From positions 28,278,581 to 28,342,580 of the forward strand of contig OZ024828.1 of the NCBI GenBank assembly GCA_964016985.1: a stretch of DNA of 64,000 nt, in the 5' to 3' direction. Under the pieces are notes generated by a model. That model was not told where the DNA came from. It ran no database searches and was given only the letters and a program-made list of their open reading frames with translations. Positions 1 through 64,000 of the stretch are shown in pieces. The translations under genes and the position numbers were made by a program. Every line of letters starts with the position of its first letter. Position 1 is the stretch's first letter. This stretch comes from Anodontia alba (lineage: Eukaryota; Mollusca; Bivalvia; Lucinida; Lucinidae).

Positions 1-23
1 AGATTCTACTACATACAAAGATT

Positions 24-800
24 CTTTGCATGAACATGAAGGCCCGGATCAGGCTACAGTGACACATAGGTTAATACTTGACTTTTCACCTGGAGATTTT
101 ACAACAGCCAAAGGTTCTTTGCATGAATTGTGAAGGCCTGATCATACTAAAATGCAGGCTTATCCAGACCTTCACTATTCACCAGAAGATTCTACTACAT
201 GCAAAGATTTACAAGAACAGTGAAGGCCAGGATCAGACTACATGGACATGCAGGCTAATCTGGAACTTCATTATTCACCAGGGCCCAGTTGTTCAAAGCT
301 AACGATGTGGTTAGTTAACGATTCGTTAAAATTTACATCGAGTGATACACAAATATGCTGAAATGTTTTGCTGAAAAAAATGTGAGTACTTTTGCATTGC
401 AAAAGCTACTCACATTTGTTCAGCAAAAAATATTAGAATATTGTATATTGAATCTGCTAAAACAGTTAACCAAATGACCCTTAACGAGCTCGTTAAGCTA
501 ACGACACTTTGAACAACTGGGCCCAGGAGATCCTAAAACAGATTCTTTGCATGAAGAGGGAAGGCCCAGATCAGGCTACAATGGCAAGTAGGCTAATCCA
601 GACCTTGACTATTCACCAGTAGATTGTACAACTGCCAAAGATTCTTTGAATAAACAGTAAAAGCCCTGAACACACAAGGAAATGCAGGCTGATCCAGACC
701 TTCACTATTCAACAATAGACTCTATAGCACCCAAAGATTCTTTGCATGAACAGGAAAGGCTCTGAGCTTACATGGACAAACAGGCTGATCCTGATCTCAT
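24..800. repeat. Degenerate ~94-bp tandem repeat
   Basis: The phrase 'attctttgcatgaaca' followed by 'gaaggcc..gatca' recurs near 24, 114, 200, 541, 634 and 736, spaced about 90-96 bases apart once the MITE at 282-523 is removed. Monomers differ by many substitutions, so the array is old. I see no coding potential; the 74-residue frame at 78-302 is only an open stretch through the repeat. Confidence 0.7.
282..523. mobile_element. MITE with GGCCCAGTTGTTCAAAG inverted ends and 3-bp CAG duplication
   Basis: The ends are inverted copies: ggcccagttgttcaaag on the left and ctttgaacaactgggcc on the right. CAG flanks both sides (279-281 and 524-526). The interior has a second palindrome around two copies of 'gtgagta...tactcac'. 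It sits inside the ~94-bp tandem repeat, and removing it restores 'ttcaccaggaga', like neighbouring units. A relative at 7187-8937 is flanked by CTG, so the target looks like CWG. A 3-bp duplication would suit a PIF/Harbinger-type mobiliser; that assignment is inference. No ORF is present. Confidence 0.85.
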
Positions 801-988
801 AGCAACAGATAAGGCTCTTTTTTCATCCAAAAAGTACTGATATCTTTCTTATTTCTTCACGAACACATATGTTGTGGGTACTCATTAGAAGCGGCTCAAC
901 GAGCCGCTTCTAATGAGTACCCACAACATACGTTTTCGTGAAGGTATAAGAAAAATATTATGTGGATACCCCCTCTTATCTAGCTATG
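800..988. mobile_element. Foldback (long palindrome) element, copy P1
   Basis: Two near-perfect arms meet at the centre near 900 ('gcggctcaacgagccgc'). They contain the family signature 'gtgggtactcattagaag' and its reverse complement, and outer 'cttatttc...gaaataag'-like segments. The ends resemble other copies: 'agataagg' on the left, 'cttatctagctatg' on the right. No coding capacity; mobilised in trans if it is a transposon. Confidence 0.8.
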
Positions 989-2225
989 TGATCTTCCTTA
1001 CTCACTCACGGTTCATACAGGCAAGGAATGACACCAGTAGATTCTATACTAGCCATGAAAGATTACATGATTTGTCAAAGAAATAAAAGAGTTTATCTGG
1101 AAGTCATTATTATCCTAAGCAGATAGTCTGTATATGGAATTATATTTGTCTACTCTTTGTGAGAAGCTTCTTTTTCCACAAGACATCTTGTTCATGGATC
1201 AAATGCACCATAGTGTGCTTGATTCTGAAATTAGACATACACACATATAACAACTGATGCCTTTCATAAACAAGAAAACAATGCAACTTTTATTTGGAAA
1301 AATATGAAGGAGGCACCTTATATGAACATATGTAATAATGACAATAAACAAGACCTTTCATCTTAAAGGAAACCTCTCCTGAGTCCCGCTGGTCCATCAA
1401 ATAAAAAAATGAAAGTCTGTGACTTGACCCAAGGGGTGAGGCTTGCATTTAACAAATCCTTGGACCAATATATAACATTAGTCCAAGTACAAATGTATCA
1501 ATAACATCCATCCAAGCATCAAGGAGATATATAGCTTTAAAAACTTACCATAAAGCATTGAAAGGAAACTTCTAAGTCCATAACCTCGACCTCAAGGTCA
1601 ATAAGTGATATGGAGCTTGCATGTAGCAAAACTTTGAATGAGTATCTTGATGTCCATTTAGTCAGTCAGGAGATACTGATCTCTAAAAACTACAGGGTAA
1701 AAGTTAAACATTAAAAATTCTAAGTCCGTGACTTTGACCTCAATTACATCCAATGGGTTGGGGTAAGACTTAATACTTGATGTCAGACTATATGGCTGCA
1801 GTCATTAACATCAACCCAAGTATTAAATAAATCCATTATGGCATTCAGTTGTTAGCTATTTAAAACTTTCATATAAAATTTAACAAGAAAAATTACACTC
1901 TGTGACCCTTGTCCTTTGGTGAAGGTGGCACTGTGTAAAATTTAGGAGCAGAATCTATCAATCACCATCAGCCCATTTTCGTCAGAAGACCCAAAAAAGT
2001 GTAACTGGCAAACAATGCAGACCCAGATCAGATGCAGCAGAATGCAGTGTCTGATCAGGGTCTCAACCATCTGCATTTTTCTCCAGGAATATCTAATCAC
2101 ATTACAAAGCCTGACGTACCAAAATTGAAATTGGACTCTTCCAATTTATAGTTTGGGGGAGTTTATTCAGTCTGAAGTGGGTTGGATCCTCCACTGGGTT
2201 TGTATAATATGGCTTCTATATAACT
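989..2225. other. AT-rich DNA with weak dispersed repeats
   Basis: No convincing exon. Between about 1370 and 1980 the phrase 'taagtcc.tgac.ttgacctcaa' recurs loosely, which resembles the interior of an old tandem-repeat element. At 1995-2200 lies a dispersed repeat (lacking good ends) that contains 'aacaatgcagacccagatcag' and 'attggactcttccaatttat'. It recurs at 9908-10095 on the same strand and at 18590-18765 inverted. Confidence 0.5.
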
Positions 2226-2306
2226 TTTAATGTGAAAGCTTAACATTTGTGGGGATCCAATCATAGGCCACGAGTGGTGGTCCAGAGAGATGATACAAAC
2301 AACATA

Positions 2307-5004
2307 CAAGAGGGCCAAGGTAGCTCTGATCACTCACCTGATTACCAGATAAACTGGCTTTTCGGTTCAGGACATGAAGTGCAAAATAGATTTTCAAGAT
2401 AGCGGCCATCTTGAATTTCTAATCGGAATGATTTTAGCTCTTTTTTATCTATGTCACCCTGATGCTTCTTACCAAGTTTTGAGTCCATATGCCTTTTAGT
2501 TCAGGAGAAGAAGCGAAAACTAGACTTTCAAGATGGCAGCTATGGGGGTCATCTTGGATTTCTGATCAGAATGAGTTTAGCTATTTTAATCTACTCGTCA
2601 TCCCAATGCTTCCTATCAAGTTTCAAGACAATCAACCTTTTGTTTCAGGAGAAGAAGCAAAAATAGATTTTCAAGAATGTGCCATCTTAGATTTCCCATC
2701 TGAACAATTTTAACAATTTTTTTTTATCTACAAGTCACCGATGCTTCCTACCAAGTTTCATGTCAATTGGTCTTTCATTTCAGGAGAGGAAGATAAAAAA
2801 TATTTTTGACGGTGGCCATGGCGGGTATTTTGGATTTCAGATTACTTTCCTTTCAGGAGAAGCAGCAAAAAATAGATTTTAAAGATACCAGCCATAGCGA
2901 CCAGCTTGGATTTCCGATGTGGACAATTTTAGCTATTTTTTATCTACAAGTCACCCTGATGCTTCCTACCAAGGACCAAGTCAATTAGCCTTTTGGTTCA
3001 GGAGAAGAAGTGAAAAATAGATGTTCAAAATGGCGGCAATCTTGGATTTCCGATCGGAATGATTTTAACTACTTTTGATCTTTAAGTTTTAAGTCAGCTG
3101 GCTTTTTAGTTCAGGAGAAGAAGCAAAAAATAGATTTTCAAGATGGGGGCCATCCTGAATTTCCAACTGGTACAATTTCAGCAATTTTTGATGTACAAGT
3201 GCCAATAATGCTTCCTACTAAGTTTCAAGTCAACTGGCCTTTCGGTTCAGGAGAAGAAGCAAAAACAGATTTTCAAGATGGCGGCCATCTTGAATTTTCA
3301 ATCAGACTGATTTTAGCTATTTTTGATCTACAATTCACCCTGATGATTCCTACTAAGCTTCAAGTCAACTACCTATTTGCTTCAGGAGAAGAAGTGAAAA
3401 ATGGATTTTCATGATGGCCACCATGAGGGCCATCTTGGATTTTGGCTTGGAACAATTTTACCTATTTTTGATCTACAAGTCACCCCGATGTTTCATGTCA
3501 ACTGGCCTTTCAGTCCAGGAGAAGAAGCAAAATATAGATTATCAAGATGGTGGCCATCTTGGATTTCCAATTTGACTGATTTTAGATATTTTTGATATAC
3601 AGGCACCCTGATGATTCCTGCAAAAAATAGATTTTCTAGATGGCCACAATGCGGGCCATCTTTGATTTTGGCTCAGAACGATTTTAGCTATTTTTGATCT
3701 ACAAGTCACCCTGATGCTTCATACCAAGTTTCAAGGCAATTGGCCTTTTGGTTCAGAAGAAGTGAAAAATAGATTTTCAAGAAGGCTGCCATAGCTGCCA
3801 TCTTGGATTTCTATAAGGAACAATTTTAGCTACTTTTGATCTATTCTACAAGTCACCACAATGCTTCCTACTGTTTCTAGTCAGTTGAATTTTTAGTTCA
3901 GGAGAAGAAGCAAAAAATAGATTTTCATGATGGCGCCATAAAATCATTCTGATCCGAAATCTGAGGTGGCCACCATGGCGGTCTGATTTCGGATCAGAAG
4001 GATTTTTTGCTATTTTTGATCTACAAGTCACCGCGATGCTTCCATCCAAGTTTCAAATCAGTTGGCTTTTAAGTTTATGGCCACCATAAAATCATTCTGA
4101 TCCAAAATCTGAGGTGGCCAGCATGGCGGCCACCTGGATTTTGGATCAGAAGGATTTTAGCTATCTTTGATCTACAAGTCACTCAGATACACCCAGTTTC
4201 AAGTCAATTAGTCTTTTGATTCAGAAGAAATGAAAAATAGATTTTCAAGATGGCCATCATGGTGGCCATCTTGGACTGGAACGATTTTTGCTATTTTTGA
4301 TCAAGACAAATAATTTGAGCATGACTCATGATGGATGCTTCAAAAATGTGACCTCTAGAGAGTTAACAAGATTTTCCATTGATTTGGCTTGGTGACCTAG
4401 GTTTTGATCCCAAATGACCCAGTTTCAAACTTGATCTAGAAATCATCAAAACAAACATCGTGAACAAGATTCATGATGATTTCTTTAAAATTGTGGCTTT
4501 TAGAGTGTTAACAACATTTTCCTTTGATTTGGCCTGGTGACTTAGTTTTTGACCCCAAGTGATCCAGTTTGGAACTTGACCTAGAAATTATTAAGACAAA
4601 CATTTGGAGCAATATTCATGACAATTACTTAAAAAATGTGACCTCTGGAGTGTTAACAAGGTTTTCCTTCAGGTACTCATTGGTAACCTAGTTTTGACCC
4701 CAAGTGACCCAGTTTCAACCTTGACCTTGAAATCATAAAGACAAACATTTTGAGCAAGATTCATGATGATTCCTTCAAAAATGTGACCTCCAGAGTGTTA
4801 ACAAGATTTTCCTTTGATCTGACCTGGTGACCTAGTTTTTGACCCAAAGTGACCTAGATTTTATACAGGCATACATTCAGAGCAAGTTTCATTAAGATTT
4901 GGTCAAAACTGTGACCTCTAGAGGATTAACAAACTAAATGTTGACGGCGGACGATGATGGACAGAGGGTGATCACAACAGCTCATCCTTTCTCTCACATG
5001 AGCT
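2307..5004 (+). mobile_element. Old pearl-like tandem-repeat element (E7)
   Basis: It starts with 'acaagagggcc...cactcacctg' and ends with a microsatellite-like GACGG/GATGATGG stretch, 'gtgatcacaacagctcat' and 'catgagctaaaaa', the architecture shared by elements E1-E6. Two internal arrays are visible. At 2400-4290 units of about 115-155 bases contain 'ttcaggagaagaag', 'aagatggcggccatcttgga' and 'tttagctatttttgatctac'. At 4290-4930 units of about 145 bases contain 'tgttaacaagattttcctttgat' variants and 'gacctag'. Short open frames here are shadows of the repeats. The copy is diverged and probably immobile. Confidence 0.7.
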
Positions 5005-5145
5005 AAAAAAATCAGCATCTTATTTAAAGTATTACAAAAAAGGCATAATTCTTTTAGTACTGACCCTTCTGCCCCTATTTCCTATCATTCATATGTGCAT
5101 TGTCTGATGGTCAAGATATCATGAAAATGTGAACAAAATTGGAAA

Positions 5146-6520
5146 CAAGAGGCCCACGGGCCAGGGGTCACTCACCTGAGTGACATAGCCACTGCAGATA
5201 TGCAGATGTTATGCAACATTTTTCCAATCCTATCATCGCAACTAATGAAAAGATCATCCTAATTTTGAAAAAGAATATTATATATGGCATGACAGTCAAT
5301 GGAGTGTGATCATTTGAACAAACTCTCAATCACATTTCAACAGTAGGATCAATGTGAAATTTGGTGGCAACTGCCTAAGTGGTTTCTGAAAAATCATGAT
5401 TTTATACATGTAAAAAGCACAGTGGGAGGAAAATATAATAAACATAAACAAGATGGTAGCCATCTTGGATTTCCAATCAGAATGATTTTAGCTACTGTTG
5501 TTCGACAAGTCACCTCGATACTTCCAATAACTTTGAGTCAATTGCCCTTTCAGTTCAGGACAAAAAGTTCAAAATAGATTTTCAAGATGGCTGCTATAGC
5601 CACAATTTGGGATTTCCTATTGCAACCATTTGAACTATTTTTTGATCTACAGGTCACCCTGATGCTTCCTACCAAGTTTCGAGTCAACTGGCCTTTCAGT
5701 TCAGAAGAAGGAGAGCAAAATAGATTTTCAAGATGGCCACCATCTTGGATTTCCGATCGGAACAATTTTAGCTATTTTTATCCTGATGCTTCCTATGAAT
5801 TTTCAAATCAAGTGGCCCTTTGGTTCAGGAAAATAAGGGAAAAAAAGAGTTTCAAGATGGCCGCCATGACGGCCATCTTGGATTTCCGATCCAAACAATT
5901 TAAGCTATTTTAGATCTACAAGTCATCGGAATGCTTCCTACCAAGTTTCAAGTCAAACAGCCGTTCAGTTCAGGAGAACAAGCGAAAAATAGATTTTCAA
6001 GATGGCTGTCATGGCAGCCATCTTGGATATCTGATACGGATGATTTTAGCTATTTTTGATCTACAGATCACCCTGATGCTTCCTACCTAGTTTAAAGTCA
6101 ATAAGCCTTTCGGTTCAGGAGAAGAATTGAATAGATTTTCAAGATGGAAGCCATGGCGGCCATGTTGGATTTCCAATCGGAACAATTTTGGCCATTTTTA
6201 ATCTGTAAGTCACCTCGATGCTTCCTAACAAGTTTCAAGTCAATTGGCTTTTGGGTTTAGGAGAAGAAATGGAAAAAAGATTTTCAAGATGGCCACCATG
6301 GCGTCCATCTTGCGGACTTCCAATCAGCATGATTTTAGCTATTTTTGATCTACAAATTACCCTGATGCTTCCTACCAAGTTTGGAGTTAATTGGCATTTC
6401 GGTTCAGGAGAAGAAGCAAAAAATAGATTTTCAAGATGGCGGCCATCTTAGATTTCCGATTGGAATAATTTTAGCTATTTTTGATCTATAAGTCACCCCA
6501 ATGCTTCTTACCAAATGAGG
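5146..6520 (+). mobile_element. Pearl-like element E6, 3' end lost
   Basis: The 5' end is 'caagaggcccacgggccagg' with the GGCCC/GGGCC hairpin, then 'tcactcacctgagtgacata', nearly identical to the start of E5 at 20322. The interior is the same 'aagatggcggccatcttgga' array as in E7. The canonical 3' hairpin (…CTCAGGTGAGCTAAA) is not seen, and similarity fades near 6520, so the right end looks truncated. Confidence 0.65.
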
Positions 6521-6619
6521 AGCTGTGATGCCTAAAATTTGAATAAAGCTATTTGACCTATGAGTTGTCTCAACACTGCTAGAAATGTGGCAAACAATAA
6601 AGAGCTATTTTTTATTCTT

Positions 6620-6725
6620 ATTTCCTCATAGAATATATGTTTTGGATATTTGTTAGAATCACCTCACTGAGGCAATTCTAATAAATATCCAAAGCATATG
6701 TTGCTTGAAGTTTTAATGCAATATT
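6620..6725. repeat. Degenerate foldback element (P6)
   Basis: Inverted arms 'atatgttttggatatttgttagaat...cctcactgagg...attctaataaatatccaaagcatat' surround a short centre. It is a diverged relative of the foldback family at 800, 9056, 12195, 13125 and 30420. Confidence 0.6.
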
Positions 6726-6795
6726 CTTGCATAATTTTTCCTCCATGGTCATTTCATGAGTGAAGGTTTTGTGGCATTCAAATTGTCATTATAAC

Positions 6796-7031
6796 TTTGT
6801 TTGTGTTGAGGTTTTACGGCCCAGTCAACCCAATGGGGTCATGTCAAGCGCGGTCAGTTTACCTAACCACACGTTTACTGGGCAGGCTTAGTCCTCTAAG
6901 CGGTTAACCAGTATTGTGCACATTCTTTCGCCAGAAACTGACAACTGCCCTTCTTGAATCAGCGGAAGGGAGAGAATGACCGTAGAAAATATTTCATGAT
7001 CAATCTCCACGAAAGAATGTTGCCGACCTCA
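6796..7031 (-). mobile_element. SINE S1, 5'-truncated, 12-bp target duplication
   Basis: The body matches the full SINE at 28253-28550 (acggcccagtcaaccc, gcaggcttagtcctctaagc, ccagaaactgacaactgccc) but stops at 'gccgacctc', before the tRNA-like head. The insert is bracketed by tgtcattataac at 6784-6795 and 7032-7043. An exact duplication around a 5'-truncated copy is what LINE-driven retroposition produces. The element reads on the minus strand, with its CAAA-rich tail at the left end. Confidence 0.9.
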
Positions 7032-7186
7032 TGTCATTATAACAAAACTGTCGTTGTATCAAGTGTTGGTATAAAGAGGGTTGACTGTACCTCATTATTT
7101 CAGCCAAGTCTAGTGAAAACGGCCCACACAGGAAATACCCAAACAGTGCAGACACAGACCAGCCTGTGTCTCATGGGACTTAGCTG

Positions 7187-8937
7187 TCCAGTTGTTCAAA
7201 ACTAACGATGTCGTTAGTTAACATATTGTTAAAACTTTAATCATTAAATATGGCATATATGCTAATATTTTTGCTGAAGAAATGTGAGTAGCTTTTGCAT
7301 TTGCAAAAGCTACTCACATTTTTTCAGCAAAAGTACTTGTGAACTAGCGCAAGTGCCCAGAGGGTCAGGAATACCCCCCGGCCAGTGCCATTTCTTAACT
7401 ATAAAATATTTTTAAGTTAATGACAATGATATAAGGCAAGATATAGTTTACAATGTCAGTCTCTCAGTGACACTGATCTATCATCCCAAGTACAACTTTC
7501 CTGGAGTAAACAGTCTTCAAGACATGAAGCAAATTTGCTTGGCTGCAAAATCTACGTCACTGACCTACAAATACTTGAGAAATTAATCTGAAGGTCACAC
7601 TGATGCATTATACCAACTATGATGTTAATCCATTAAATAATCTTAAAAGATATTAAGCAAAATCAATAGACTATGAAATTTAGGTCATACTTATTTATAT
7701 TTACTTTGAGCTGAAAGTTTGGGTCACACTGTGTCATTATATGTAAATATTTAGGTATGACATAGGTCACATAATCTATAAAAATATGATAGTAATACAT
7801 CAAATTTTTCTTCAAGATGTAACATAAAATCACTAGACCATGAAATATAGGTCACAGTGACCTACATTTACTTTTCAGTCAACTGTTGGATCATACTAAT
7901 TCATAATCCCAAATAATGATGTTCATACATCAATTAACATCCAAGATATGTGGCAAAATTACTGGACCATGAAATATAGGTCAAGGTGACCTACATTTGT
8001 TAGGCTTCAAATCATGGTCTCACACTGCATCAATATTCCAAGTATCTAATTAATCCATGAAATAGTCTTCAAGATATAAGGCAAAATGGCTGGAGCATGA
8101 AAATATGATCACAATGACCTTGTCTTTATTACACTGAATGCTGATGTGATAAACATGCCTGATGCCCATCCTCCTTTAATAAGAGGTTGTTTGTATAAAC
8201 AAACTGCAACATACTACTTTATTGAGGCATTAATCCATGAAATAGGCTTCAAAATATAAGTCAAAATCACTGAAGCATGAAAATAAGGTCACAATAACCT
8301 TGACCTTATTACACTGAATGTTGATGTGATAAACATGTCTGATGCCCATCCTTCTTTAATAAGAGGTTGTTTGTATAAACAAACTGTAATATATTACTTT
8401 ATTGGTGGTGTCCTAGATTTGACCTCTAGCCCCACCCTGGGGCATGACCCAGGGGTCCATAGATGTAGAATGGAAGAGAACCCTCCCAGGTACCCCCATA
8501 CCAAATATGAAAAGTTGTTGATCAGTGGCTGCAGAGTTATAAGCAAAAGACAAAAACTTCACGTAAAACTTTGAAGTAAACATCACACTATTTTCTAAGT
8601 CTGTGATCTTGACCTTGGGTCAGCAGCATCAGCAGAATGATGTCAGCTATTCTGTAATCATCTAATAGTAACACTTGCCACACATCAACATCCTAAAGTG
8701 TAAGCTTTCAAAAATATATGCAAAAGGAAAAAAAACTTCATGCAAAACTTTGACGCAAAATGTTAACATTTATACAGACGTACAGACGAACGGACGGAAA
8801 GACATAAACTATATACCCCTCGACATACTTCGTATGCTGGGGTATAATTAGATATTGTACTTACATTGTACTATAGCAGTTAACATTTTGATCACTAACA
8901 AGCTCGTTAAGCTAACAATGCTTTGAACAAGTGGGCC
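7187..8937. mobile_element. CWG-type MITE split by a later insertion
   Basis: The left part (7187-7336) and right part (8846-8937) match the MITE at 282-523, including the 'tgtgagtagcttttgca' palindrome and the 'ctcgttaagctaac...gctttgaaca' right end. CTG flanks both sides (7184-7186 and 8938-8940). A 1.5-kb tandem-repeat element (7337-8845) interrupts it. Confidence 0.75.
7337..8845 (+). mobile_element. Tandem-repeat element E9 nested in MITE
   Basis: The 5' end has 'acttgtgaactagcgcaagt', a small hairpin; the 3' end has an 'acggacggaaagac' microsatellite remnant and a hairpin 'atacccc...ggggtat'. Internal units of about 130 bases contain 'catgaaatataggtcac' and 'caagatat..ggcaaaat', the same monomer family as the large array at 52240-53880. 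A 180-bp block containing 'gatgcccatccttctttaat' is duplicated (8158 and 8340). No protein-coding gene. Confidence 0.65.
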
Positions 8938-9055
8938 CTGTGTTTTGCGGTATTCAGTGACTTCGTTAAGTGGACAGTGAAGGCCCTGACCAGACCAGTC
9001 ACTGCCTGACAACTCCAGGTAAGGTCTTTTGAAATGTTCAACCAAACAGTTTTAA

Positions 9056-9230
9056 TACTTTTCTTATTTCTCCATGAAACCATATGGTATGGTACTCATT
9101 AGAAGCATCTCAAAGAGTACCTACAATGTATACCTCGCCAAGGTGCTTGCAACGAGTACCCTTAACACGTTTTCATGGAGAAATAAGAAAATTATTTTGC
9201 TAATATCCCCTTATCTAGAGCTATGGGTAT
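9056..9230. mobile_element. Foldback element copy P2
   Basis: The arms 'cttatttctccatgaaa...gtactcattagaagc' and '...cgagtaccc...ttttcatggagaaataag' form an imperfect palindrome with a rearranged centre, followed by the family's 'tatccccttatctagagctatggg' end. Confidence 0.7.
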
Positions 9231-9592
9231 GCCTGTAGACACACATTTACTTGACAGGAACATTTGTTTTCATCTCTTCTCATTAATCAAGAATTGTAAC
9301 TTTCAATAATAAAAATAGTAAATTACAATACCAGCCAGCACATGACAAAGCCTACAATAAGACTTTTGTGACCAGCAAAGACTCAGATCAGCCTGCGCAT
9401 CCGTGCAGTCTGATCAGAGTCTTTGATGATCACATGTGCCTTCTACAGCGTCCGGGCTATCCAAAGAGGGATAAACAAGAACCCATGCCATATTATGTGG
9501 ATGTACAGGCTGATATTTGCTTAGTCTAATCACACAGGTTTTATTGTAGGTTTTGTCGTGCACTAGCTCATATACTTGTAGTAATAGCTTAC

Positions 9593-9667
9593 CTCTCCAT
9601 AACAACCAAACTTCTCTATCTCCAGCACCAAGGTAATAAATCTATGACAGTGCTTTCTATCTGTCAT
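9593..9667 (-). CDS. Possible first coding exon, minus strand (25 codons)
   Basis: Read on the minus strand, an ATG at 9667 opens a frame of 25 codons (MTDRKHCHRF...KFGCYGE) that ends exactly at a good splice donor, GAG|GTAAGC. Alternatively the exon starts at an acceptor-like GATGACAG at 9661. The residues are charged and mixed, unlike the translated repeats around it. I do not recognise the protein, and the next exon would lie below 9590, where I found none. It could equally be a chance open stretch. Confidence 0.25.
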
Positions 9668-9907
9668 CAAACACAACACAGATTGTCACCTGTCAAAGTT
9701 GCTTCATGAACATCTGTAAATGTAGAAATAATACCATATATATCCTAAATATTGGGACACCTTAATTCTTTACTATGAGGAGTAGAAACAAAAATCAGCC
9801 TTCGAAAATAAGTAAAGTTTCCAAAACTAATAATTTTAACACTTAGCTCTCGAAGTGACATGCATGTTAAATTCCCAAATCCTCACTGCTTCAAGCAGCA
9901 TTAAAGG

Positions 9908-10095
9908 GTAATGTGCAAACAGTGCAGACTCAGATCTGACACCGCAGAATGAAGGGTCTCCACTTTTTGTAAATAGTTAAACCATATTTCTCTAGGAATA
10001 TCTAAATCACATAGCCTGACATTCCTAAAATCAAAATTAGAATCTTCCAATATATAATGTGGGAGACTTCGTTCAGTCTACAATGGGTAAAAACA
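9908..10095 (+). repeat. Dispersed repeat (second copy)
   Basis: Contains 'aaacagtgcagactcagat', 'ttctctaggaatatctaa', 'gcctgacattcc' and 'atcttccaatatataatg' in the same order as 1995-2200. A reverse-oriented copy lies at 18590-18765. I see no clear terminal repeats. Confidence 0.6.
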
Positions 10096-10246
10096 AAAAA
10101 GGTATATTTTCAAGGTGCAGACAACGCTCCTAATACCGACTCTCGATACAACAACAAAATTCGTTACAATGACAATTTGACTGTCACGAAACTTTCGCTT
10201 AAGAGGTAAAAGTTAGTCACAAATTATGCAGGAATATTGTACAAGC

Positions 10247-10417
10247 TTAGCATGATTCCTTTTGTGCATAAGGTACACTTTGATGTAGATTTTTAGGTAA
10301 CACACAGACTTTATGCTCTTTTAACATAATAATCTCAAAAAACTTTGACACAGGTAAGCGACTGTTGTCTCTGTACCTCTCATCAGCAGAAACTAGTTTT
10401 CGGTATTCACAAAGCAT
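10247..10417 (-). CDS. Possible coding exon or gene fragment, minus strand (56 codons)
   Basis: A minus-strand ATG at 10417 starts 56 codons with no stop before TAA at 10247-10249. The frame is open a further 15 codons upstream. The product (MLCEYRKLVSADERYRDNSR...SVPYAQKESC) is rich in charged residues and cysteine and does not resemble any repeat translation in this window. A strong donor-like CACAG|GTAAGCG lies on the opposite strand at 10352, so part of the segment may instead be exonic on plus. I do not recognise the family; it could be a host exon or a degraded transposon gene. Confidence 0.3.
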   Translation of the reverse strand: MLCEYRKLVSADERYRDNSRLPVSKFFEIIMLKEHKVCVLPKNLHQSVPYAQKESC

Positions 10418-10713
10418 GGCCCCCGCCCATCGGGGCCCGCAAAATAGATGGGCCGCCTAAAGCTTCCATGGCACGTACAGCTGCTAGTAACTAAGCAGGA
10501 CTCGAATTCATGTAATTGGGTCGGGTGAAAGTCCCATAAATTTTGTGGCAATGTCTCTGAACTACTGAAATATTGTTGACTTGGATGTTCTATCGCAATT
10601 CATGCAGTGGATTAGAAGTCAAATCAAATTCATTTAGATCTGGCCAACCCACCTATGAAGCACATGATGATAATTTGGACGCACAGATATTGGTAGCACC
10701 TATTAAATTCATA

Positions 10714-10926
10714 TTAACCCATGTCCTGCTGAATAAATTAAGATGCCACGCCCATTTCTAATTTTCAGCCAATCAGGTAACTTGATCCAGATTGTTGACA
10801 TAAATTCTTATGCTGAATGGCAAACAGTGCAGATCCAGATAAGTTGGCTTTTTCAGAAGCCAACTGATCTGGATCTACACTGTTTGCAAAAGCAGGTCTA
10901 TCCGGGTTCAGCAGGACAAGGGTTAA
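10714..10926. mobile_element. TTAA-flanked palindromic MITE, copy M1
   Basis: Flanked by TTAA at both ends; the inner inverted ends are 'ccc-atgtcctgctgaa' and 'ttcagcaggacaagg'. The centre is the near-perfect hairpin 'gatccagataagttggctt...aagccaactgatctggatc'. Family copies are at 11822, 14703, 40051, 44216 and 44933. TTAA duplication is typical of piggyBac and Kolobok transposons; which of these mobilised it is unknown. Confidence 0.85.
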
Positions 10927-11397
10927 TGTGTTTATATATCACTTGCTAATCTGAAATTTTATAGTTCATAGGTGCCCTGAATCTTTTGGCACAACACAGC
11001 TTATACAGTGGTGACAGCGTTTTTTCCTGTCCATGGAAACACATGCAAGCGCTTGTTAACGATTTGGAAACTGAGCGTTTGGACCACTCTTAAACGATTG
11101 TTTCCGTTTTTAGCCAATCAGATCGTTTCTGAAATGTTTCAAGCGTTTCGAATATTAACCAAACACATTAGCGTTCAGAAAACGCTGTCATGGAAACCAT
11201 GTCTGGTTTCAAACATTTTATTGTTTTCAGGGTTATCCAATCAAAATCCTATTGATTCAATTTATTTTAGATCTTTCTTTTTTTTTTTTCTCAGAGTCAC
11301 TTAACAATAATTATAAAATAACTAAAAATTATAGTTAAATAATTTTAGGGTGACGGGTATCTGATGCAATAAAAAGGAAATGTGTGTTTGAAAGACA

Positions 11398-11530
11398 GAA
11401 AATGTGGCCGGACTCTGTCGCTCAGTCGGATGCGCGTCTGACTGGTGATCAGGAGTCGCGGGTTTGATGCTTGCCGGTGCAGTCAGGTAACAGTTCTTTG
11501 TTGCACAGTATTTTCTCACCCGAGACAAAC
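11398..11530 (+). mobile_element. tRNA-derived SINE-like element, different body from S1-S9
   Basis: An A-box-like 'tcgctcagtcgg' and a B-box-like 'gggtttgatgct' are spaced as in a tRNA. The head resembles that of the main SINE family ('tcagtcggatgcgcgtctgactggtgatcag'). The downstream part ('gttgcacagtattttctcac') differs from that family, suggesting a second SINE type or a shuffled body. Confidence 0.5.
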
Positions 11531-11821
11531 ACTGGGTAAATAATTATTTTGATTATGAATTATACTGAATGCAATGATTAGACTCTCATCAATGAATGTA
11601 ATATTTGTAATAATAATAATAATTAAATAAATTACTAAATATATCATTTCAAGTCACGGTTTTGCAGATGTATTAAACATTTCACTGTATCACCATATAT
11701 AGGAGTTCCGTTTTCAAGACTGCGGCTAAGTAGCCTAGAGAAAAATCAAGAGTAAATACATGCATTTCGTTATATTTTCCTTCCGTAATGATTTAGGATG
11801 TTAGATGGCAGCAAGAAGCTA

Positions 11822-12035
11822 TTAACCCTTGTCCTGTTGAATAAATTAAGATGCCACACCCACTTCTAATTTTCAGCCAATCAGATTACTTGATCCAAAT
11901 TGTTGCTATAAATTTGCATACATAATCGCAAACAGTGCAGATCCAGATCAGTTGGCTTCTTCAGAAGCCAATTGATCTGGATCTACACTGTTTGCAAAGG
12001 CAGGGTATATCTGGGTTCAGCAGGACAAAGGTTAA
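11822..12035. mobile_element. TTAA-flanked palindromic MITE, copy M2
   Basis: TTAA at both ends, with inverted ends 'cccttgtcctgttgaa' / 'ttcagcaggacaaagg'. The central hairpin 'agatccagatcagttggctt...aagccaattgatctggatct' is well conserved, so this is one of the better-preserved copies. Confidence 0.85.
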
Positions 12036-12111
12036 AGACACAATCTGGATTGCATAACACCCTAATGACCATAAGCAGATCAAGATAAGAAATCCTTGAA
12101 GACTTTGCATT

Positions 12112-12388
12112 ACGAAAACACACCTATTCAAATATATTGAAAATTTTATCTCCAAAAATCTGAAAAATTTCAGATAAAAATCTCCGATATTTTTCATATA
12201 TCTGCTCAAAACATAGATTGTGGGTACTCGTTAGAACCGCCTCGGCGAGGCGGTTCTAACGAGTACCCACAATCTATGTTTTGAGCAGATATATGAAAAA
12301 ATAATGTATACCCCTGTAAACCCCAGTTTTACTATATAAAAGTGGGGTTTAAGGGGGTCAAAATTATATAGGCATGTTTACGTGATGA
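12112..12388. mobile_element. Foldback element P3 with 101-bp perfect palindrome
   Basis: Bases 12195-12295 form a perfect inverted repeat with 50-bp arms and a single central base (12245). The flanks 'cacctattcaaatata' (left) and 'gtatacccctgtaaacccca...ggggtcaaaattatatagg' (right) match the copy at 30336-30608, which defines an element of about 275 bp. Such an uninterrupted palindrome would extrude a cruciform and is hard to clone and sequence, so its survival suggests recent homogenisation or insertion. Confidence 0.8.
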
Positions 12389-12759
12389 CCACACTTACAG
12401 GTAGGGGCCTGATAAGGGGAAATTATTTATATCAGCAAATTTTATGATTAAGACAGAGAAACAGATAAGGTGGGTAATTTGGTGATATTTGATTTTTTTA
12501 TTCAATAAAATATTGCTTGTATAAATATTGGTTGTTTTATGGAGAAATACAGATACTCATGCCTTAATATGCCAGTTTATCATCAAATGCCCTCTTTATC
12601 TGGTTCTTATCTGCATAAATTTCCAGTAGCACTACTTTAGTAGCTTCATCAAACTAAAAGATAATCACTGAAAAGTGTGTAATATATCCATCGTTCAGAA
12701 ATAGCATACATGACATTGGCGATGAATTTCACTATCTGTTTGTATGTAATTATTTTCAG

Positions 12760-12912
12760 GCGGAAAGAAAACAATTTTTGAAATCATATTACTACAAAAG
12801 ACCAAATGTCATCAAATTCAAAGATTTACTCTGTACTGACAATGCTAAAGACCTTACTCAATTATCTAAATTTGTCAACATCATTCTTCAAAAGTTTACA
12901 AATGCAAATTGA
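12760..12912 (+). CDS. Probable terminal coding exon, plus strand (50 codons plus stop)
   Basis: A pyrimidine-rich stretch and acceptor ('taattattttcag') at 12747-12759 is followed directly by 50 open codons (AERKQFLKSYYYKRPNVIKF...NIILQKFTNAN) and TGA at 12910-12912. The exon is 153 bases long and starts in phase 0. The amino-acid mix (KRPNVIKFKDLL, CTDNAKDLTQLSKF) looks like globular protein and is unlike the repeat translations nearby. I do not recognise the family. No convincing upstream exon was found, so it may belong to a gene with long repeat-filled introns or be a domesticated or dead transposon gene. Confidence 0.4.
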   Translation, partial: AERKQFLKSYYYKRPNVIKFKDLLCTDNAKDLTQLSKFVNIILQKFTNAN

Positions 12913-13124
12913 GTTTTGTAATCCCAATGTTAGAAATTTACTTTAGAAACGTGTAACAAAGTACGGGATCTGGTCTACTCTGATAGGCGAATTAAGGTTG
13001 AAGAAACAGCGAATGCATTACACATTTCACTATTGTTGGCATTTTCATATTAATTAGCAGAGAAAGTTTCTTGCTCAGCTCAGCTGAGCATGAAAAAAGT
13101 TTTATAACCTCGAGGCCAGATCAT

Positions 13125-13322
13125 AGCTCCAGACAAGGCACTTTTTTCAACCAAATAGTATTTGTATTTTTCTTATATATCCATGAATGCATAAGTAGTC
13201 AGAACTCATTAAAAGCGCCTTGCTGAGGTGTTTCTGATGAGTACCCACAATATACATTTTTTTAAAGGAGAAATAAGAAAAATATTGAGGATATCCCCTC
13301 TTATCTCAAGTTATGGGTCATC
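13125..13322. mobile_element. Foldback element copy P4
   Basis: Left end 'catagctccagacaaggcac', right end 'cccctcttatctcaagttatgg'; diverged arms carry 'aactcattaaaagcgcctt' and 'tgatgagtacccacaatat'. It shows the full terminal layout of the family. Confidence 0.7.
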
Positions 13323-13549
13323 ATGTCATAAAGCTAAGAAAATGTAAGCCAGCTAACACTCAGAACACAATGGGCAAATTCAGATAGAGACAAAATGATG
13401 ATTACTTTTCCTATTTTCCCCAGAAATAAGGAGAAAATTTGCATTTCTGGGAAAAATTTGTAAAAAATTTCAAAATGAAATTTTTTCCCATCATGTTAAG
13501 TATTAAGATGACTTCGTGTAATAGTTATTCAGAAATGGGCTTGAATGCT

Positions 13550-13810
13550 AAAGTTGATGCAACCCTACTGAAAATCATCACTGAAATTTCAGAGGAATTT
13601 ATCTGAAATTTCAAGGAAATAATTCTCCGAAATGTCACTGATATTCAGTGAAAGACTTGGTCTATTTCATTGAAAGTTCAGTGATATATCAAAGATATTT
13701 CATTGAAATTTCATTGATATTTCAGTGATATTTCAGTGAAATATTTCTCCAGAATTTCAGCGAAATTTCACTGAAATATCAGTGAAATTTTACTCAAATA
13801 TCAATGAAAA
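13550..13810. repeat. GAAATTTCA / TTCACTGAA palindromic short-repeat array (part 1)
   Basis: The 8-10-base words 'tgaaatttca', 'cactgaaat' and 'atttcagtga' recur dozens of times. Because each word is self-complementary, the array folds on either strand. No coding potential. Confidence 0.8.
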
Positions 13811-14099
13811 AATTTATAATGCAAACACAAATGGGTGGGGTAGTAAGCATGACCTGTAATTTTACTTTTTCTTCCACTTTAGTATCTTAAAGATTTTAAC
13901 AGCTTCTTAGGCTAATCTAATGGTGCAAAATTATTCAAGTAAACTTGAAAAAACTTATTACATCTAACACAAACAAGCAATTCTGGATATTTAAAGATTC
14001 TTTACCAGTGACAAGTTTTGGCTCCAAATTGTTTTGCTGCCATGTTTATAAAGGGAGATCACCCTTATCATACTAGGGGAGATCATTAATAAGTTGTTC

Positions 14100-14280
14100 A
14101 CCAACATTTCTGTGAAATTTCTATGTTCACTGAAATTTCAGTGGAATTTCAGTGAAATCTTTGTTATAGATTAAGGGTCACTGGAATTTCACTGAAATTT
14201 CAGTGAAATTTAGAGCTTCAGTGGAAAACACTGAAATTTCACTGAAATTTCACCGAAATTTCAAAGGCTTTTTCAGTAGG
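14100..14280. repeat. GAAATTTCA palindromic array (part 2)
   Basis: The same words as at 13550-13810 resume ('cactgaaatttcagtgga', 'actggaatttcactgaaatt'). About 290 bases of ordinary AT-rich sequence separate the two halves, which probably represents an insertion or a decayed middle. Confidence 0.8.
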
Positions 14281-14702
14281 GAAATGTTGATGGTCAGACA
14301 AATGGATAGATGGAAAACAAGATGCCTAAATAAGCTGTAGATGGTCAACAAGTGACAAAAGATATCATCAGTTTATCATCTGTTGAATTTTCCAATAAAG
14401 TGTCAATATTCAAACTATTCTGAAACTTAGTACCATATTTGTATTTAAGGGAGATGAATATACTTGGTAGATTTTCCACTGTTCTTTACAATGTAACTTT
14501 TAATTTTGCTTTCCTGTACACCAAGCCCCTCTTGCAAAGGGGTTTACTTTAAAAGGAAAAAATTTTAGTCCAAAGGTAGCAAATTCTTTCCTTTTGAAGT
14601 AGAATGGGAGCCAATTCTTTCCTTTTAGAGTAGAACCTTTTTTTGAAGGGCTGCAAAAACAGTTATGACAAGCAGCCTCCCCTGGAAGTATTTCAGTTCC
14701 CC

Positions 14703-14899
14703 TTAAACTTTATCCTGCTCAATAAATTCAGATGCCACACCCACTTCTAATTTTCAGCTAATCAGATTACTTGATCTAGGTTTGTTGATACTTCACATAC
14801 TTACTGACAAACAGTGCAGATCCAGATCAGTTGGCCAACATCTGATCTACACTGTTTGCAAAGTCAGGATACATCCCTGTTCAGCAGGACCAGGGTTAA
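14703..14899. mobile_element. TTAA-flanked palindromic MITE, copy M3
   Basis: TTAA at 14703-14706 and 14896-14899; ends 'ctttatcctgctc' / 'ttcagcaggaccaggg'. The central hairpin is partly deleted ('ccagatcagttggccaacatctgatc'). Confidence 0.8.
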
Positions 14900-14904
14900 G
14901 TGTC

Positions 14905-15300
14905 CTGACAGTACTCTATGAGTACAACAGGAATAAACAAGAATAAGGTCACAAAGGCCCATATGTCATGGTTCACTAAATTCGGATAGGCTAATTTTGC
15001 ACTGTTAAGATTTTAGTTAGATTTCAGGGTTCCTATTATTGTAACAACTTGAAATTTGGTGTGAGGATTTATGTCTGTGAGTACAACAGGAATATACAAA
15101 AATCAGGTCACAACAATCAATATGTCACGGCCCACTGACTTCAGACTTAGGCTAATTTTGCTAAGTTAAAATTTTGTAAGAGGTAGACTTCAGGGTTCCT
15201 ATTATTGTAGCAACTTGAAATATGGTATGTGGACTTATGTTTTATGGAGGTACCCAAGGTGGGGGCATCTGTGTACTGTGGACACATTTCTAGTTTTATT
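14905..15300. repeat. Two-unit tandem repeat of about 165 bp
   Basis: The block 'gagtacaacaggaata...aggtcacaa' ... 'ggctaattttgc' ... 'cagggttcctattattgta' occurs at about 14918 and again at about 15079. Nothing coding is visible. Confidence 0.6.
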
Positions 15301-15391
15301 CTGCTTTTTCCAAGAAAATTGAGTTTCATGACAGTTTGTATTGAATATCAAGCTTTTTTTTTTCTTCTGAAAAATAGAAAAAAATATTTAA

Positions 15392-18300
15392 CAAGAGGAC
15401 CATGATGGTCCTATATCGCTCACCTGAGCAAACAGATTTGCATACTTATATTAGTGTTGAAGTTTCAGCCAAGTTCACTGCTCTAAATTTTATAGCCCTG
15501 CACCCCCCACCCCCCACAAACCCCCCCACAGCAGTCATGTTCTTTTTCTTTTTAACGCATCATGACAACTAAATCTTGAAAGAGGGTCACCAAAGGAACA
15601 TTTCTACCAAGTTATATTGAAATTGGTCCAGTGGTTTCTGACAAAAAGATTTTTAAAGTGTTTTATATTGCTATAAAGCCCTACCCACTAACAGCCATTT
15701 TTTTCTTTTTGACGAATCATGACCCCTTGAAAAAACTTGGTTGAGGGTCACCAAAGGAACAATCTGTTTACCAAGTTAAACCAAGTTAAACTGAAATCGG
15801 TTCAGTGGTTTCTGACAAGAAGATCTTCAAAGTTTTCTATCTAGATATATAGGGAAAATAAGCCCCACTCCCTAACAGCCATGTTTTTTTGACAAATCAG
15901 GATTGCTTGAACATTCTGTGTAGAGGGTCACCAAAGCAACATTGAAATCGGTCAGGGGTATTTGACAAGAAGAATTTCAAAGTTTTCTATACAGATATAT
16001 ACGGAAAATAAGCCCCGCCCCCTCTGGGGGCCATGTTTTTTGACGTATCATGAAAGCTTGAACAATCTTGGTAGAAGGTCACCATTCCTGTCAAGTTACA
16101 TTGAATTCAGTGTAACGGTTTCTTACAAAAAGATTTTTAAAGTTTTTTATATAGATATATAGGGAAAATAAGCCCCGCCCACATAGCGGCCATGTTTTTT
16201 GACGAATCATGACAGCTTGAACAACCTTGGTAGAGGGTCACCAAAGAAACATTCCTGCTAGGTTATATTGAAATCGGTCTAGTGGTTTCTGACAAGAAGA
16301 TTATTAAAGTTTTCTATATAGATATATAGGGAAAATAAGCCACACCCGCTAGCGGCCATGTTTTTTGACAAATCATGATTACTTGCAATCTTGGTAAAGG
16401 GTCACCAAGGAAGGGTCACCAAGGTAACATGTCTGCCAAGTTATATTGAAATCAGTCCAGTGGTTTCTGACAAGAAGATTTTTTCAAGTTTTCTATATAG
16501 ATATACAGGGAAAATAAGCCCCACCCCCTAGCAGCCATATCTTTTGACAAATCATGACGACCTGAACAATCTTGGTAAAGGGTCACCAAGGAAATATTTC
16601 TGCCAAGTTATACTGAAATCGGTCCAGTGGTTTCTGACAAGAAGATTTTTTTTCAAGTTTTCTATATAGGTATATAGGGAAAATAAGCCCCACCCCCTTG
16701 CAGCCATATTTTTTGATGAATCATGATGGCTTGAACAACCTTGGAAGAGGGTGACCAAAGACACATTCCGTCCAAGTTATATTGAAATCGGTCCACTGGT
16801 TTCTGACAAGAAGATTTTTAAAGTTTTCTATATAGATACATATATAGGGAAAATAAGCCCTGCCCCCTGGCGGCCATGGTTTTTAATGAATCCAAACGGC
16901 TTGAACAATCTTGGTAGAGGGTCACCAAAAGAACATTTCTGCAAAATTATATGGGAATCGGTCCAGTGGTTTGGGACAAGATGATTTTTACATTTTTCTA
17001 TATAAAGGGAAATAAGCCTCGCCCCCTGGCGGCCATGTTTTTTGACGAATCCAAATGGCTCGAACAATCTTGGTAGAGGATCACTAAAGGAACATTTCTA
17101 CAAAATTATATGGAAATCAGTCCAATGGTTTCTGACAATAAGATTTTTAAAGTTTTCTATATAGATATATAGGGAAAATAAGCCCCTTTCCCTGGCAGCC
17201 ATGTTTTTTGATGAATCCAAATGGCTTGAACAATCTTGGTAGAGGATCACCAAAGGAACATTTTTGCAAAATTATATTGAAGTCTGTCCAGTGGTTTCCG
17301 ACAAGAAGATTTTTAAAGTTTTCTATATAGATACATAAGGAAAATAAGCCCTGCCCCCTGGTGGCCATGTTTTTTGACAAATCCAAATGGCTTGAACAAT
17401 CTTGGTAGAGGATCACCAAAGGAACATTTCTGCAAAATTATATGGAAATCAGTCCAGTGGTTTCGGACAAGAACATTTTTACATTTTTCAATATAGATAT
17501 ATAGGGAAAATAAGCCCTGCCCCCTGGCGGCCATGTTTTTTGACTAATCGAAATGGCTCGAACAATCTTGGTAGAGGATCACTAAAGGAACATTTCTGCA
17601 AAATTATATGGAAATCGGTCCAGTGGTTTCTGACAAGAAGATTTTTAAAGTTTTCTATATAGATATATAGGGAAATTAAGCCCCGCCCCATGGCAGCCAT
17701 GTTTTTTGACGAATCCAAATGGCTTGAACAATCTTGGTAGAGGATCACTAAAGGAACATTTTTGCAAAATTATATTGAAATCAGTCCAGTGGTGTTAGGA
17801 CAAGAAGATTTTTAAAGTTTTCTATATAGATATATAGCGAAATTAAGCCCTGCCCCCTGGCGGCCATGTTTTTTGACGAATCCAAATGGCCTGAACAATC
17901 TTGGTAGAGGATCACCAAAGGAACATTTCTGCAAAATTATATGGAAATCAGTCCAGCGGTTTCTGACAAGAAGATTTTTAAAGTTTTCTATATAGATATA
18001 TATAGGAAAAAATAAGCCCCGCCCCCTAGTGGCCATGTTTTTTGACGAATCCAAATGGCTTGAACAATCTTGATAGAGGATCACCAAAGGAACATTTCTG
18101 CAAAATTACATTGAAATCAGTCCAGTGGTTTCTGACAAGAAGATTTTTAAAGTTTTCTATATAGATACTTAGGGAAAATAAGCCCCGCCTCCTGGTGGCC
18201 ATGTTTTTTGACGAATCCGAATGGCTTAAACAATCTTGGTAGAGGATCACCAAAGGAACATTTCTGCAAAATTATATTGAAATCGGTCCAGTGGTTTCTG

Positions 18301-18567
18301 ACAAGAAGATTTTTTAAGTTTTTAGTTAAAAAAATCTATTTTTAGCTCCTGCGACCTAGATATGCAATGGACCAGAACCATTTGAACAACTTGAAAGAGG
18401 ACCAACCAAGGATCATTCCTGAGAAGTTTGTCCAAAATCCAACCAGTGGTTTAGGAGGAGATGTTGTTTAAAGATTGTGGACGGACGGATGGACATACGG
18501 ACGATGACGACGACGGACGGTGAGTGATCACAAAAGCTCACCTTGAGCTTTCAGCTCAGGTGAGCTA
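15392..18567 (+). mobile_element. Pearl-like (HINE-type) element E1 with ~16 x 166-bp array
   Basis: The 5' end is 'caagaggaccatgatggtcc', containing a 15-base palindrome, then 'tcgctcacctgagc'. The middle is an array of about sixteen 166-bp monomers (ccatgttttttgacgaat, cttgaacaatcttggtaga, ggtccagtggtttctgacaa). Then come a single-copy tail ('tgacctagatatgcaatgg'), a GACGG microsatellite (18478-18522), and a 3' hairpin 'gctcaccttgagctttcagctcaggtgagc' followed by TAAAA. The 5' 'gctcacctgagc' is the reverse complement of the 3' end. This is the layout known for bivalve pearl elements, which are regarded as non-autonomous Helitron/Helentron relatives. No protein is encoded; the 70-90-residue minus frames are translated monomers. 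Confidence 0.85.
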
Positions 18568-18589
18568 AAAATACAGCCTGCTGACATTT

Positions 18590-18765
18590 TCACCCAGCTC
18601 ATCCCATTTTATACTGAGGACTCCCCCATACTATATAATGGAAGAGTCCAATTTCAATTTTAGGTATGTCAGGCTATGAAATGTGGATATTCATAGAGAA
18701 AAAATGACTAAACCTGATCAGACTGCAGCATCTGATCTGGGTCTACACTGTTTGCCAATTACCAT
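18590..18765 (-). repeat. Dispersed repeat, inverted copy
   Basis: Reverse-complement match to 1995-2200 and 9908-10095: 'ataatggaagagtccaattt', 'gtatgtcaggctatgaa', 'tgatctgggtctacactgtt'. Confidence 0.6.
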
Positions 18766-18966
18766 TGTACTGGTATATAGACCAGAATGGGTTATTCAGG
18801 GTTTCAAATGTTTGTTTAACCCTGGACAAATTCATGATATTTGTATCTTATTTCACATGCAGAATTAGTGTCAGATTCATGGTTTCTGATTTTCTTTCTT
18901 TTTTCTTGGTCTCACCCTATTTGAACAAACAGGATCTTATGCCAACCATACAGACTCTACCTAAAC

Positions 18967-19410
18967 TAGAAATGTGTTTGTAAAACACTATGCCCCAACT
19001 GAATGCTTGTCTATACAAAATGCCAAAATTGGAAAGAGGCATAACACTGACAAAATGTTGCAAAAGCGCTAAAATGCTTGTCTGAAAAGGGGCATTAGTT
19101 GGACAAATATTAATAAAATATCACCAGAAGTTAATTTGGTAATCTACACAATGACTCCTGACTGCCTGAAATTTTCATGAACCTAGCTCTAGAGATTATG
19201 GAGATATTTTGCTTACAAGATTTTCCTATGCTAATACACCCAGTCTGAAAAGGGCTCATAATTTGATCAAATATTTATAAAAATTCACCACAATTTCATC
19301 AGGTCATATACACATTGATTTCAAACTGCTTGCTAAATTTCATGAGCCTAAATGTGGTACCTAAGATATTTAGCTTACAAGATTTGTATGGACAGACAAA
19401 CAGACAAGTT
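18967..19410 (+). mobile_element. Truncated 325-bp-type repeat element, 5' part
   Basis: Starts with 'aaatgtgtttgtaaaacact' and 'atgcccc', like the larger element beginning at 19553. It contains 'catgagcctaaatgtggtac' and 'gatattt.gcttacaagatt' units and ends in a 'ggacagacaaacagacaag' microsatellite remnant, where a SINE fragment follows. Confidence 0.55.
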
Positions 19411-19550
19411 TTTGAGCTGGAGTTTTATGGCCCAGTCAACACTATGAAGGTCATGTCGAAGAACTCAGTTTACCTAACCACACTTTTACTGGGCAGCTTA
19501 GTCCTCTAAGCGTTTAACCAGTACTTGTGTACATCCTTTCACCAGAAAAC
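19411..19550 (-). mobile_element. SINE fragment S2 (3' half)
   Basis: 'ttatggcccagtcaaca', 'gtttacctaaccacact' and 'gcttagtcctctaagcg' match the SINE body on the minus strand. The tRNA-like head is absent. It separates two elements with the same 5' end. Confidence 0.8.
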
Positions 19551-20321
19551 TAGAGCTGGTGTTTGTAAAACACTATGCCCCCAACTGCCTGACTCTAACA
19601 CTGCTTGCCTCCAACACTGCTTGCCAATGACGGTAACAACAGTACAAATATACAAGATTTCAATGTTATTTTATTAAAAGGGAAATAACTCAAAAATGGG
19701 AGATAATTTGGATAGGAAAAAAAATATGGGTCACCTATTTTTTCATGTGGAATCCATATATGAAATTTCAAACTAGCATGCACAGTTCAAAACTTATGCT
19801 ATGCATCAAAAAGTGTGGGATGTAAAAATGCCCAAAATGAAAAAGGGCCATAACTCAAGAAGTACTTTTTAGAATTTATTTAAAAGTTAATCAGGTCATC
19901 TACTCATTACTACCTATCTATTCCTTAAATTTCAAGGCTCTAGCTTCAATAGATTTCTTAGATATTTTGCTGACAAGATTCCATCCATATTTCTTCAAAG
20001 GGCCGTAACTCAGGGAAAGGGGCATAATCCTGATGGGAATAAAAATATGTGTCAGCTATTTTTTCATGAGAAATCCATACATGAAATTTCAAAACCCTAG
20101 CATGCACAGTTCAAAATTTATGCTATGCATCAAAAAGTGTGTAATGTATTAATACCCAAAGTTATAAAGGGCCATAACTCAAGAAGTACTTTTCAGAATT
20201 TATTCAAAAGTTAATCAGGTCATCTACTCATTGCTACTGTCAGCTATTTTCTCAAGAGAAATTTAAATATGAAATTTCAAAACCCTAGCAGGCACAGTTC
20301 AAAACTTATGCTATGCATCAA

Positions 20322-21974
20322 CAAGAGGCCCACGGGCCAGGGCTTGCTCACCTGAGTGACATAACCACTGCAGATATGCAGATCAATGCGAACTTTGGGG
20401 GGAAACTGGCTAAGTGGTTTCTGACGAATCATGGTTTTATACATGTAAACAGCACAGTGGCAGGGAAATACAATAAATATAAACAAGATGACGGCCATCT
20501 TAGACTTCCAATCAGAACAATTTTAACTACTGCTGATCTATAAGTCACTTTGATACTTTCAATATAAATGTATATGGCCCATACAAATGCATGGGGAAGC
20601 AAATCTGACCTTGGAGGTAAAATGGTCCAATGTCAACATAGAACCATCATTTTAGCAATTTTGGTAGATCTCCTGTCCCCCATAATTTGTGCAAAGATTA
20701 GGGCCCAGGGCTTATTTGGTTCTGGAGAAGAAGATTTTTAAAGGTTTTTACCATATATGGGCATGACAGCCATTTTGATCAATGGACCATGCCCATTTTA
20801 GCAATCTTTCATTCTCCTGCCCAAGGAGGCTCCGCATGAAATTTGAGCAACACTGGCCCAGAGGCTTCAGAGGAAAAATCATTTGAAATTATTAACAGTT
20901 TTTCCATACAAATGCATACAGGAGCAAACTTGACCTTGCCGTAAAAAGGTCAAATGTCAATGTAAGACAATTATTTTAGCAACTTCCTGAAGATATATGC
21001 AAAGATTCAGCCACAAGGCATCCTCGGTTTTGGAGAATAAGATTTTTAAATGTTGCTTCCCTTACAAATGCATAGGGAAGCAAACTTGACCTTGACGTAA
21101 AAAGGTCAAATGTCAATGCAAGACCATTATTTTAGCAACTTTGGTAGACCCTCTGTCCCAGATAATTTAAGCAAAGATTCAGCCCCAAGGCATCCTAGGT
21201 TCTGGAGAAGAATATTTTTAAAGGTTTTTACCATATATGGGCATGGCGGCCATCTTGGTCAACAAAACGCAACCATTTTAGCAATCTTTCATTCCCTTAA
21301 CCTAAGAAGGCTCCATATGAAATTTGAGCAAAATTGGCCCAGAGGCTCCAGAGGAGAGGTGGTTTGAAATTCTGAACATTTTTGCCATACAAATGCATAA
21401 GGAAGCAAAATTGACCTTACTGTAAAAAGGTCAAATGTCAATGTACTACCATTATTTTAGCAATTTTGGTAGACCTCCTGTTTCCGTTGATATATGCAAA
21501 GATTCAGCAACAAGGCATCCTCGGTTTTGGAGAAGAAGATTTATAAATGTTTTTCCCATACAAATGCTTAGGGAAGCAAACTTGACCTTGACGTAAAAAG
21601 GTCAAATGTCAATATACGACCTTAATTTTAGCAATTTTGGTAGACTTCCTGCCTGATAATTTAAGCAAAGATTCAGCCCCAAGGCATTCTCGGTTCTGGA
21701 GAAGAACATTTTTAAAGGTTTTTACCATATATGGGCATGGCGGCCATCTTGGTGAATGGATCACTACCATTTTAGCAATTTTTCGTTCCCCCAGCCTAAG
21801 GAGGCTCAATATGAAATTTGTGCAAAATTGGCTGAAGGGCTTCAGAGGAGAAGTCATTTGAAAATGTTAACGGACGGATGCATGGATGGACAGACGCACT
21901 GGCGGACGGACGGACTGACGGACGAGTCGAAAAGTGATCACAATAGCTCATCCTGAGCATAGCTCAGGTGAGCT
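20322..21974 (+). mobile_element. Pearl-like element E5
   Basis: The 5' end is 'caagaggcccacgggccagg' (GGCCC/GGGCC hairpin) then 'ttgctcacctgagtgac'; the 3' end has 'gacggacggactgacggac', 'gatcacaatagctcatcctg' and 'agctcaggtgagctaaa'. The interior is a composite repeat with a period of about 480-495 bases ('catatatgggcatggcggcc' at about 20752, 21232 and 21727). Each period holds two copies of 'aaaaaggtcaaatgtcaat'. The insertion site is clear because the flanks rejoin to a normal 325-bp monomer. Confidence 0.8.
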
Positions 21975-23928
21975 AAAAAGTGTGCAATGTAAAAATGCCC
22001 AAAATGACAAGGTGCCACAACTCAAGAAGTACTTCAAAAGTTAATCAGGTCATCTACTCATTTTTACCAAACTATTCCTCAAATTTCAAGGCTCTAGCTT
22101 CAACAGTTTTTGAGATAGCTTGCTTCCCATCCATATTTTTTCAAAGGGCCATAACTCAGGAAAAGGGCATAATCCTGATAAGAAAAAAAATATGTGTCAG
22201 CTATTTTTTCATGAGGAATTTATATATGAAATTTCAAAACCCTAGCATGCACAGTTCAAAACTTATGCTATGCATCAAAAAGTGTGCAATGTATTAATGC
22301 CCAAAGTTATAAAGGGCCATAACTCATGAAGTAATTTTCAGAATTTATTCAAAAGTTAATCAGGTCATCTACTCATCAATATCAATCTATTCACCCTGGT
22401 TTCAAGGCTCTAGCTTCAATAGCCTTTGAGATATTTTGCTGACAAGATTTCATCCATATTTTTTCAAAGGGCCATAACTCAGGAAAGGGGCATTATCCTG
22501 ATAAGAAAAATTTAGGTGTCAGCTATTTTTTAATGAGGAATCCATATATGAAATTTCAAAACCCTAGCATGCACAGTTCAAGACTTAAGCTATGCATCAT
22601 AAAGTGTGCAATTTAAAAATGCCCGAAGTTATAATTTAATAAAGGGCCATAACTCATGAAGTAATTTTCAGAATTTATTCAAAAGTTAATCAGGTCATCT
22701 ACTCATCAATACCACTCTATTCACCAGGTTTCAAGGCTCTAGCTTCAATAGCCTGAGATATTTTGCTGACAAGATTTCATCTATATTTTTTCAAAGGATA
22801 ATAACTCAGGAAAGGGGCATAATCCTGATGGGAAAAAATATGTGTCAACTGTTTTTTCATGAAGAATCCATATATGAAATTTCAAAACCCTAGCATGCAC
22901 GGTTCAGAAGTTATGCTATGCATCAAACAAGAGCACCATGATGGTCCTATGTCGCTCACCTGAGCAAACAGATTTGCATATTTACTGTTGAAGTTTCAGC
23001 CAAGTTCACTGCTCTAGAAATTTGGGTTAAATTTTATAGCGCCAACCCCCCCCCCCCCCCCCCCTCCGGCACCCCCACCCATGCTTTTTTATGCGTCTTG
23101 ACGACTTGAATTGAATCTTAAAAGAGGGTCAACAAAGGAACATTTCTGCCAAGTTATATTGAAATTGGTCCAGTGGTTTAAAGTGTTTTATATAGCTATA
23201 AAGCCCTACCCCCTAACAGCCATGTTTTTTGACGAATCATAACCGCTTGAACAAACTTGGTATAGGGTCACCAAAGGAACATTCCTGCCAAGTTATATTG
23301 AAATCTGTTCAGTGGTTTCTGACAAGAAGATTTTTAAAGTTTTCTATTTAGATATATAGGGAAAATAAGCCCCACCCCATGGCAGCCATGTTTTTTGACG
23401 AATCATGATTGCTTGTATAATCTTGGTAGAGGGTCACCAAAGCAACATTCCAGCCAAGTAATATTGAAATTGGTCATGGGGTATGTGACAAGAAGAATTT
23501 TAAAGTTTTCTATGCAGATATATACAAAAAATAAGCCCCGCCCCCTGGGGGCCATGGTTTTTGACGTATCATGAAGGCTTGAACAATCTTGGTAGAAGGT
23601 CACCAAAGCAACAATCCTGCCAAGTTACATTGAACTCGGTCCAACTGTTTCTTACGAGAGGATTTTTAAAGTTTTCTATATAGATATATAGGGAAAATAA
23701 GCCCCGCCCCTAGCGGCCATGTTTTTTGACGAATCATGACGGCTTGAACAATCTTTGTAGAGGGTCACCAAAGAAACAATCCTGCCAAGTTGTATTGAAA
23801 TCAGTCCATTGGTTTCTGACAAGAAGATTTTTAAAGTTTTATGTATAGATATATAGGGAAAGTAAGCCCACCCCCAGCAGCCATGTTTTTTGACAAATCA
23901 TGATTACTTGAACAATCTTAGTAGATGG

Positions 23929-24152
23929 TGTTACGACCGAGCACTCCTACCTTCGATTATCTGCCTTGGCAGATTACGCATAGCTTTTAAGTATATATTC
24001 AATCTCTGACAACTGCGTCAGGGAGTCGACTCTTTGGCTCAGTGGTTAGAGCATTGGATTTTATCCAGGAGGACCGGGTTGGATTCCCATGAAAGGCGGA
24101 ATATTTTTTCAGCTATGCTTCATTCCTTTGTTACGGCTATCATGTCGTAAGA
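23929..24152 (+). repeat. 5' LTR of the miniature element
   Basis: 224 bases, beginning TGTTACGAC and ending GTCGTAAGA, an imperfect inverted pair (GTCGTAACA would be exact). Differences from the 3' LTR cluster in the tRNA-like part and the last 30 bases. Confidence 0.9.
24035..24109 (+). promoter_or_regulatory. tRNA-like pol III unit in 5' LTR
   Basis: A box TGGCTCAGTGG at 24035-24045, B-box-like GGTTGGATTCC at 24077-24087 (one mismatch to GGTTCGANTCC) and T6 at 24104-24109. The GCTC...GAGC D-stem is intact; acceptor and T stems are not. It is a tRNA-like promoter, not a functional tRNA gene. Confidence 0.75.
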
Positions 24153-24170
24153 TGGGGGCTCGTCCGGGAT
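24153..24170 (+). other. Primer-binding site complementary to tRNA-Pro 3' end
   Basis: The 18 bases tgggggctcgtccgggat directly follow the 5' LTR. They equal the well-known proline-tRNA primer-binding site used by many gammaretroviruses and some other LTR elements. Position and exact identity over 18 bases make chance very unlikely. Confidence 0.9.
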
Positions 24171-24223
24171 TGGACTTTATACGCCGAAAATGGCTTCACG
24201 TCATCATAAATGATGACTTCCTT

Positions 24224-24235
24224 GAAGAGGGGGAG
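24224..24235 (+). other. Polypurine tract
   Basis: Twelve purines (gaagagggggag) lie immediately before the 3' LTR, where plus-strand priming occurs in LTR retroelements. Confidence 0.85.
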
Positions 24236-24461
24236 TGTTACGACCAAGCACTCCTACCTTCGATTATCTGCCTTGGCAGATTACGCATAGCTTCTAAGTA
24301 TATATTCAATCTCTGACAACTGCGTCAGGGAGTCGACTCTTTGGCTCAGTGGTTAGAGCATTGGATTTTTATCCGGGAGGACCAGGTTCGATTCCCACGT
24401 CAGGCGTGGAAATTTTTTCATCTATGCTTCATTCCTTTGTTGCGACTTTCATGTTGTAAGA
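24236..24461 (+). repeat. 3' LTR of the miniature element
   Basis: 226 bases, same start and end as the 5' LTR. It is followed by ATGG, the 4-base target duplication, and then by the rest of the interrupted satellite monomer. Confidence 0.9.
24342..24418 (+). promoter_or_regulatory. tRNA-like pol III unit in 3' LTR (better preserved)
   Basis: A box TGGCTCAGTGG at 24342-24352, perfect B box GGTTCGATTCC at 24385-24395 (43 bases from A-box start, the usual tRNA spacing) and a T6 terminator at 24413-24418. The D arm (GCTC/GAGC) and a T-rich anticodon-like loop are visible; pairing elsewhere is poor. Confidence 0.8.
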
Positions 24462-26793
24462 ATGGTCACCAAGGAAACATTTCTGCAAAGTTATAATGAA
24501 ATGGATCCAGTGGTTTCTGACAAGAAGAGTTTTAAATTTTTCTATATAGATATATAAGGAAAATACGCCCCGCCCCCTGGCGGCCATGTTTTTTTATGAA
24601 TCATGACGGCTTGAACAATCTTGATAGAGGGTTACATAAGAAACATTCCTGCAAAGTTATATTGAGATCGGTCCAGTGGTTTCTGAAAAGAAGATCATTA
24701 AAGTTTTCTATGTAGATATATAGGGAAAATAAGCCCAGCCCCCCCTAGCGGCCATGTTTTTTGACAAATCATAACAGCTTGAACAATCTTGGTAAAGGGT
24801 CACCAAGGAAACATTTCTGCGAAGTTATATTGAAATCAGTCCTGTGGTTTCAGACGACAAGATTTTTTCAAGTTTTCTATATAGATATATAGGGAAAATA
24901 AGCCCCGCCCCCATCCCCCCTAGCGGCCATGTTTTTTGACAAATCATGACGGCTTGAATAAACTTGATAGAGAGTCACTAAGGGAACATTTCTGCCAAGT
25001 TATATTGAAATCGGTCCAGTCGTTTATGACGAGAAGATTTTTAAAGTTTTCTATATAGATATATAGGGGAAAAAAAAACCCGCCCCCCTAGCGGCCATGT
25101 TTTTTGACAAATCATGGCTGCTTGAACAATCTTGGTAGAGGATCACTGAAGAAACTTTTCTGCAAAATTACATTGAAATCAGTCCAATGGTTTCTGACAG
25201 AGAAGATTTTTAAAGTTTTCTATATAGATATATAAGGAAACTAAGCCCCGCCCCCTGATGGCCATGTTTTTTGACGAATCCAAATGGCTTGAACAATCTT
25301 GGTAGAGGATCTTGAAGGAACATTTCTGCAAAATTATACTGAAATCGATCCAGTGGTTTCTGACAAGAAGATTTTTAAAGTCTTCTATATAGATACAGAG
25401 GGAAAATCAGACAGGCCCCCTGGCGGCCATGTTTTTTGACGAATCCATATGGCTTGAACACTCTTGGTAGAGGATCACCAAAGGAACATTTCTGCAAAAT
25501 TATATTGAAATTGGTCCAGTGGTTTCTGACGAGAAGATTTTTAAAGTTTTCTATATAGATATATGGGGAAAATAAGCCCCGACACCCTTTGGCCAAGTTT
25601 TTTGACGAATCCAAATGGCTGGAACAATCTTGGTAGAGGATCACCAAAGGAACATTTCTGCAAAATTATATTGAAATCGATCCAGTGGTTTCTGACAAGA
25701 AGGTTTTTTAATTTTTCTATATAGATACATAGGGAAAATAAGCCTGACCCCCCCCAACCCCCACCCCCCATATGGGGAAAATAAGCCCCGACACCCTTTG
25801 GCCATGTTTTTTGACTAATCCAAATGGCTTGAACAATCTTTTTAGAGGATCACCAAAGGAACATTTCTGAAAAAATTATATTGAAATCGGTCCAGTGATT
25901 TCTGACAAGAAGATTTTTAAAGTTTTCTATATAGATATATAGGGAAAATAAGCCCCGCCCCCTGGCAGCCATGTTTTTTGACGAATCCAAATGGCTTGAA
26001 TAATCTTGGTAGAGGATCACCAAAGGAACATTTCTGCCAAGTTATATTGAAATCGGTCCAATGGTTTCTGACAGGAAGATTTTTAAAGTTTTCTATATAG
26101 ACATATGGGGAAAATAAGCCCCGGCCCCTGGCGGCCATGTTTTTTGACGAATCCAAATGTTTTTTGACAAATCCAAATGGCTTAAACAATCTTGGTAGAG
26201 GATCACCAAAGGAACATTTCTGCAAAATTATATTGAAATCGGTCCAGTGGTTTCTGACAAGAAGATTTTTAAAGTTTTCTATATAGATATATGGGGAAAA
26301 TAAGCCCCGACCCCCCGCGGCCATGTTTTTTGACGAATCCAAATGGCCTGAACAATCTTGGTAGAGGATCACCAAAGGAACATTTCTGCAAAATTATACT
26401 GAAATCGGTCCAGTGGTTTCTGATAAGAAGATTTTTTAAGTTTTTAGTTAAAAAATCTATTTTTAGTTCCTGTGACCTAGATATGCAACGGACCGGAACC
26501 ATTTGAACAACTTTGAAAGACGACCAACCAAGGATCATTCCTGTGAAGTTTGGTTAAAATCCAATCAGTGGTTTAGGAGGAGATGTTGTTTAAAGATTGT
26601 GGACAGACGGACGGACATATGGATGACGATGACGCCGACGACAACGGACGGTGAGTGATCACAAAAGCTCACCTTGAGCCTTCAGCTCAGGTGAGCTAAA
26701 AACATAACGGATGGATGCACGGACGGATGCACACATGCACAAACATCCCAGAAGCAATATGCCCCTCCAACTTCTTCGAATTTGGGGGCATAA

Positions 26794-27080
26794 TGAATAG
26801 ACAAACAGACGAACGGAAGGATGGACAAGTCCAAAGCAATATGCCCTCCTAACTTCCAGTGACAAATGGAAGAGAAACCAATGCAAGTAAAATTTCTTAT
26901 TTCTTTTCAAAGAAATAGAGTTTCGCAAACTGTCTCCTTTGAAAACCTTACTTCCCAATTTTCTGGGAAAAATAAAAAGATATCACCAGTTTGTCATCTG
27001 CTGAATTTTCTCTCTCAAAGACTGAACAATTCAGTAACTTAGTATCATATTTGCATTTAAGGAGGCTTGTTTGGAAAGTT
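26794..27080. other. Junction DNA with a second 3' end remnant
   Basis: At 26797-26860 a second 'acaaacagacgaacgg...gcaatatgcc' repeats the 3' end type of the 19553-26793 element. The rest is ordinary AT-rich sequence in which I see nothing more. Confidence 0.5.
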
Positions 27081-27087
27081 TGATTTA

Positions 27088-27235
27088 GGGCTTTACGGAC
27101 CAGTCAACCAATCATCATCATGTTGAGCAGTCAGTTTACCTAACAACTATTTTCCTGCACAGGTTTAGTCTTCTTCTAAGTGGTTAACTAGTACTTTGCA
27201 CATTCTTTTGCAAGAAAGTTTGGGCAGCTATGCTT
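27088..27235 (-). mobile_element. Degenerate SINE fragment S3
   Basis: 'ctttacggaccagtcaacc', 'gtcagtttacctaaca' and 'aggtttagtcttctt.taagtggttaac' match the SINE body on minus with many changes. Confidence 0.7.
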
Positions 27236-27730
27236 AAGAAATCAGGTGCAGTTTGATCAGGGTCTTAAGTTCTAAGTTATTTGTCAGGCAGATTAGACAG
27301 GCAGATTTGTCCAAATTTTAGGTTCTGTAAATGTCCTAAAATTTCAAACACTGCATTCAATACCTTTTTGCCTAATTTTTACTTTTTGTGCAGCGGTTTC
27401 TTAAAATACTTAGTGGAATGGCAATTAGTGCAGTCCCTGATCAGACTGCTCCTTCAGTCTGATCTGGGTCTGCACTGTTTGCATACGCCATTTTGTCAAA
27501 CACTGTGGTGTATGAAATTTTAGGACATTAACCTTATGTATCAGTAGCAAGACCTGAATGCAATTATTTTTACGCACATGCATCCAGGAAAAAACCTAAG
27601 AACAATCCTCCTTGCTATTGTTTCCACAATCAATGGGGCTATTTGTAAGGGAAAGAATTTGCCCCCCTTTGGAGGCAAATTCTTTCCTTTAGGAGGAGAC
27701 CCTATGATAAATGGAGAAATGTTAGGTGAT

Positions 27731-28042
27731 CTCGTTTGTTTGTGTTGCAGTTTTACGGTCCAGTCAACCTAATGGGATCATGTCGAGCATGGTCAGTTTA
27801 CCTAACCACACTTTTACCAGGCAGGCTTAGTCCTCTAAGCAGTTAACCAGTATAGTGCACAGTCTTTTGCCAGAAACTGACAACTGTTCTTTTTGAATCA
27901 GCAGAAGGGAGAGAACGACCATAGAAAATATTTCATGATCAAATCTCCACTAAAGAATGTTACCGACTCAGCAGGGGTCGAACATGCAACCTCCTGATCA
28001 CCAGTCCAACGCGCATCCAACTGAGCCACCAAGCCTGGCTTT
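27731..28042 (-). mobile_element. Full-length tRNA-derived SINE S4
   Basis: On the minus strand it starts with the tRNA-like head GCCAGGCTTGGTGGCTCAGT (A box TGGCTCAGTTGG) and a B-box-like ATGTTCGACCC, continues through the common body, and ends in a CAAACAAAC-type tail (left side). Flanking duplications are not clear, so it is probably older than S5. Confidence 0.85.
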
Positions 28043-28179
28043 TTATCTCACTTTATTGCAAATGTTTTTCCTTCTGCTCTTGCATAATGGTATTAAGTGG
28101 TATGACTGTATGTATCATAGCTCCAGATAAGCAGTGGTATCCACATAATATTTTTTCTTATTTCTCTACTAAAACATCT

Positions 28180-29190
28180 AAGTCTGTGGGTCATGACTGC
28201 TGATGGTGCTAATAAAAACTTTTGACCAGTATTTTTTTTTTTTTTTTTTTTTGTGTTGAGGTTTTACGGCCCAGTCAACCCAATGGGGTCATGTCGAGCG
28301 CGGTCAGTTTACCTAACCACACGTTTACTGGGCAGGCTTAGTCCTCTAAGCGGTTAACCAGTATTGTGCACATTCTTTCGCCAGAAACTGACAACTGCCC
28401 TTCTTGAATCAGCAGAAGGGAGAGAATGACCGTAGAAAATATTTCATGATCAATCTCCACGAAACAATGTTGCCGACCTCGGCTGGGGTTGAACCCGCGA
28501 CCTCCTGGTCTCCAGTCGGACGGCGCATCCAACTGAGCCACCGAGGCTGGCTTTTGACCAGTATCTATCATGATATCCAATACGAGCTAACTCCATCATG
28601 TAGTTTAGAAGTAAGGAGATCCTAAAAATTTTTACTTAAACTTTTAACACAAAAATTCTAAGTCTGTGACCTTGACCATGACATGACCTAGAGTGGTGGG
28701 GATGGTACTGCTCAAAATTTTGGACCAATATGTATCATCATACCAAAGATGAATCAATTCAGTGGTAAGGTTAGGTCTTAAAATCTTTAACATTTAAATC
28801 CTAAATCTGTAACCTTGATCTCAAGGTCAGTCATGAGAGCTGATGGTGCTGATAAAAACTTTTGCCCAGTATCTTTCGTGATACCAAATAGGAACTAAAT
28901 CCATTATTTAGTTTTGAAGTAATGAGATCCTAAAAACTTTGATGTAAAATTTTAACATGAAAATTCTGAGTCTTTGATCTTGACCTTGACATGACCTAGG
29001 GTAGTGGGGATAGTACTGCGCAAAATTTTGGACCAATTTGTATCACCATACCAAAGATGAATCACATTGGTGATAAGGTTAGGAAATATGAAGTCTTAAA
29101 CACTTAAATGAAAACTTTAACATTTGTGGACCACGACGCTGAGGGTAGTACAATAGCTCTCCCTGGAAGTTGATCAGGCAAGCTAAAAAA
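28180..29190 (+). mobile_element. Tandem-repeat element (unit about 310 bp) interrupted by SINE S5
   Basis: Units at about 28190 and 28840 share 'gctgatggtgct.ataaaaac', 'accagtatct' and 'ttgaccttgacatgaccta'. The right end 'acaatagctctccctggaagttgatcaggcaagctaaaaa' has the terminal layout of the pearl-like elements. No coding sequence. Confidence 0.55.
28233..28550 (-). mobile_element. Full-length SINE S5 with exact 14-bp target duplication
   Basis: On minus: the head GCCAGCCTCGGTGGCTCAGT contains A box TGGCTCAGTTGG; the B box is GGTTCAACCCC. The body follows, with a 20-base T run (poly-A tail on minus) at 28233-28252. The duplication cttttgaccagtat lies at 28219-28232 and 28551-28564. It inserted into a tandem-repeat unit whose uninterrupted relative is visible at about 28850-28880. 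This is the best reference copy of the family here. Confidence 0.95.
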
Positions 29191-29527
29191 TATGAAATAT
29201 GTAGGTCAGGTGAGGATTTTTTTTTTTTTTGACATTTTTATTAGAATTATACCATAATCAACAAATATATTTGTACTTTGCATATAGAATTTTACCAAGT
29301 CTGTTTGACTATCCTGTGTCTAAAAGTACTGACAGAATGGAAAACAGTGAAGCCCAGATCAAACTGGATCTGGGTCTACACTGTTTGCTCAGATCTTCTT
29401 GTTCAAATACATATATTTAGCAGTAATATTTTCTCACAGTACCATCTTTTTTTTTTTTTTGAGAAAATATGAAAAAAATTGCTAGGTTTATTTATTTGAC
29501 CTTATCAGTCTCCTTGAAAGTTATGTG

Positions 29528-29597
29528 GTCGAGCTGGGATTCGAACTTGCACCTTGAATCTGCAGTCAGACACTACCGAGTGCGCTATGAAGCTGGC
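29528..29597 (-). other. tRNA-like sequence (SINE head or tRNA pseudogene)
   Basis: On minus, A-box-like TAGCGCACTCGG and an excellent B box GTTCGAATCCC occur with tRNA spacing. The acceptor arms do not pair (GCCAGCTT versus CTCGACCACA), so I do not call it a tRNA gene. It may be the head of a SINE family whose body is missing. Confidence 0.55.
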
Positions 29598-29672
29598 AAA
29601 TATCAGGACACCTTAACTCCTTACTTAAACCCATAAATTTGAAAAAAAAGTCTACTTTACTATCTGCTGATG

Positions 29673-29960
29673 TGTTTGTTTGTGTTGAGGTTTTACGGCC
29701 CAGTAAACCCATTAGGGTTTGTTTGTGTTGAGGTTTTACGGCCCAGTCAACCCAGTGGGGTCATGTCGAGCGCGGTCAGTTTACCTAACCACACGTTTAC
29801 TGGGCAGGCTTAGTCCTCTAAGCGGTTAACCAGTAGTGTGCACATTCTTTCGCCAGAAACTGACAAACCCATTAGGGTAATGTCGATCACAGTCAGTTTA
29901 CCTAACCACAATTTGTCCTAGGCAGGCTTAGTCCTCTAAGTGGTTAACCAGAAACTGACC
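29673..29960 (-). mobile_element. SINE S6, interrupted by another SINE
   Basis: Outer parts 29673-29718 and 29865-29960 together give a continuous SINE body ('cggcccagtaaacccattagggt' continues in 'aatgtcgatcacagtcag'). The tRNA-like head is missing. Confidence 0.85.
29719..29864 (-). mobile_element. SINE S7, 5'-truncated, inserted inside S6 with 14-bp duplication
   Basis: It begins with the tail-side 'ttgtttgtgttgaggtttta' and ends at 'cgccagaaactgac'. aaacccattagggt brackets it at 29705-29718 and 29865-29878. S7 matches the S5 body closely and is younger than S6. Confidence 0.9.
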
Positions 29961-30126
29961 AGATGCTGCATTCTGTGGCATCAGATCTGGGTCTACACCC
30001 TTTCCTCAAGACATGATCACTCATCTGTGCCAGAAAGCCTACCACAGACAATAGTGTGAAATCAACTTATACCCTCTGAGCAAATTCTGCAAATGATGGA
30101 TTGATATTTTTCTTATTTTTCTTCAG

Positions 30127-30268
30127 AAAGAATGTGCACAATACTGGTTAACCACTTTAAGGACTAAGTCTGCCCAGTAAAAGTGTGGTTAAGTACTCGT
30201 AAACTGACTGTGCTTGACATGACCCATTGGGTTGACTGGGCCATAAAACCTCAACACAAACAAACAAA
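30127..30268 (+). mobile_element. SINE fragment S8, opposite orientation
   Basis: The body reads on the plus strand: 'gaatgtgcacaatactggtt', 'gactaagtctgcccagtaaa', 'cattgggttgactgggcc' and the tail 'cctcaacacaaacaaacaaa'. All other copies in the window read on minus. Confidence 0.85.
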
Positions 30269-30335
30269 TCACTGCTAGTGCTGATCTATTTTAGTAATTA
30301 ACCACTGTTTTGAAGTCAGTTGTACAATATGAAAA

Positions 30336-30608
30336 AATGCCTATTCAAATATAAAGAAAATTTTACATCCAAAATCTGAAATTTTTTAGAAAAAAAAAAA
30401 ACCCTGGTATTTTTCTTGTTTCTGCTCAAAACATAGATTGTGGGTACTCGTTAGAACTGCCTCACAGAGGCGGTTCTAATGAGTACCCACAATCTATGTT
30501 TTTGAGCAGAAATAAGAAAAATAATGTATACCCCTGTAAACCCCAGTTTTACTTTATAAAAGTGGGGTTTTAGGGGGTCAAAATTATATAGGTATGTTCT
30601 CGTGATGT
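30336..30608. mobile_element. Foldback element P5, sister of P3
   Basis: Arms 'tctgctcaaaacatagattg...' meet near 30470 ('ctgcctcacagaggcgg'). The left flank 'gcctattcaaatata' and right flank 'gtatacccctgtaaacccca' match P3 at 12112-12388 almost base for base. Confidence 0.8.
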
Positions 30609-30864
30609 AAAGCAGATCAAATCATGAGAACAGAGCATAAGTGATTTATCTTCTTACAACTGACCAACAAACTGTGATTTATCGCTCAACAAATCAAGCA
30701 CAAGAGCTGATCTATTTCAATTCCAACACACAGAAAATGACAAAAAAGTAATAATATCCTTCAGATTCTTCCAACTTTCCCGCCATCTAATAAAGAAATC
30801 CCGCCAACAGTTTTGAGTGTTAATGCTGAGGTTTAAATGGATGGATGGATGGATATTTTGTTTA

Positions 30865-30899
30865 TAGACGCTCAACCCTAAAAGGGCATATAGCGTCTA
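30865..30899 (-). other. 3' UTR hairpin of the LINE
   Basis: tagacgct (30865-30872) pairs with agcgtcta (30892-30899), and inside it ccct (30876-30879) pairs with aggg (30883-30886) around an AAA loop. A stem-loop just before the repeat tail is a likely recognition site for the element's own reverse transcriptase (inference). Confidence 0.75.
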
Positions 30900-31011
30900 A
30901 TAAGATGATTATATGATGATTTTATTTAATGAGAAATTAAAAATATCTAGGATTGATGAGTTCATTTTAAAAAGATAAAGTATCAATGATTTTATGTTAT
31001 TAAAATACAGA

Positions 31012-34000
31012 TCATATTTTATTAAAAAGTCCGATCTCTTTCAGAAAATCGAGTATTTTTTGAGTTGGCATATTAAAAAGTTCCTTTATATTTTTTACAT
31101 TAAAATACTTTGTGCGAATATAATTAAATTCAGCACAAGTGACAAGAAAATGTTTGACCGTAAAAGGTTCGTTACAAGGAATGCAGAATGGAGCTTGTTC
31201 ATTGTTTAAAATATAAGAATGAGTAATTCTAGTGTGTCCAAGTCTACATCTCGTGATTTTTGTTTGTTCTTTTCTGCTGAGATTAGAGAATGTGCATTTG
31301 CTGTTAAAATTTGGTTTGATTTCATTTAATTTATTATAAGTTTGTGTTTCCCAAACAGACTGACATTTGTTGTTGATGTATTGACAGACGTTTGATTTAA
31401 AGTCGGAGTGAGGAATTTTGAAATTGGTTATTACTAAGGATAATGCAGCTTCTGGATCTGCTAATTCATTTCCACGAATATTAACGTGGCCGGGAAGCCA
31501 ACAAAATACAATTTCTTTTGAAGCGGAAAGATAATAATATTTTTTAAGAATTTGCTGAATTAATGGGTTTCTATGGTGTAAATCTTTAAGAGATTTTAAT
31601 ACAGAAAGAGAATCTGAATAAATGATAAACTGTTTTTCAGACTGATCTCTGATATGGTAAAGTGCAATATCAATTGCCTTGGCTTCGGCGGTAAAAATGG
31701 AGCTATTATCAGGTAATCTGATACTGTCAGTAAAATTTGGACTAATAACAGAACAAGCAACTTTCTCATCTTGTTTCGAACCATCTGTATAAATTGACAG
31801 GTAATGTTTATAACTTGATTTGATTTCTAAAAATTCATTCTTAAAAATATGCGACTCGACTTCTGTTTTTTTATTTTTATGAAGGTCTAAAATAATCTTT
31901 GGAGGGTTTAACGTCCATGGCTCTTTTGATGGAAAAGAAAAATGCTGAACATTTTTAATATTGATATTGGCCTCTTCAAGTAACGGTTGTATTCTCAGGC
32001 CAAGGGGTTTAATAGCTGTTGGTTTATTATTGTAAAATCTTTCATATTTAGGGTTAAAAACACAATCATGAGCTGAATTACGTGGATTGGCGGCTAATTT
32101 AGTAACATATTGAAGAGACAATTTCTCTCTTCTTATATACAATGATGGTTCATTTGATTCAGCGTATAAACTTTCGACGGGGGAAGTACGAAAAGCCCCT
32201 AGAGCCAGACGTAAACCTTGGTGATGGATAGTATCCAAAGATTTCAAATAAGATTTTCTAGCGGATCCATAAACTATGGATCCATAATCCAGTTTAGATC
32301 TAATTAAAGATCTATAAAGATTTAAAAGAACAGTACGATCTCCTCCCCAGTCGGAACTGGAGAGAACTTTAAGAATATCAAGAGCTTTTAAACATTTAGC
32401 TTTTAAAGCTTTGATGTGTGGTATAAAAGATAATTTGTTATCGAACAAAAGACCGAGGAATTTTGCTTCACTGACGACTGGAATTGGACTACCGTATATG
32501 GTGAGATGAGGATCTAAATGTAGCTGACGTATCTGACAAAAATGAACGCATTGAGTTTTTGTTTTTGAAAATTTGAAACCATTTTCTGTTGCCCAATCTT
32601 CTATATTGTTTAAACATCGTTGTAGTTTGAATTCAATGGTTTCCATATTTTTCGATCTAATAAATATTCCAAAATCGTCAACAAAAAGTGAACAATCAAG
32701 GTCTTTCACACATTTAACAATATCGTTAATTTTAATGCCAAACAAGGTAGGTGATAAAATGCTTCCCTGTGGTACACCTTGTTCTTGTTTAAATATGTCC
32801 GATAACGTATTACCTATTCGAACATTAAATGTTCGATCTGATAAAAAATTTTGAATAAAAAGTGGTAATCGGCCTTTAAGGCCTAATTTATGTAAATCTT
32901 TCATGATGCCATGTTTCCATGTAGTATCGTAAGCTTTTTCAAGATCAAAAAATACAGCTACGACATGTTCTTTTTTAATAAAGGCATCACGAATAAAGGA
33001 TTCCAAACGAATCAAATGATCGTTTGTACAGTTATTTTTTCTGAATCCAGCTTGATATTTTGTTATAAGCTGGTTTGATTCCAAGAACCAAACCAGCCTA
33101 TCATTAATCATTCTCTCCATTGTTTTACATAAACAACTTGTCAAAGCAATAGGTCTGTAGTTAGTAGCTTCAGTATGATCTTTATTTGGTTTTGGTATAG
33201 GTATAATGGTTGCTTTACTCCAGTCTTTTGGAAATTTTCCAGTGATCCAAATATCATTTAAAATATTTAATAAAGTTTTTAAAGCGTTATCGGGTAAATG
33301 TTTAAGAATTTGATAATGAATGTCATCAGGACCAGCAGCTGTATCATGAGATTTATGAAGAGCATCTAATAATTCTGAAGCTGTGAATGGTACATTATAT
33401 TTTTCATGATTTAGTGACGTAAAATTTAGATGCTCTTTCTCTCGTTCCTGTTTTATGTTTTGAAAGGTTTCGGAATAGTTTGCACTAGAAGAGTTTTTCT
33501 GAAAATTCTCTCCTAGTGCATTGGAAATATCTTTAGTCGTTGAGCATATATTTCCATTTGATTTAATGTGGACATGCTTGTTATTTTTATTTTTGCCAGT
33601 AATTTTTCGAATCATGTCCCATATCTTCTTTGCTGGAGTTCTAGAATTAAGTTTGGAGACGTATTGCTGCCAAGATGTTCTTTTAGCCGTTTTTATTGTC
33701 TTGCGAGCTTTTGCTCGCATTTGTTTGGCATGGATAAGATTTTCTTTTGTTGGCTGCCTATTGAACTTTCGTAAGGCAGATTTTCTTTTATTTATTAAAT
33801 TTTTAACATCTTTATTAAACCAAGGTCTATTTCTTTTTGAACGTGTCGAGGACTTTGGAATACATTTTTCGGCTACATGAATTAATGTATCAGTAAAAGC
33901 TTGTATATCATCTGCTGTTTTAAACATTTCAGGATTTAATTTTTCATTACATAGCTCCATAAAATTCTCCCAGTTTGCTTTATTGAAATTCCATCGGGAA

Positions 34001-34677
34001 TGATGGTCTTCATTTGTCGATTCAATTTCTTCAATTTTAATTGGAAAATGATCGCTCCCATGAAGGTCATCTAAAACTGACCAATCAAATTCTAAGTAAA
34101 TTCTTGGAGAGCATATAGACAAATCTAAAGCAAAATAATTTCTTGTAGGAGAATGAAGATAAGTTGGTTGTTTATCGTTAAATAAACATAGATCATTTTC
34201 TGCAATAAAATTTTCTATTATTTCTCCTTTGTCATTTGTATCCAGACAACCCCATAGTTTGCTGTGACTATTAAAGTCACCTAATAATAAATAAGGACGA
34301 GGTAACTGGTTTATAAGATTTTCTAAATCGTGTTTAGAAAATTTACAGTGTGGAGGGAGATATAGAGAACAAATTGTTATGGATTTAGACAGAGTGACAT
34401 TTACAGCAACAGCTTGTAAATTACTATTTATATCTATCCGTCTATGAGGAACATTTGATTTTACAAGGATAGATGAGCCTCCTGAGGCTTTCTGATTTTC
34501 AGGTGCGATATGATTATATAAACTATAATTTTTAAAATTAATATTATCTGTATTCTTTAAAAAGGTTTCCTGGAGACAAAAGACAGTCGGAGAAAGTAGT
34601 GTTGTTAAAATTAAAATTTCGTTATAATTTGCTTTTAGTCCTCGACAGTTCCACTGAATAATTGATTTTTTATCCAT
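31012..34677 (-). CDS. LINE ORF2: endonuclease, reverse transcriptase, RNase H (1221 aa)
   Basis: A single intact frame. Residues 1-220 are an APE-type endonuclease: LQET (Glu37), GDFN (133-136) and SDHFPI (208-213, Asp209 and His210). The reverse transcriptase spans about 480-740, with NYRPIALT from 506, GVPQGSILSP, and FVDD (665-668) in place of YADD. RNase H spans about 960-1080, with YTDGS (963-967), a conserved Glu in TAEAKA, YSDS and GNELAD (1069-1074), so all four acidic residues are present. A CX2C...HX4C knuckle (1165-1181) closes the protein. This machinery nicks target DNA and copies the element RNA. It begins 37 bases after the end of ORF1. Nothing essential is visibly missing. 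Confidence 0.95.
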   Translation of the reverse strand: MDKKSIIQWNCRGLKANYNEILILTTLLSPTVFCLQETFLKNTDNINFKNYSLYNHIAPENQKASGGSSILVKSNVPHRRIDINSNLQAVAVNVTLSKSITICSLYLPPHCKFSKHDLENLINQLPRPYLLLGDFNSHSKLWGCLDTNDKGEIIENFIAENDLCLFNDKQPTYLHSPTRNYFALDLSICSPRIYLEFDWSVLDDLHGSDHFPIKIEEIESTNEDHHSRWNFNKANWENFMELCNEKLNPEMFKTADDIQAFTDTLIHVAEKCIPKSSTRSKRNRPWFNKDVKNLINKRKSALRKFNRQPTKENLIHAKQMRAKARKTIKTAKRTSWQQYVSKLNSRTPAKKIWDMIRKITGKNKNNKHVHIKSNGNICSTTKDISNALGENFQKNSSSANYSETFQNIKQEREKEHLNFTSLNHEKYNVPFTASELLDALHKSHDTAAGPDDIHYQILKHLPDNALKTLLNILNDIWITGKFPKDWSKATIIPIPKPNKDHTEATNYRPIALTSCLCKTMERMINDRLVWFLESNQLITKYQAGFRKNNCTNDHLIRLESFIRDAFIKKEHVVAVFFDLEKAYDTTWKHGIMKDLHKLGLKGRLPLFIQNFLSDRTFNVRIGNTLSDIFKQEQGVPQGSILSPTLFGIKINDIVKCVKDLDCSLFVDDFGIFIRSKNMETIEFKLQRCLNNIEDWATENGFKFSKTKTQCVHFCQIRQLHLDPHLTIYGSPIPVVSEAKFLGLLFDNKLSFIPHIKALKAKCLKALDILKVLSSSDWGGDRTVLLNLYRSLIRSKLDYGSIVYGSARKSYLKSLDTIHHQGLRLALGAFRTSPVESLYAESNEPSLYIRREKLSLQYVTKLAANPRNSAHDCVFNPKYERFYNNKPTAIKPLGLRIQPLLEEANINIKNVQHFSFPSKEPWTLNPPKIILDLHKNKKTEVESHIFKNEFLEIKSSYKHYLSIYTDGSKQDEKVACSVISPNFTDSIRLPDNSSIFTAEAKAIDIALYHIRDQSEKQFIIYSDSLSVLKSLKDLHHRNPLIQQILKKYYYLSASKEIVFCWLPGHVNIRGNELADPEAALSLVITNFKIPHSDFKSNVCQYINNKCQSVWETQTYNKLNEIKPNFNSKCTFSNLSRKEQTKITRCRLGHTRITHSYILNNEQAPFCIPCNEPFTVKHFLVTCAEFNYIRTKYFNVKNIKELFNMPTQKILDFLKEIGLFNKI

Positions 34678-34714
34678 GATGAATGGAGAGATGGATATTT
34701 TGAAAATAAGGAAC

Positions 34715-35173
34715 TTAATCCTTTTGTTTTCTCTGAGACTGCAAGAACATGGAGGAGTCAGTCTCTAACTCCATGTTCTCAAGGGAATCGAACCGATTGA
34801 CCAACTTGATCGGATCGGCCGACGCCCCTTTACTATATGGATTTGGTTCTTTATCTTTATCTTTTTCTTTTCCATTTTTTCCTTTCTGGTCAGCTGTCCT
34901 GGACCTGGATCTCTGTTGTGATCCACTTGTTTTAGTCGGCTGTGTTTGTGAACTGTTTTGAGATTTTGTTGGTGGTCTAGACTGATGAGTAGATGTGGGT
35001 TTAGGTTTAGGTTTTACAGTAGGAGTAATAACTTTTGAATTTGCTTTGATGACAGAATCTTTTTCGTTAAACTGGGTAGAACTTTCTTTCGTTTCAGGTT
35101 TAGTGTTTAGGGATTGAACAACTTTTGCAAAGGTGATTTCAGGTTGATTTTCTTGAATCTTTTTGGCTTCCAA
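34715..35173 (-). CDS. LINE ORF1, C-terminal part (frame-shifted)
   Basis: Continues ORF1 in the +1 frame after the A7 run at 35182-35188. The 152 residues are hydrophilic and low-complexity: a long Ser/Thr/Lys/Gln/Pro stretch (TVKPKPKPTSTHQSRPPTKS) followed by basic residues, as in the tails of I-clade ORF1 proteins. The ATG at 35173 is probably not a true start, because the similarity-free joint with the upstream frame is at the A run. Alone it lacks the zinc knuckles. Confidence 0.8.
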   Translation of the reverse strand: MEAKKIQENQPEITFAKVVQSLNTKPETKESSTQFNEKDSVIKANSKVITPTVKPKPKPTSTHQSRPPTKSQNSSQTQPTKTSGSQQRSRSRTADQKGKNGKEKDKDKEPNPYSKGASADPIKLVNRFDSLENMELETDSSMFLQSQRKQKD

Positions 35174-36008
35174 ATAAGTGATTTTTTTGTGTAACTTTAA
35201 TTTTCATGATTTCTTTCTCTTTTTTCCAAATTTCACACTGATTTGATTTTGATTGATGGTTTTTGTGACAGTTCACACACTTGGCTTCATTCTTACAAGC
35301 ATTTGTAGGGTGATCAAATTCACCCATACCACATTTTTCACATACTGATCCAGGTGCTTCCGGACAGCCGTTTTCATGATGTCCAAACCTCTGACAGTTG
35401 AAACACCGCAGAGGATTTGGAATGTAGACTTCAACCGGTATAATTCGATAAAAGATTTTTAGTGATTTCGGTAAAGTTGTGGTGTTGAAAGTTAGTAAAA
35501 GTGTATTTGTTTCTATAAAGTTTCCATCTTTTTTAATTTTAAAACGTTTGCAAGCTGTTACTCCTTGTGTGTTAAGATATTCTGTGATATTTTCTTCAGT
35601 TTCATGTTTTAGCATTCTGTCACGGATAATACCTTTGCAACTGTTTAGAGTTTTATGTTCCGTGACAGAAACATTAATGTTAAAGAATTTTGTAATTTTC
35701 AAGAGATTATCAGTTTGAGATTTTCTGTTAGTTTCGACCAAAAGAGTTCCATTTTTTAATTTTTTTATATTTTTTGGAGTGCCTATAATTGATTCTATTT
35801 GCTTTTCTATAATGAAAGGTGACAGTGAAGTAATAGGTTTGTCCTCTTTACTCGAAATCACTAAAAATTTAGCGAAGTTCTCATTAGCTTTGAATGTAAA
35901 TGTAGTCGGTTGCGTGTCGTCCTCCGAAGAGTCGAACGCCAGAAATCGTTTTCGAGATGCCATGGTGATGAAATTTTTGATTCGATAGCTATGCGCCCCA
36001 CCCTCCAT
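35139..36008 (-). CDS. LINE ORF1, N-terminal part with three zinc knuckles
   Basis: 289 codons; the likely true start is the second ATG at 35963 (MASRKRFLAF). Three knuckle-like motifs follow one another from residue 202 of the long form: CFNCQRFGHHENGC (CX2CX4HX4C), CEKCGMGEFDHPTNAC and CVNCHKNHQSKSNQC. ORF1 proteins of I-type LINEs bind element RNA and chaperone nucleic acid. The last 20 or so codons after the A7 run (35182-35188) are read in the wrong frame and stop early. One base fewer in the run would join this frame to 34715-35173, for a protein of roughly 430 residues. Confidence 0.85.
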   Translation of the reverse strand: MEGGAHSYRIKNFITMASRKRFLAFDSSEDDTQPTTFTFKANENFAKFLVISSKEDKPITSLSPFIIEKQIESIIGTPKNIKKLKNGTLLVETNRKSQTDNLLKITKFFNINVSVTEHKTLNSCKGIIRDRMLKHETEENITEYLNTQGVTACKRFKIKKDGNFIETNTLLLTFNTTTLPKSLKIFYRIIPVEVYIPNPLRCFNCQRFGHHENGCPEAPGSVCEKCGMGEFDHPTNACKNEAKCVNCHKNHQSKSNQCEIWKKEKEIMKIKVTQKNHLFGSQKDSRKST

Positions 36009-37276
36009 GGAGCCCTACAAGGGGACGTTTAACAGAAATGGATCTCCTATTTCTAACGTCAAGGCTACATTGCTATTATACTCGGTGTCAAGATCAGAGT
36101 CTTCAGCTCGGCTTCATGCTTAGATGATTTCCCACCTATTCATCTAAATTTCCATAGAAAAATTTATGAACAGTTGAGTTCATCCCCCTATCCACAGCCT
36201 CCACTCACAGAGGTTTCCGCCAAAGCCCCAATACAAGCCCACCAATTGACCCTTCAGCCGCCGCCCATTGAAACTCACTTAAAGTTAGAGGAACATGAGA
36301 AAAATAAGCCCGGTTTGGTACCATAAAGATACGAATGAAAGAGAGAAAGAAGCTAAGAACAAGTTGTGCGTTTCTAGAGCTTGGCACGACTGAGCCGATT
36401 GATCCAGGCCGGATCTAACCCAGACCGCTCTTCTATCTGAAATAAGGGCCAAAATGATGTGTTGAAAAGCTGGAGATCCCTGGGCTTTCCTCAATCATCA
36501 GGTTCCCCTCTCCCAGCATACGAGACGCCACCCACGGCAAACAGGTGGTTCCTGTTTTAATAGGGGATTACACCCTATCCACTACAGAAGGAAAGTGATC
36601 TGTAGATTTTATTCCCTACAGACAAGGGAGGCCGAAAACGTCTGGGAAATTGAAAGGTTATTTTTAATATAAATTAGGAGATCCATATTTAAAATAAACA
36701 GTTTATTAAAAGAAGGATTCATTTTGGATTCATTTTTTAAGAGAGTCAAACAAATAAGCTGTGTTAGATGATATGTAGCTTTCAAATGATATGTAGCTTT
36801 CATACCTTGAAAAACGTTTAGTTTTTTATCTAACAATATAAAATGCATCTTACTTTTTAATGTAGAGAATACTAGAGTTCGGAAAAAATGACACAAACAC
36901 AAGACAAACACATGTTAAATACAGATGAGGTTATAATCTTCGTCCCATGTGCGACCCACGGGCACAGAATGATACACAAACAAATGAAGCATGTTAGTAA
37001 CATGAGATAGGAAAGGTTTAAAAGGATAGATCTCGCGAAATTTGTTTTTTCCAATTTAAGATGCATTTCAATAAATGTAATTTTATAGTCTGGAATTATA
37101 CCGGTTGAACGGACGGTTGCTCTGTATTGTTAGGGGTTTTACCTAACTGCCACAGAAGCGGAAGGCAGCCACCTATTTCGAGGGCCCGGGTGGTCACGGG
37201 CGGCCTCTTTTAGACGGCTCGTACGTCACGCAGAGGGTACGTCTGGCCTATTCTAAGCCCGGGACCAGCACGGGAC
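35964..37276 (-). promoter_or_regulatory. LINE 5' untranslated region and internal promoter
   Basis: About 1.3 kb before ORF1. The first 150 bases on minus (37276-37130) are strikingly GC-rich for this window (TCGTCCCGTGCTGGTCCCGG at the start). Open frames inside (for example at 36205-36494 and 36609-36911) have no recognisable content. LINEs carry their promoter in this region; the exact site cannot be read. Confidence 0.6.
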
Positions 37277-37288
37277 GAGGTTTAAATG

Positions 37289-37698
37289 CATTTCTTACGT
37301 TGTTGCGAAAAAAACAAAGTTACCCTGTCTAACATTGTGGAAAGGAAGACTGACATCAGCAAAGTGTCAAAATGATGTCGGAACGGCACCAGATAGTGTC
37401 GCCCGCTTCTGCCCGGTGATTTGTCACAGAATAAATCAAAGAATTTAACCTTTGGCTATATATGCAAGAAGTGTTAGAATGTAAACATAAACATTTGTTA
37501 GACTCTGGTTACGAATGTGACATATGCACATAACATCACGGCAGAACACTTTATGCCCCACTGCTGTCTTATGAAGCCAGTGGCATAACTAACATTCAGT
37601 AGTCATCGATATTGCTGCTTACACTAGAGTGATTGCAAGAGCTCTTCCTGTACTTTTCCTACAGATGTGCTAAAGACATTAATTTAAAAAAAAATTAC
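37289..37698. other. Single-copy DNA between LINE and exon
   Basis: No repeat match in the window. It contains 'ttggctatatatgc' (TATA-like, 37452) and a short frame MMSERHQIVSPASAR from 37372; neither is enough to call a gene. Confidence 0.4.
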
Positions 37699-37766
37699 CT
37701 TTCGTCCAATCACTGAATGTTATTTCATTCACACTTCCTCTTGTCTTGGATCCCATAACCATGTGC
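37699..37766 (-). CDS. Probable internal coding exon, minus strand (68 nt)
   Basis: On minus, a pyrimidine-rich acceptor (TTTTTTGTGTATTCTTCAG) precedes and a consensus donor (GACGAAAG|GTAATT) ends a 68-base segment. One frame is fully open: HMVMGSKTRGSVNEITFSDW plus TK, entering and leaving within a codon; the other two frames have stops. I do not recognise the protein. The pearl-like element E3 (37830) and the LINE (to 37276) lie in what would be its two flanking introns, as expected of tolerated insertions. Confidence 0.45.
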
Positions 37767-37829
37767 CTGAAGAATACACAAAAAAGTTTCCAGAATGACT
37801 CATGCTATTATTTTAATGAGATGAAAAAA

Positions 37830-40031
37830 CAAGAGGACCATGATGGTCCTATATCGCTCACCTGACCAAACAGATTTGCATATTTACTGTTGAAGTTTCA
37901 GCCAAGTTCACTGCTCTAGGATTTTTGTATAAACTTTATAGCACTAACCACCCCCAACCCCCTCCACCACACCCCCGGCCATGTTTTTTTACATATCGTG
38001 ACAACTTGAACTGAATCTTAAAAGCGGGCCGCAAAAGGAACATTTCTGCCAAGTTATATTGAAATTGGTCCAGTGGTTTAAAAAGTTTTATATAGCTATA
38101 AAGCCCTACGCCCTAACGGCCATGTTTTTTGACAAATCATAACAGCTTGGACAAACTTGGTAGAGGGTCACCAAAGGAACATTCCTGCCAAGTTATATTG
38201 AAATCTGTTCAGTGGTTTCTGACAAGAAGATTTTTACAGTTTTCTATTTAGATATATAGGGAAAACAGGAAGATTTTTTTTCAAGTTTTCTATATAGATA
38301 TATAGGGAAAATAAGCCCAACCCCTTGCAGCCATATTTTTTGACGAATCATGATGGCTTGAACAACCTTGGAAGAGGGTGACCAAAGACACATTGCTTCC
38401 AAGTTATATTGAAATCGGTCCATTGGTTTCTGCCAAGAAGATTTTTAAAGTTTTCTATATAGATACATATATAGGGAAAATAAGCCCTGGCGGCCATGTT
38501 TTTTGACAAATCCAAACGGCTTGAACAATCTTGGTAGAGGATCACCAAAAGAACATTTCTGCAAAATTATATGGAAATCGGTCCAGTGGTTTAGGACAAG
38601 ATGATTTTTACATTTTTCTATATATAGGAAAAATAAGCCCTGCCCCCTGGCGGCCATGTTTTTTGACAATTCCAAATGACTCGAACAATCTTGGTAGAGG
38701 GTCACTAAAGGAACATTTCTACAAAATTATATGGAAATCGGTCCAGTGGTTCTGACAAGAAGATTTTTAAAGTTTTCTATATAGATATATAGGGAAAATA
38801 AGCCCCACCCCCTGGCAGCCATGTTTTTTGACGAATCCAAATGGCTTGAACAATCTTGGTAGAGGATCACCAAAGGAACATTTTTGCAAAATTATATTGA
38901 AGTCGGTCACGTGGTTTTCGACAAGAAGATTTTTAAAGTTTTCTATATAGATATATAGGGAAAATAAGCCCTGCCCTCTGGTGGTCATGTTTTTGACAAA
39001 TCCAAATGGCTTGAACAATCTTGGTAGAGGATCACCAAAGGAACATTTCTGCAAAATTATATGGAAATCCGTCCAGTGGTTTCGGACAAGAAGATTTGTA
39101 CATTTTTCAATATAGATATATAGGGAAAATAAGACCGGCCCCCTGGCGGCCATGTTTTTTGACAAATCCAAATGGCTCAAACAATCTTGGTAGAGGATCA
39201 CCAAAGGAACATTTCTGCAAAATTATATGGAAATCGGTCCAGTGATTTCTGACAAGAAGATTTTTAAAGTTTTCTATATAGATAAAAAAGGGAAAATAAG
39301 CCCCGCCCCCTAGCAGCAATGTTTTTTGACGAATCCAAAAGGCTTGAACAATCTTTGTAGAGGATCACCAAAGGAACATTTCTGCAAAATTACATTGAAA
39401 TCGGTCCAGTGGTTTCTGACAAGAAGATTTTTAAAGTTTTCTATATAGATACATAGGGAAAATAAGCCCCGCCCCCTGGTGGCCATGTTTTTTGCCAAAT
39501 CCAAATGGCTTGAACAATCTTGGTAGAGGATCACCAAAGGAACATTTCTGCAAAATTACATTGAAATCGGTCCAGTGGTTTCTGACAAGAAGATTTTTAA
39601 AGTTTTCTATATAGATACATAGGGAAAAAAAACCCGCCCCCTGGCGGCCATGTTTTTTGATGAATCCAAATGGCTTGAACAATCTTGGTAGAGGATCACC
39701 AAAGGAACATTTCTGCAAAATTATATATGGAAATCGGTCCAGTGGTTTCTGACAAGACGATTTTTTAAGTTTTTAGTTAAAAAATCTATTTTTAGCTCCT
39801 GTGACCTAGATATGCAATGGACTGGAACCATTTGAACAACTTTGAAAGAGGACCAACCAAGGATCATTCCTGTGAAGTTTGGTCAAAATCCAATCTGTGG
39901 TTTAGGAGGAGATGTTGTTTAAAGATTGTGAACGGACGGACGGACGGACGGACATATGGACGACGACGACGATGACGACGGACGGTGAGTGATCACAAAA
40001 GCTCACCTTGAGCTTTCAGCTCAGGTGAGCT
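37830..40031 (+). mobile_element. Pearl-like element E3 with ~11 x 166-bp array
   Basis: 5' 'caagaggaccatgatggtcc' + 'tcgctcacctgacc'; 3' tail 'tgacctagatatgcaatgg', GACGG microsatellite (39930-39990), hairpin 'agctcaccttgagctttcag' / 'ctcaggtgagct'. Early monomers carry 'aatcat', and those from about 38500 carry 'aatccaa', the same order as in E1, E2 and E4. The shortest of the four copies. Confidence 0.85.
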
Positions 40032-40050
40032 AAAAATGAGTTGTTAAATG

Positions 40051-40263
40051 TTAACCCTTCTCTTGCTGAACACAACATGCCCTGTCTTAGCAAACAGTGT
40101 AGCTACAGATCAATTGGTGTCTGAAGATGCAAACTGATCTGGATCTGCACTTTTTGTCATTAAATATGTGAATTTCTACCAAAAACTTGGATCAAGTAAT
40201 CTGATTGGCTGGAAATTAGAAGTAGGCGTGGCATCTTAATTTATTACGCATGATAAGGGTTAA
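40051..40263. mobile_element. TTAA-flanked palindromic MITE, copy M4
   Basis: TTAA at 40051-40054 and 40260-40263, close to the 3' end of E3. Relative to M1-M3 it is inverted: 'gctggaaattagaagtaggc' lies on the right. Confidence 0.8.
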
Positions 40264-40356
40264 AAAACATTCAACACCATCTGTTTTTCATCTCACTGCT
40301 GCACTTTTATCCTTACTTTTCATCTTCCTTTATTCTTCACTCTGAATAACTGCCTC

Positions 40357-42989
40357 AACATAATCGTTGGCAGGAGGCACTGCAGAACAACTAGATAGAT
40401 ACACAGGCGCAGTGCAATGAAGCATTATAAAGTCATGATCCGAGATCCTGAACATAATCGTTGGCAGGAGGCACTGCAGAACAACTAGATAGATACACAG
40501 GTGCAGTGCAATGAAGCATTATAAAGTCATGATCCGAGATCCTGAACATAATCGTTGGCAGGGGACACTGCAGAACAACTAGATAGATACACAGGTGCAG
40601 TGCAATGAAGCATTATAAAGTCATGATCCGAGATCCTGAACATAATCGTTGGCAGGGGACACTGCAGAACAACTAGATAGATACACAGGTGCAGTGCAAT
40701 GAAGCATTATAAAGTCATGATCCGAGATCCTGAACATAATCGTTGGCAGGGGACACTGCAGAACAACTAGATAGATACACAGGTGCAGTGCAATGAAGCA
40801 TTATAATGTCATGATCCGAGATCCTGAACATAATTGTTGGCAGGGGACACTGCAGACCAAAAAGATAGATACACAGGTGCAGTGCAATGAAGCATTATAA
40901 AGTCATGATCCGAGATCCTGAACATAATCGTTGGCAGGGGACACTGCAGAACGACTAGATAGATACACAGGTGCAGTGCAATGAAGCATTATAAAGTCAT
41001 GATCCGAGATCCTGAACATAATGGTTGGCAGGAGGCACTGCAGAAAAACAAGATAGATACACAGGCACAGTGCAATGAAGCATTATAAAGTCATGATCCG
41101 AGATCCTGAACATAATTGTTGGCAGGGGGCACTGCAGAACATCTAGATAGATATATAGGCGCAGTGCAATGAAGCATTATAAAGTCATGATCCGAGATCC
41201 TGAACATAATTGTTGGCAGTAGGCACTGCAGAACAACTAGATAGATACACAGGCACAGTGCAATATAGCATTATAAAGTCATGATCCGAGATCCTGAACA
41301 TAATCGTTGGCAGGGGGCATTGCAGAACAACTAGATAGATACAAAGGCGCAGTGCAATGAAGTATTATAAAGTCATGATCCGAGATCCTGAACATAATCG
41401 TTGGCAGGGGGCATTACAGAACAACTAGATAGATACACAGGTGCAGTGCAATGAAGCATTATAAAGTCATGATCCGAGATCCTGAACATAACTGATGGCA
41501 GGGGGCACTGCAGAACAACTAGATAGATACAAAGGCACAGTGCAATGAAGCATTATAAAGTCATGATCCGAGATCCTGAACATAATTAATGGCAGTAGGC
41601 ACTGCAGAACAACTAGATAGATACACAGGCACAGTGCAATGAAGCATTATAAAGTCATGATCCGAGATCCTGAACATAATCGTTGGCAGGGGGCATTGCA
41701 GAACAACTAGATAGATACACAGGCACAGTGCAATGAAGTATTATAAAGTCATGATCCGAGATCCTGAACATAATCGTTGGCAGGGGGCATTACAGAACAA
41801 CTAGATAGATACACAGGTGCAGTGCAATGAAGCATTATAAAGTCATGATCCGAGATCCTGAACATAACTGATGGCAGGGGGCACTGCAGAACAACTAGAT
41901 AGATACAAAGGCACAGTGCAATGAAGCATTATAAAGTCATGATCAAAGATCCTGAACATAATCGTTGGCAGGGGGCACTGCAGAACAACTAGATAGATAC
42001 ACAGGCACAGTGCAATGAAGCATTATAAAGTCATGATCCGAGATCCTGAACATAATTGTTGGCAGGGGGCACTGCAGAACAACTAGATAGATACAAAGGC
42101 GCAGTGCAATGAAACATTATAAAGTCATGATCCGAGATCCTGAACATAATCGTTGGCAGGGGGCACTGCAGAACAACTAGATAGATACACAGGTGCAGTG
42201 CAATGAAGCATTATAATGTCATGATCCGAGATCCTGAACATAATTGTTGGCAGCGGACACTGCAGAACAACCAGATAGATACAAAGGCGCAGTGCAATGA
42301 AGCATTATAAAGTCATGATCCGAGATCCTGAACATAATCATTGGCAGGGGGCACTGCAGAACAACTAGATAGATACACAGGCGCAGTGCAATGAAGCTTT
42401 ATAAAATCATGATCTGAGATCCTGAACATAATTGTTGGCAAGAGGCACTGTAGAACAACTAGATAGATACACAGGCGCAGTGCAATGAAACATTATAAAG
42501 TCATGATCCGAGATCCTGAACATAATCGTTGGCAGCCTGGGGCACTGCAGAACAACTAGATAGATAGACAGGCACAGTGCAATGAAGTATTATAAAGTCA
42601 TGATCCGAGATCCTGAACATAATCGTTGGCAGGGGGCACTGCAGAACAACTAGATAGATACACAGGCGCATTGCAATGAAGCATTATAAAGTCATGATCC
42701 GAGATCCTGAACATAATCGTTGGCAGGGGGCACTGCAGAACAACTAGATAGATACACAGGCGCAGTGCAATGAAGCATTATAATGTCATTATCCGAGATC
42801 CTGAACATAATTGTTGGCAGGGGACACTGCAGAACAAATAGATAGATACACAGGTGCAGTGCAATGAAGCATTATAAAGTCATGATCCGAGATCCTGAAC
42901 ATAATCGTTGGCAGGAGGCACTGCAGGACAACTAGATAGATACACAGGTGCAGTGCAATGAAGCATTATAAAGTCATGATCTGAGATCC
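40357..42989. repeat. 28-copy, 94-bp minisatellite
   Basis: The unit 'aacataatcgttggcaggag'...'agtgcaatgaagcattataa'...'catgatccgagatcctg' is 94 bases and repeats 28 times with almost no length change. Variant bases show a four-unit block (376 bp): unit starts attgttggcagta, gcattgc, gcattac, actgatggc at about 41204-41580, repeated at 41582-41955. All frames contain stops, so it is non-coding. It contains no spacers, so it is not a CRISPR array. Confidence 0.95.
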
Positions 42990-43189
42990 ATCTCGCAGCA
43001 GAATTCAAACCTCGTGAAATATGATCAGAAACTTGCTACAATATTTTTCCTTCAAATTTATGCATATTGTTTTTGGTCATTCACTCATCTGTCTGTTCTT
43101 TCATCATGCTTTGCTTATCTCCATAACTGTTTTCAGCTAGGGCCTTGAAACTTGGTGACTTAATTGAGGCTGAGGAGTAGATCACCTAA

Positions 43190-44050
43190 TTAATTAGATG
43201 CCCCAGCCCAGGGCCATCCTCACCCACATGCAGGCATTTTGCAAAATTTGCAGTTGAAAAAAGGGTCAAAACTCTCATAATAATTTTGCAGATTTTACCC
43301 TAAATCAAACTTGACCTCTATTTTATTATTATATACCTGTGTATTAAATATGAATCCAATACACTAATGTTTTCAAAAGATATCAACTGAAAACTATTTT
43401 TCAATGTTGAAAAAGGGCCATAACTCCAAAAATAACTGGTGGATTTTACCCTAAATCAAACTTGATTACATGTATATTTTATAATTATATGCTCATGTAT
43501 AAAATATGAATCAAATTCATTAATCTTTTCAAAAGTTATGGAACAGAAACCATTTTTCAAAGTTGAAAAATGGCCAAAACTCCCATAATAATGGGTGGAT
43601 TTTACCCTAAATCAAATTTGACCTACATTTTATGATAATATACCTGTGTATAAAATTTGAATCCAATACACTAATCTTTTCAAAAGATATCGAATGGAAA
43701 CCATTTTTCAACTATTTTTCAACGTTGATAAAGGGCCGTAACTCCAAAAATCCAATTCACTAATCTTTTCAAAAGTTATGGAACGAACACCATTTTTCAA
43801 AGTTGAAAAAAGGGCCGTAACTCCCAAAATAATTGGGTGGATTTTACCCTAAATCAAATTTGACCTACATTTTATGATTATACCTTTGTATAAAATTTCA
43901 ATCCAATACACAAATCTTTTCAGAAGATATTGCACAGAAACCATTTGTGTTACATACAGGACGAACGGAGGGGACGGACCTACAAACCGACAGCGGTTAT
44001 ACTGTATGCCCTCTTCCCCCGCCCATTGAAAATGGTAAAGGCATAAAAAA
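43190..44050 (+). mobile_element. Tandem-repeat element (unit ~155-240 bp), first copy
   Basis: Begins near 'gatgccccagcccagggccat'. Units share 'gattttaccctaaatcaa', 'ttttcaaaagatatcgaa' and 'agggccgtaactcc'. The right end has 'acgaacggaggggacggacc' and 'actgtatgccctcttccccc'. A related copy begins at 61806. No coding sequence. Confidence 0.55.
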
Positions 44051-44215
44051 AATCGAACTTTGTAAGCGTTAAGCCACATTTCAATTTTGCCATTCTGTAG
44101 GGACAAGCATATAGTTTGCGGCATACAGTTTTACATACATTTCTAGAACTTTACCGTATAAATCAATACTGGAAAACCATACAGTCTCAGATAAGGCGCT
44201 TCTTTCCATCAAACA

Positions 44216-44450
44216 TTACCCTGGTCATGCTGAATAGATTTCATGCCCATTTCTAATTTTCAGCCAATCAGACAGTGCAGATCCAGCCAACTGATCTGGA
44301 TTTACACAGTTTGCAAAGGCAGGCAAATTTCAATTTACAGCCAATTAGACAGTGCAGAGCCAGATCAGCTGGCTTTTTCAGAAGCCAACTGATCTGGATT
44401 TACACTGTTTGCAAAGGCAGAGCATATCCGGGTTCAGCAGGACCAGGGTT
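44216..44450. mobile_element. TTAA-type MITE, copy M5 with internal duplication
   Basis: Ends 'ccctggtcatgctgaa' / 'ttcagcaggaccaggg' are kept, but the flanking TTAA is degraded. The segment 'agccaat.agacagtgcag...ctgatctggatttacac.gtttgcaaaggcag' occurs twice. Confidence 0.7.
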
Positions 44451-44454
44451 GATA

Positions 44455-44565
44455 TTTTTCATATGCCTCCACGCAAATTTCTGTTGCGGTACTCATTAGA
44501 AGCACCTCTGATGAGTATCCACAATATGTTTTCATGGAAAAATAAGAAAAATATTTTCTCTATAT
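44455..44565. repeat. Short foldback element copy P7
   Basis: 'gcggtactcattagaagc' and 'tgatgagtatccacaatatg' are inverted relatives, followed by 'gaaaaataagaaaaatattt'. The centre is partly deleted. Confidence 0.6.
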
Positions 44566-44932
44566 CTGAGGCTGTGACCATAATTTCTTAACATATTTGT
44601 CCTAAAATTTCAAATTTTAAAATTTTCTGCAGCATCTGATTTTTGTCTACACTGTTTGCTCGGTCCCAAACAGTCAGGGTTAATTATTAATGCAGTAATT
44701 CAGCAAAAAATAAATTTAACTGAATGCTTCATTTTGATTTTCTTTCCCCAGGAAACAGGACTTGACATTTATATGAAGTTTATCAAGCCCTGTTTTCGTG
44801 GGAAAAATAAAAATAAATACATGTAATTGTCATGTGATAACACTGGAATAAAACAAACTCTAGTAAAATATGAGCAGATACAATCAGGGCTGTGCAAATA
44901 CCATACCCGACTTTTCCCACTTCCAAGGGAAG

Positions 44933-45146
44933 TTAACCCTTGTCATGCTGAATAAATCAAGATGCCACGCCCGCTTCTAATTTTCAGCCAATCAGATTGC
45001 TTGAGTCAGATCTTTTATATAAATTCACATACTTAATGGCAAATAGTGCAGATCCAGATCAGTTGGCTTGTTCAGAAGCCAACTGATCTGGATCTACACT
45101 GTTTGCAAAGGCAGGGTATATCTAGGTTCAGCAGGACTAGGGTTAA
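44933..45146. mobile_element. TTAA-flanked palindromic MITE, copy M6
   Basis: TTAA at 44933-44936 and 45143-45146; ends 'cccttgtcatgctgaa' / 'ttcagcaggactaggg'; clean central hairpin 'ccagatcagttggcttgttc' / 'gaagccaactgatctgg'. Confidence 0.85.
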
Positions 45147-45334
45147 GAAATTTTAATTTGCATATACTTTTTTTTGTCCTGGGATAAAGACTTTATAGCT
45201 GGATCTAGTTAAGAAGAGAATACAGATTATGAGGTCTATATTTTTCTTATTTCTTGAGGAAAACATCGAGGCACTTCTAATGTGTATACCCACAACATAT
45301 GTTTGCCTGCAAAAATAAGAAAAATGTCAATTTT

Positions 45335-45838
45335 TGGGCAAGTAAACCTTGGTTGGATAAGTGGATTCAGGTCATCTACTTGTTAACCCCAAAGAGGTTC
45401 TGTCATTATACCAACAGTCAGAAGAAAGACAATCAGTTTATCTCTGCTCTCAAAAGGAAAAAAGGTAGTGGTGTGGCCAAGTCTAAAACTGAGCAGGCAA
45501 AGGAGTTCAATGGTCAGTTTACAAATGTATTCTCCAAAACTTTGGAAAGTGAGGTCCCTCTACTTGAGAAGTCAGCTCTGCCTTATAATGAGCGACATTC
45601 ACATTTCAAATGAAGGTACAGTGTATAATAAAAGTGACGATATGTTTAAATCCCTCAAAGGCTTTGGGACCTGATGAACTTCATCCTAGAAGTCTTAAAG
45701 AACTTGTGGTAGAACTTAGTCCTGTATTTGCTCATTTGTTCCAACAATCTCTTGATATAAAGGGTGAAATCCCCAAGGGATGGTCTTTGGCTAACATCTG
45801 TTCACTTTACAAGAAGGGTGACAGAGCTTTACTAAGTA
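45335..45838 (+). pseudogene. CR1/Jockey-like LINE, fragment 1 (start of reverse transcriptase)
   Basis: Two overlapping frames (45299-45613 and 45610-45846) give the linker and first RT motifs of a CR1/Jockey-type reverse transcriptase: 'EFNGQFTNVFSK', then 'SKALGPDELHPRSLKELVVE' and 'GEIPKGWSLANICSLYKKGD'. A frameshift near 45610 separates them. The frame runs up to 'GDRALLS' and is cut at 45838 by a DNA transposon. It resumes at 51421 and 54880. The endonuclease part is missing upstream, where a decayed foldback (45238-45330) abuts. Confidence 0.8.
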
Positions 45839-45980
45839 CAGTGTAGCTCCAATACATCGCGGACTTTTATTTTGCGAAATCCAATATATCGCGAATCGGC
45901 CATGGCTCCCTAATTTTCCACAAGCAAAAAAATCTAAAAACATAAAATGTTGTTTTACTTAACTTCAGGAAAAAGAAAAA

Positions 45981-48525
45981 CAAGAGGACCATGATGGTCC
46001 TATATCGCTTACCTGAGCAAACAGCTTTGCAAACTTACTGTAGCCAAGTTCACTGCTCTAAGATTTTTGTATAAATTTTATAGCCCTACTCCCCAGCAGC
46101 CATGTTTTTTTCATGCATCATGATGGCTTGAACTGAATCTTGAAAGAAGGTCACCAAAGGAACAATTCTGCCAAGTTATATTGAAATTGATCCAGTGGTT
46201 TCTGACAAAAAGTTTTTTGAAGTGTTTTATATAGCTATATATGGAAAATAAGCCCCACTCCTAACTGTCATAATGTTTGACAAATCATGACAGCTTGAAC
46301 AAAATTAGAAGAGGGCCACCAAAGGAACATTCCTGCCAAGTTATATTGAAATCGGTTCAGTGGTTTCTGACAAGAAGATTTTTAAAGTTTTCTATTTAGA
46401 TATATTAGGAAAATAAACCCCACCCCTAGCAGCCATGTTTTTTGATGAATCATGATTGCTTGAACAATCTTGGTACAGGGTCACCAAAGCAACATTCCTG
46501 CCAAGTAATATTGAAATCGGTCAGGTGGTTTCTGACAAGAAGAATTTTAAAATTTTCTATACAGATATATACTCTATCCAACAATTTCTTACAAGATGAT
46601 TTTTAAAGTTTTCTATATAGATATAAAGGGAAAATATGCCCCGCCCCCTAGCGGCCATGTTTTTTGACGAATCAGGCCGGCTTGAACAATCTTGGTAGAG
46701 GGTCACCAAAGAAACATTCCTGCCAAGCTATATTGAAATTGGTCCATTATGTTTCTGACAAGAAAATTTTTAAACTTTTCTATATAGATATATAGGGAAA
46801 AATAAACCCCGGCCCCTGGCGGCCATGTTTTTTGATGAATCATGATAACTTGAACAATCTTGGTAGAGGGTCAACAAGGGAACATTTCTTTCAAGTTATA
46901 ATGAAATCGGTCCAGTGGTTTCTGACAAGAAGATTTTTAGTTTTCTATTTAGATACATAGGGAAAATAAGCCCCGCCCCCTGGCAGCCATGTTTTCTGAA
47001 GAATCGTGACAATTTGAACAATCTTGGTAGACGGTTATTAAAGAAACATTCCTGCAAAGTTGTATTGAAATCGGTCCGGTGGTTTCTGACAAAAGGATTA
47101 TTACAGTTGTCTAAACAGATAAATAGGGAAAATAAGCCCGGCCCCCTAGCGGCCATGTTTTTTGACAAATCATGACGGCTTGAACAATCTTGGTAGAGGA
47201 TCAGAGAGGGAACATTTTTGCCAAGTTATATAGAAATCGGTCCAGTGGTTTCTGACAAGAAGATTTTTAAAGTTTTCTATATAGATATATATAGGGAAAA
47301 TAAGCCCTGCCCCCTGGTGGCCATGGTTTTTGATGAATCCAAATGGCTTGAACAATCTTGGTAGAGCATCACCAAAGGAACATTTCTGCAAAATTATATT
47401 GAAATCGGTCCAGTGGTTTCTGACAAGAAGATTTTTAAAGTTTTCTTTATAGATATATTGGGAAAATAAGCCCCGCCCCCTGGCGGCCATGTTTTTTGAA
47501 GAATCCAAATGGCTTGAACAATCTTGGTAGAGGATCACCAAAGAAACATTTCTGCAAAATTATATTGAAATCGGTCAAGTGGTTTCTGACTTGAAGGTTT
47601 TTAAAGTTTTCTATATAGATATATAGGGAAAATAAGCTTCGACCCTGGCGGCCATGGTTTTTGACAAATCCAAATGGCTTGAACAATCTTGGTAGAGGAT
47701 CATCAAAGGAACATTTCTACAAAATTATATTGAAATCGGTCTGGTGGTTTCTGACAAGAAGATTTTTAAAGTTTTCTATATAGATATATAGGGAAAATTA
47801 GCCCCGCCCCCTGGCGGCCATGTTTTTTGACGAATCCAAATGGCTTGAACAATCTTAGTAGAGCATCACCAAAGAAACATTTCTGCAAAATTATGTTGAA
47901 ATCGGTCCAGTGGTTTCTGACAAGAAGATTTTTTGAAGTTTTCTATATAGATATATAGGGAAAATAAGCCCTGCCCCCTGGCGGCCATGTTTTTTGACGA
48001 ATCCAAATGGATTGAACAATCTTGGTAGAGCATCACCAAAGAAACATTTCTGCAAAATTATATTGAAATCGGTCAAGTGGTTTCTGACAAGAAAATTTTT
48101 AAAGTTTTCTATATAGATATATAGGGAAAATAAGCTCTGCCCCCTGGCGGCCATGTTTTTTGACGAATCCAAATGGCTTGAACAATCTTGGTAGAGGATC
48201 ACCAAAGGAACATTTCTGCAAAATCATATTGAAATTGGTCCAGTGGTTTCTGACAAGAAGATTTTTTAAGATTTTAGTTATAAAATCTATTTTTAGCTCC
48301 TGTGACCTAGATATGCAATGGACCGGAACCATTTGAACAACTTTGAAAGAAGATCAACCAAGGATCATTCCTGTGAAGTTTAGTCAAAATCCAATCAGTG
48401 GTTTAGGAGGAGATGTTGTTTAAAGATTGTGGATAGACGGACGGACGGATGGACATATGGACGACGACGACGACGGACGGTAAGTATCACAATAGCTCAC
48501 CTTGAGCCTTTGGCTCAGGTGAGCT
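45981..48525 (+). mobile_element. Pearl-like element E4 with ~13 x 166-bp array, nested in Y
   Basis: 5' 'caagaggaccatgatggtcc' + 'tcgcttacctgagc'; 3' tail, GACGG microsatellite (48430-48482) and hairpin 'gctcaccttgagcctttggc' / 'tcaggtgagcta'. Monomers switch from 'aatcatga' to 'aatccaaatgg' near 47320. Confidence 0.85.
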
Positions 48526-48526
48526 A

Positions 48527-49080
48527 ATTTAAACAAGCGTTCCGCCTCCGGTAATTGATTTTTCGCGCCGATCCTGACGCTAAGTCGCGTCAGGTATTAT
48601 GACAAACAATCATAATAATGTCATAAACAATCCACTTAATGTCAATCGGCACACACGCTGATTATAATTGGCAAACAATAAATTACATGTATATTGCCGT
48701 TATTGTCAGAATCATTATCATCATTCAGTACATAGATCTACTCAATGCTCAATCAGTCAAACTAATTTTGCTCAGCAGGTAAAAACGGTCCACCTCCTTT
48801 TCAACACCAGCAAATTTTACAAGACAGTAGTCTTACGATGTTTCTGTCCCACATACACAGATCTTAGTCCGCTTATTTTACACTTCTGTAGCAATAAATA
48901 TTTCAAAAGAAAACAACTGCGTTAAAAAAAATTCAAGAATTCCGCGGAAGGCGTCATCGTACCTGCTGGCATAAAAGTCACAGGAGCCACAATCAGAATA
49001 TGGTTATTAAATAAGTTTATTTCATTCTTAGCAGTGCTTACTTGGAAAACTGGGTTGGAAAAAATGTAGACAAAGTGCCT
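48527..49080. other. Interior of transposon Y, single-copy in window
   Basis: Contains a perfect 8-bp-stem hairpin cctgacgc...gcgtcagg (about 48574-48595). An 85-codon open frame at 48668-48925 shows no recognisable motif. It may be remnant transposon sequence. Confidence 0.4.
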
Positions 49081-50935
49081 AGTGGGGCACATATATTCCA
49101 GGCCAGTCCCATTCCCTCTAATGGCTATATCTTCAGCACTGACTTTTCATATCATACAGCCCAATGATAATGGAACGTTGACGTAAAATGTGTAAAAGTC
49201 ACTGGAGTATGAAATGTCAAGGTCACGGGTCAAGGTATCTGCTAATTCAGTACATCAAGGAGAAGCACAATGCAAGGTATGGTGATTGTAGGCCTTATAG
49301 TTGAGGAGATCAAACATCAACGTAAAATGTGTCAAATATAGGTCAAGGTCAATAGGTCAAGGTACCTGCCAAGCCAGTGCAATGAGGTGAAGCACTATGC
49401 AAGGTTTAGTGGTTGTAGGTCTTATATTTGAGGAGATACCCAACATCAATATAAAATGTGTCAAAGTCACTGGAGTGCACAATATAGGTCAAGGTCACCA
49501 GGTCAATGTACCTGTCGAGTCAGTACATCGAGAAGAAGTGCTATATAAGGTTTGGTGGTTGAAGGCCTTACAGTTGAGGACATATGGAAGGGTGACGTAA
49601 AAGGTGTAAAAGTCAATGGAGCGCGAAATATAGGTCAAGGTCACCCAGTCAAGGTACCTGCAGAGTCCGTACATTGAGGAGAAGCACTATGCAAGGTTTG
49701 ATGGTTGTAGGCCTTATAGCTGAGGAGATATTGAACGTTGATGTAAAATGTGTAAAAGACACTGGAGCGCAAAATATAGGTCAAGGTCACCGGGTCAAGA
49801 TACCTGCTGAGTCAGTACATCTAGGAGAAGCACTATGCAAGGTTTGGTGGCTAGAGGTCTTACACTTGAGGAGATCTGGAACGTTGACGTAAATAATGTC
49901 AAAGTCACTGCAGCCAAAATATAGGTCAAGTTCACCAGGTCAAGGTATCTGCCAAGTCAGTACATTGAGAAGAAGCACTTTGCAAGGTTTGATGGTTGTA
50001 GGCCTTATAGTTGAGGAGATATCGAACGTCGACGCAAAATATGTCAAAGTCACTGGAGCGCAAAATATAGGTCAAGGTCACCGGGTCAAGGTACCTGCCA
50101 AGTCAGTACATCTAGGAGAAGCACTATACAAGGTTTGGTAGTTGTATGCCTGATAGTTGAGAAGATCTGGAACGTCAACGTAAATTGTGTCAAAGTCAAT
50201 GGAGCACAAAATATAGGTCAAGGTCACTGGGTCAACATACCTGCCAAGTCAGGAGGTCAGGGAGATGTGTCTTGCAAGGTATGATGGTTGTTGTAGAATT
50301 GTAGTTGATTAGAATACTAACTTTGACGTAAATGTCGAACTTCCACATAACAGAACTGTTAACAGACAGACGGACTGACAAACGGACAGATGAATGGAAA
50401 AGCGGGCACCTATGTCGCAAAGTCAGGGGGTCAGGGAGATGTTTCATACATGGTTTGATGGTTGTTTAGTCTTGAGTTGATTAGAAATCTAACTTTGACA
50501 TAAATGTCGAACTTCGACATAACAGAACTGTTAACAGACGGACAGACAGACAGACATACGAACAGACAGACGAATGGAAAGGTGGGTACCTATGTCACAA
50601 AGTCGGGAGGTCAAGGAGATGTTTCATGCAAGGTATGATGGTTGTTTAGTCTTGTAGTTGATTAAAATACTAACTTTGACATAAATGTTGAACTTCAACA
50701 TAAATGTTGACAGACGGACGGACGAATGGACAGACATACGGAAAAGCGGACGCCTATGTTGCAAAGTCAGCAGGTCAAGGAGATGTTTCATGCAAGGTTT
50801 GATGGTTGTTTAGTCTTGTAGTTGATTAGAATACTAACTTTGACAAAAATGTCGAACGTCGACATAAATGTTGACAGACAGACGGACGGACGGAAAATCG
50901 GACGCCTATATCACACCCTGCTACAAGCAGGTGCG
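49080..50935 (+). mobile_element. Tandem-repeat element with ~146-bp and ~180-bp arrays
   Basis: At 49240-50250 units of about 146 bases contain 'aatataggtcaaggtcac', 'gtcaaggtacctgcc' and 'gcactatgcaaggtttg' (marks at 49501, 49649, 49793, 49938, 50084, 50230). From about 50250 longer units carry 'gcaaggt.tgatggttgtt', 'aactttgacataaatgtcga' and GACGGACGG microsatellite blocks. The right end has the hairpin 'ccctgctacaagcagg' and 'tgcgataataa'. Non-coding. Confidence 0.65.
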
Positions 50936-51090
50936 ATAATAAAAAGAAATTAACTTTGATAAACAACAAGTTGTTTTTTTTTGTGCCCGCAACACAATAA
51001 TGAGCAAAGGGAAGCAACTCAAATTATCAGCCTAACTGAAGCCATTTAAGTAACTTCCCTTCACCGTTCCAGGGAACCAGAGTATCCAAA

Positions 51091-51186
51091 ATGGCGTCGT
51101 GTCAACCCGATGATTTCTTGTTTTCAAACGTAGTTTATCAGCTGTTTAGATTGAAATTACTCGTTAGACATAGCGCACCATTGTAA
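51091..51186 (+). other. Short ATG frame near the right end of transposon Y
   Basis: An ATG in good context (ccaaaATGG) opens 31 codons (MASCQPDDFLFSNVVYQLF...). No homology is recognised and the length is close to chance expectation. It could be a relic of the transposon's gene start or a promoter-proximal exon. Confidence 0.15.
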
Positions 51187-51420
51187 ATTATGCTATTGAG
51201 CAATTCTAATCCAATTTTAATTAGGAAATTTAGTGATAGCATGATTGAATTCCATTTATCCGTGATGTCTCCACAAACTACCACGGTGACAAACAAAGCC
51301 AGTGTTGTGCATGCCCCTATACATGCACAGTACATGTCTGGACTTATATCGCGCTCCGTTGATATCCCGATAGCGGACTCTGGACCCCGAGGACCGCGAT
51401 ATAATTGGATCTTTACTGTA

Positions 51421-51453
51421 ATTATCATCCAGTGTCCTTGACATGTGTTCCTT
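51421..51453 (+). pseudogene. CR1/Jockey-like LINE, fragment 2 (33 bases)
   Basis: A tiny island between two transposons. With the flanking TA it encodes NYHPVSLTCVP, the N-Y-x-P-V-S-L-T motif expected directly after fragment 1, so it proves that fragments 1 and 3 are one LINE copy. Confidence 0.85.
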
Positions 51454-51589
51454 CTCGGACCCATCAATACCCGGACTGGTAACAATAGTGCTGAATACCT
51501 ATTTTATCAATATGATGATGCCGTGGCTATGATTTTACCGGTTACCGGGTTTCGTCTGATATGTGCGAAAATCAATCGAGTAGAAAGTG

Positions 51590-54500
51590 ATAATTATCCG
51601 CAATAAACAACCATATATGAGTGTTATTTGTGAACAATACATCAACCATCATGAAAAGTTAGTTACTATATAGAAGTAATTGTTTTTTTAACCACATTTG
51701 TTGAATATTGGTCACATACTTTAAAAATTTCGGTGTAGTTTCCAAACACCGTTTTGTGATGAAGCCGTTCGTTGAAGAAAAATGGCGACCATTGTTGAAC
51801 TGTACTCGCATTAGTAGAGCCTGTTAATGCACGTCCTCGTTAAAATAAATTATAAATTAAACTTATTCAGGAAAAAAAAACAACAAACTAGCTTTGTTTT
51901 CAAAGTTGTTTTATGAGCATATTCTTTTTATACCGACTTAAATGCCAATTGAAATATCGGCTGGTGAAAATGTCAATTTCTCGAATCTGGCCAACAAGTA
52001 TCCGCGATAATGACCCTCATATAAGTGTCATCTGTGAACAAAACATCACTTGTCATTCAAATTAAATACTACGTAATTATTTTTTTTTTTCAATCATATT
52101 TTTTGAATACTGATCACACATATTACAAATTCCGATGGAGTTTCCAAACACTGATTTGTGAATGAAGCTATTCGTTGAAGAAACAAGAGCTGTCGTAGGA
52201 CAGTGAGCTCGCCTGCTGGGTACATTTTATATTGTAACATTTTTATCATTAAGCCATATAATATAGGTCACACTGACCTAGATGTATTTGTATGTAAATC
52301 ATTTTGTCACATAGATATAATAATCGAGGTATGACAATTCTCCATGAAATAGTAATAAAAATAAAAGGCAAAATCACTGAAGCATGAAATATAGGTCAGT
52401 ATTCAAGATATAAGGCAAAATCACTGAACCATGAAATATAGGTCACAATGACCTAGATATAGTAAGTGGTCATCATTGGGTCACATGGAACTAATATCCC
52501 AGGTGTGTCATTTATCCAACAAATAGTATTCAAGATATAAGGCAAAATCACTGAACCATGAAATATAGGTCACACCAACAGAGATATATTTTGACGTCAA
52601 TAATCGGGTCACAAGGAACTAATATCCCAGGAGTGACATTTATCCAACAAATAGTATTCAAGATATAAGGCAAAATCACTGAACCATGAAATATAGGTCA
52701 CACCAACAGAGATATATTTTGACTTCAATAATTGGGTCACAAGGAACTAATATCCCAGGTGTGACATTTATCCAACAAATAGTATTCAAGATATAAGGCA
52801 AAATCACTGAACCATGAAATATAGGTCACAATGGCCTAGATATAGTAAGTGGTCATTCATTGGGTCACATGGAACTAATATCCCAGGTGTGACATTTATC
52901 CAACAAATAGTATTCAAGATATAAGGCAAAATCACTGAACCATGAAATATAGGTCACACCAACAGAGGTATATTTTGATGTCAATAATCGGGTCACAAGG
53001 AACTAATATCCCAGTTGTGACATTTATCCAACAAATAGTATTCAAGATATAAGGCAAAATCACTGAACCATGAAATATAGGTCACAATGACCTAGATATA
53101 GTAAGTGGTCTTTCATTGGGTCACATGGAACTAATATCCCAGGTGTGACATTTATCCAACAAATAGTATTCAAGATATAAGGCAAAATCACTGAACCATG
53201 AAATATAGGTCACACCAACAGAGATATATTTTGACGTCAATAATCGGGTCACAAGGAGCTAATATCCAAGGTGTGACATTTATCCAGCAAATAGTATTCA
53301 AGATATAAGGCAAAATCACTGAACCATGAAATATAGGTCACACCAACAGAGATATATTTTGATGTCAATAATCGGGTCACAAGGAATTAATATCCCAGGT
53401 GTGACATTTATCCAACAAATAGTATTCAAGATATAAGGCAAAATCACTGAACCATGAAATATAGGTCACAATGACCTAGATATAGTAAGTGGTCATTCAT
53501 TGGGTCACATGGAAGTAATATCCCAGGTATGACATTTATCCAGCAAATAGTATTCAAGATATAAGGCAAAATCACTGAACCATGAAATATAGGTCACACC
53601 AACAGAGATATATTTTGACGTCAATAATCGGGTCACAAGGAACTAATATCCCAGGTGTGACATTTATCCAACAAATAGTATTCAAGATATAAGGCAAAAT
53701 CACTGAACCATGGAATATAGGTCACAATGACCTAGATATAGTAAGTGGTCTTTCATTGGGTCACATGGAAGTAATATCCCAGGTGTGACATTTATCCAAC
53801 AAATAGTATTCAAGATATAAGGCAAAATCACTGGACCGTGAAATCTAGGTGACCTGGACTGTAAAATGTAGGTCACCATGACCTTCACTCTCTTACACTT
53901 AAACTGATGTCACATAGTTAGCTGATGTATAACCAGTTGTGTCTTAAACCTGTAGGCATATAAGATTTTACAAATGTGTCCTAGATTTTGACCCCTAGCC
54001 CCACTCCAAGGCCCACCCTGAGGTATGAACCCAGGGGTATGTTCTTTTGGAATCTCAGAAGACTCCTCCAGGTACCCAAATTCTAAATATGGATGCTCTA
54101 TGAGGAGTGAAAGTCAAGATATAAGAATCTGAAAAACTTTAACACAGTATTACAAAGGTGTCCTAGATTCTGACCCCTAGCCCCACCCAGGGGCACGAAC
54201 CCAGGGGTTTATTCTCTTGGAATCTCAGAAGACCCTCCAAGGTACCTAAGTTCCAAATTTGATGCCTCTGTGAGGAGTGACTGTTGAGATATAAGCATTT
54301 GAAAAACTAACGCAGTGTGACGGGAACGGGAACGCAAACGCAAACGTGGACGACCGGGGTGACTACAATAGCTCTCCTTGTACTTCGTACAGGCGAGCTA
54401 AAAATGGCGACCATTGTTGAATAGTACTAGCATTAGCAGAGCCTTTTAATGCTTTTTCTCGCTAAAATCAACTATAAACCCAACTTATTCAGAATAAACT

Positions 54501-54602
54501 AGCTTTGTTTTATTGCTTTATCAGCATATTATTTTCATAACCATAACAGAAATTTGAAAAGTCGAATGTGAAAATGTCGATTCTCTCAAATTTGACCAAT
54601 CT
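51590..54602. repeat. 405-bp tandem duplication inside X (second copy split by E8)
   Basis: Copy 1 is 51590-51993. Copy 2 is 51994-52183 plus 54403-54602. Shared landmarks: 'agtttccaaacac', 'ttcgttgaagaa', 'aatggcgaccattgttgaa', 'aaactagctttgtttt'. Copy 1 is the uninterrupted version of the E8 insertion site. Confidence 0.8.
52184..54399 (+). mobile_element. Pearl-like element E8 with 128-bp higher-order array
   Basis: The 5' end is 'caagagctgtcgtaggacag' (ctgtc/gacag hairpin) + 'tgagctcgcctg'; the 3' end is 'agctctccttgtacttcgta' + 'caggcgagcta'. 5' 'agctcgcctg' is the reverse complement of 3' 'caggcgagct'. The interior has about eleven 128-bp monomers (52430-53830) of two types, then two 180-bp units with 'tgtcctagatt.tgacccctagccccac'. 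The flanks rejoin to 'gaagAAAAAtgg', exactly the sequence at 51774-51785, so the element sits in an A run without a longer duplication, as Helitron-like insertions do. Confidence 0.85.
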
Positions 54603-54879
54603 TTTCTAAAACGAGTATGTGCAAAATTCGGCGATTATCTTATGTTAAAAGGAATCAATTGAATAAAATGTTATTAACATATAACGGACCCAAGATGGCA
54701 TTATTGCTTTATAATAATTTTAACTGGCTTAACTAAAAATAAATGTGTTTAATACTAGTTTAATATGGTTGGAGTTTTGCAAAATATAGATTCCGAAGTG
54801 ACGTAAGCATCACCAGCACCCGCGACATGATAATTAATGGAAACGGACAGTAACAAGTCTTGGTATTGATGGGTCCGAG

Positions 54880-56159
54880 GTTCCTTGCAAGATGCTTGAA
54901 CACATAGTACAATGTATGTACAAATATTATGGCTCATCTAGATGAACACTAGTTTCTATTAGACAGGCATCATGCTTTCAGGAAGAACCATAGCTGTGAA
55001 ACTCAGCTGAGCACAGTAATAAATGATTGGGCTAAATTTAATTTGGGATGCAGGAGGTCAAGTAGATACATTCATATTGGACTTCAAAAAGGCCTTTGAC
55101 ACTCCTCCCCATGAACTTTTAAAATTATGCAAACTCCGTGGATATGACATTAGTGGAAATCTTTAGTATGGATTGATTCATTTCTGTGCATAGGCAACAA
55201 AGGGTTGTAGTCAATGGAGCAAAATCTCAATGGGCACCTGTTTTGTCTGTTGTGCCACAGGGCACTGTTCTCAGTCCACTGTTGGTTTCCTTATATGTAA
55301 ATTACATCATGGTTGGAATAGAATCTGAGATTTGTTTGTTTGCTGATGACTGTCTGCTTTCTTCAGATTGATAGACACACTGTAACTCAAAAAGGATATT
55401 GATAAACTGGGCAGATGGGCCAGGAAATGGGGTATGAGACTTCATCCCTTGAAATGTAACATTATGCAGCTTTCTAGGAAGCCAGTCAAACAGATCAATG
55501 CAGATCACTACTTAGAAGGAACAGTCCTTACAATGTGGATAATATTAAAGACCTTGGTGTGACAATTTCTAAGGATATGAAATGGAATACTTATGAAACA
55601 ATGTTTGCAAAAAAGCAAACGGAACTCTTGGTTTCTTAAGACGTAACCTATCATCATGCCCCCAAGATGTTAAGGAAACAGCATACAAAGGGTTAGTGTG
55701 ACCAGTCCTGGAGTATGCTAGCCCTGTTTGGGACCCACAATGAATAGTAGTCCAGGAAGAATTAGAAAAGGTTCAGAACTGTGCAGCTAGGTTTGTGACT
55801 GGAAACTACAACTCAGAAACTACAAGTAACACTAGTATTCTTGAACAGTTAGGGTTGGAATCTCTTCACAAGAGACGCAAAGGCAGTAAACTCATAATGC
55901 TATTCAAAGGTCAGAAAGGTAGTATACCTTATGCTACCTTCAACCCCCAAACAGGCACAGTAGGAACCAGCATCTAATGGCATTTCAAGTGCCATATGCT
56001 AGAACTGACATTTATTTGTACAGTTTCTTCCCAGACACTATTAGGGATTGGAATGCACTCCCTACATCTATAATCTCCTCTGCTGAAAGTTCTGAGCACC
56101 CTGTCATTAGATTCAAATCACTTGTGAGATCTAGTCTTAGCAAACATTGGCCCTGGTGA
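54880..56159 (+). pseudogene. CR1/Jockey-like LINE, fragment 3 (rest of reverse transcriptase)
   Basis: Frames with several stops and shifts carry the remaining RT motifs in order: 'CKMLEHIV', 'FRKNHSCETQLSTVINDWAK', 'VVPQGTVLSPLLVSLYVN', 'CLFADDCLL' (55348 area), 'VTGNYNSETTSNTSILEQLG' and a C-terminal 'YARTDIYLYSFFPDTIRDWN...LVRSSLSKHWPW' ending at TGA 56159. The catalytic ADD is preserved, but there are at least four stops, so it is dead. The 3' UTR continues to about 56270 ('gggcaagtaataaaatttga'). Confidence 0.85.
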
Positions 56160-56429
56160 ATGAATGTCTATTGATGTATCACCAGTAAAATAATTAATTG
56201 TCCATGGGCAAGTAATAAAATTTGATAATTCCACAACCCTGAACACAACAACAACTAGAACAGCTTTCTAAGAAAATAAATGTCTGCAACTGTAAAATCA
56301 GACCAAATCATACATGTATGTCTATTTGTCTTAGCGCGGGACAACTTAACTCCTTTCCGTACTTGTCCCATGATTTTACTATTTCTTGATGTGTCTAAAA
56401 ACTGCATGGATGAGTGGCAAACAATGTAA

Positions 56430-57900
56430 ACCCATAGCTACAGGTAAGAGGGGGTATCCACATAATATTTTTCTTATTTCTCGATGAATACATATGTTGT
56501 GGACAGGGCTCTGGAAATTTTGAAATCTGAATCAGTCCAGCTGATGACGATGACGTCAGCAATGAGCCCATTTCCAAAAAAAAAAAAAATATTTATATAT
56601 ATATCACCTGTCACGAAAACGAATGACAATTGGCAGTCCTTTAACTCCTTTTAAATAATACACCTCAACTCCATTATATGACGGAAGTCCGGGCATAACG
56701 AGCATGATCAAAGCTGGCGTCATCAATAAATACAGTCAGGTATGTAAAAAGAAAGAAAGAAAAAAAAAAAGACGGTTTTGTTGTTATTTCCACCTCCCCA
56801 GGGTTTTCCCAAACTACTTATAAACAACTTATTCCCATCTTGTATAAGCGTGAAGACGGCGGGAAACAGGAGAGACGGAATGAAACGACTTTCATGGACC
56901 TAATTAGGTCTAATAAAAAAGGCCTGTGCCACGAGCGGTTTTGCAGTTTTCAGTGTTTCAAGATTTGACCAGACTGCTTAAATTTTAAGCACTGACCAAT
57001 CTTGTCTAGCGCAAGTGGTGCATTACTTATTTTTACCGTGAAATCTACCTTGAATTATACTCGCGTGTTACGGCAATCAAAAACAACAAAAAAAGAAGCG
57101 ATCAATACCCAGATCAGACGCCGTTGTATGCGACATCTGATCAGGACGTACACGGTTTGGGAATTAATTTATCAAATCTGGGACCAACAAACCTTGTTGA
57201 TCAAAACAAAAAAGAAGAGGAAGAAAACGGGTGCGTTCAAGCGGTGCATTCTTTAATCACTCTCAGTAAAGCGACCTTTGATCTTTTGGACACGCCGACT
57301 GCACCTGGATGTTTTGCAGTCTCAGTGTATTCACACGTCACACAAACGGATTAATTATCAGACTACCATTTCTGATGATTCGTGTTAATCACTTGTTTAC
57401 AGCACAAAGGTCAGTAAGTGTTGATTTTTTGACAATGTTTGGAAAATGACGTAATTAATTTGTGCTGCGATAGGTTGCCGTTATTCATCTGTCTCTCCAA
57501 TATACATGTCAAATGACCGTTTAGAGCCTTTTAACTACCATATTATCGCATTTAAAAGGTGCATGGACGTTGTCAGTTTGGGAAGACTTGACCGTTTGTG
57601 ATCGTTTACATATCATTGATTCGTGAAAATTGGTTGGTTGGGGAAAAATGGGGTTCAAGGCACAAACCTGTTGGACCGACTTATTAGCATTTTGGGGTGT
57701 TTGAAATCGGTCCAGAATTCTTAATTTCGGTCCAGACCAGCTATTTGTCCGGTTTTCCAGAGCCCTGGTTGTGGATACTCATTAGAAGCGCCTCGCTGAG
57801 GCCCTTCTAATGAGTACCCACAACATATGTTTTTATTGAAAAATAAGAAAGATATCAGCATTTTTTGGATGAAAAAAGCGCCTTATCTGTTGCTATGAAA
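56430..57900. mobile_element. Foldback element P9 split by a hAT-like insertion
   Basis: The left arm (56436-56503) and right portion (57768-57900) together make a normal foldback element: '...acatatgttgtgga|tactcattagaagcgcctcg' with the partner arm 'ccttctaatgagtacccaca'. Outer ends 'catagctacaggtaag' and 'cgccttatctgttgctatg' match the family. Confidence 0.85.
56504..57767. mobile_element. Non-autonomous hAT-like transposon, 8-bp target duplication
   Basis: Terminal inverted repeats cagggctctggaaa / ttttccagagccctg; exact 8-bp duplication gttgtgga at 56496-56503 and 57768-57775. CAGGG ends with 8-bp duplications are diagnostic of the hAT superfamily. The 1.26-kb interior has frames at 57002-57354 without any transposase motif, so it needs a partner in trans. 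Confidence 0.9.
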
Positions 57901-57989
57901 CCCTGAACATACACAACATTCTGGTGCATCTGCTTTGGGTCTTCACAGTTTGTTAAGGCTTTTGTCTGTACCCGAAAATTTGAACAAGT

Positions 57990-58204
57990 CTTTTGTGTTA
58001 AGGTTTTACGGCCCAGTCAACCCAATGGGGTCATGTCGAGCGCGGTCAGTTTACCTAACCACACATTTATTGGGCAGGCTTAGTCCTCTAAGTGGTTAAC
58101 CAGTATTGTGCACATTCTTTCACCAGAAACTGACAACTGCCCTTCTTGAATAAGAGGAAGGGAGAGAATGACCGTAGAAAATATTTCATGATCAATCTCC
58201 ACAA
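57990..58204 (-). mobile_element. SINE S9, 5'-truncated
   Basis: The body matches S5 on the minus strand (from 'aaggttttacggcccagtca' to 'atgatcaatctcc') and lacks the tRNA-like head. A 7-base candidate duplication 'acaagtc' flanks it. Confidence 0.85.
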
Positions 58205-58249
58205 GTCCATTTCACTACTGTTCACTGTTCATGTGTCTCTATACACTCC

Positions 58250-58910
58250 TGGACAACTGGCAAACAGTGTAGACACTGATCAGATGCTGCATTCTGCAGA
58301 ATCTGCTCTGGGTCTACACTGTTTGCTCAGGCCTGTCTTCCCAGCACTAAGTGTAAATAAGTAAATAAATTTACCACAATTAAAAGCAAGAAATACCAGA
58401 ACTGTCAGCAGTCTTTACCCCAACAACTCTATCCAACAGAATGAACAACTCACTCATAAAACCTTCATATATACATTGCAGCAGGCAGTGAGCTCTGAAA
58501 CAAGAATGCCCTTGGGGAATATAGCTTTTCTGGCTCCATTCAATTTTTTTGTTTACTCAAACTCATGTCAGTTCTGCTTGAATGGTCATTGTTGAAAATT
58601 GACAACATACTGCATAACCACAGAGTTCTAGTCAAAAATACATGCAGAGAACAGAAATGTTAAATTAAACCCTTAAAGTGCCAACTACAACTGCAGCAGA
58701 CAACATTCTGGATGTATTGTTTATCACTTTCATATAAAATCTAGATAGATGATTCACAATAAATGTCAAGTCTTATTTTGTAAGTAAAATACTGTAATAA
58801 CCCTAAGTATTGGGATAGATAAGCCTTTACAAACAGTGTAGACCCTGATCAGATGCTGCAAACACAGCATCTATCAGGGAATATTACTGTTTGTTATATA
58901 TACAGCACTA
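58250..58910. other. Dispersed short palindromes in AT-rich DNA
   Basis: Two copies of the 'caaacagtgtagac..tgatcagatgctgca' palindrome (58260-58335 and 58828-58895) belong to the same dispersed family as at 2007, 9908, 18700, 27417, 29330 and 63427. I see no gene between them. Confidence 0.5.
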
Positions 58911-59009
58911 TTTTAGACACATCAAGAGGTAGTAGAACGGACTATTTCAAATTATAGGACATGCATGGAAAGTAGATAAGGTGTCCCAATACTTAGGGTA
59001 AATATGGTA

Positions 59010-60140
59010 ATAATAACAAGCTCCGCAAATGGAGGCATTATACACCCATGGCAAGTAATAAGATGCAGCACATAGACTGATTCCTGTATAATTCTGTGCT
59101 CCGGATGTAAACTGTAAGTGGAGTTAATTGGAAACAAAACAATTACCAAAACTTTCAAAGGGGCATAACTCTGCTGATATTCAAGTTGAACTGTAACCGT
59201 GAAACAATATGTGCTGCTCCACATCATGGTCAGTAAATCACAATAAATCAAGTTTCAGCTTGATCGGATGTACATGAAATCTGTAGGAGGGCTTAGCTGG
59301 AAACAAATTTACAGAAAATTTCAAAGGGGCATAATTCTGCAAATATTTGGTGTACTGTAACCTTGAAATAACAGGTGCTGCAACCTAATTATACTGTAAC
59401 TATTTACAAAGTTTCAGCTTGATCTGATGTAAACTAGGAGATAGCCACAAACAAAAAAATTACAGAAATTTTCAAAGGGACATTACTCTACTAATATTTG
59501 GTGGAGTGTTACCTCGAAACAATATGCACTGCTCCACATCCTAGTCCAACTATAAATCAAGTTTCAGCTTGATCAAATGTAAACTGTATGAGTTAGCCGG
59601 TAACGAAAAATTTACAGAAATTTTCAAAGGGGCATAACTCTGCTAATATTTGGTGGACTAACCGTAAAATAATATGTGCTGCTCCACATCATGGTCTAAC
59701 AAACTCTTATGTTTCAGCTTGATCGGATGTACACTGTAGGATTAGTTCGCCAGAAATGAAAAGTTTACAGAAATTTTCAAAGGTACATAATTCTGCTAAT
59801 ATTTGGTGGACTGTCACCTAAAAAAAATGTATGTGCTGCTCCACATCATGGTCTAACTATATATCAAGTTTCAGCTTGATCTAATGTAAAGTGTAGGAGG
59901 AGCTAGGCAAAAATGAAAAGTTTACAGAAATTTTCAAAGGGGCATTACTCTGCTAATATTTGTTGGACTGTAACCCCAAAACAATATGCGCTGCTCCACA
60001 TCAGTCTAACTATATACCAATTAAGTTTCAGCTTGATCAGATGTAAACTGTAGGAGGAGTTAGCTGGAAACAAAAGGTTTATGGACAGACGGACGGACGC
60101 CAGACCCCGTAACATAATATGCCGGGTTTTTCAAACGGAT
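59010..60140 (+). mobile_element. Tandem-repeat element, ~155-bp units
   Basis: The 5' end is 'aacaagctccgcaaatggag' (ctcc..ggag hairpin) then 'gcattatacacccatggc'. There are about six units with 'ttcaaaggggcataactctg', 'atttggtggactgta', 'gctgctccacatcatggtc' and 'gtttcagcttgatc' (marks at 59153, 59319, 59473, 59623, 59777, 59934). The 3' end has 'acagacggacggacgcc' and 'taatatgccgggt'. Same architecture class as the pearl-like elements, different monomer. Confidence 0.65.
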
Positions 60141-61805
60141 ATATAATAAAACTTGGAATGCCATCTGCTACAATTTTGCTTGGCACTTTAAGGGTTAACA
60201 CATCATGTAGCTTTAGATAAGAAGGGAATCCAATCTATGATTTTTTTTTTTCTTATTTCTTTGTGAAAATATAAAATGCGGGTATTCATTTGAAGTGAAG
60301 TGGGATCTCTGAAAACTATCGCATAGTGTTAAAATGGGTCGGGTATGAAAGCTATGGCCAAGTTGCCGAGCCGAGCCGAAACAGCCGAGCCTGATATAAT
60401 GTTTTATTGTATTTGTTCAAACGAGTTCATGATACTTATATTTTTTAATCTGATATTATCATATATGTAAAAAGCTGTATTCACAATTAACATTTGTGTT
60501 ACTACTTGCTTTATTTAGACCTTTATATCCAATTTTCCATTCAACAGAAGATTGAAAGCCATGGCCACGAAAGGGAAATGTTCTGCCAGTTTGTGAACAA
60601 ATCTATGGTGATATTGTATAATATAAATATTTGATAGAAGTTGCAAAAAGATACTTAAAATTACTTTGAATCATCATAACATGCAGAAATTGTTTATGTT
60701 TTCCATTATTCTTCTTTTTCATCCAATAACGAGAATCGGCAGAATCTAAAAATAGAACAGACATAAACTAAACAAAAGTAACCGAAACGGCTAAAAGGGC
60801 CAAAAGGTTCAGGTGAGCTGATAATGCAGTCATTTATGACTCCACATCTATAACTAATTTGATAGCTTTTCTCATTTATGCTGGCCATCAAACGAATATT
60901 AATCTATAAGGTTCCTTTCTACTTTTAGTAACTAACTCACAGTGACCTAAAATAAATATCCCAAATCAATACATTTATATTTGATATTGTCGGCTAGCTA
61001 GATTAATTTGTCGCAATCGGACCTAGTATTTATATAGTACATTGTGATATCTTTCTTTACCTCTTCCCGCGTGGAGACAATAATATACATGTATCATAGT
61101 TTCATATCTATTTCTTGATATTTTGTTGAAATAGTTTACATTCATTACTTTTCATAGAATTTATTGATACCACATACTTGTTTGTTGACATTTGTCAGAT
61201 CGTCTCAAATCACAAATTAGTTGTACTGGTATGTATTTATGGTCTGGGATACAGATTTAAAAAGTCAAACAACTTTCTTCTGGATCCCATTTGTATGTAT
61301 TGATGTTTTGTCATGTCTCGTTGTTAACTGTAATGTTATATGTATACAAATAAAATAAAAGTTTAAACTACATGTAAACTGCAAATTTAATATATAGTGT
61401 ACATTGTCCATAAAAACTGTTAATTTAATAGATACATTTGTATATCATGTTTTATTTACATAATAATCTTCCTCAGAAATGGTTTTGTGGCAGAATATGA
61501 GATTCTGAATTAGATCTAATGAGGTTTTGGATAAATTCTGGGTATTGGGATTTTTATGTTGTCTATAGATCTACATACTTACTTTTTTCTGCACAAGTCA
61601 CCAAGCATACACAGACCATCATTTACTATATTTAGCATTTCATATTTTTTGATTGTGTTGGGATTTAAATAACACATCAACCCTTGCGGGTCATTTTGTG
61701 TCTTCTCCTAGAGAAAGAGAGAAAGACAAGAGATAGTAGAAGAGATGAAAGAGAGGAACAGAGAAGAAAGAGGAACATGAATGAAATTGAAGAAACATCT
61801 AGATA
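60141..61805. other. AT-rich single-copy DNA
   Basis: No repeat family from the rest of the window is seen. A 28-codon open stretch after an acceptor-like 'ttttccattcaacag' at 60548-60634 (KIESHGHEREMFCQF...) is a weak exon candidate. A purine-rich GAGA block lies at 61710-61790. Confidence 0.4.
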
Positions 61806-62260
61806 TAACTAGAAATGTGTCAGTATGACACAGATGCCCCAGCCAAGGGCCATCCTCAACACACACACGTGTTTTGCAAAAAATGAAGTTGAAAAAAAGG
61901 GCCATAACTCTCATAATAATTGGCAGATTTTACCCTAAATCAAACTTGACCATATTTTATGATTATATACCCGAGTATAAAATATGAATCCAATACACAA
62001 ATCTTTTTTAAAAAAAATATCGGAAGGAAAACACCTTTTGAAGGTGAAGAAGGGCCATAACTCCCATAATAATGGGTTGATTTTACCCTAGTTGGATCTT
62101 GACCTCTATTTTATGATTATATACCTGTGTGTTAAATATGAATTCAATACACTAACGTTTTTCAAAAAATATCGAACTGAAACTATTTTTCAACATTGAA
62201 AAAGGGCTGTAACTCCAAATATAATTGGTGGATTTTACCCTAAAACAAAATTGACCTATA
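61806..62260 (+). mobile_element. Tandem-repeat element, 5' part (second copy of the 43190 type)
   Basis: Starts 'tagaaatgtgtcagtatgac' with a gtgtc/gacac hairpin, then 'gatgccccagccaagggcca'. Two to three units with 'gattttaccctaaa.caa' and 'agggccataactcc.ataataa' match 43190-44050. It is cut at 62261 by the start of another element. Confidence 0.65.
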
Positions 62261-62475
62261 CAGAGCTCTCGGAAACGCAGGACTACGCGTTCTGCGATGC
62301 AAACTTTTTCCCGGGGACGCATAAATTTCATCATGTGGGAGTCCCCCGTACGCATGTTTTTTTTTTGTCGGCACACGTCAAAAATCCAGGTGCCGAGAGA
62401 CAAATAAACACCCACAGATCAAAAGCGCTTTGCTTCTACCGCACCACGCTTACTAAGCCACAGGAGGCGTGATCT
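62261..62475 (+). mobile_element. Possible transposon end (CAGAGCTCTCGGAAACGC)
   Basis: Sequence suddenly becomes GC-richer at 'cagagctctcggaaacgc', cutting a tandem-repeat unit. The same start and a related continuation occur at 63595. CAGAG ends suit hAT-type elements, but no matching inverted end was found in the window. Confidence 0.4.
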
Positions 62476-63594
62476 AATGTCATACTATGTTGACCAATCT
62501 GGTAACTCGGACCATGTGTAGTGTGTAGTGAAGCGAAGTGTGAACGGTGATAGACAGGATGACTGATGTGCAAACGATATAATTAAAGTAATTACGCAAG
62601 AATCGAAGAATCGTTTTCAAATCATCCTGTTTCGACAATAGGAAATATTTTTATTTACATACTGAGCTATGAATAGAATTGTTTGTCTGATAGTTTAACC
62701 GTTATTTAATACATTGCAGACGACGAATATGACCATTTTCATTATCGTCTCCATGCTTTTGTACCTCGCATGACAAACTTTAGGAACAGTTGCAAGTTTC
62801 GGACAAACAAATGACGTATTGTTTACCAGTGAAAAATCGTTTGCTATTACAAACTCACATTTAATCGGTAGCATAATTAAAGGTGGAAAAAAAACAGGTA
62901 AGTGATGTAAACAACATCGGAACTGCATGTCAAGTTAACAAACGGACTTTGGCTTATTAGGAATGACAGAGAAAATAGTTTTAATTGCTTTTGTTTGCGA
63001 TTTGAGCAACATAAACTTGGAAGCTAAAGTCTTCGTTTTTCTTTACTCTTTCTTACGTCTGTGTTTGTGTTCGAACATGAAAATGCCAAGATACCGATAC
63101 CAACTGCAGTGATTTATTTACATTTTTATAACCACAGAATTTTCCACTATATTTTGTCAGTCCTATGACTTGCTGAGGTTTAAAATGTCCCAAAACAAAA
63201 ATGTGAGTACGGGACTCGGGATGCGCAGGTAAAAAAAAATCACTGCCAACTATATAAAGAATATTCTAGTACCCGTGTTATGTTTTATTTACCAAGTTTT
63301 TTTTTTTGTTGTTTTTTTTTTTCCTATGAAAATTACAATTCAAATGTGCTATAAACTATGTGCTTTTGGAGCATGCGACAGTAAATGTCCTAATAATTTG
63401 TACGGTGTTAACAGTTTCTGGAATAAGACATGAGGGCAAACAGTACAGTCAATGATCCGACCAAACAGTACAGTCAATGATCCGACTGCATCAGACTGAT
63501 AATAGGATACATCAGATCAAGGTCTGTACTTCTTGTTATTCCAGGACATTTTAGAACATTTACTGTAGTAACTCAGCATTAATTTGCATCTACA
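62476..63594. other. AT-rich DNA between two similar transposon ends
   Basis: Contains a duplicated 'cagtacagtcaatgatccga' pair (63440-63485) and T-rich runs at 63298-63320. No coding region is seen. Confidence 0.4.
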
Positions 63595-64000
63595 CAGAGT
63601 TCTCGGAAACGCCGAATCCGGCGTATTTTTACGCCTATTTTTGCTTTTGTACGCGTAAAATTTCCTTCCAAGGATTCTCATTTACGCTCTATTGCCACCA
63701 GATGTCCAAACTGAACTTCAAAGACATACCCCGGACTTCCGAAATTTCTTTAGTCCGTCAAAATCGATACCCGAGATGTCCAAAAATTGTCAAAAAGCCC
63801 GCCCACTTTTAGCGAGTTGTATGATGTTTGACCCGCCTACTTATTGGAAACTCGCTACCGGTGTTGATTGAGCTTTGAGGACATCCAACTTTCCGCTTGC
63901 GCGAGTTTTATTGACATCGGTGTCAAGCGTCGCGGCACCCTTTTGATGGCTGTGTGATCACTGTGTGTATTTGTCACGCATGCTGAGTTGATTAATCAAT
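63595..64000 (+). mobile_element. Possible transposon end, second copy, running off the window
   Basis: 'cagagttctcggaaacgc' and the following 'tacgcgtaaaatttcc...tttacgc' parallel 62261-62360 ('acgcataaatttcatc...gtacgc'). The element continues beyond 64000. Confidence 0.4.

Follow-up and report, generated by a model that had tools for sequence, protein, structure and literature searches.

TRIMs with tRNA-like LTRs were named Helenus by Kojima in 2024, who proposed that they originated by insertion of a SINE into a TRIM LTR (PMC10886601). As stated in the main text of that paper, Helenus includes 51 bivalve families, all of them in Pteriomorphia, its target site duplications (TSDs) in animals measure 4 bp, and its dependence on a helper is left unsettled in detail. 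Among the literature from 2024 on that our search returned, only this paper and a meeting report (PMC12859917) deal with Helenus/TRIMp3, and the entries listed for adjacent subjects add nothing about it. Cassandra elements of plants also carry a pol III unit in a TRIM LTR and form arrays with read-through transcripts, but their promoter is that of 5S rRNA, according to the accounts cited (PMC7215508, PMC10853983); no helper family is known for them, as Kojima's main text puts it (PMC10886601). Among bivalves including Venerida, biv-TRIM (Satovic 2019) likewise occurs in solo and tandem forms; however, as far as its description goes, it lacks a clear primer-binding site (PBS), contains a conserved inner segment, TGATCCCAAAGGAC, and is not reported to have a tRNA-like LTR (PMC6934838). 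Complex insertions of LTR retrotransposons in Triticeae were ascribed to template switching of reverse transcriptase, although these are plant cases and, from the published description, apparently not fusions of a TRIM with its helper (PMC1950507).

The sequence-only reading of the locus studied here had proposed an animal analogue of Cassandra operating with a tRNA-type promoter and, much as Kojima does, a possible origin by the joining of a SINE (or a tRNA) to a TRIM. The kind of element was thereby correctly recognized, but it is not new, Helenus having already been described (PMC10886601). The element is assigned to Helenus by its architecture: it is short and non-coding and has two LTRs with tRNA-like boxes, a PBS, a polypurine tract (PPT) and a 4-bp TSD. 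The likeness to the families described in Kojima's main text includes the A and B boxes in the LTRs, the PBS of Gypsy type, the PPT and the 4-bp TSD of animals, as well as tandem arrays, reported there for zebrafish, and the presumed use of tRNA-Pro, found there among other tRNAs in bivalve families. The conserved segment of biv-TRIM, in contrast, is absent from the TRIM interiors compared here. Whereas Kojima infers dependence on Gypsy from the likeness of the PBS (and, in fungi, from one internal match), two fused insertions are available in the present case; naming a helper from fusions and describing a hairpin at the predicted U3/R border both go beyond the main text of PMC10886601, which mentions neither a hairpin nor a chimera.

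The window, a stretch of 64,000 nucleotides of Anodontia alba DNA, contains one LTR element of 533 bp (23929-24461), the ends and interior of which can be read directly from the letters. It is flanked by the TSD ATGG (23925-23928 and 24462-24465) and inserted into a 166-bp tandem repeat. The 5′ LTR of 224 nt (23929-24152) and the 3′ LTR of 226 nt (24236-24461), both on the forward strand like all features of the element given below, bear out the miniature LTR retrotransposon with LTRs of ~225 bp that had been postulated. They enclose an interior of 83 nt (24153-24235), which starts with the PBS TGGGGGCTCGTCCGGGAT (24153-24170) and ends with the PPT GAAGAGGGGGAG (24224-24235), so that these parts too, together with the 4-bp duplication, are present as first read. 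The PBS is presumably of the tRNA-Pro type. No open reading frame of at least 130 aa lies inside the element. An alignment of the two LTRs with each other has 17 differing columns; 15 of these fall at LTR position 131 or beyond and 14 at positions that are variable among other copies (pi > 0.04). Elsewhere the window harbours a 94-bp satellite (40353-42989; 28 copies, 93%) and, on the minus strand, a LINE (31012-36008) with ORFs of 1221, 152 and 289 aa. The nearest named relatives of this LINE are filed as proteins of bacterial symbionts (MAG), namely of Thiodiazotropha (87% and 73%) and of a Lucinoma symbiont (73%); we take these entries to stem from DNA of the lucinid clam hosts, and they are probably clam contamination of the symbiont assemblies.

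Each LTR contains the components of a tRNA-type pol III unit. The A box TGGCTCAGTGG, claimed for both LTRs, is found at 24035-24045 and 24342-24352, and a 23-nt stretch around it has two matches in the window, one per LTR, where none is expected by chance (up to 3 mismatches). The B box, also claimed for both, has been preserved in the 3′ LTR (GGTTCGATTCC, 24385-24395) but not in the 5′ LTR, where the corresponding position (24077-24087) carries the off-consensus GGTTGGATTCC. The T6 runs (24104-24109 and 24413-24418) exist as announced, but they follow the B box at 16-17 nt, not at 18-22. Between the boxes lie a T4 run in the 5′ LTR (24059-24062) and a T5 run in the 3′ LTR (24366-24370), both overlooked in the sequence-only reading, and a TATATA motif (23992-23997 and 24299-24304) precedes the 5′ A box by 43 nt. 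Stretches resembling tRNA extend over 24028-24098 and 24335-24402; with 22.2 and 17.7 bits for RF00005, respectively, both remain below the gathering score of 29. ARAGORN reports no tRNA gene over the window. A match to 5S rRNA is not found within 23900-24500 up to E = 10, which rules out a promoter of the 5S/Cassandra type.

Further copies were collected from the window's own genome (1.8626 Gb, 317 contigs). The search with the window copy gave at least 45 matches, the best 40 of 2699 first-look candidates having been scored, and that with a second subfamily at least 51 (best 40 of 2312 first-look candidates scored); the TRIM family is large. The A-box stretch has no match in viral contigs. 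Our sample of 40 loci, with 44 LTR-interior-LTR units and 84 near full-length LTRs, was chosen by similarity to the window copy and is biased accordingly. One short LTR match was left out of the TSD and alignment/pi analyses, the two window LTRs out of the pi values, and two LTRs of the locus L034, the flanks of which agree with those of L033, additionally out of the LTR-conservation analysis (80 LTRs). A 4-bp TSD is present at 35 of the 40 loci, four of these 35 being situated in simple repeats, which leave its exact length in doubt; the remaining ones comprise a locus with 5 bp (L038), one devoid of a duplication (L003) and three (L010, L012 and L032) that are parts of longer insertions. Over the 37 two-LTR loci, the LTRs of a pair are separated by 0-15 substitutions and in 27 by no more than three, which indicates recent movement of the TRIM. 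Among the side observations, L033 (C18) and L034 (C7) represent one element with identical 12-nt flanks on two chromosomes, which is a segmental duplication or an assembly duplicate. The listed matches to TRIM, Gypsy or tRNA are distributed over C1-C10, C12-C19 and C127, none being listed for C11. The locus L072 (C15:73198200-73199700) reads, at 642-851, LTR-INT-LTR-INT (65 nt) followed by an inverted INT and an inverted part of an LTR and is perhaps a fold-back product of aberrant reverse transcription.

The pol III unit is a property of the family. In the 40 loci the A box is found in 83 and the B box in 80 of the 84 LTRs, so that the window copy is neither single nor exceptional in having the boxes, both of which the sequence-only reading had named as ways in which it might fail. 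In the 79 LTRs with both boxes, to which the scoring of spacing and T runs was confined, the boxes are 42-44 nt apart (start to start), a T run of at least 5 follows the B box without exception (length 6 in 74), and the longest T run between the boxes is a T5 in 74. The TATATA motif is found 43 nt upstream of the A box in 82 of the 84 LTRs. The TATA motif, both boxes and T6 together make up 34 sites, none of which has a shared minor allele; such alleles occur at 9/17 sites between B box and T6, 6/43 in U5, 3/32 between the boxes and 5/97 in U3. Windows of equal or better conservation are, however, common (17 of 216 for the A box, 47 of 216 for the B box and 45 of 221 for T6), and the expectation that the boxes evolve more slowly is thus weakly supported: their conservation does not clearly exceed that of the remaining LTR. 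The stretch of 17 nt that separates B box from T6 (24396-24412 and its counterparts in other copies) is hypervariable (pi 0.155) and flanked by conserved modules. A Rfam tRNA search of the genome yielded results of which 57 of 60 were called tRNA-Ala(TGC) by ARAGORN, nearly all belonging to one repeat, and it therefore provided no tRNA panel against which the tRNA origin of the LTR could be traced. These tRNA-Ala(TGC)-like genes (L041-L070) are repeated many times, some of them ~218 bp apart.

The TRIM and a Ty3/Gypsy element are joined in two single insertions. The first, L071 (C8:37947600-37950500), is bounded by GTAT at both outer ends and consists, in this order, of LTR-interior-LTR-PBS, ~860 bp of Gypsy and LTR-interior-LTR. 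The Gypsy piece encodes RNase H domains (PF17917 and PF17919) and continues through the PPT into the first 37 nt of the Gypsy LTR. The outer TRIM LTRs are identical, the third LTR deviates at two sites, and of the two junctions the right one lies on a TGTT common to both elements while the left one shares 1 nt. In the second chimera (L079/L110), of which the two ends were read, a Gypsy LTR plus leader is found at one end, and at the other the Gypsy 3′ LTR is followed by GAAAT and then by the interior and one LTR of the TRIM; the middle has a frame of 1580 aa. CTAT at both ends implies that the left end of Gypsy and the right end of the TRIM were inserted together. A TRIM fusion was encountered at one of the 46 Gypsy 3′ ends scored, L087, L092, L095 and L113 having been left unscored. 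A further locus, L116 (C16:7941932-7942052), has a Gypsy LTR followed by Gypsy's own PBS and is a tandem Gypsy.

This Gypsy family is recently active. In a search with the 216-aa Gypsy piece, for which the best 150 of 3743 first-look candidates were scored as Gypsy matches, at least 67, the chimera included, are 100% identical over the 216 aa, and open frames reach 1618 aa. Seven copies read at both ends have LTRs of ~586-598 bp that are 99.8-100% identical; all seven possess a 4-bp TSD, and five contain the 18-letter PBS of the TRIM exactly. The PBS of the window copy agrees with that of the Gypsy copy L107 at 18/18 positions, and the counterpart of its PPT is GAAGAGGGGAAG; the PBS is located 5 nt past the LTR in Gypsy and directly at the LTR in the TRIM. 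A blastn comparison of the TRIM with terminal stretches of Gypsy, beginning at the LTR in L107 and at RNase H in L101, gave matches below E = 0.05 at the PBS and the PPT and nowhere else. The one Gypsy LTR scanned (L107) features TATAAA at 414 and AATAAA at 519 and no A or B boxes. We read the fusions as signs of co-packaging and of integration by this Gypsy, with template switching inferred as the step that joined the two. The family appears to be the helper of the TRIM, named as such from only two chimeras in one genome.

Taken as a whole, the element is very probably a Helenus-type TRIM (TRIMp3) that uses a tRNA-derived A/B-box pol III unit as LTR promoter and is mobilised by Gypsy. Judged from A-box geometry and TATA spacing, pol III would start near 24022-24028 and would mostly stop at T6, giving an RNA of ~80-90 nt; occasional read-through to the 3′ LTR would provide the genomic RNA. 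The latter would be taken up together with Gypsy RNA, primed for the first strand at the common PBS and for the second strand at the common PPT, and integrated by the Gypsy integrase. Due to the T5 between the boxes and the T6 behind the B box of the 5′ LTR, a genomic RNA made by pol III must pass both runs. A T5 stands behind the gene in 52 of the 60 tRNA-Ala repeats, suggesting that T5 may stop pol III in this genome.

A hairpin that the sequence-only reading had not noted is centred on the predicted start and pairs an arm in U3 with one in the A-box half of R. It comprises 63 nt and 27 bp (22 Watson-Crick, 5 G-U) and is located at 24304-24366 of the 3′ LTR, with the loop TCGA at 24333-24336, and with the same letters at 23997-24059 across the predicted U3/R border of the 5′ LTR. 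Its energy of -31.7 kcal/mol (z -6.3) was equalled by none of 200 shuffles, and the letters are identical in 60 of the 84 LTRs. The antisense strand is weaker (-16.2 kcal/mol) because the five wobbles form as G-U pairs in the sense transcript. In a scan of the TRIM LTR the hairpin forms the strongest window (z -5.6 sense; best antisense -2.9), compared with -1.84 sense and -2.95 antisense for the best of 67 windows in a Gypsy LTR. The loop holds the first tRNA position according to Infernal (24335), and the last pair recruits the first T of the T5 run, which directly follows the hairpin. With a start near the loop, the U3 arm would be missing from an RNA initiated in the 5′ LTR and present in one that reads into the 3′ LTR.

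One tentative possibility is that the hairpin sequences, by pairing 5′ R with 3′ U3, hold the two ends of the genomic RNA together, or that they dimerise it via the palindrome GAGTCGACTC, and in this way aid strand transfer or packaging rather than termination. In the predicted equilibrium fold of 24026-24461, the 3′ U3 arm would indeed pair with 5′ R (mean 0.76) and little with the neighbouring R (0.08-0.11); however, this is an equilibrium model, co-transcriptional folding may favour the local hairpin, and changes in the arms exhibit no bias towards keeping pairs. Among 100 LTRs, the paired sites show 28 distinct changes, of which 6 preserve the pair, compared with 32 of 162 possible ones, and maintenance of the hairpin by pairing-preserving change is accordingly unsupported. 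The changes are distributed unevenly (24 in the 5′ arm, 7 in the 3′ arm), one shifted haplotype adds to the breaks, and the A-box half of the hairpin may be constrained for other reasons.

By comparison with the Helenus-type pol III promoter itself, two readings of how transcripts begin and end are of lower standing. In the first, which we regard as unlikely, the element is the same TRIM, but pol II would make its genomic RNA, starting from the TATATA of U3, with the tRNA-like part as a passenger or as no more than a source of small RNA. Lying 43 nt before the A box, this motif is as far from the predicted start as is usual for pol II, and T5 and T6 would halt pol III short of the interior. 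Set against this, AATAAA and ATTAAA are absent from all 84 TRIM LTRs, in contrast to the TATAAA and AATAAA of the scanned Gypsy LTR, and the A and B boxes are retained at tRNA spacing. In the second, rather unlikely on our estimate and framed in analogy to yeast, the hairpin would be a pol III terminator discriminating between the LTRs, the T5 being ignored in the 5′ LTR and used in the 3′ LTR. For yeast pol III in vitro, the published text reports that release rises when a hairpin precedes a T4 immediately or at 7 nt, but not at a distance of 18 nt, that mutating the left arm abolishes the boost and that T6 needs none; a similar effect is cited there for human cells (PMC9278858). If true, two identical LTRs could be told apart, with a genomic RNA starting in the first and stopping in the second. 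The T6 of the 5′ LTR, which must be passed anyway, counts against it, as do the preference of the U3 arm for 5′ R in the equilibrium fold and the variation among copies, which does not favour pairing.

Tandem arrays are a further feature of the family. At ten loci from the second-subfamily search, overlapping matches 299-309 bp apart reveal three or more LTRs, and in seven of the eight arrays read the 4-bp flanks of the two sides agree. The outer LTRs of L015 do not differ from each other, whereas the middle one deviates at 16 columns, and in L020 the corresponding values are 3 versus 8-9, a pattern that copying of a dimer RNA would produce; in L134 the end LTRs are also most alike (9 versus 12 and 15), but the array continues beyond them. 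An interpretation of all arrays as mobilised multimers was rejected, as the outer LTRs are not the most alike in five of the eight. In five arrays of the second search the A box is present in 15/15 LTRs, the B box in 12/15 and a T run of at least 5 in 10/12. The arrays, together with mixed LTRs, document recombination or conversion in the TRIM family, and the chimeras might by extension be ascribed to later DNA recombination between neighbouring insertions instead of co-packaging. We judge this quite improbable, as the only 4-bp duplication of each chimera is the matching pair at its outer ends, and as the first combines identical outer LTRs with a right junction on the common TGTT. That the LTR is retained for the sake of a functional tRNA or small RNA encoded in it is scarcely credible: 6 of 20 LTRs from ten other loci do reach the Rfam gathering score (maximum 31.3 bits), but the predicted folds of four LTR pieces do not surpass those of shuffled sequences (z -0.55 to 0.49) and pairs are broken in the aligned stems, on which grounds a functional tRNA was rejected, and Kojima's main text takes the same negative view for most Helenus (PMC10886601).

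Mobilisation of the Helenus-type TRIM by Gypsy would thus involve a helper and a dependant that share, in the pieces compared, only two priming sites, whereby a minimal requirement of PBS, PPT and LTR tips becomes testable. Moreover, the family seems young, to judge from the many near-identical LTR pairs and Gypsy copies, and one should be able to measure both its small RNAs and its fresh insertions in live animals.
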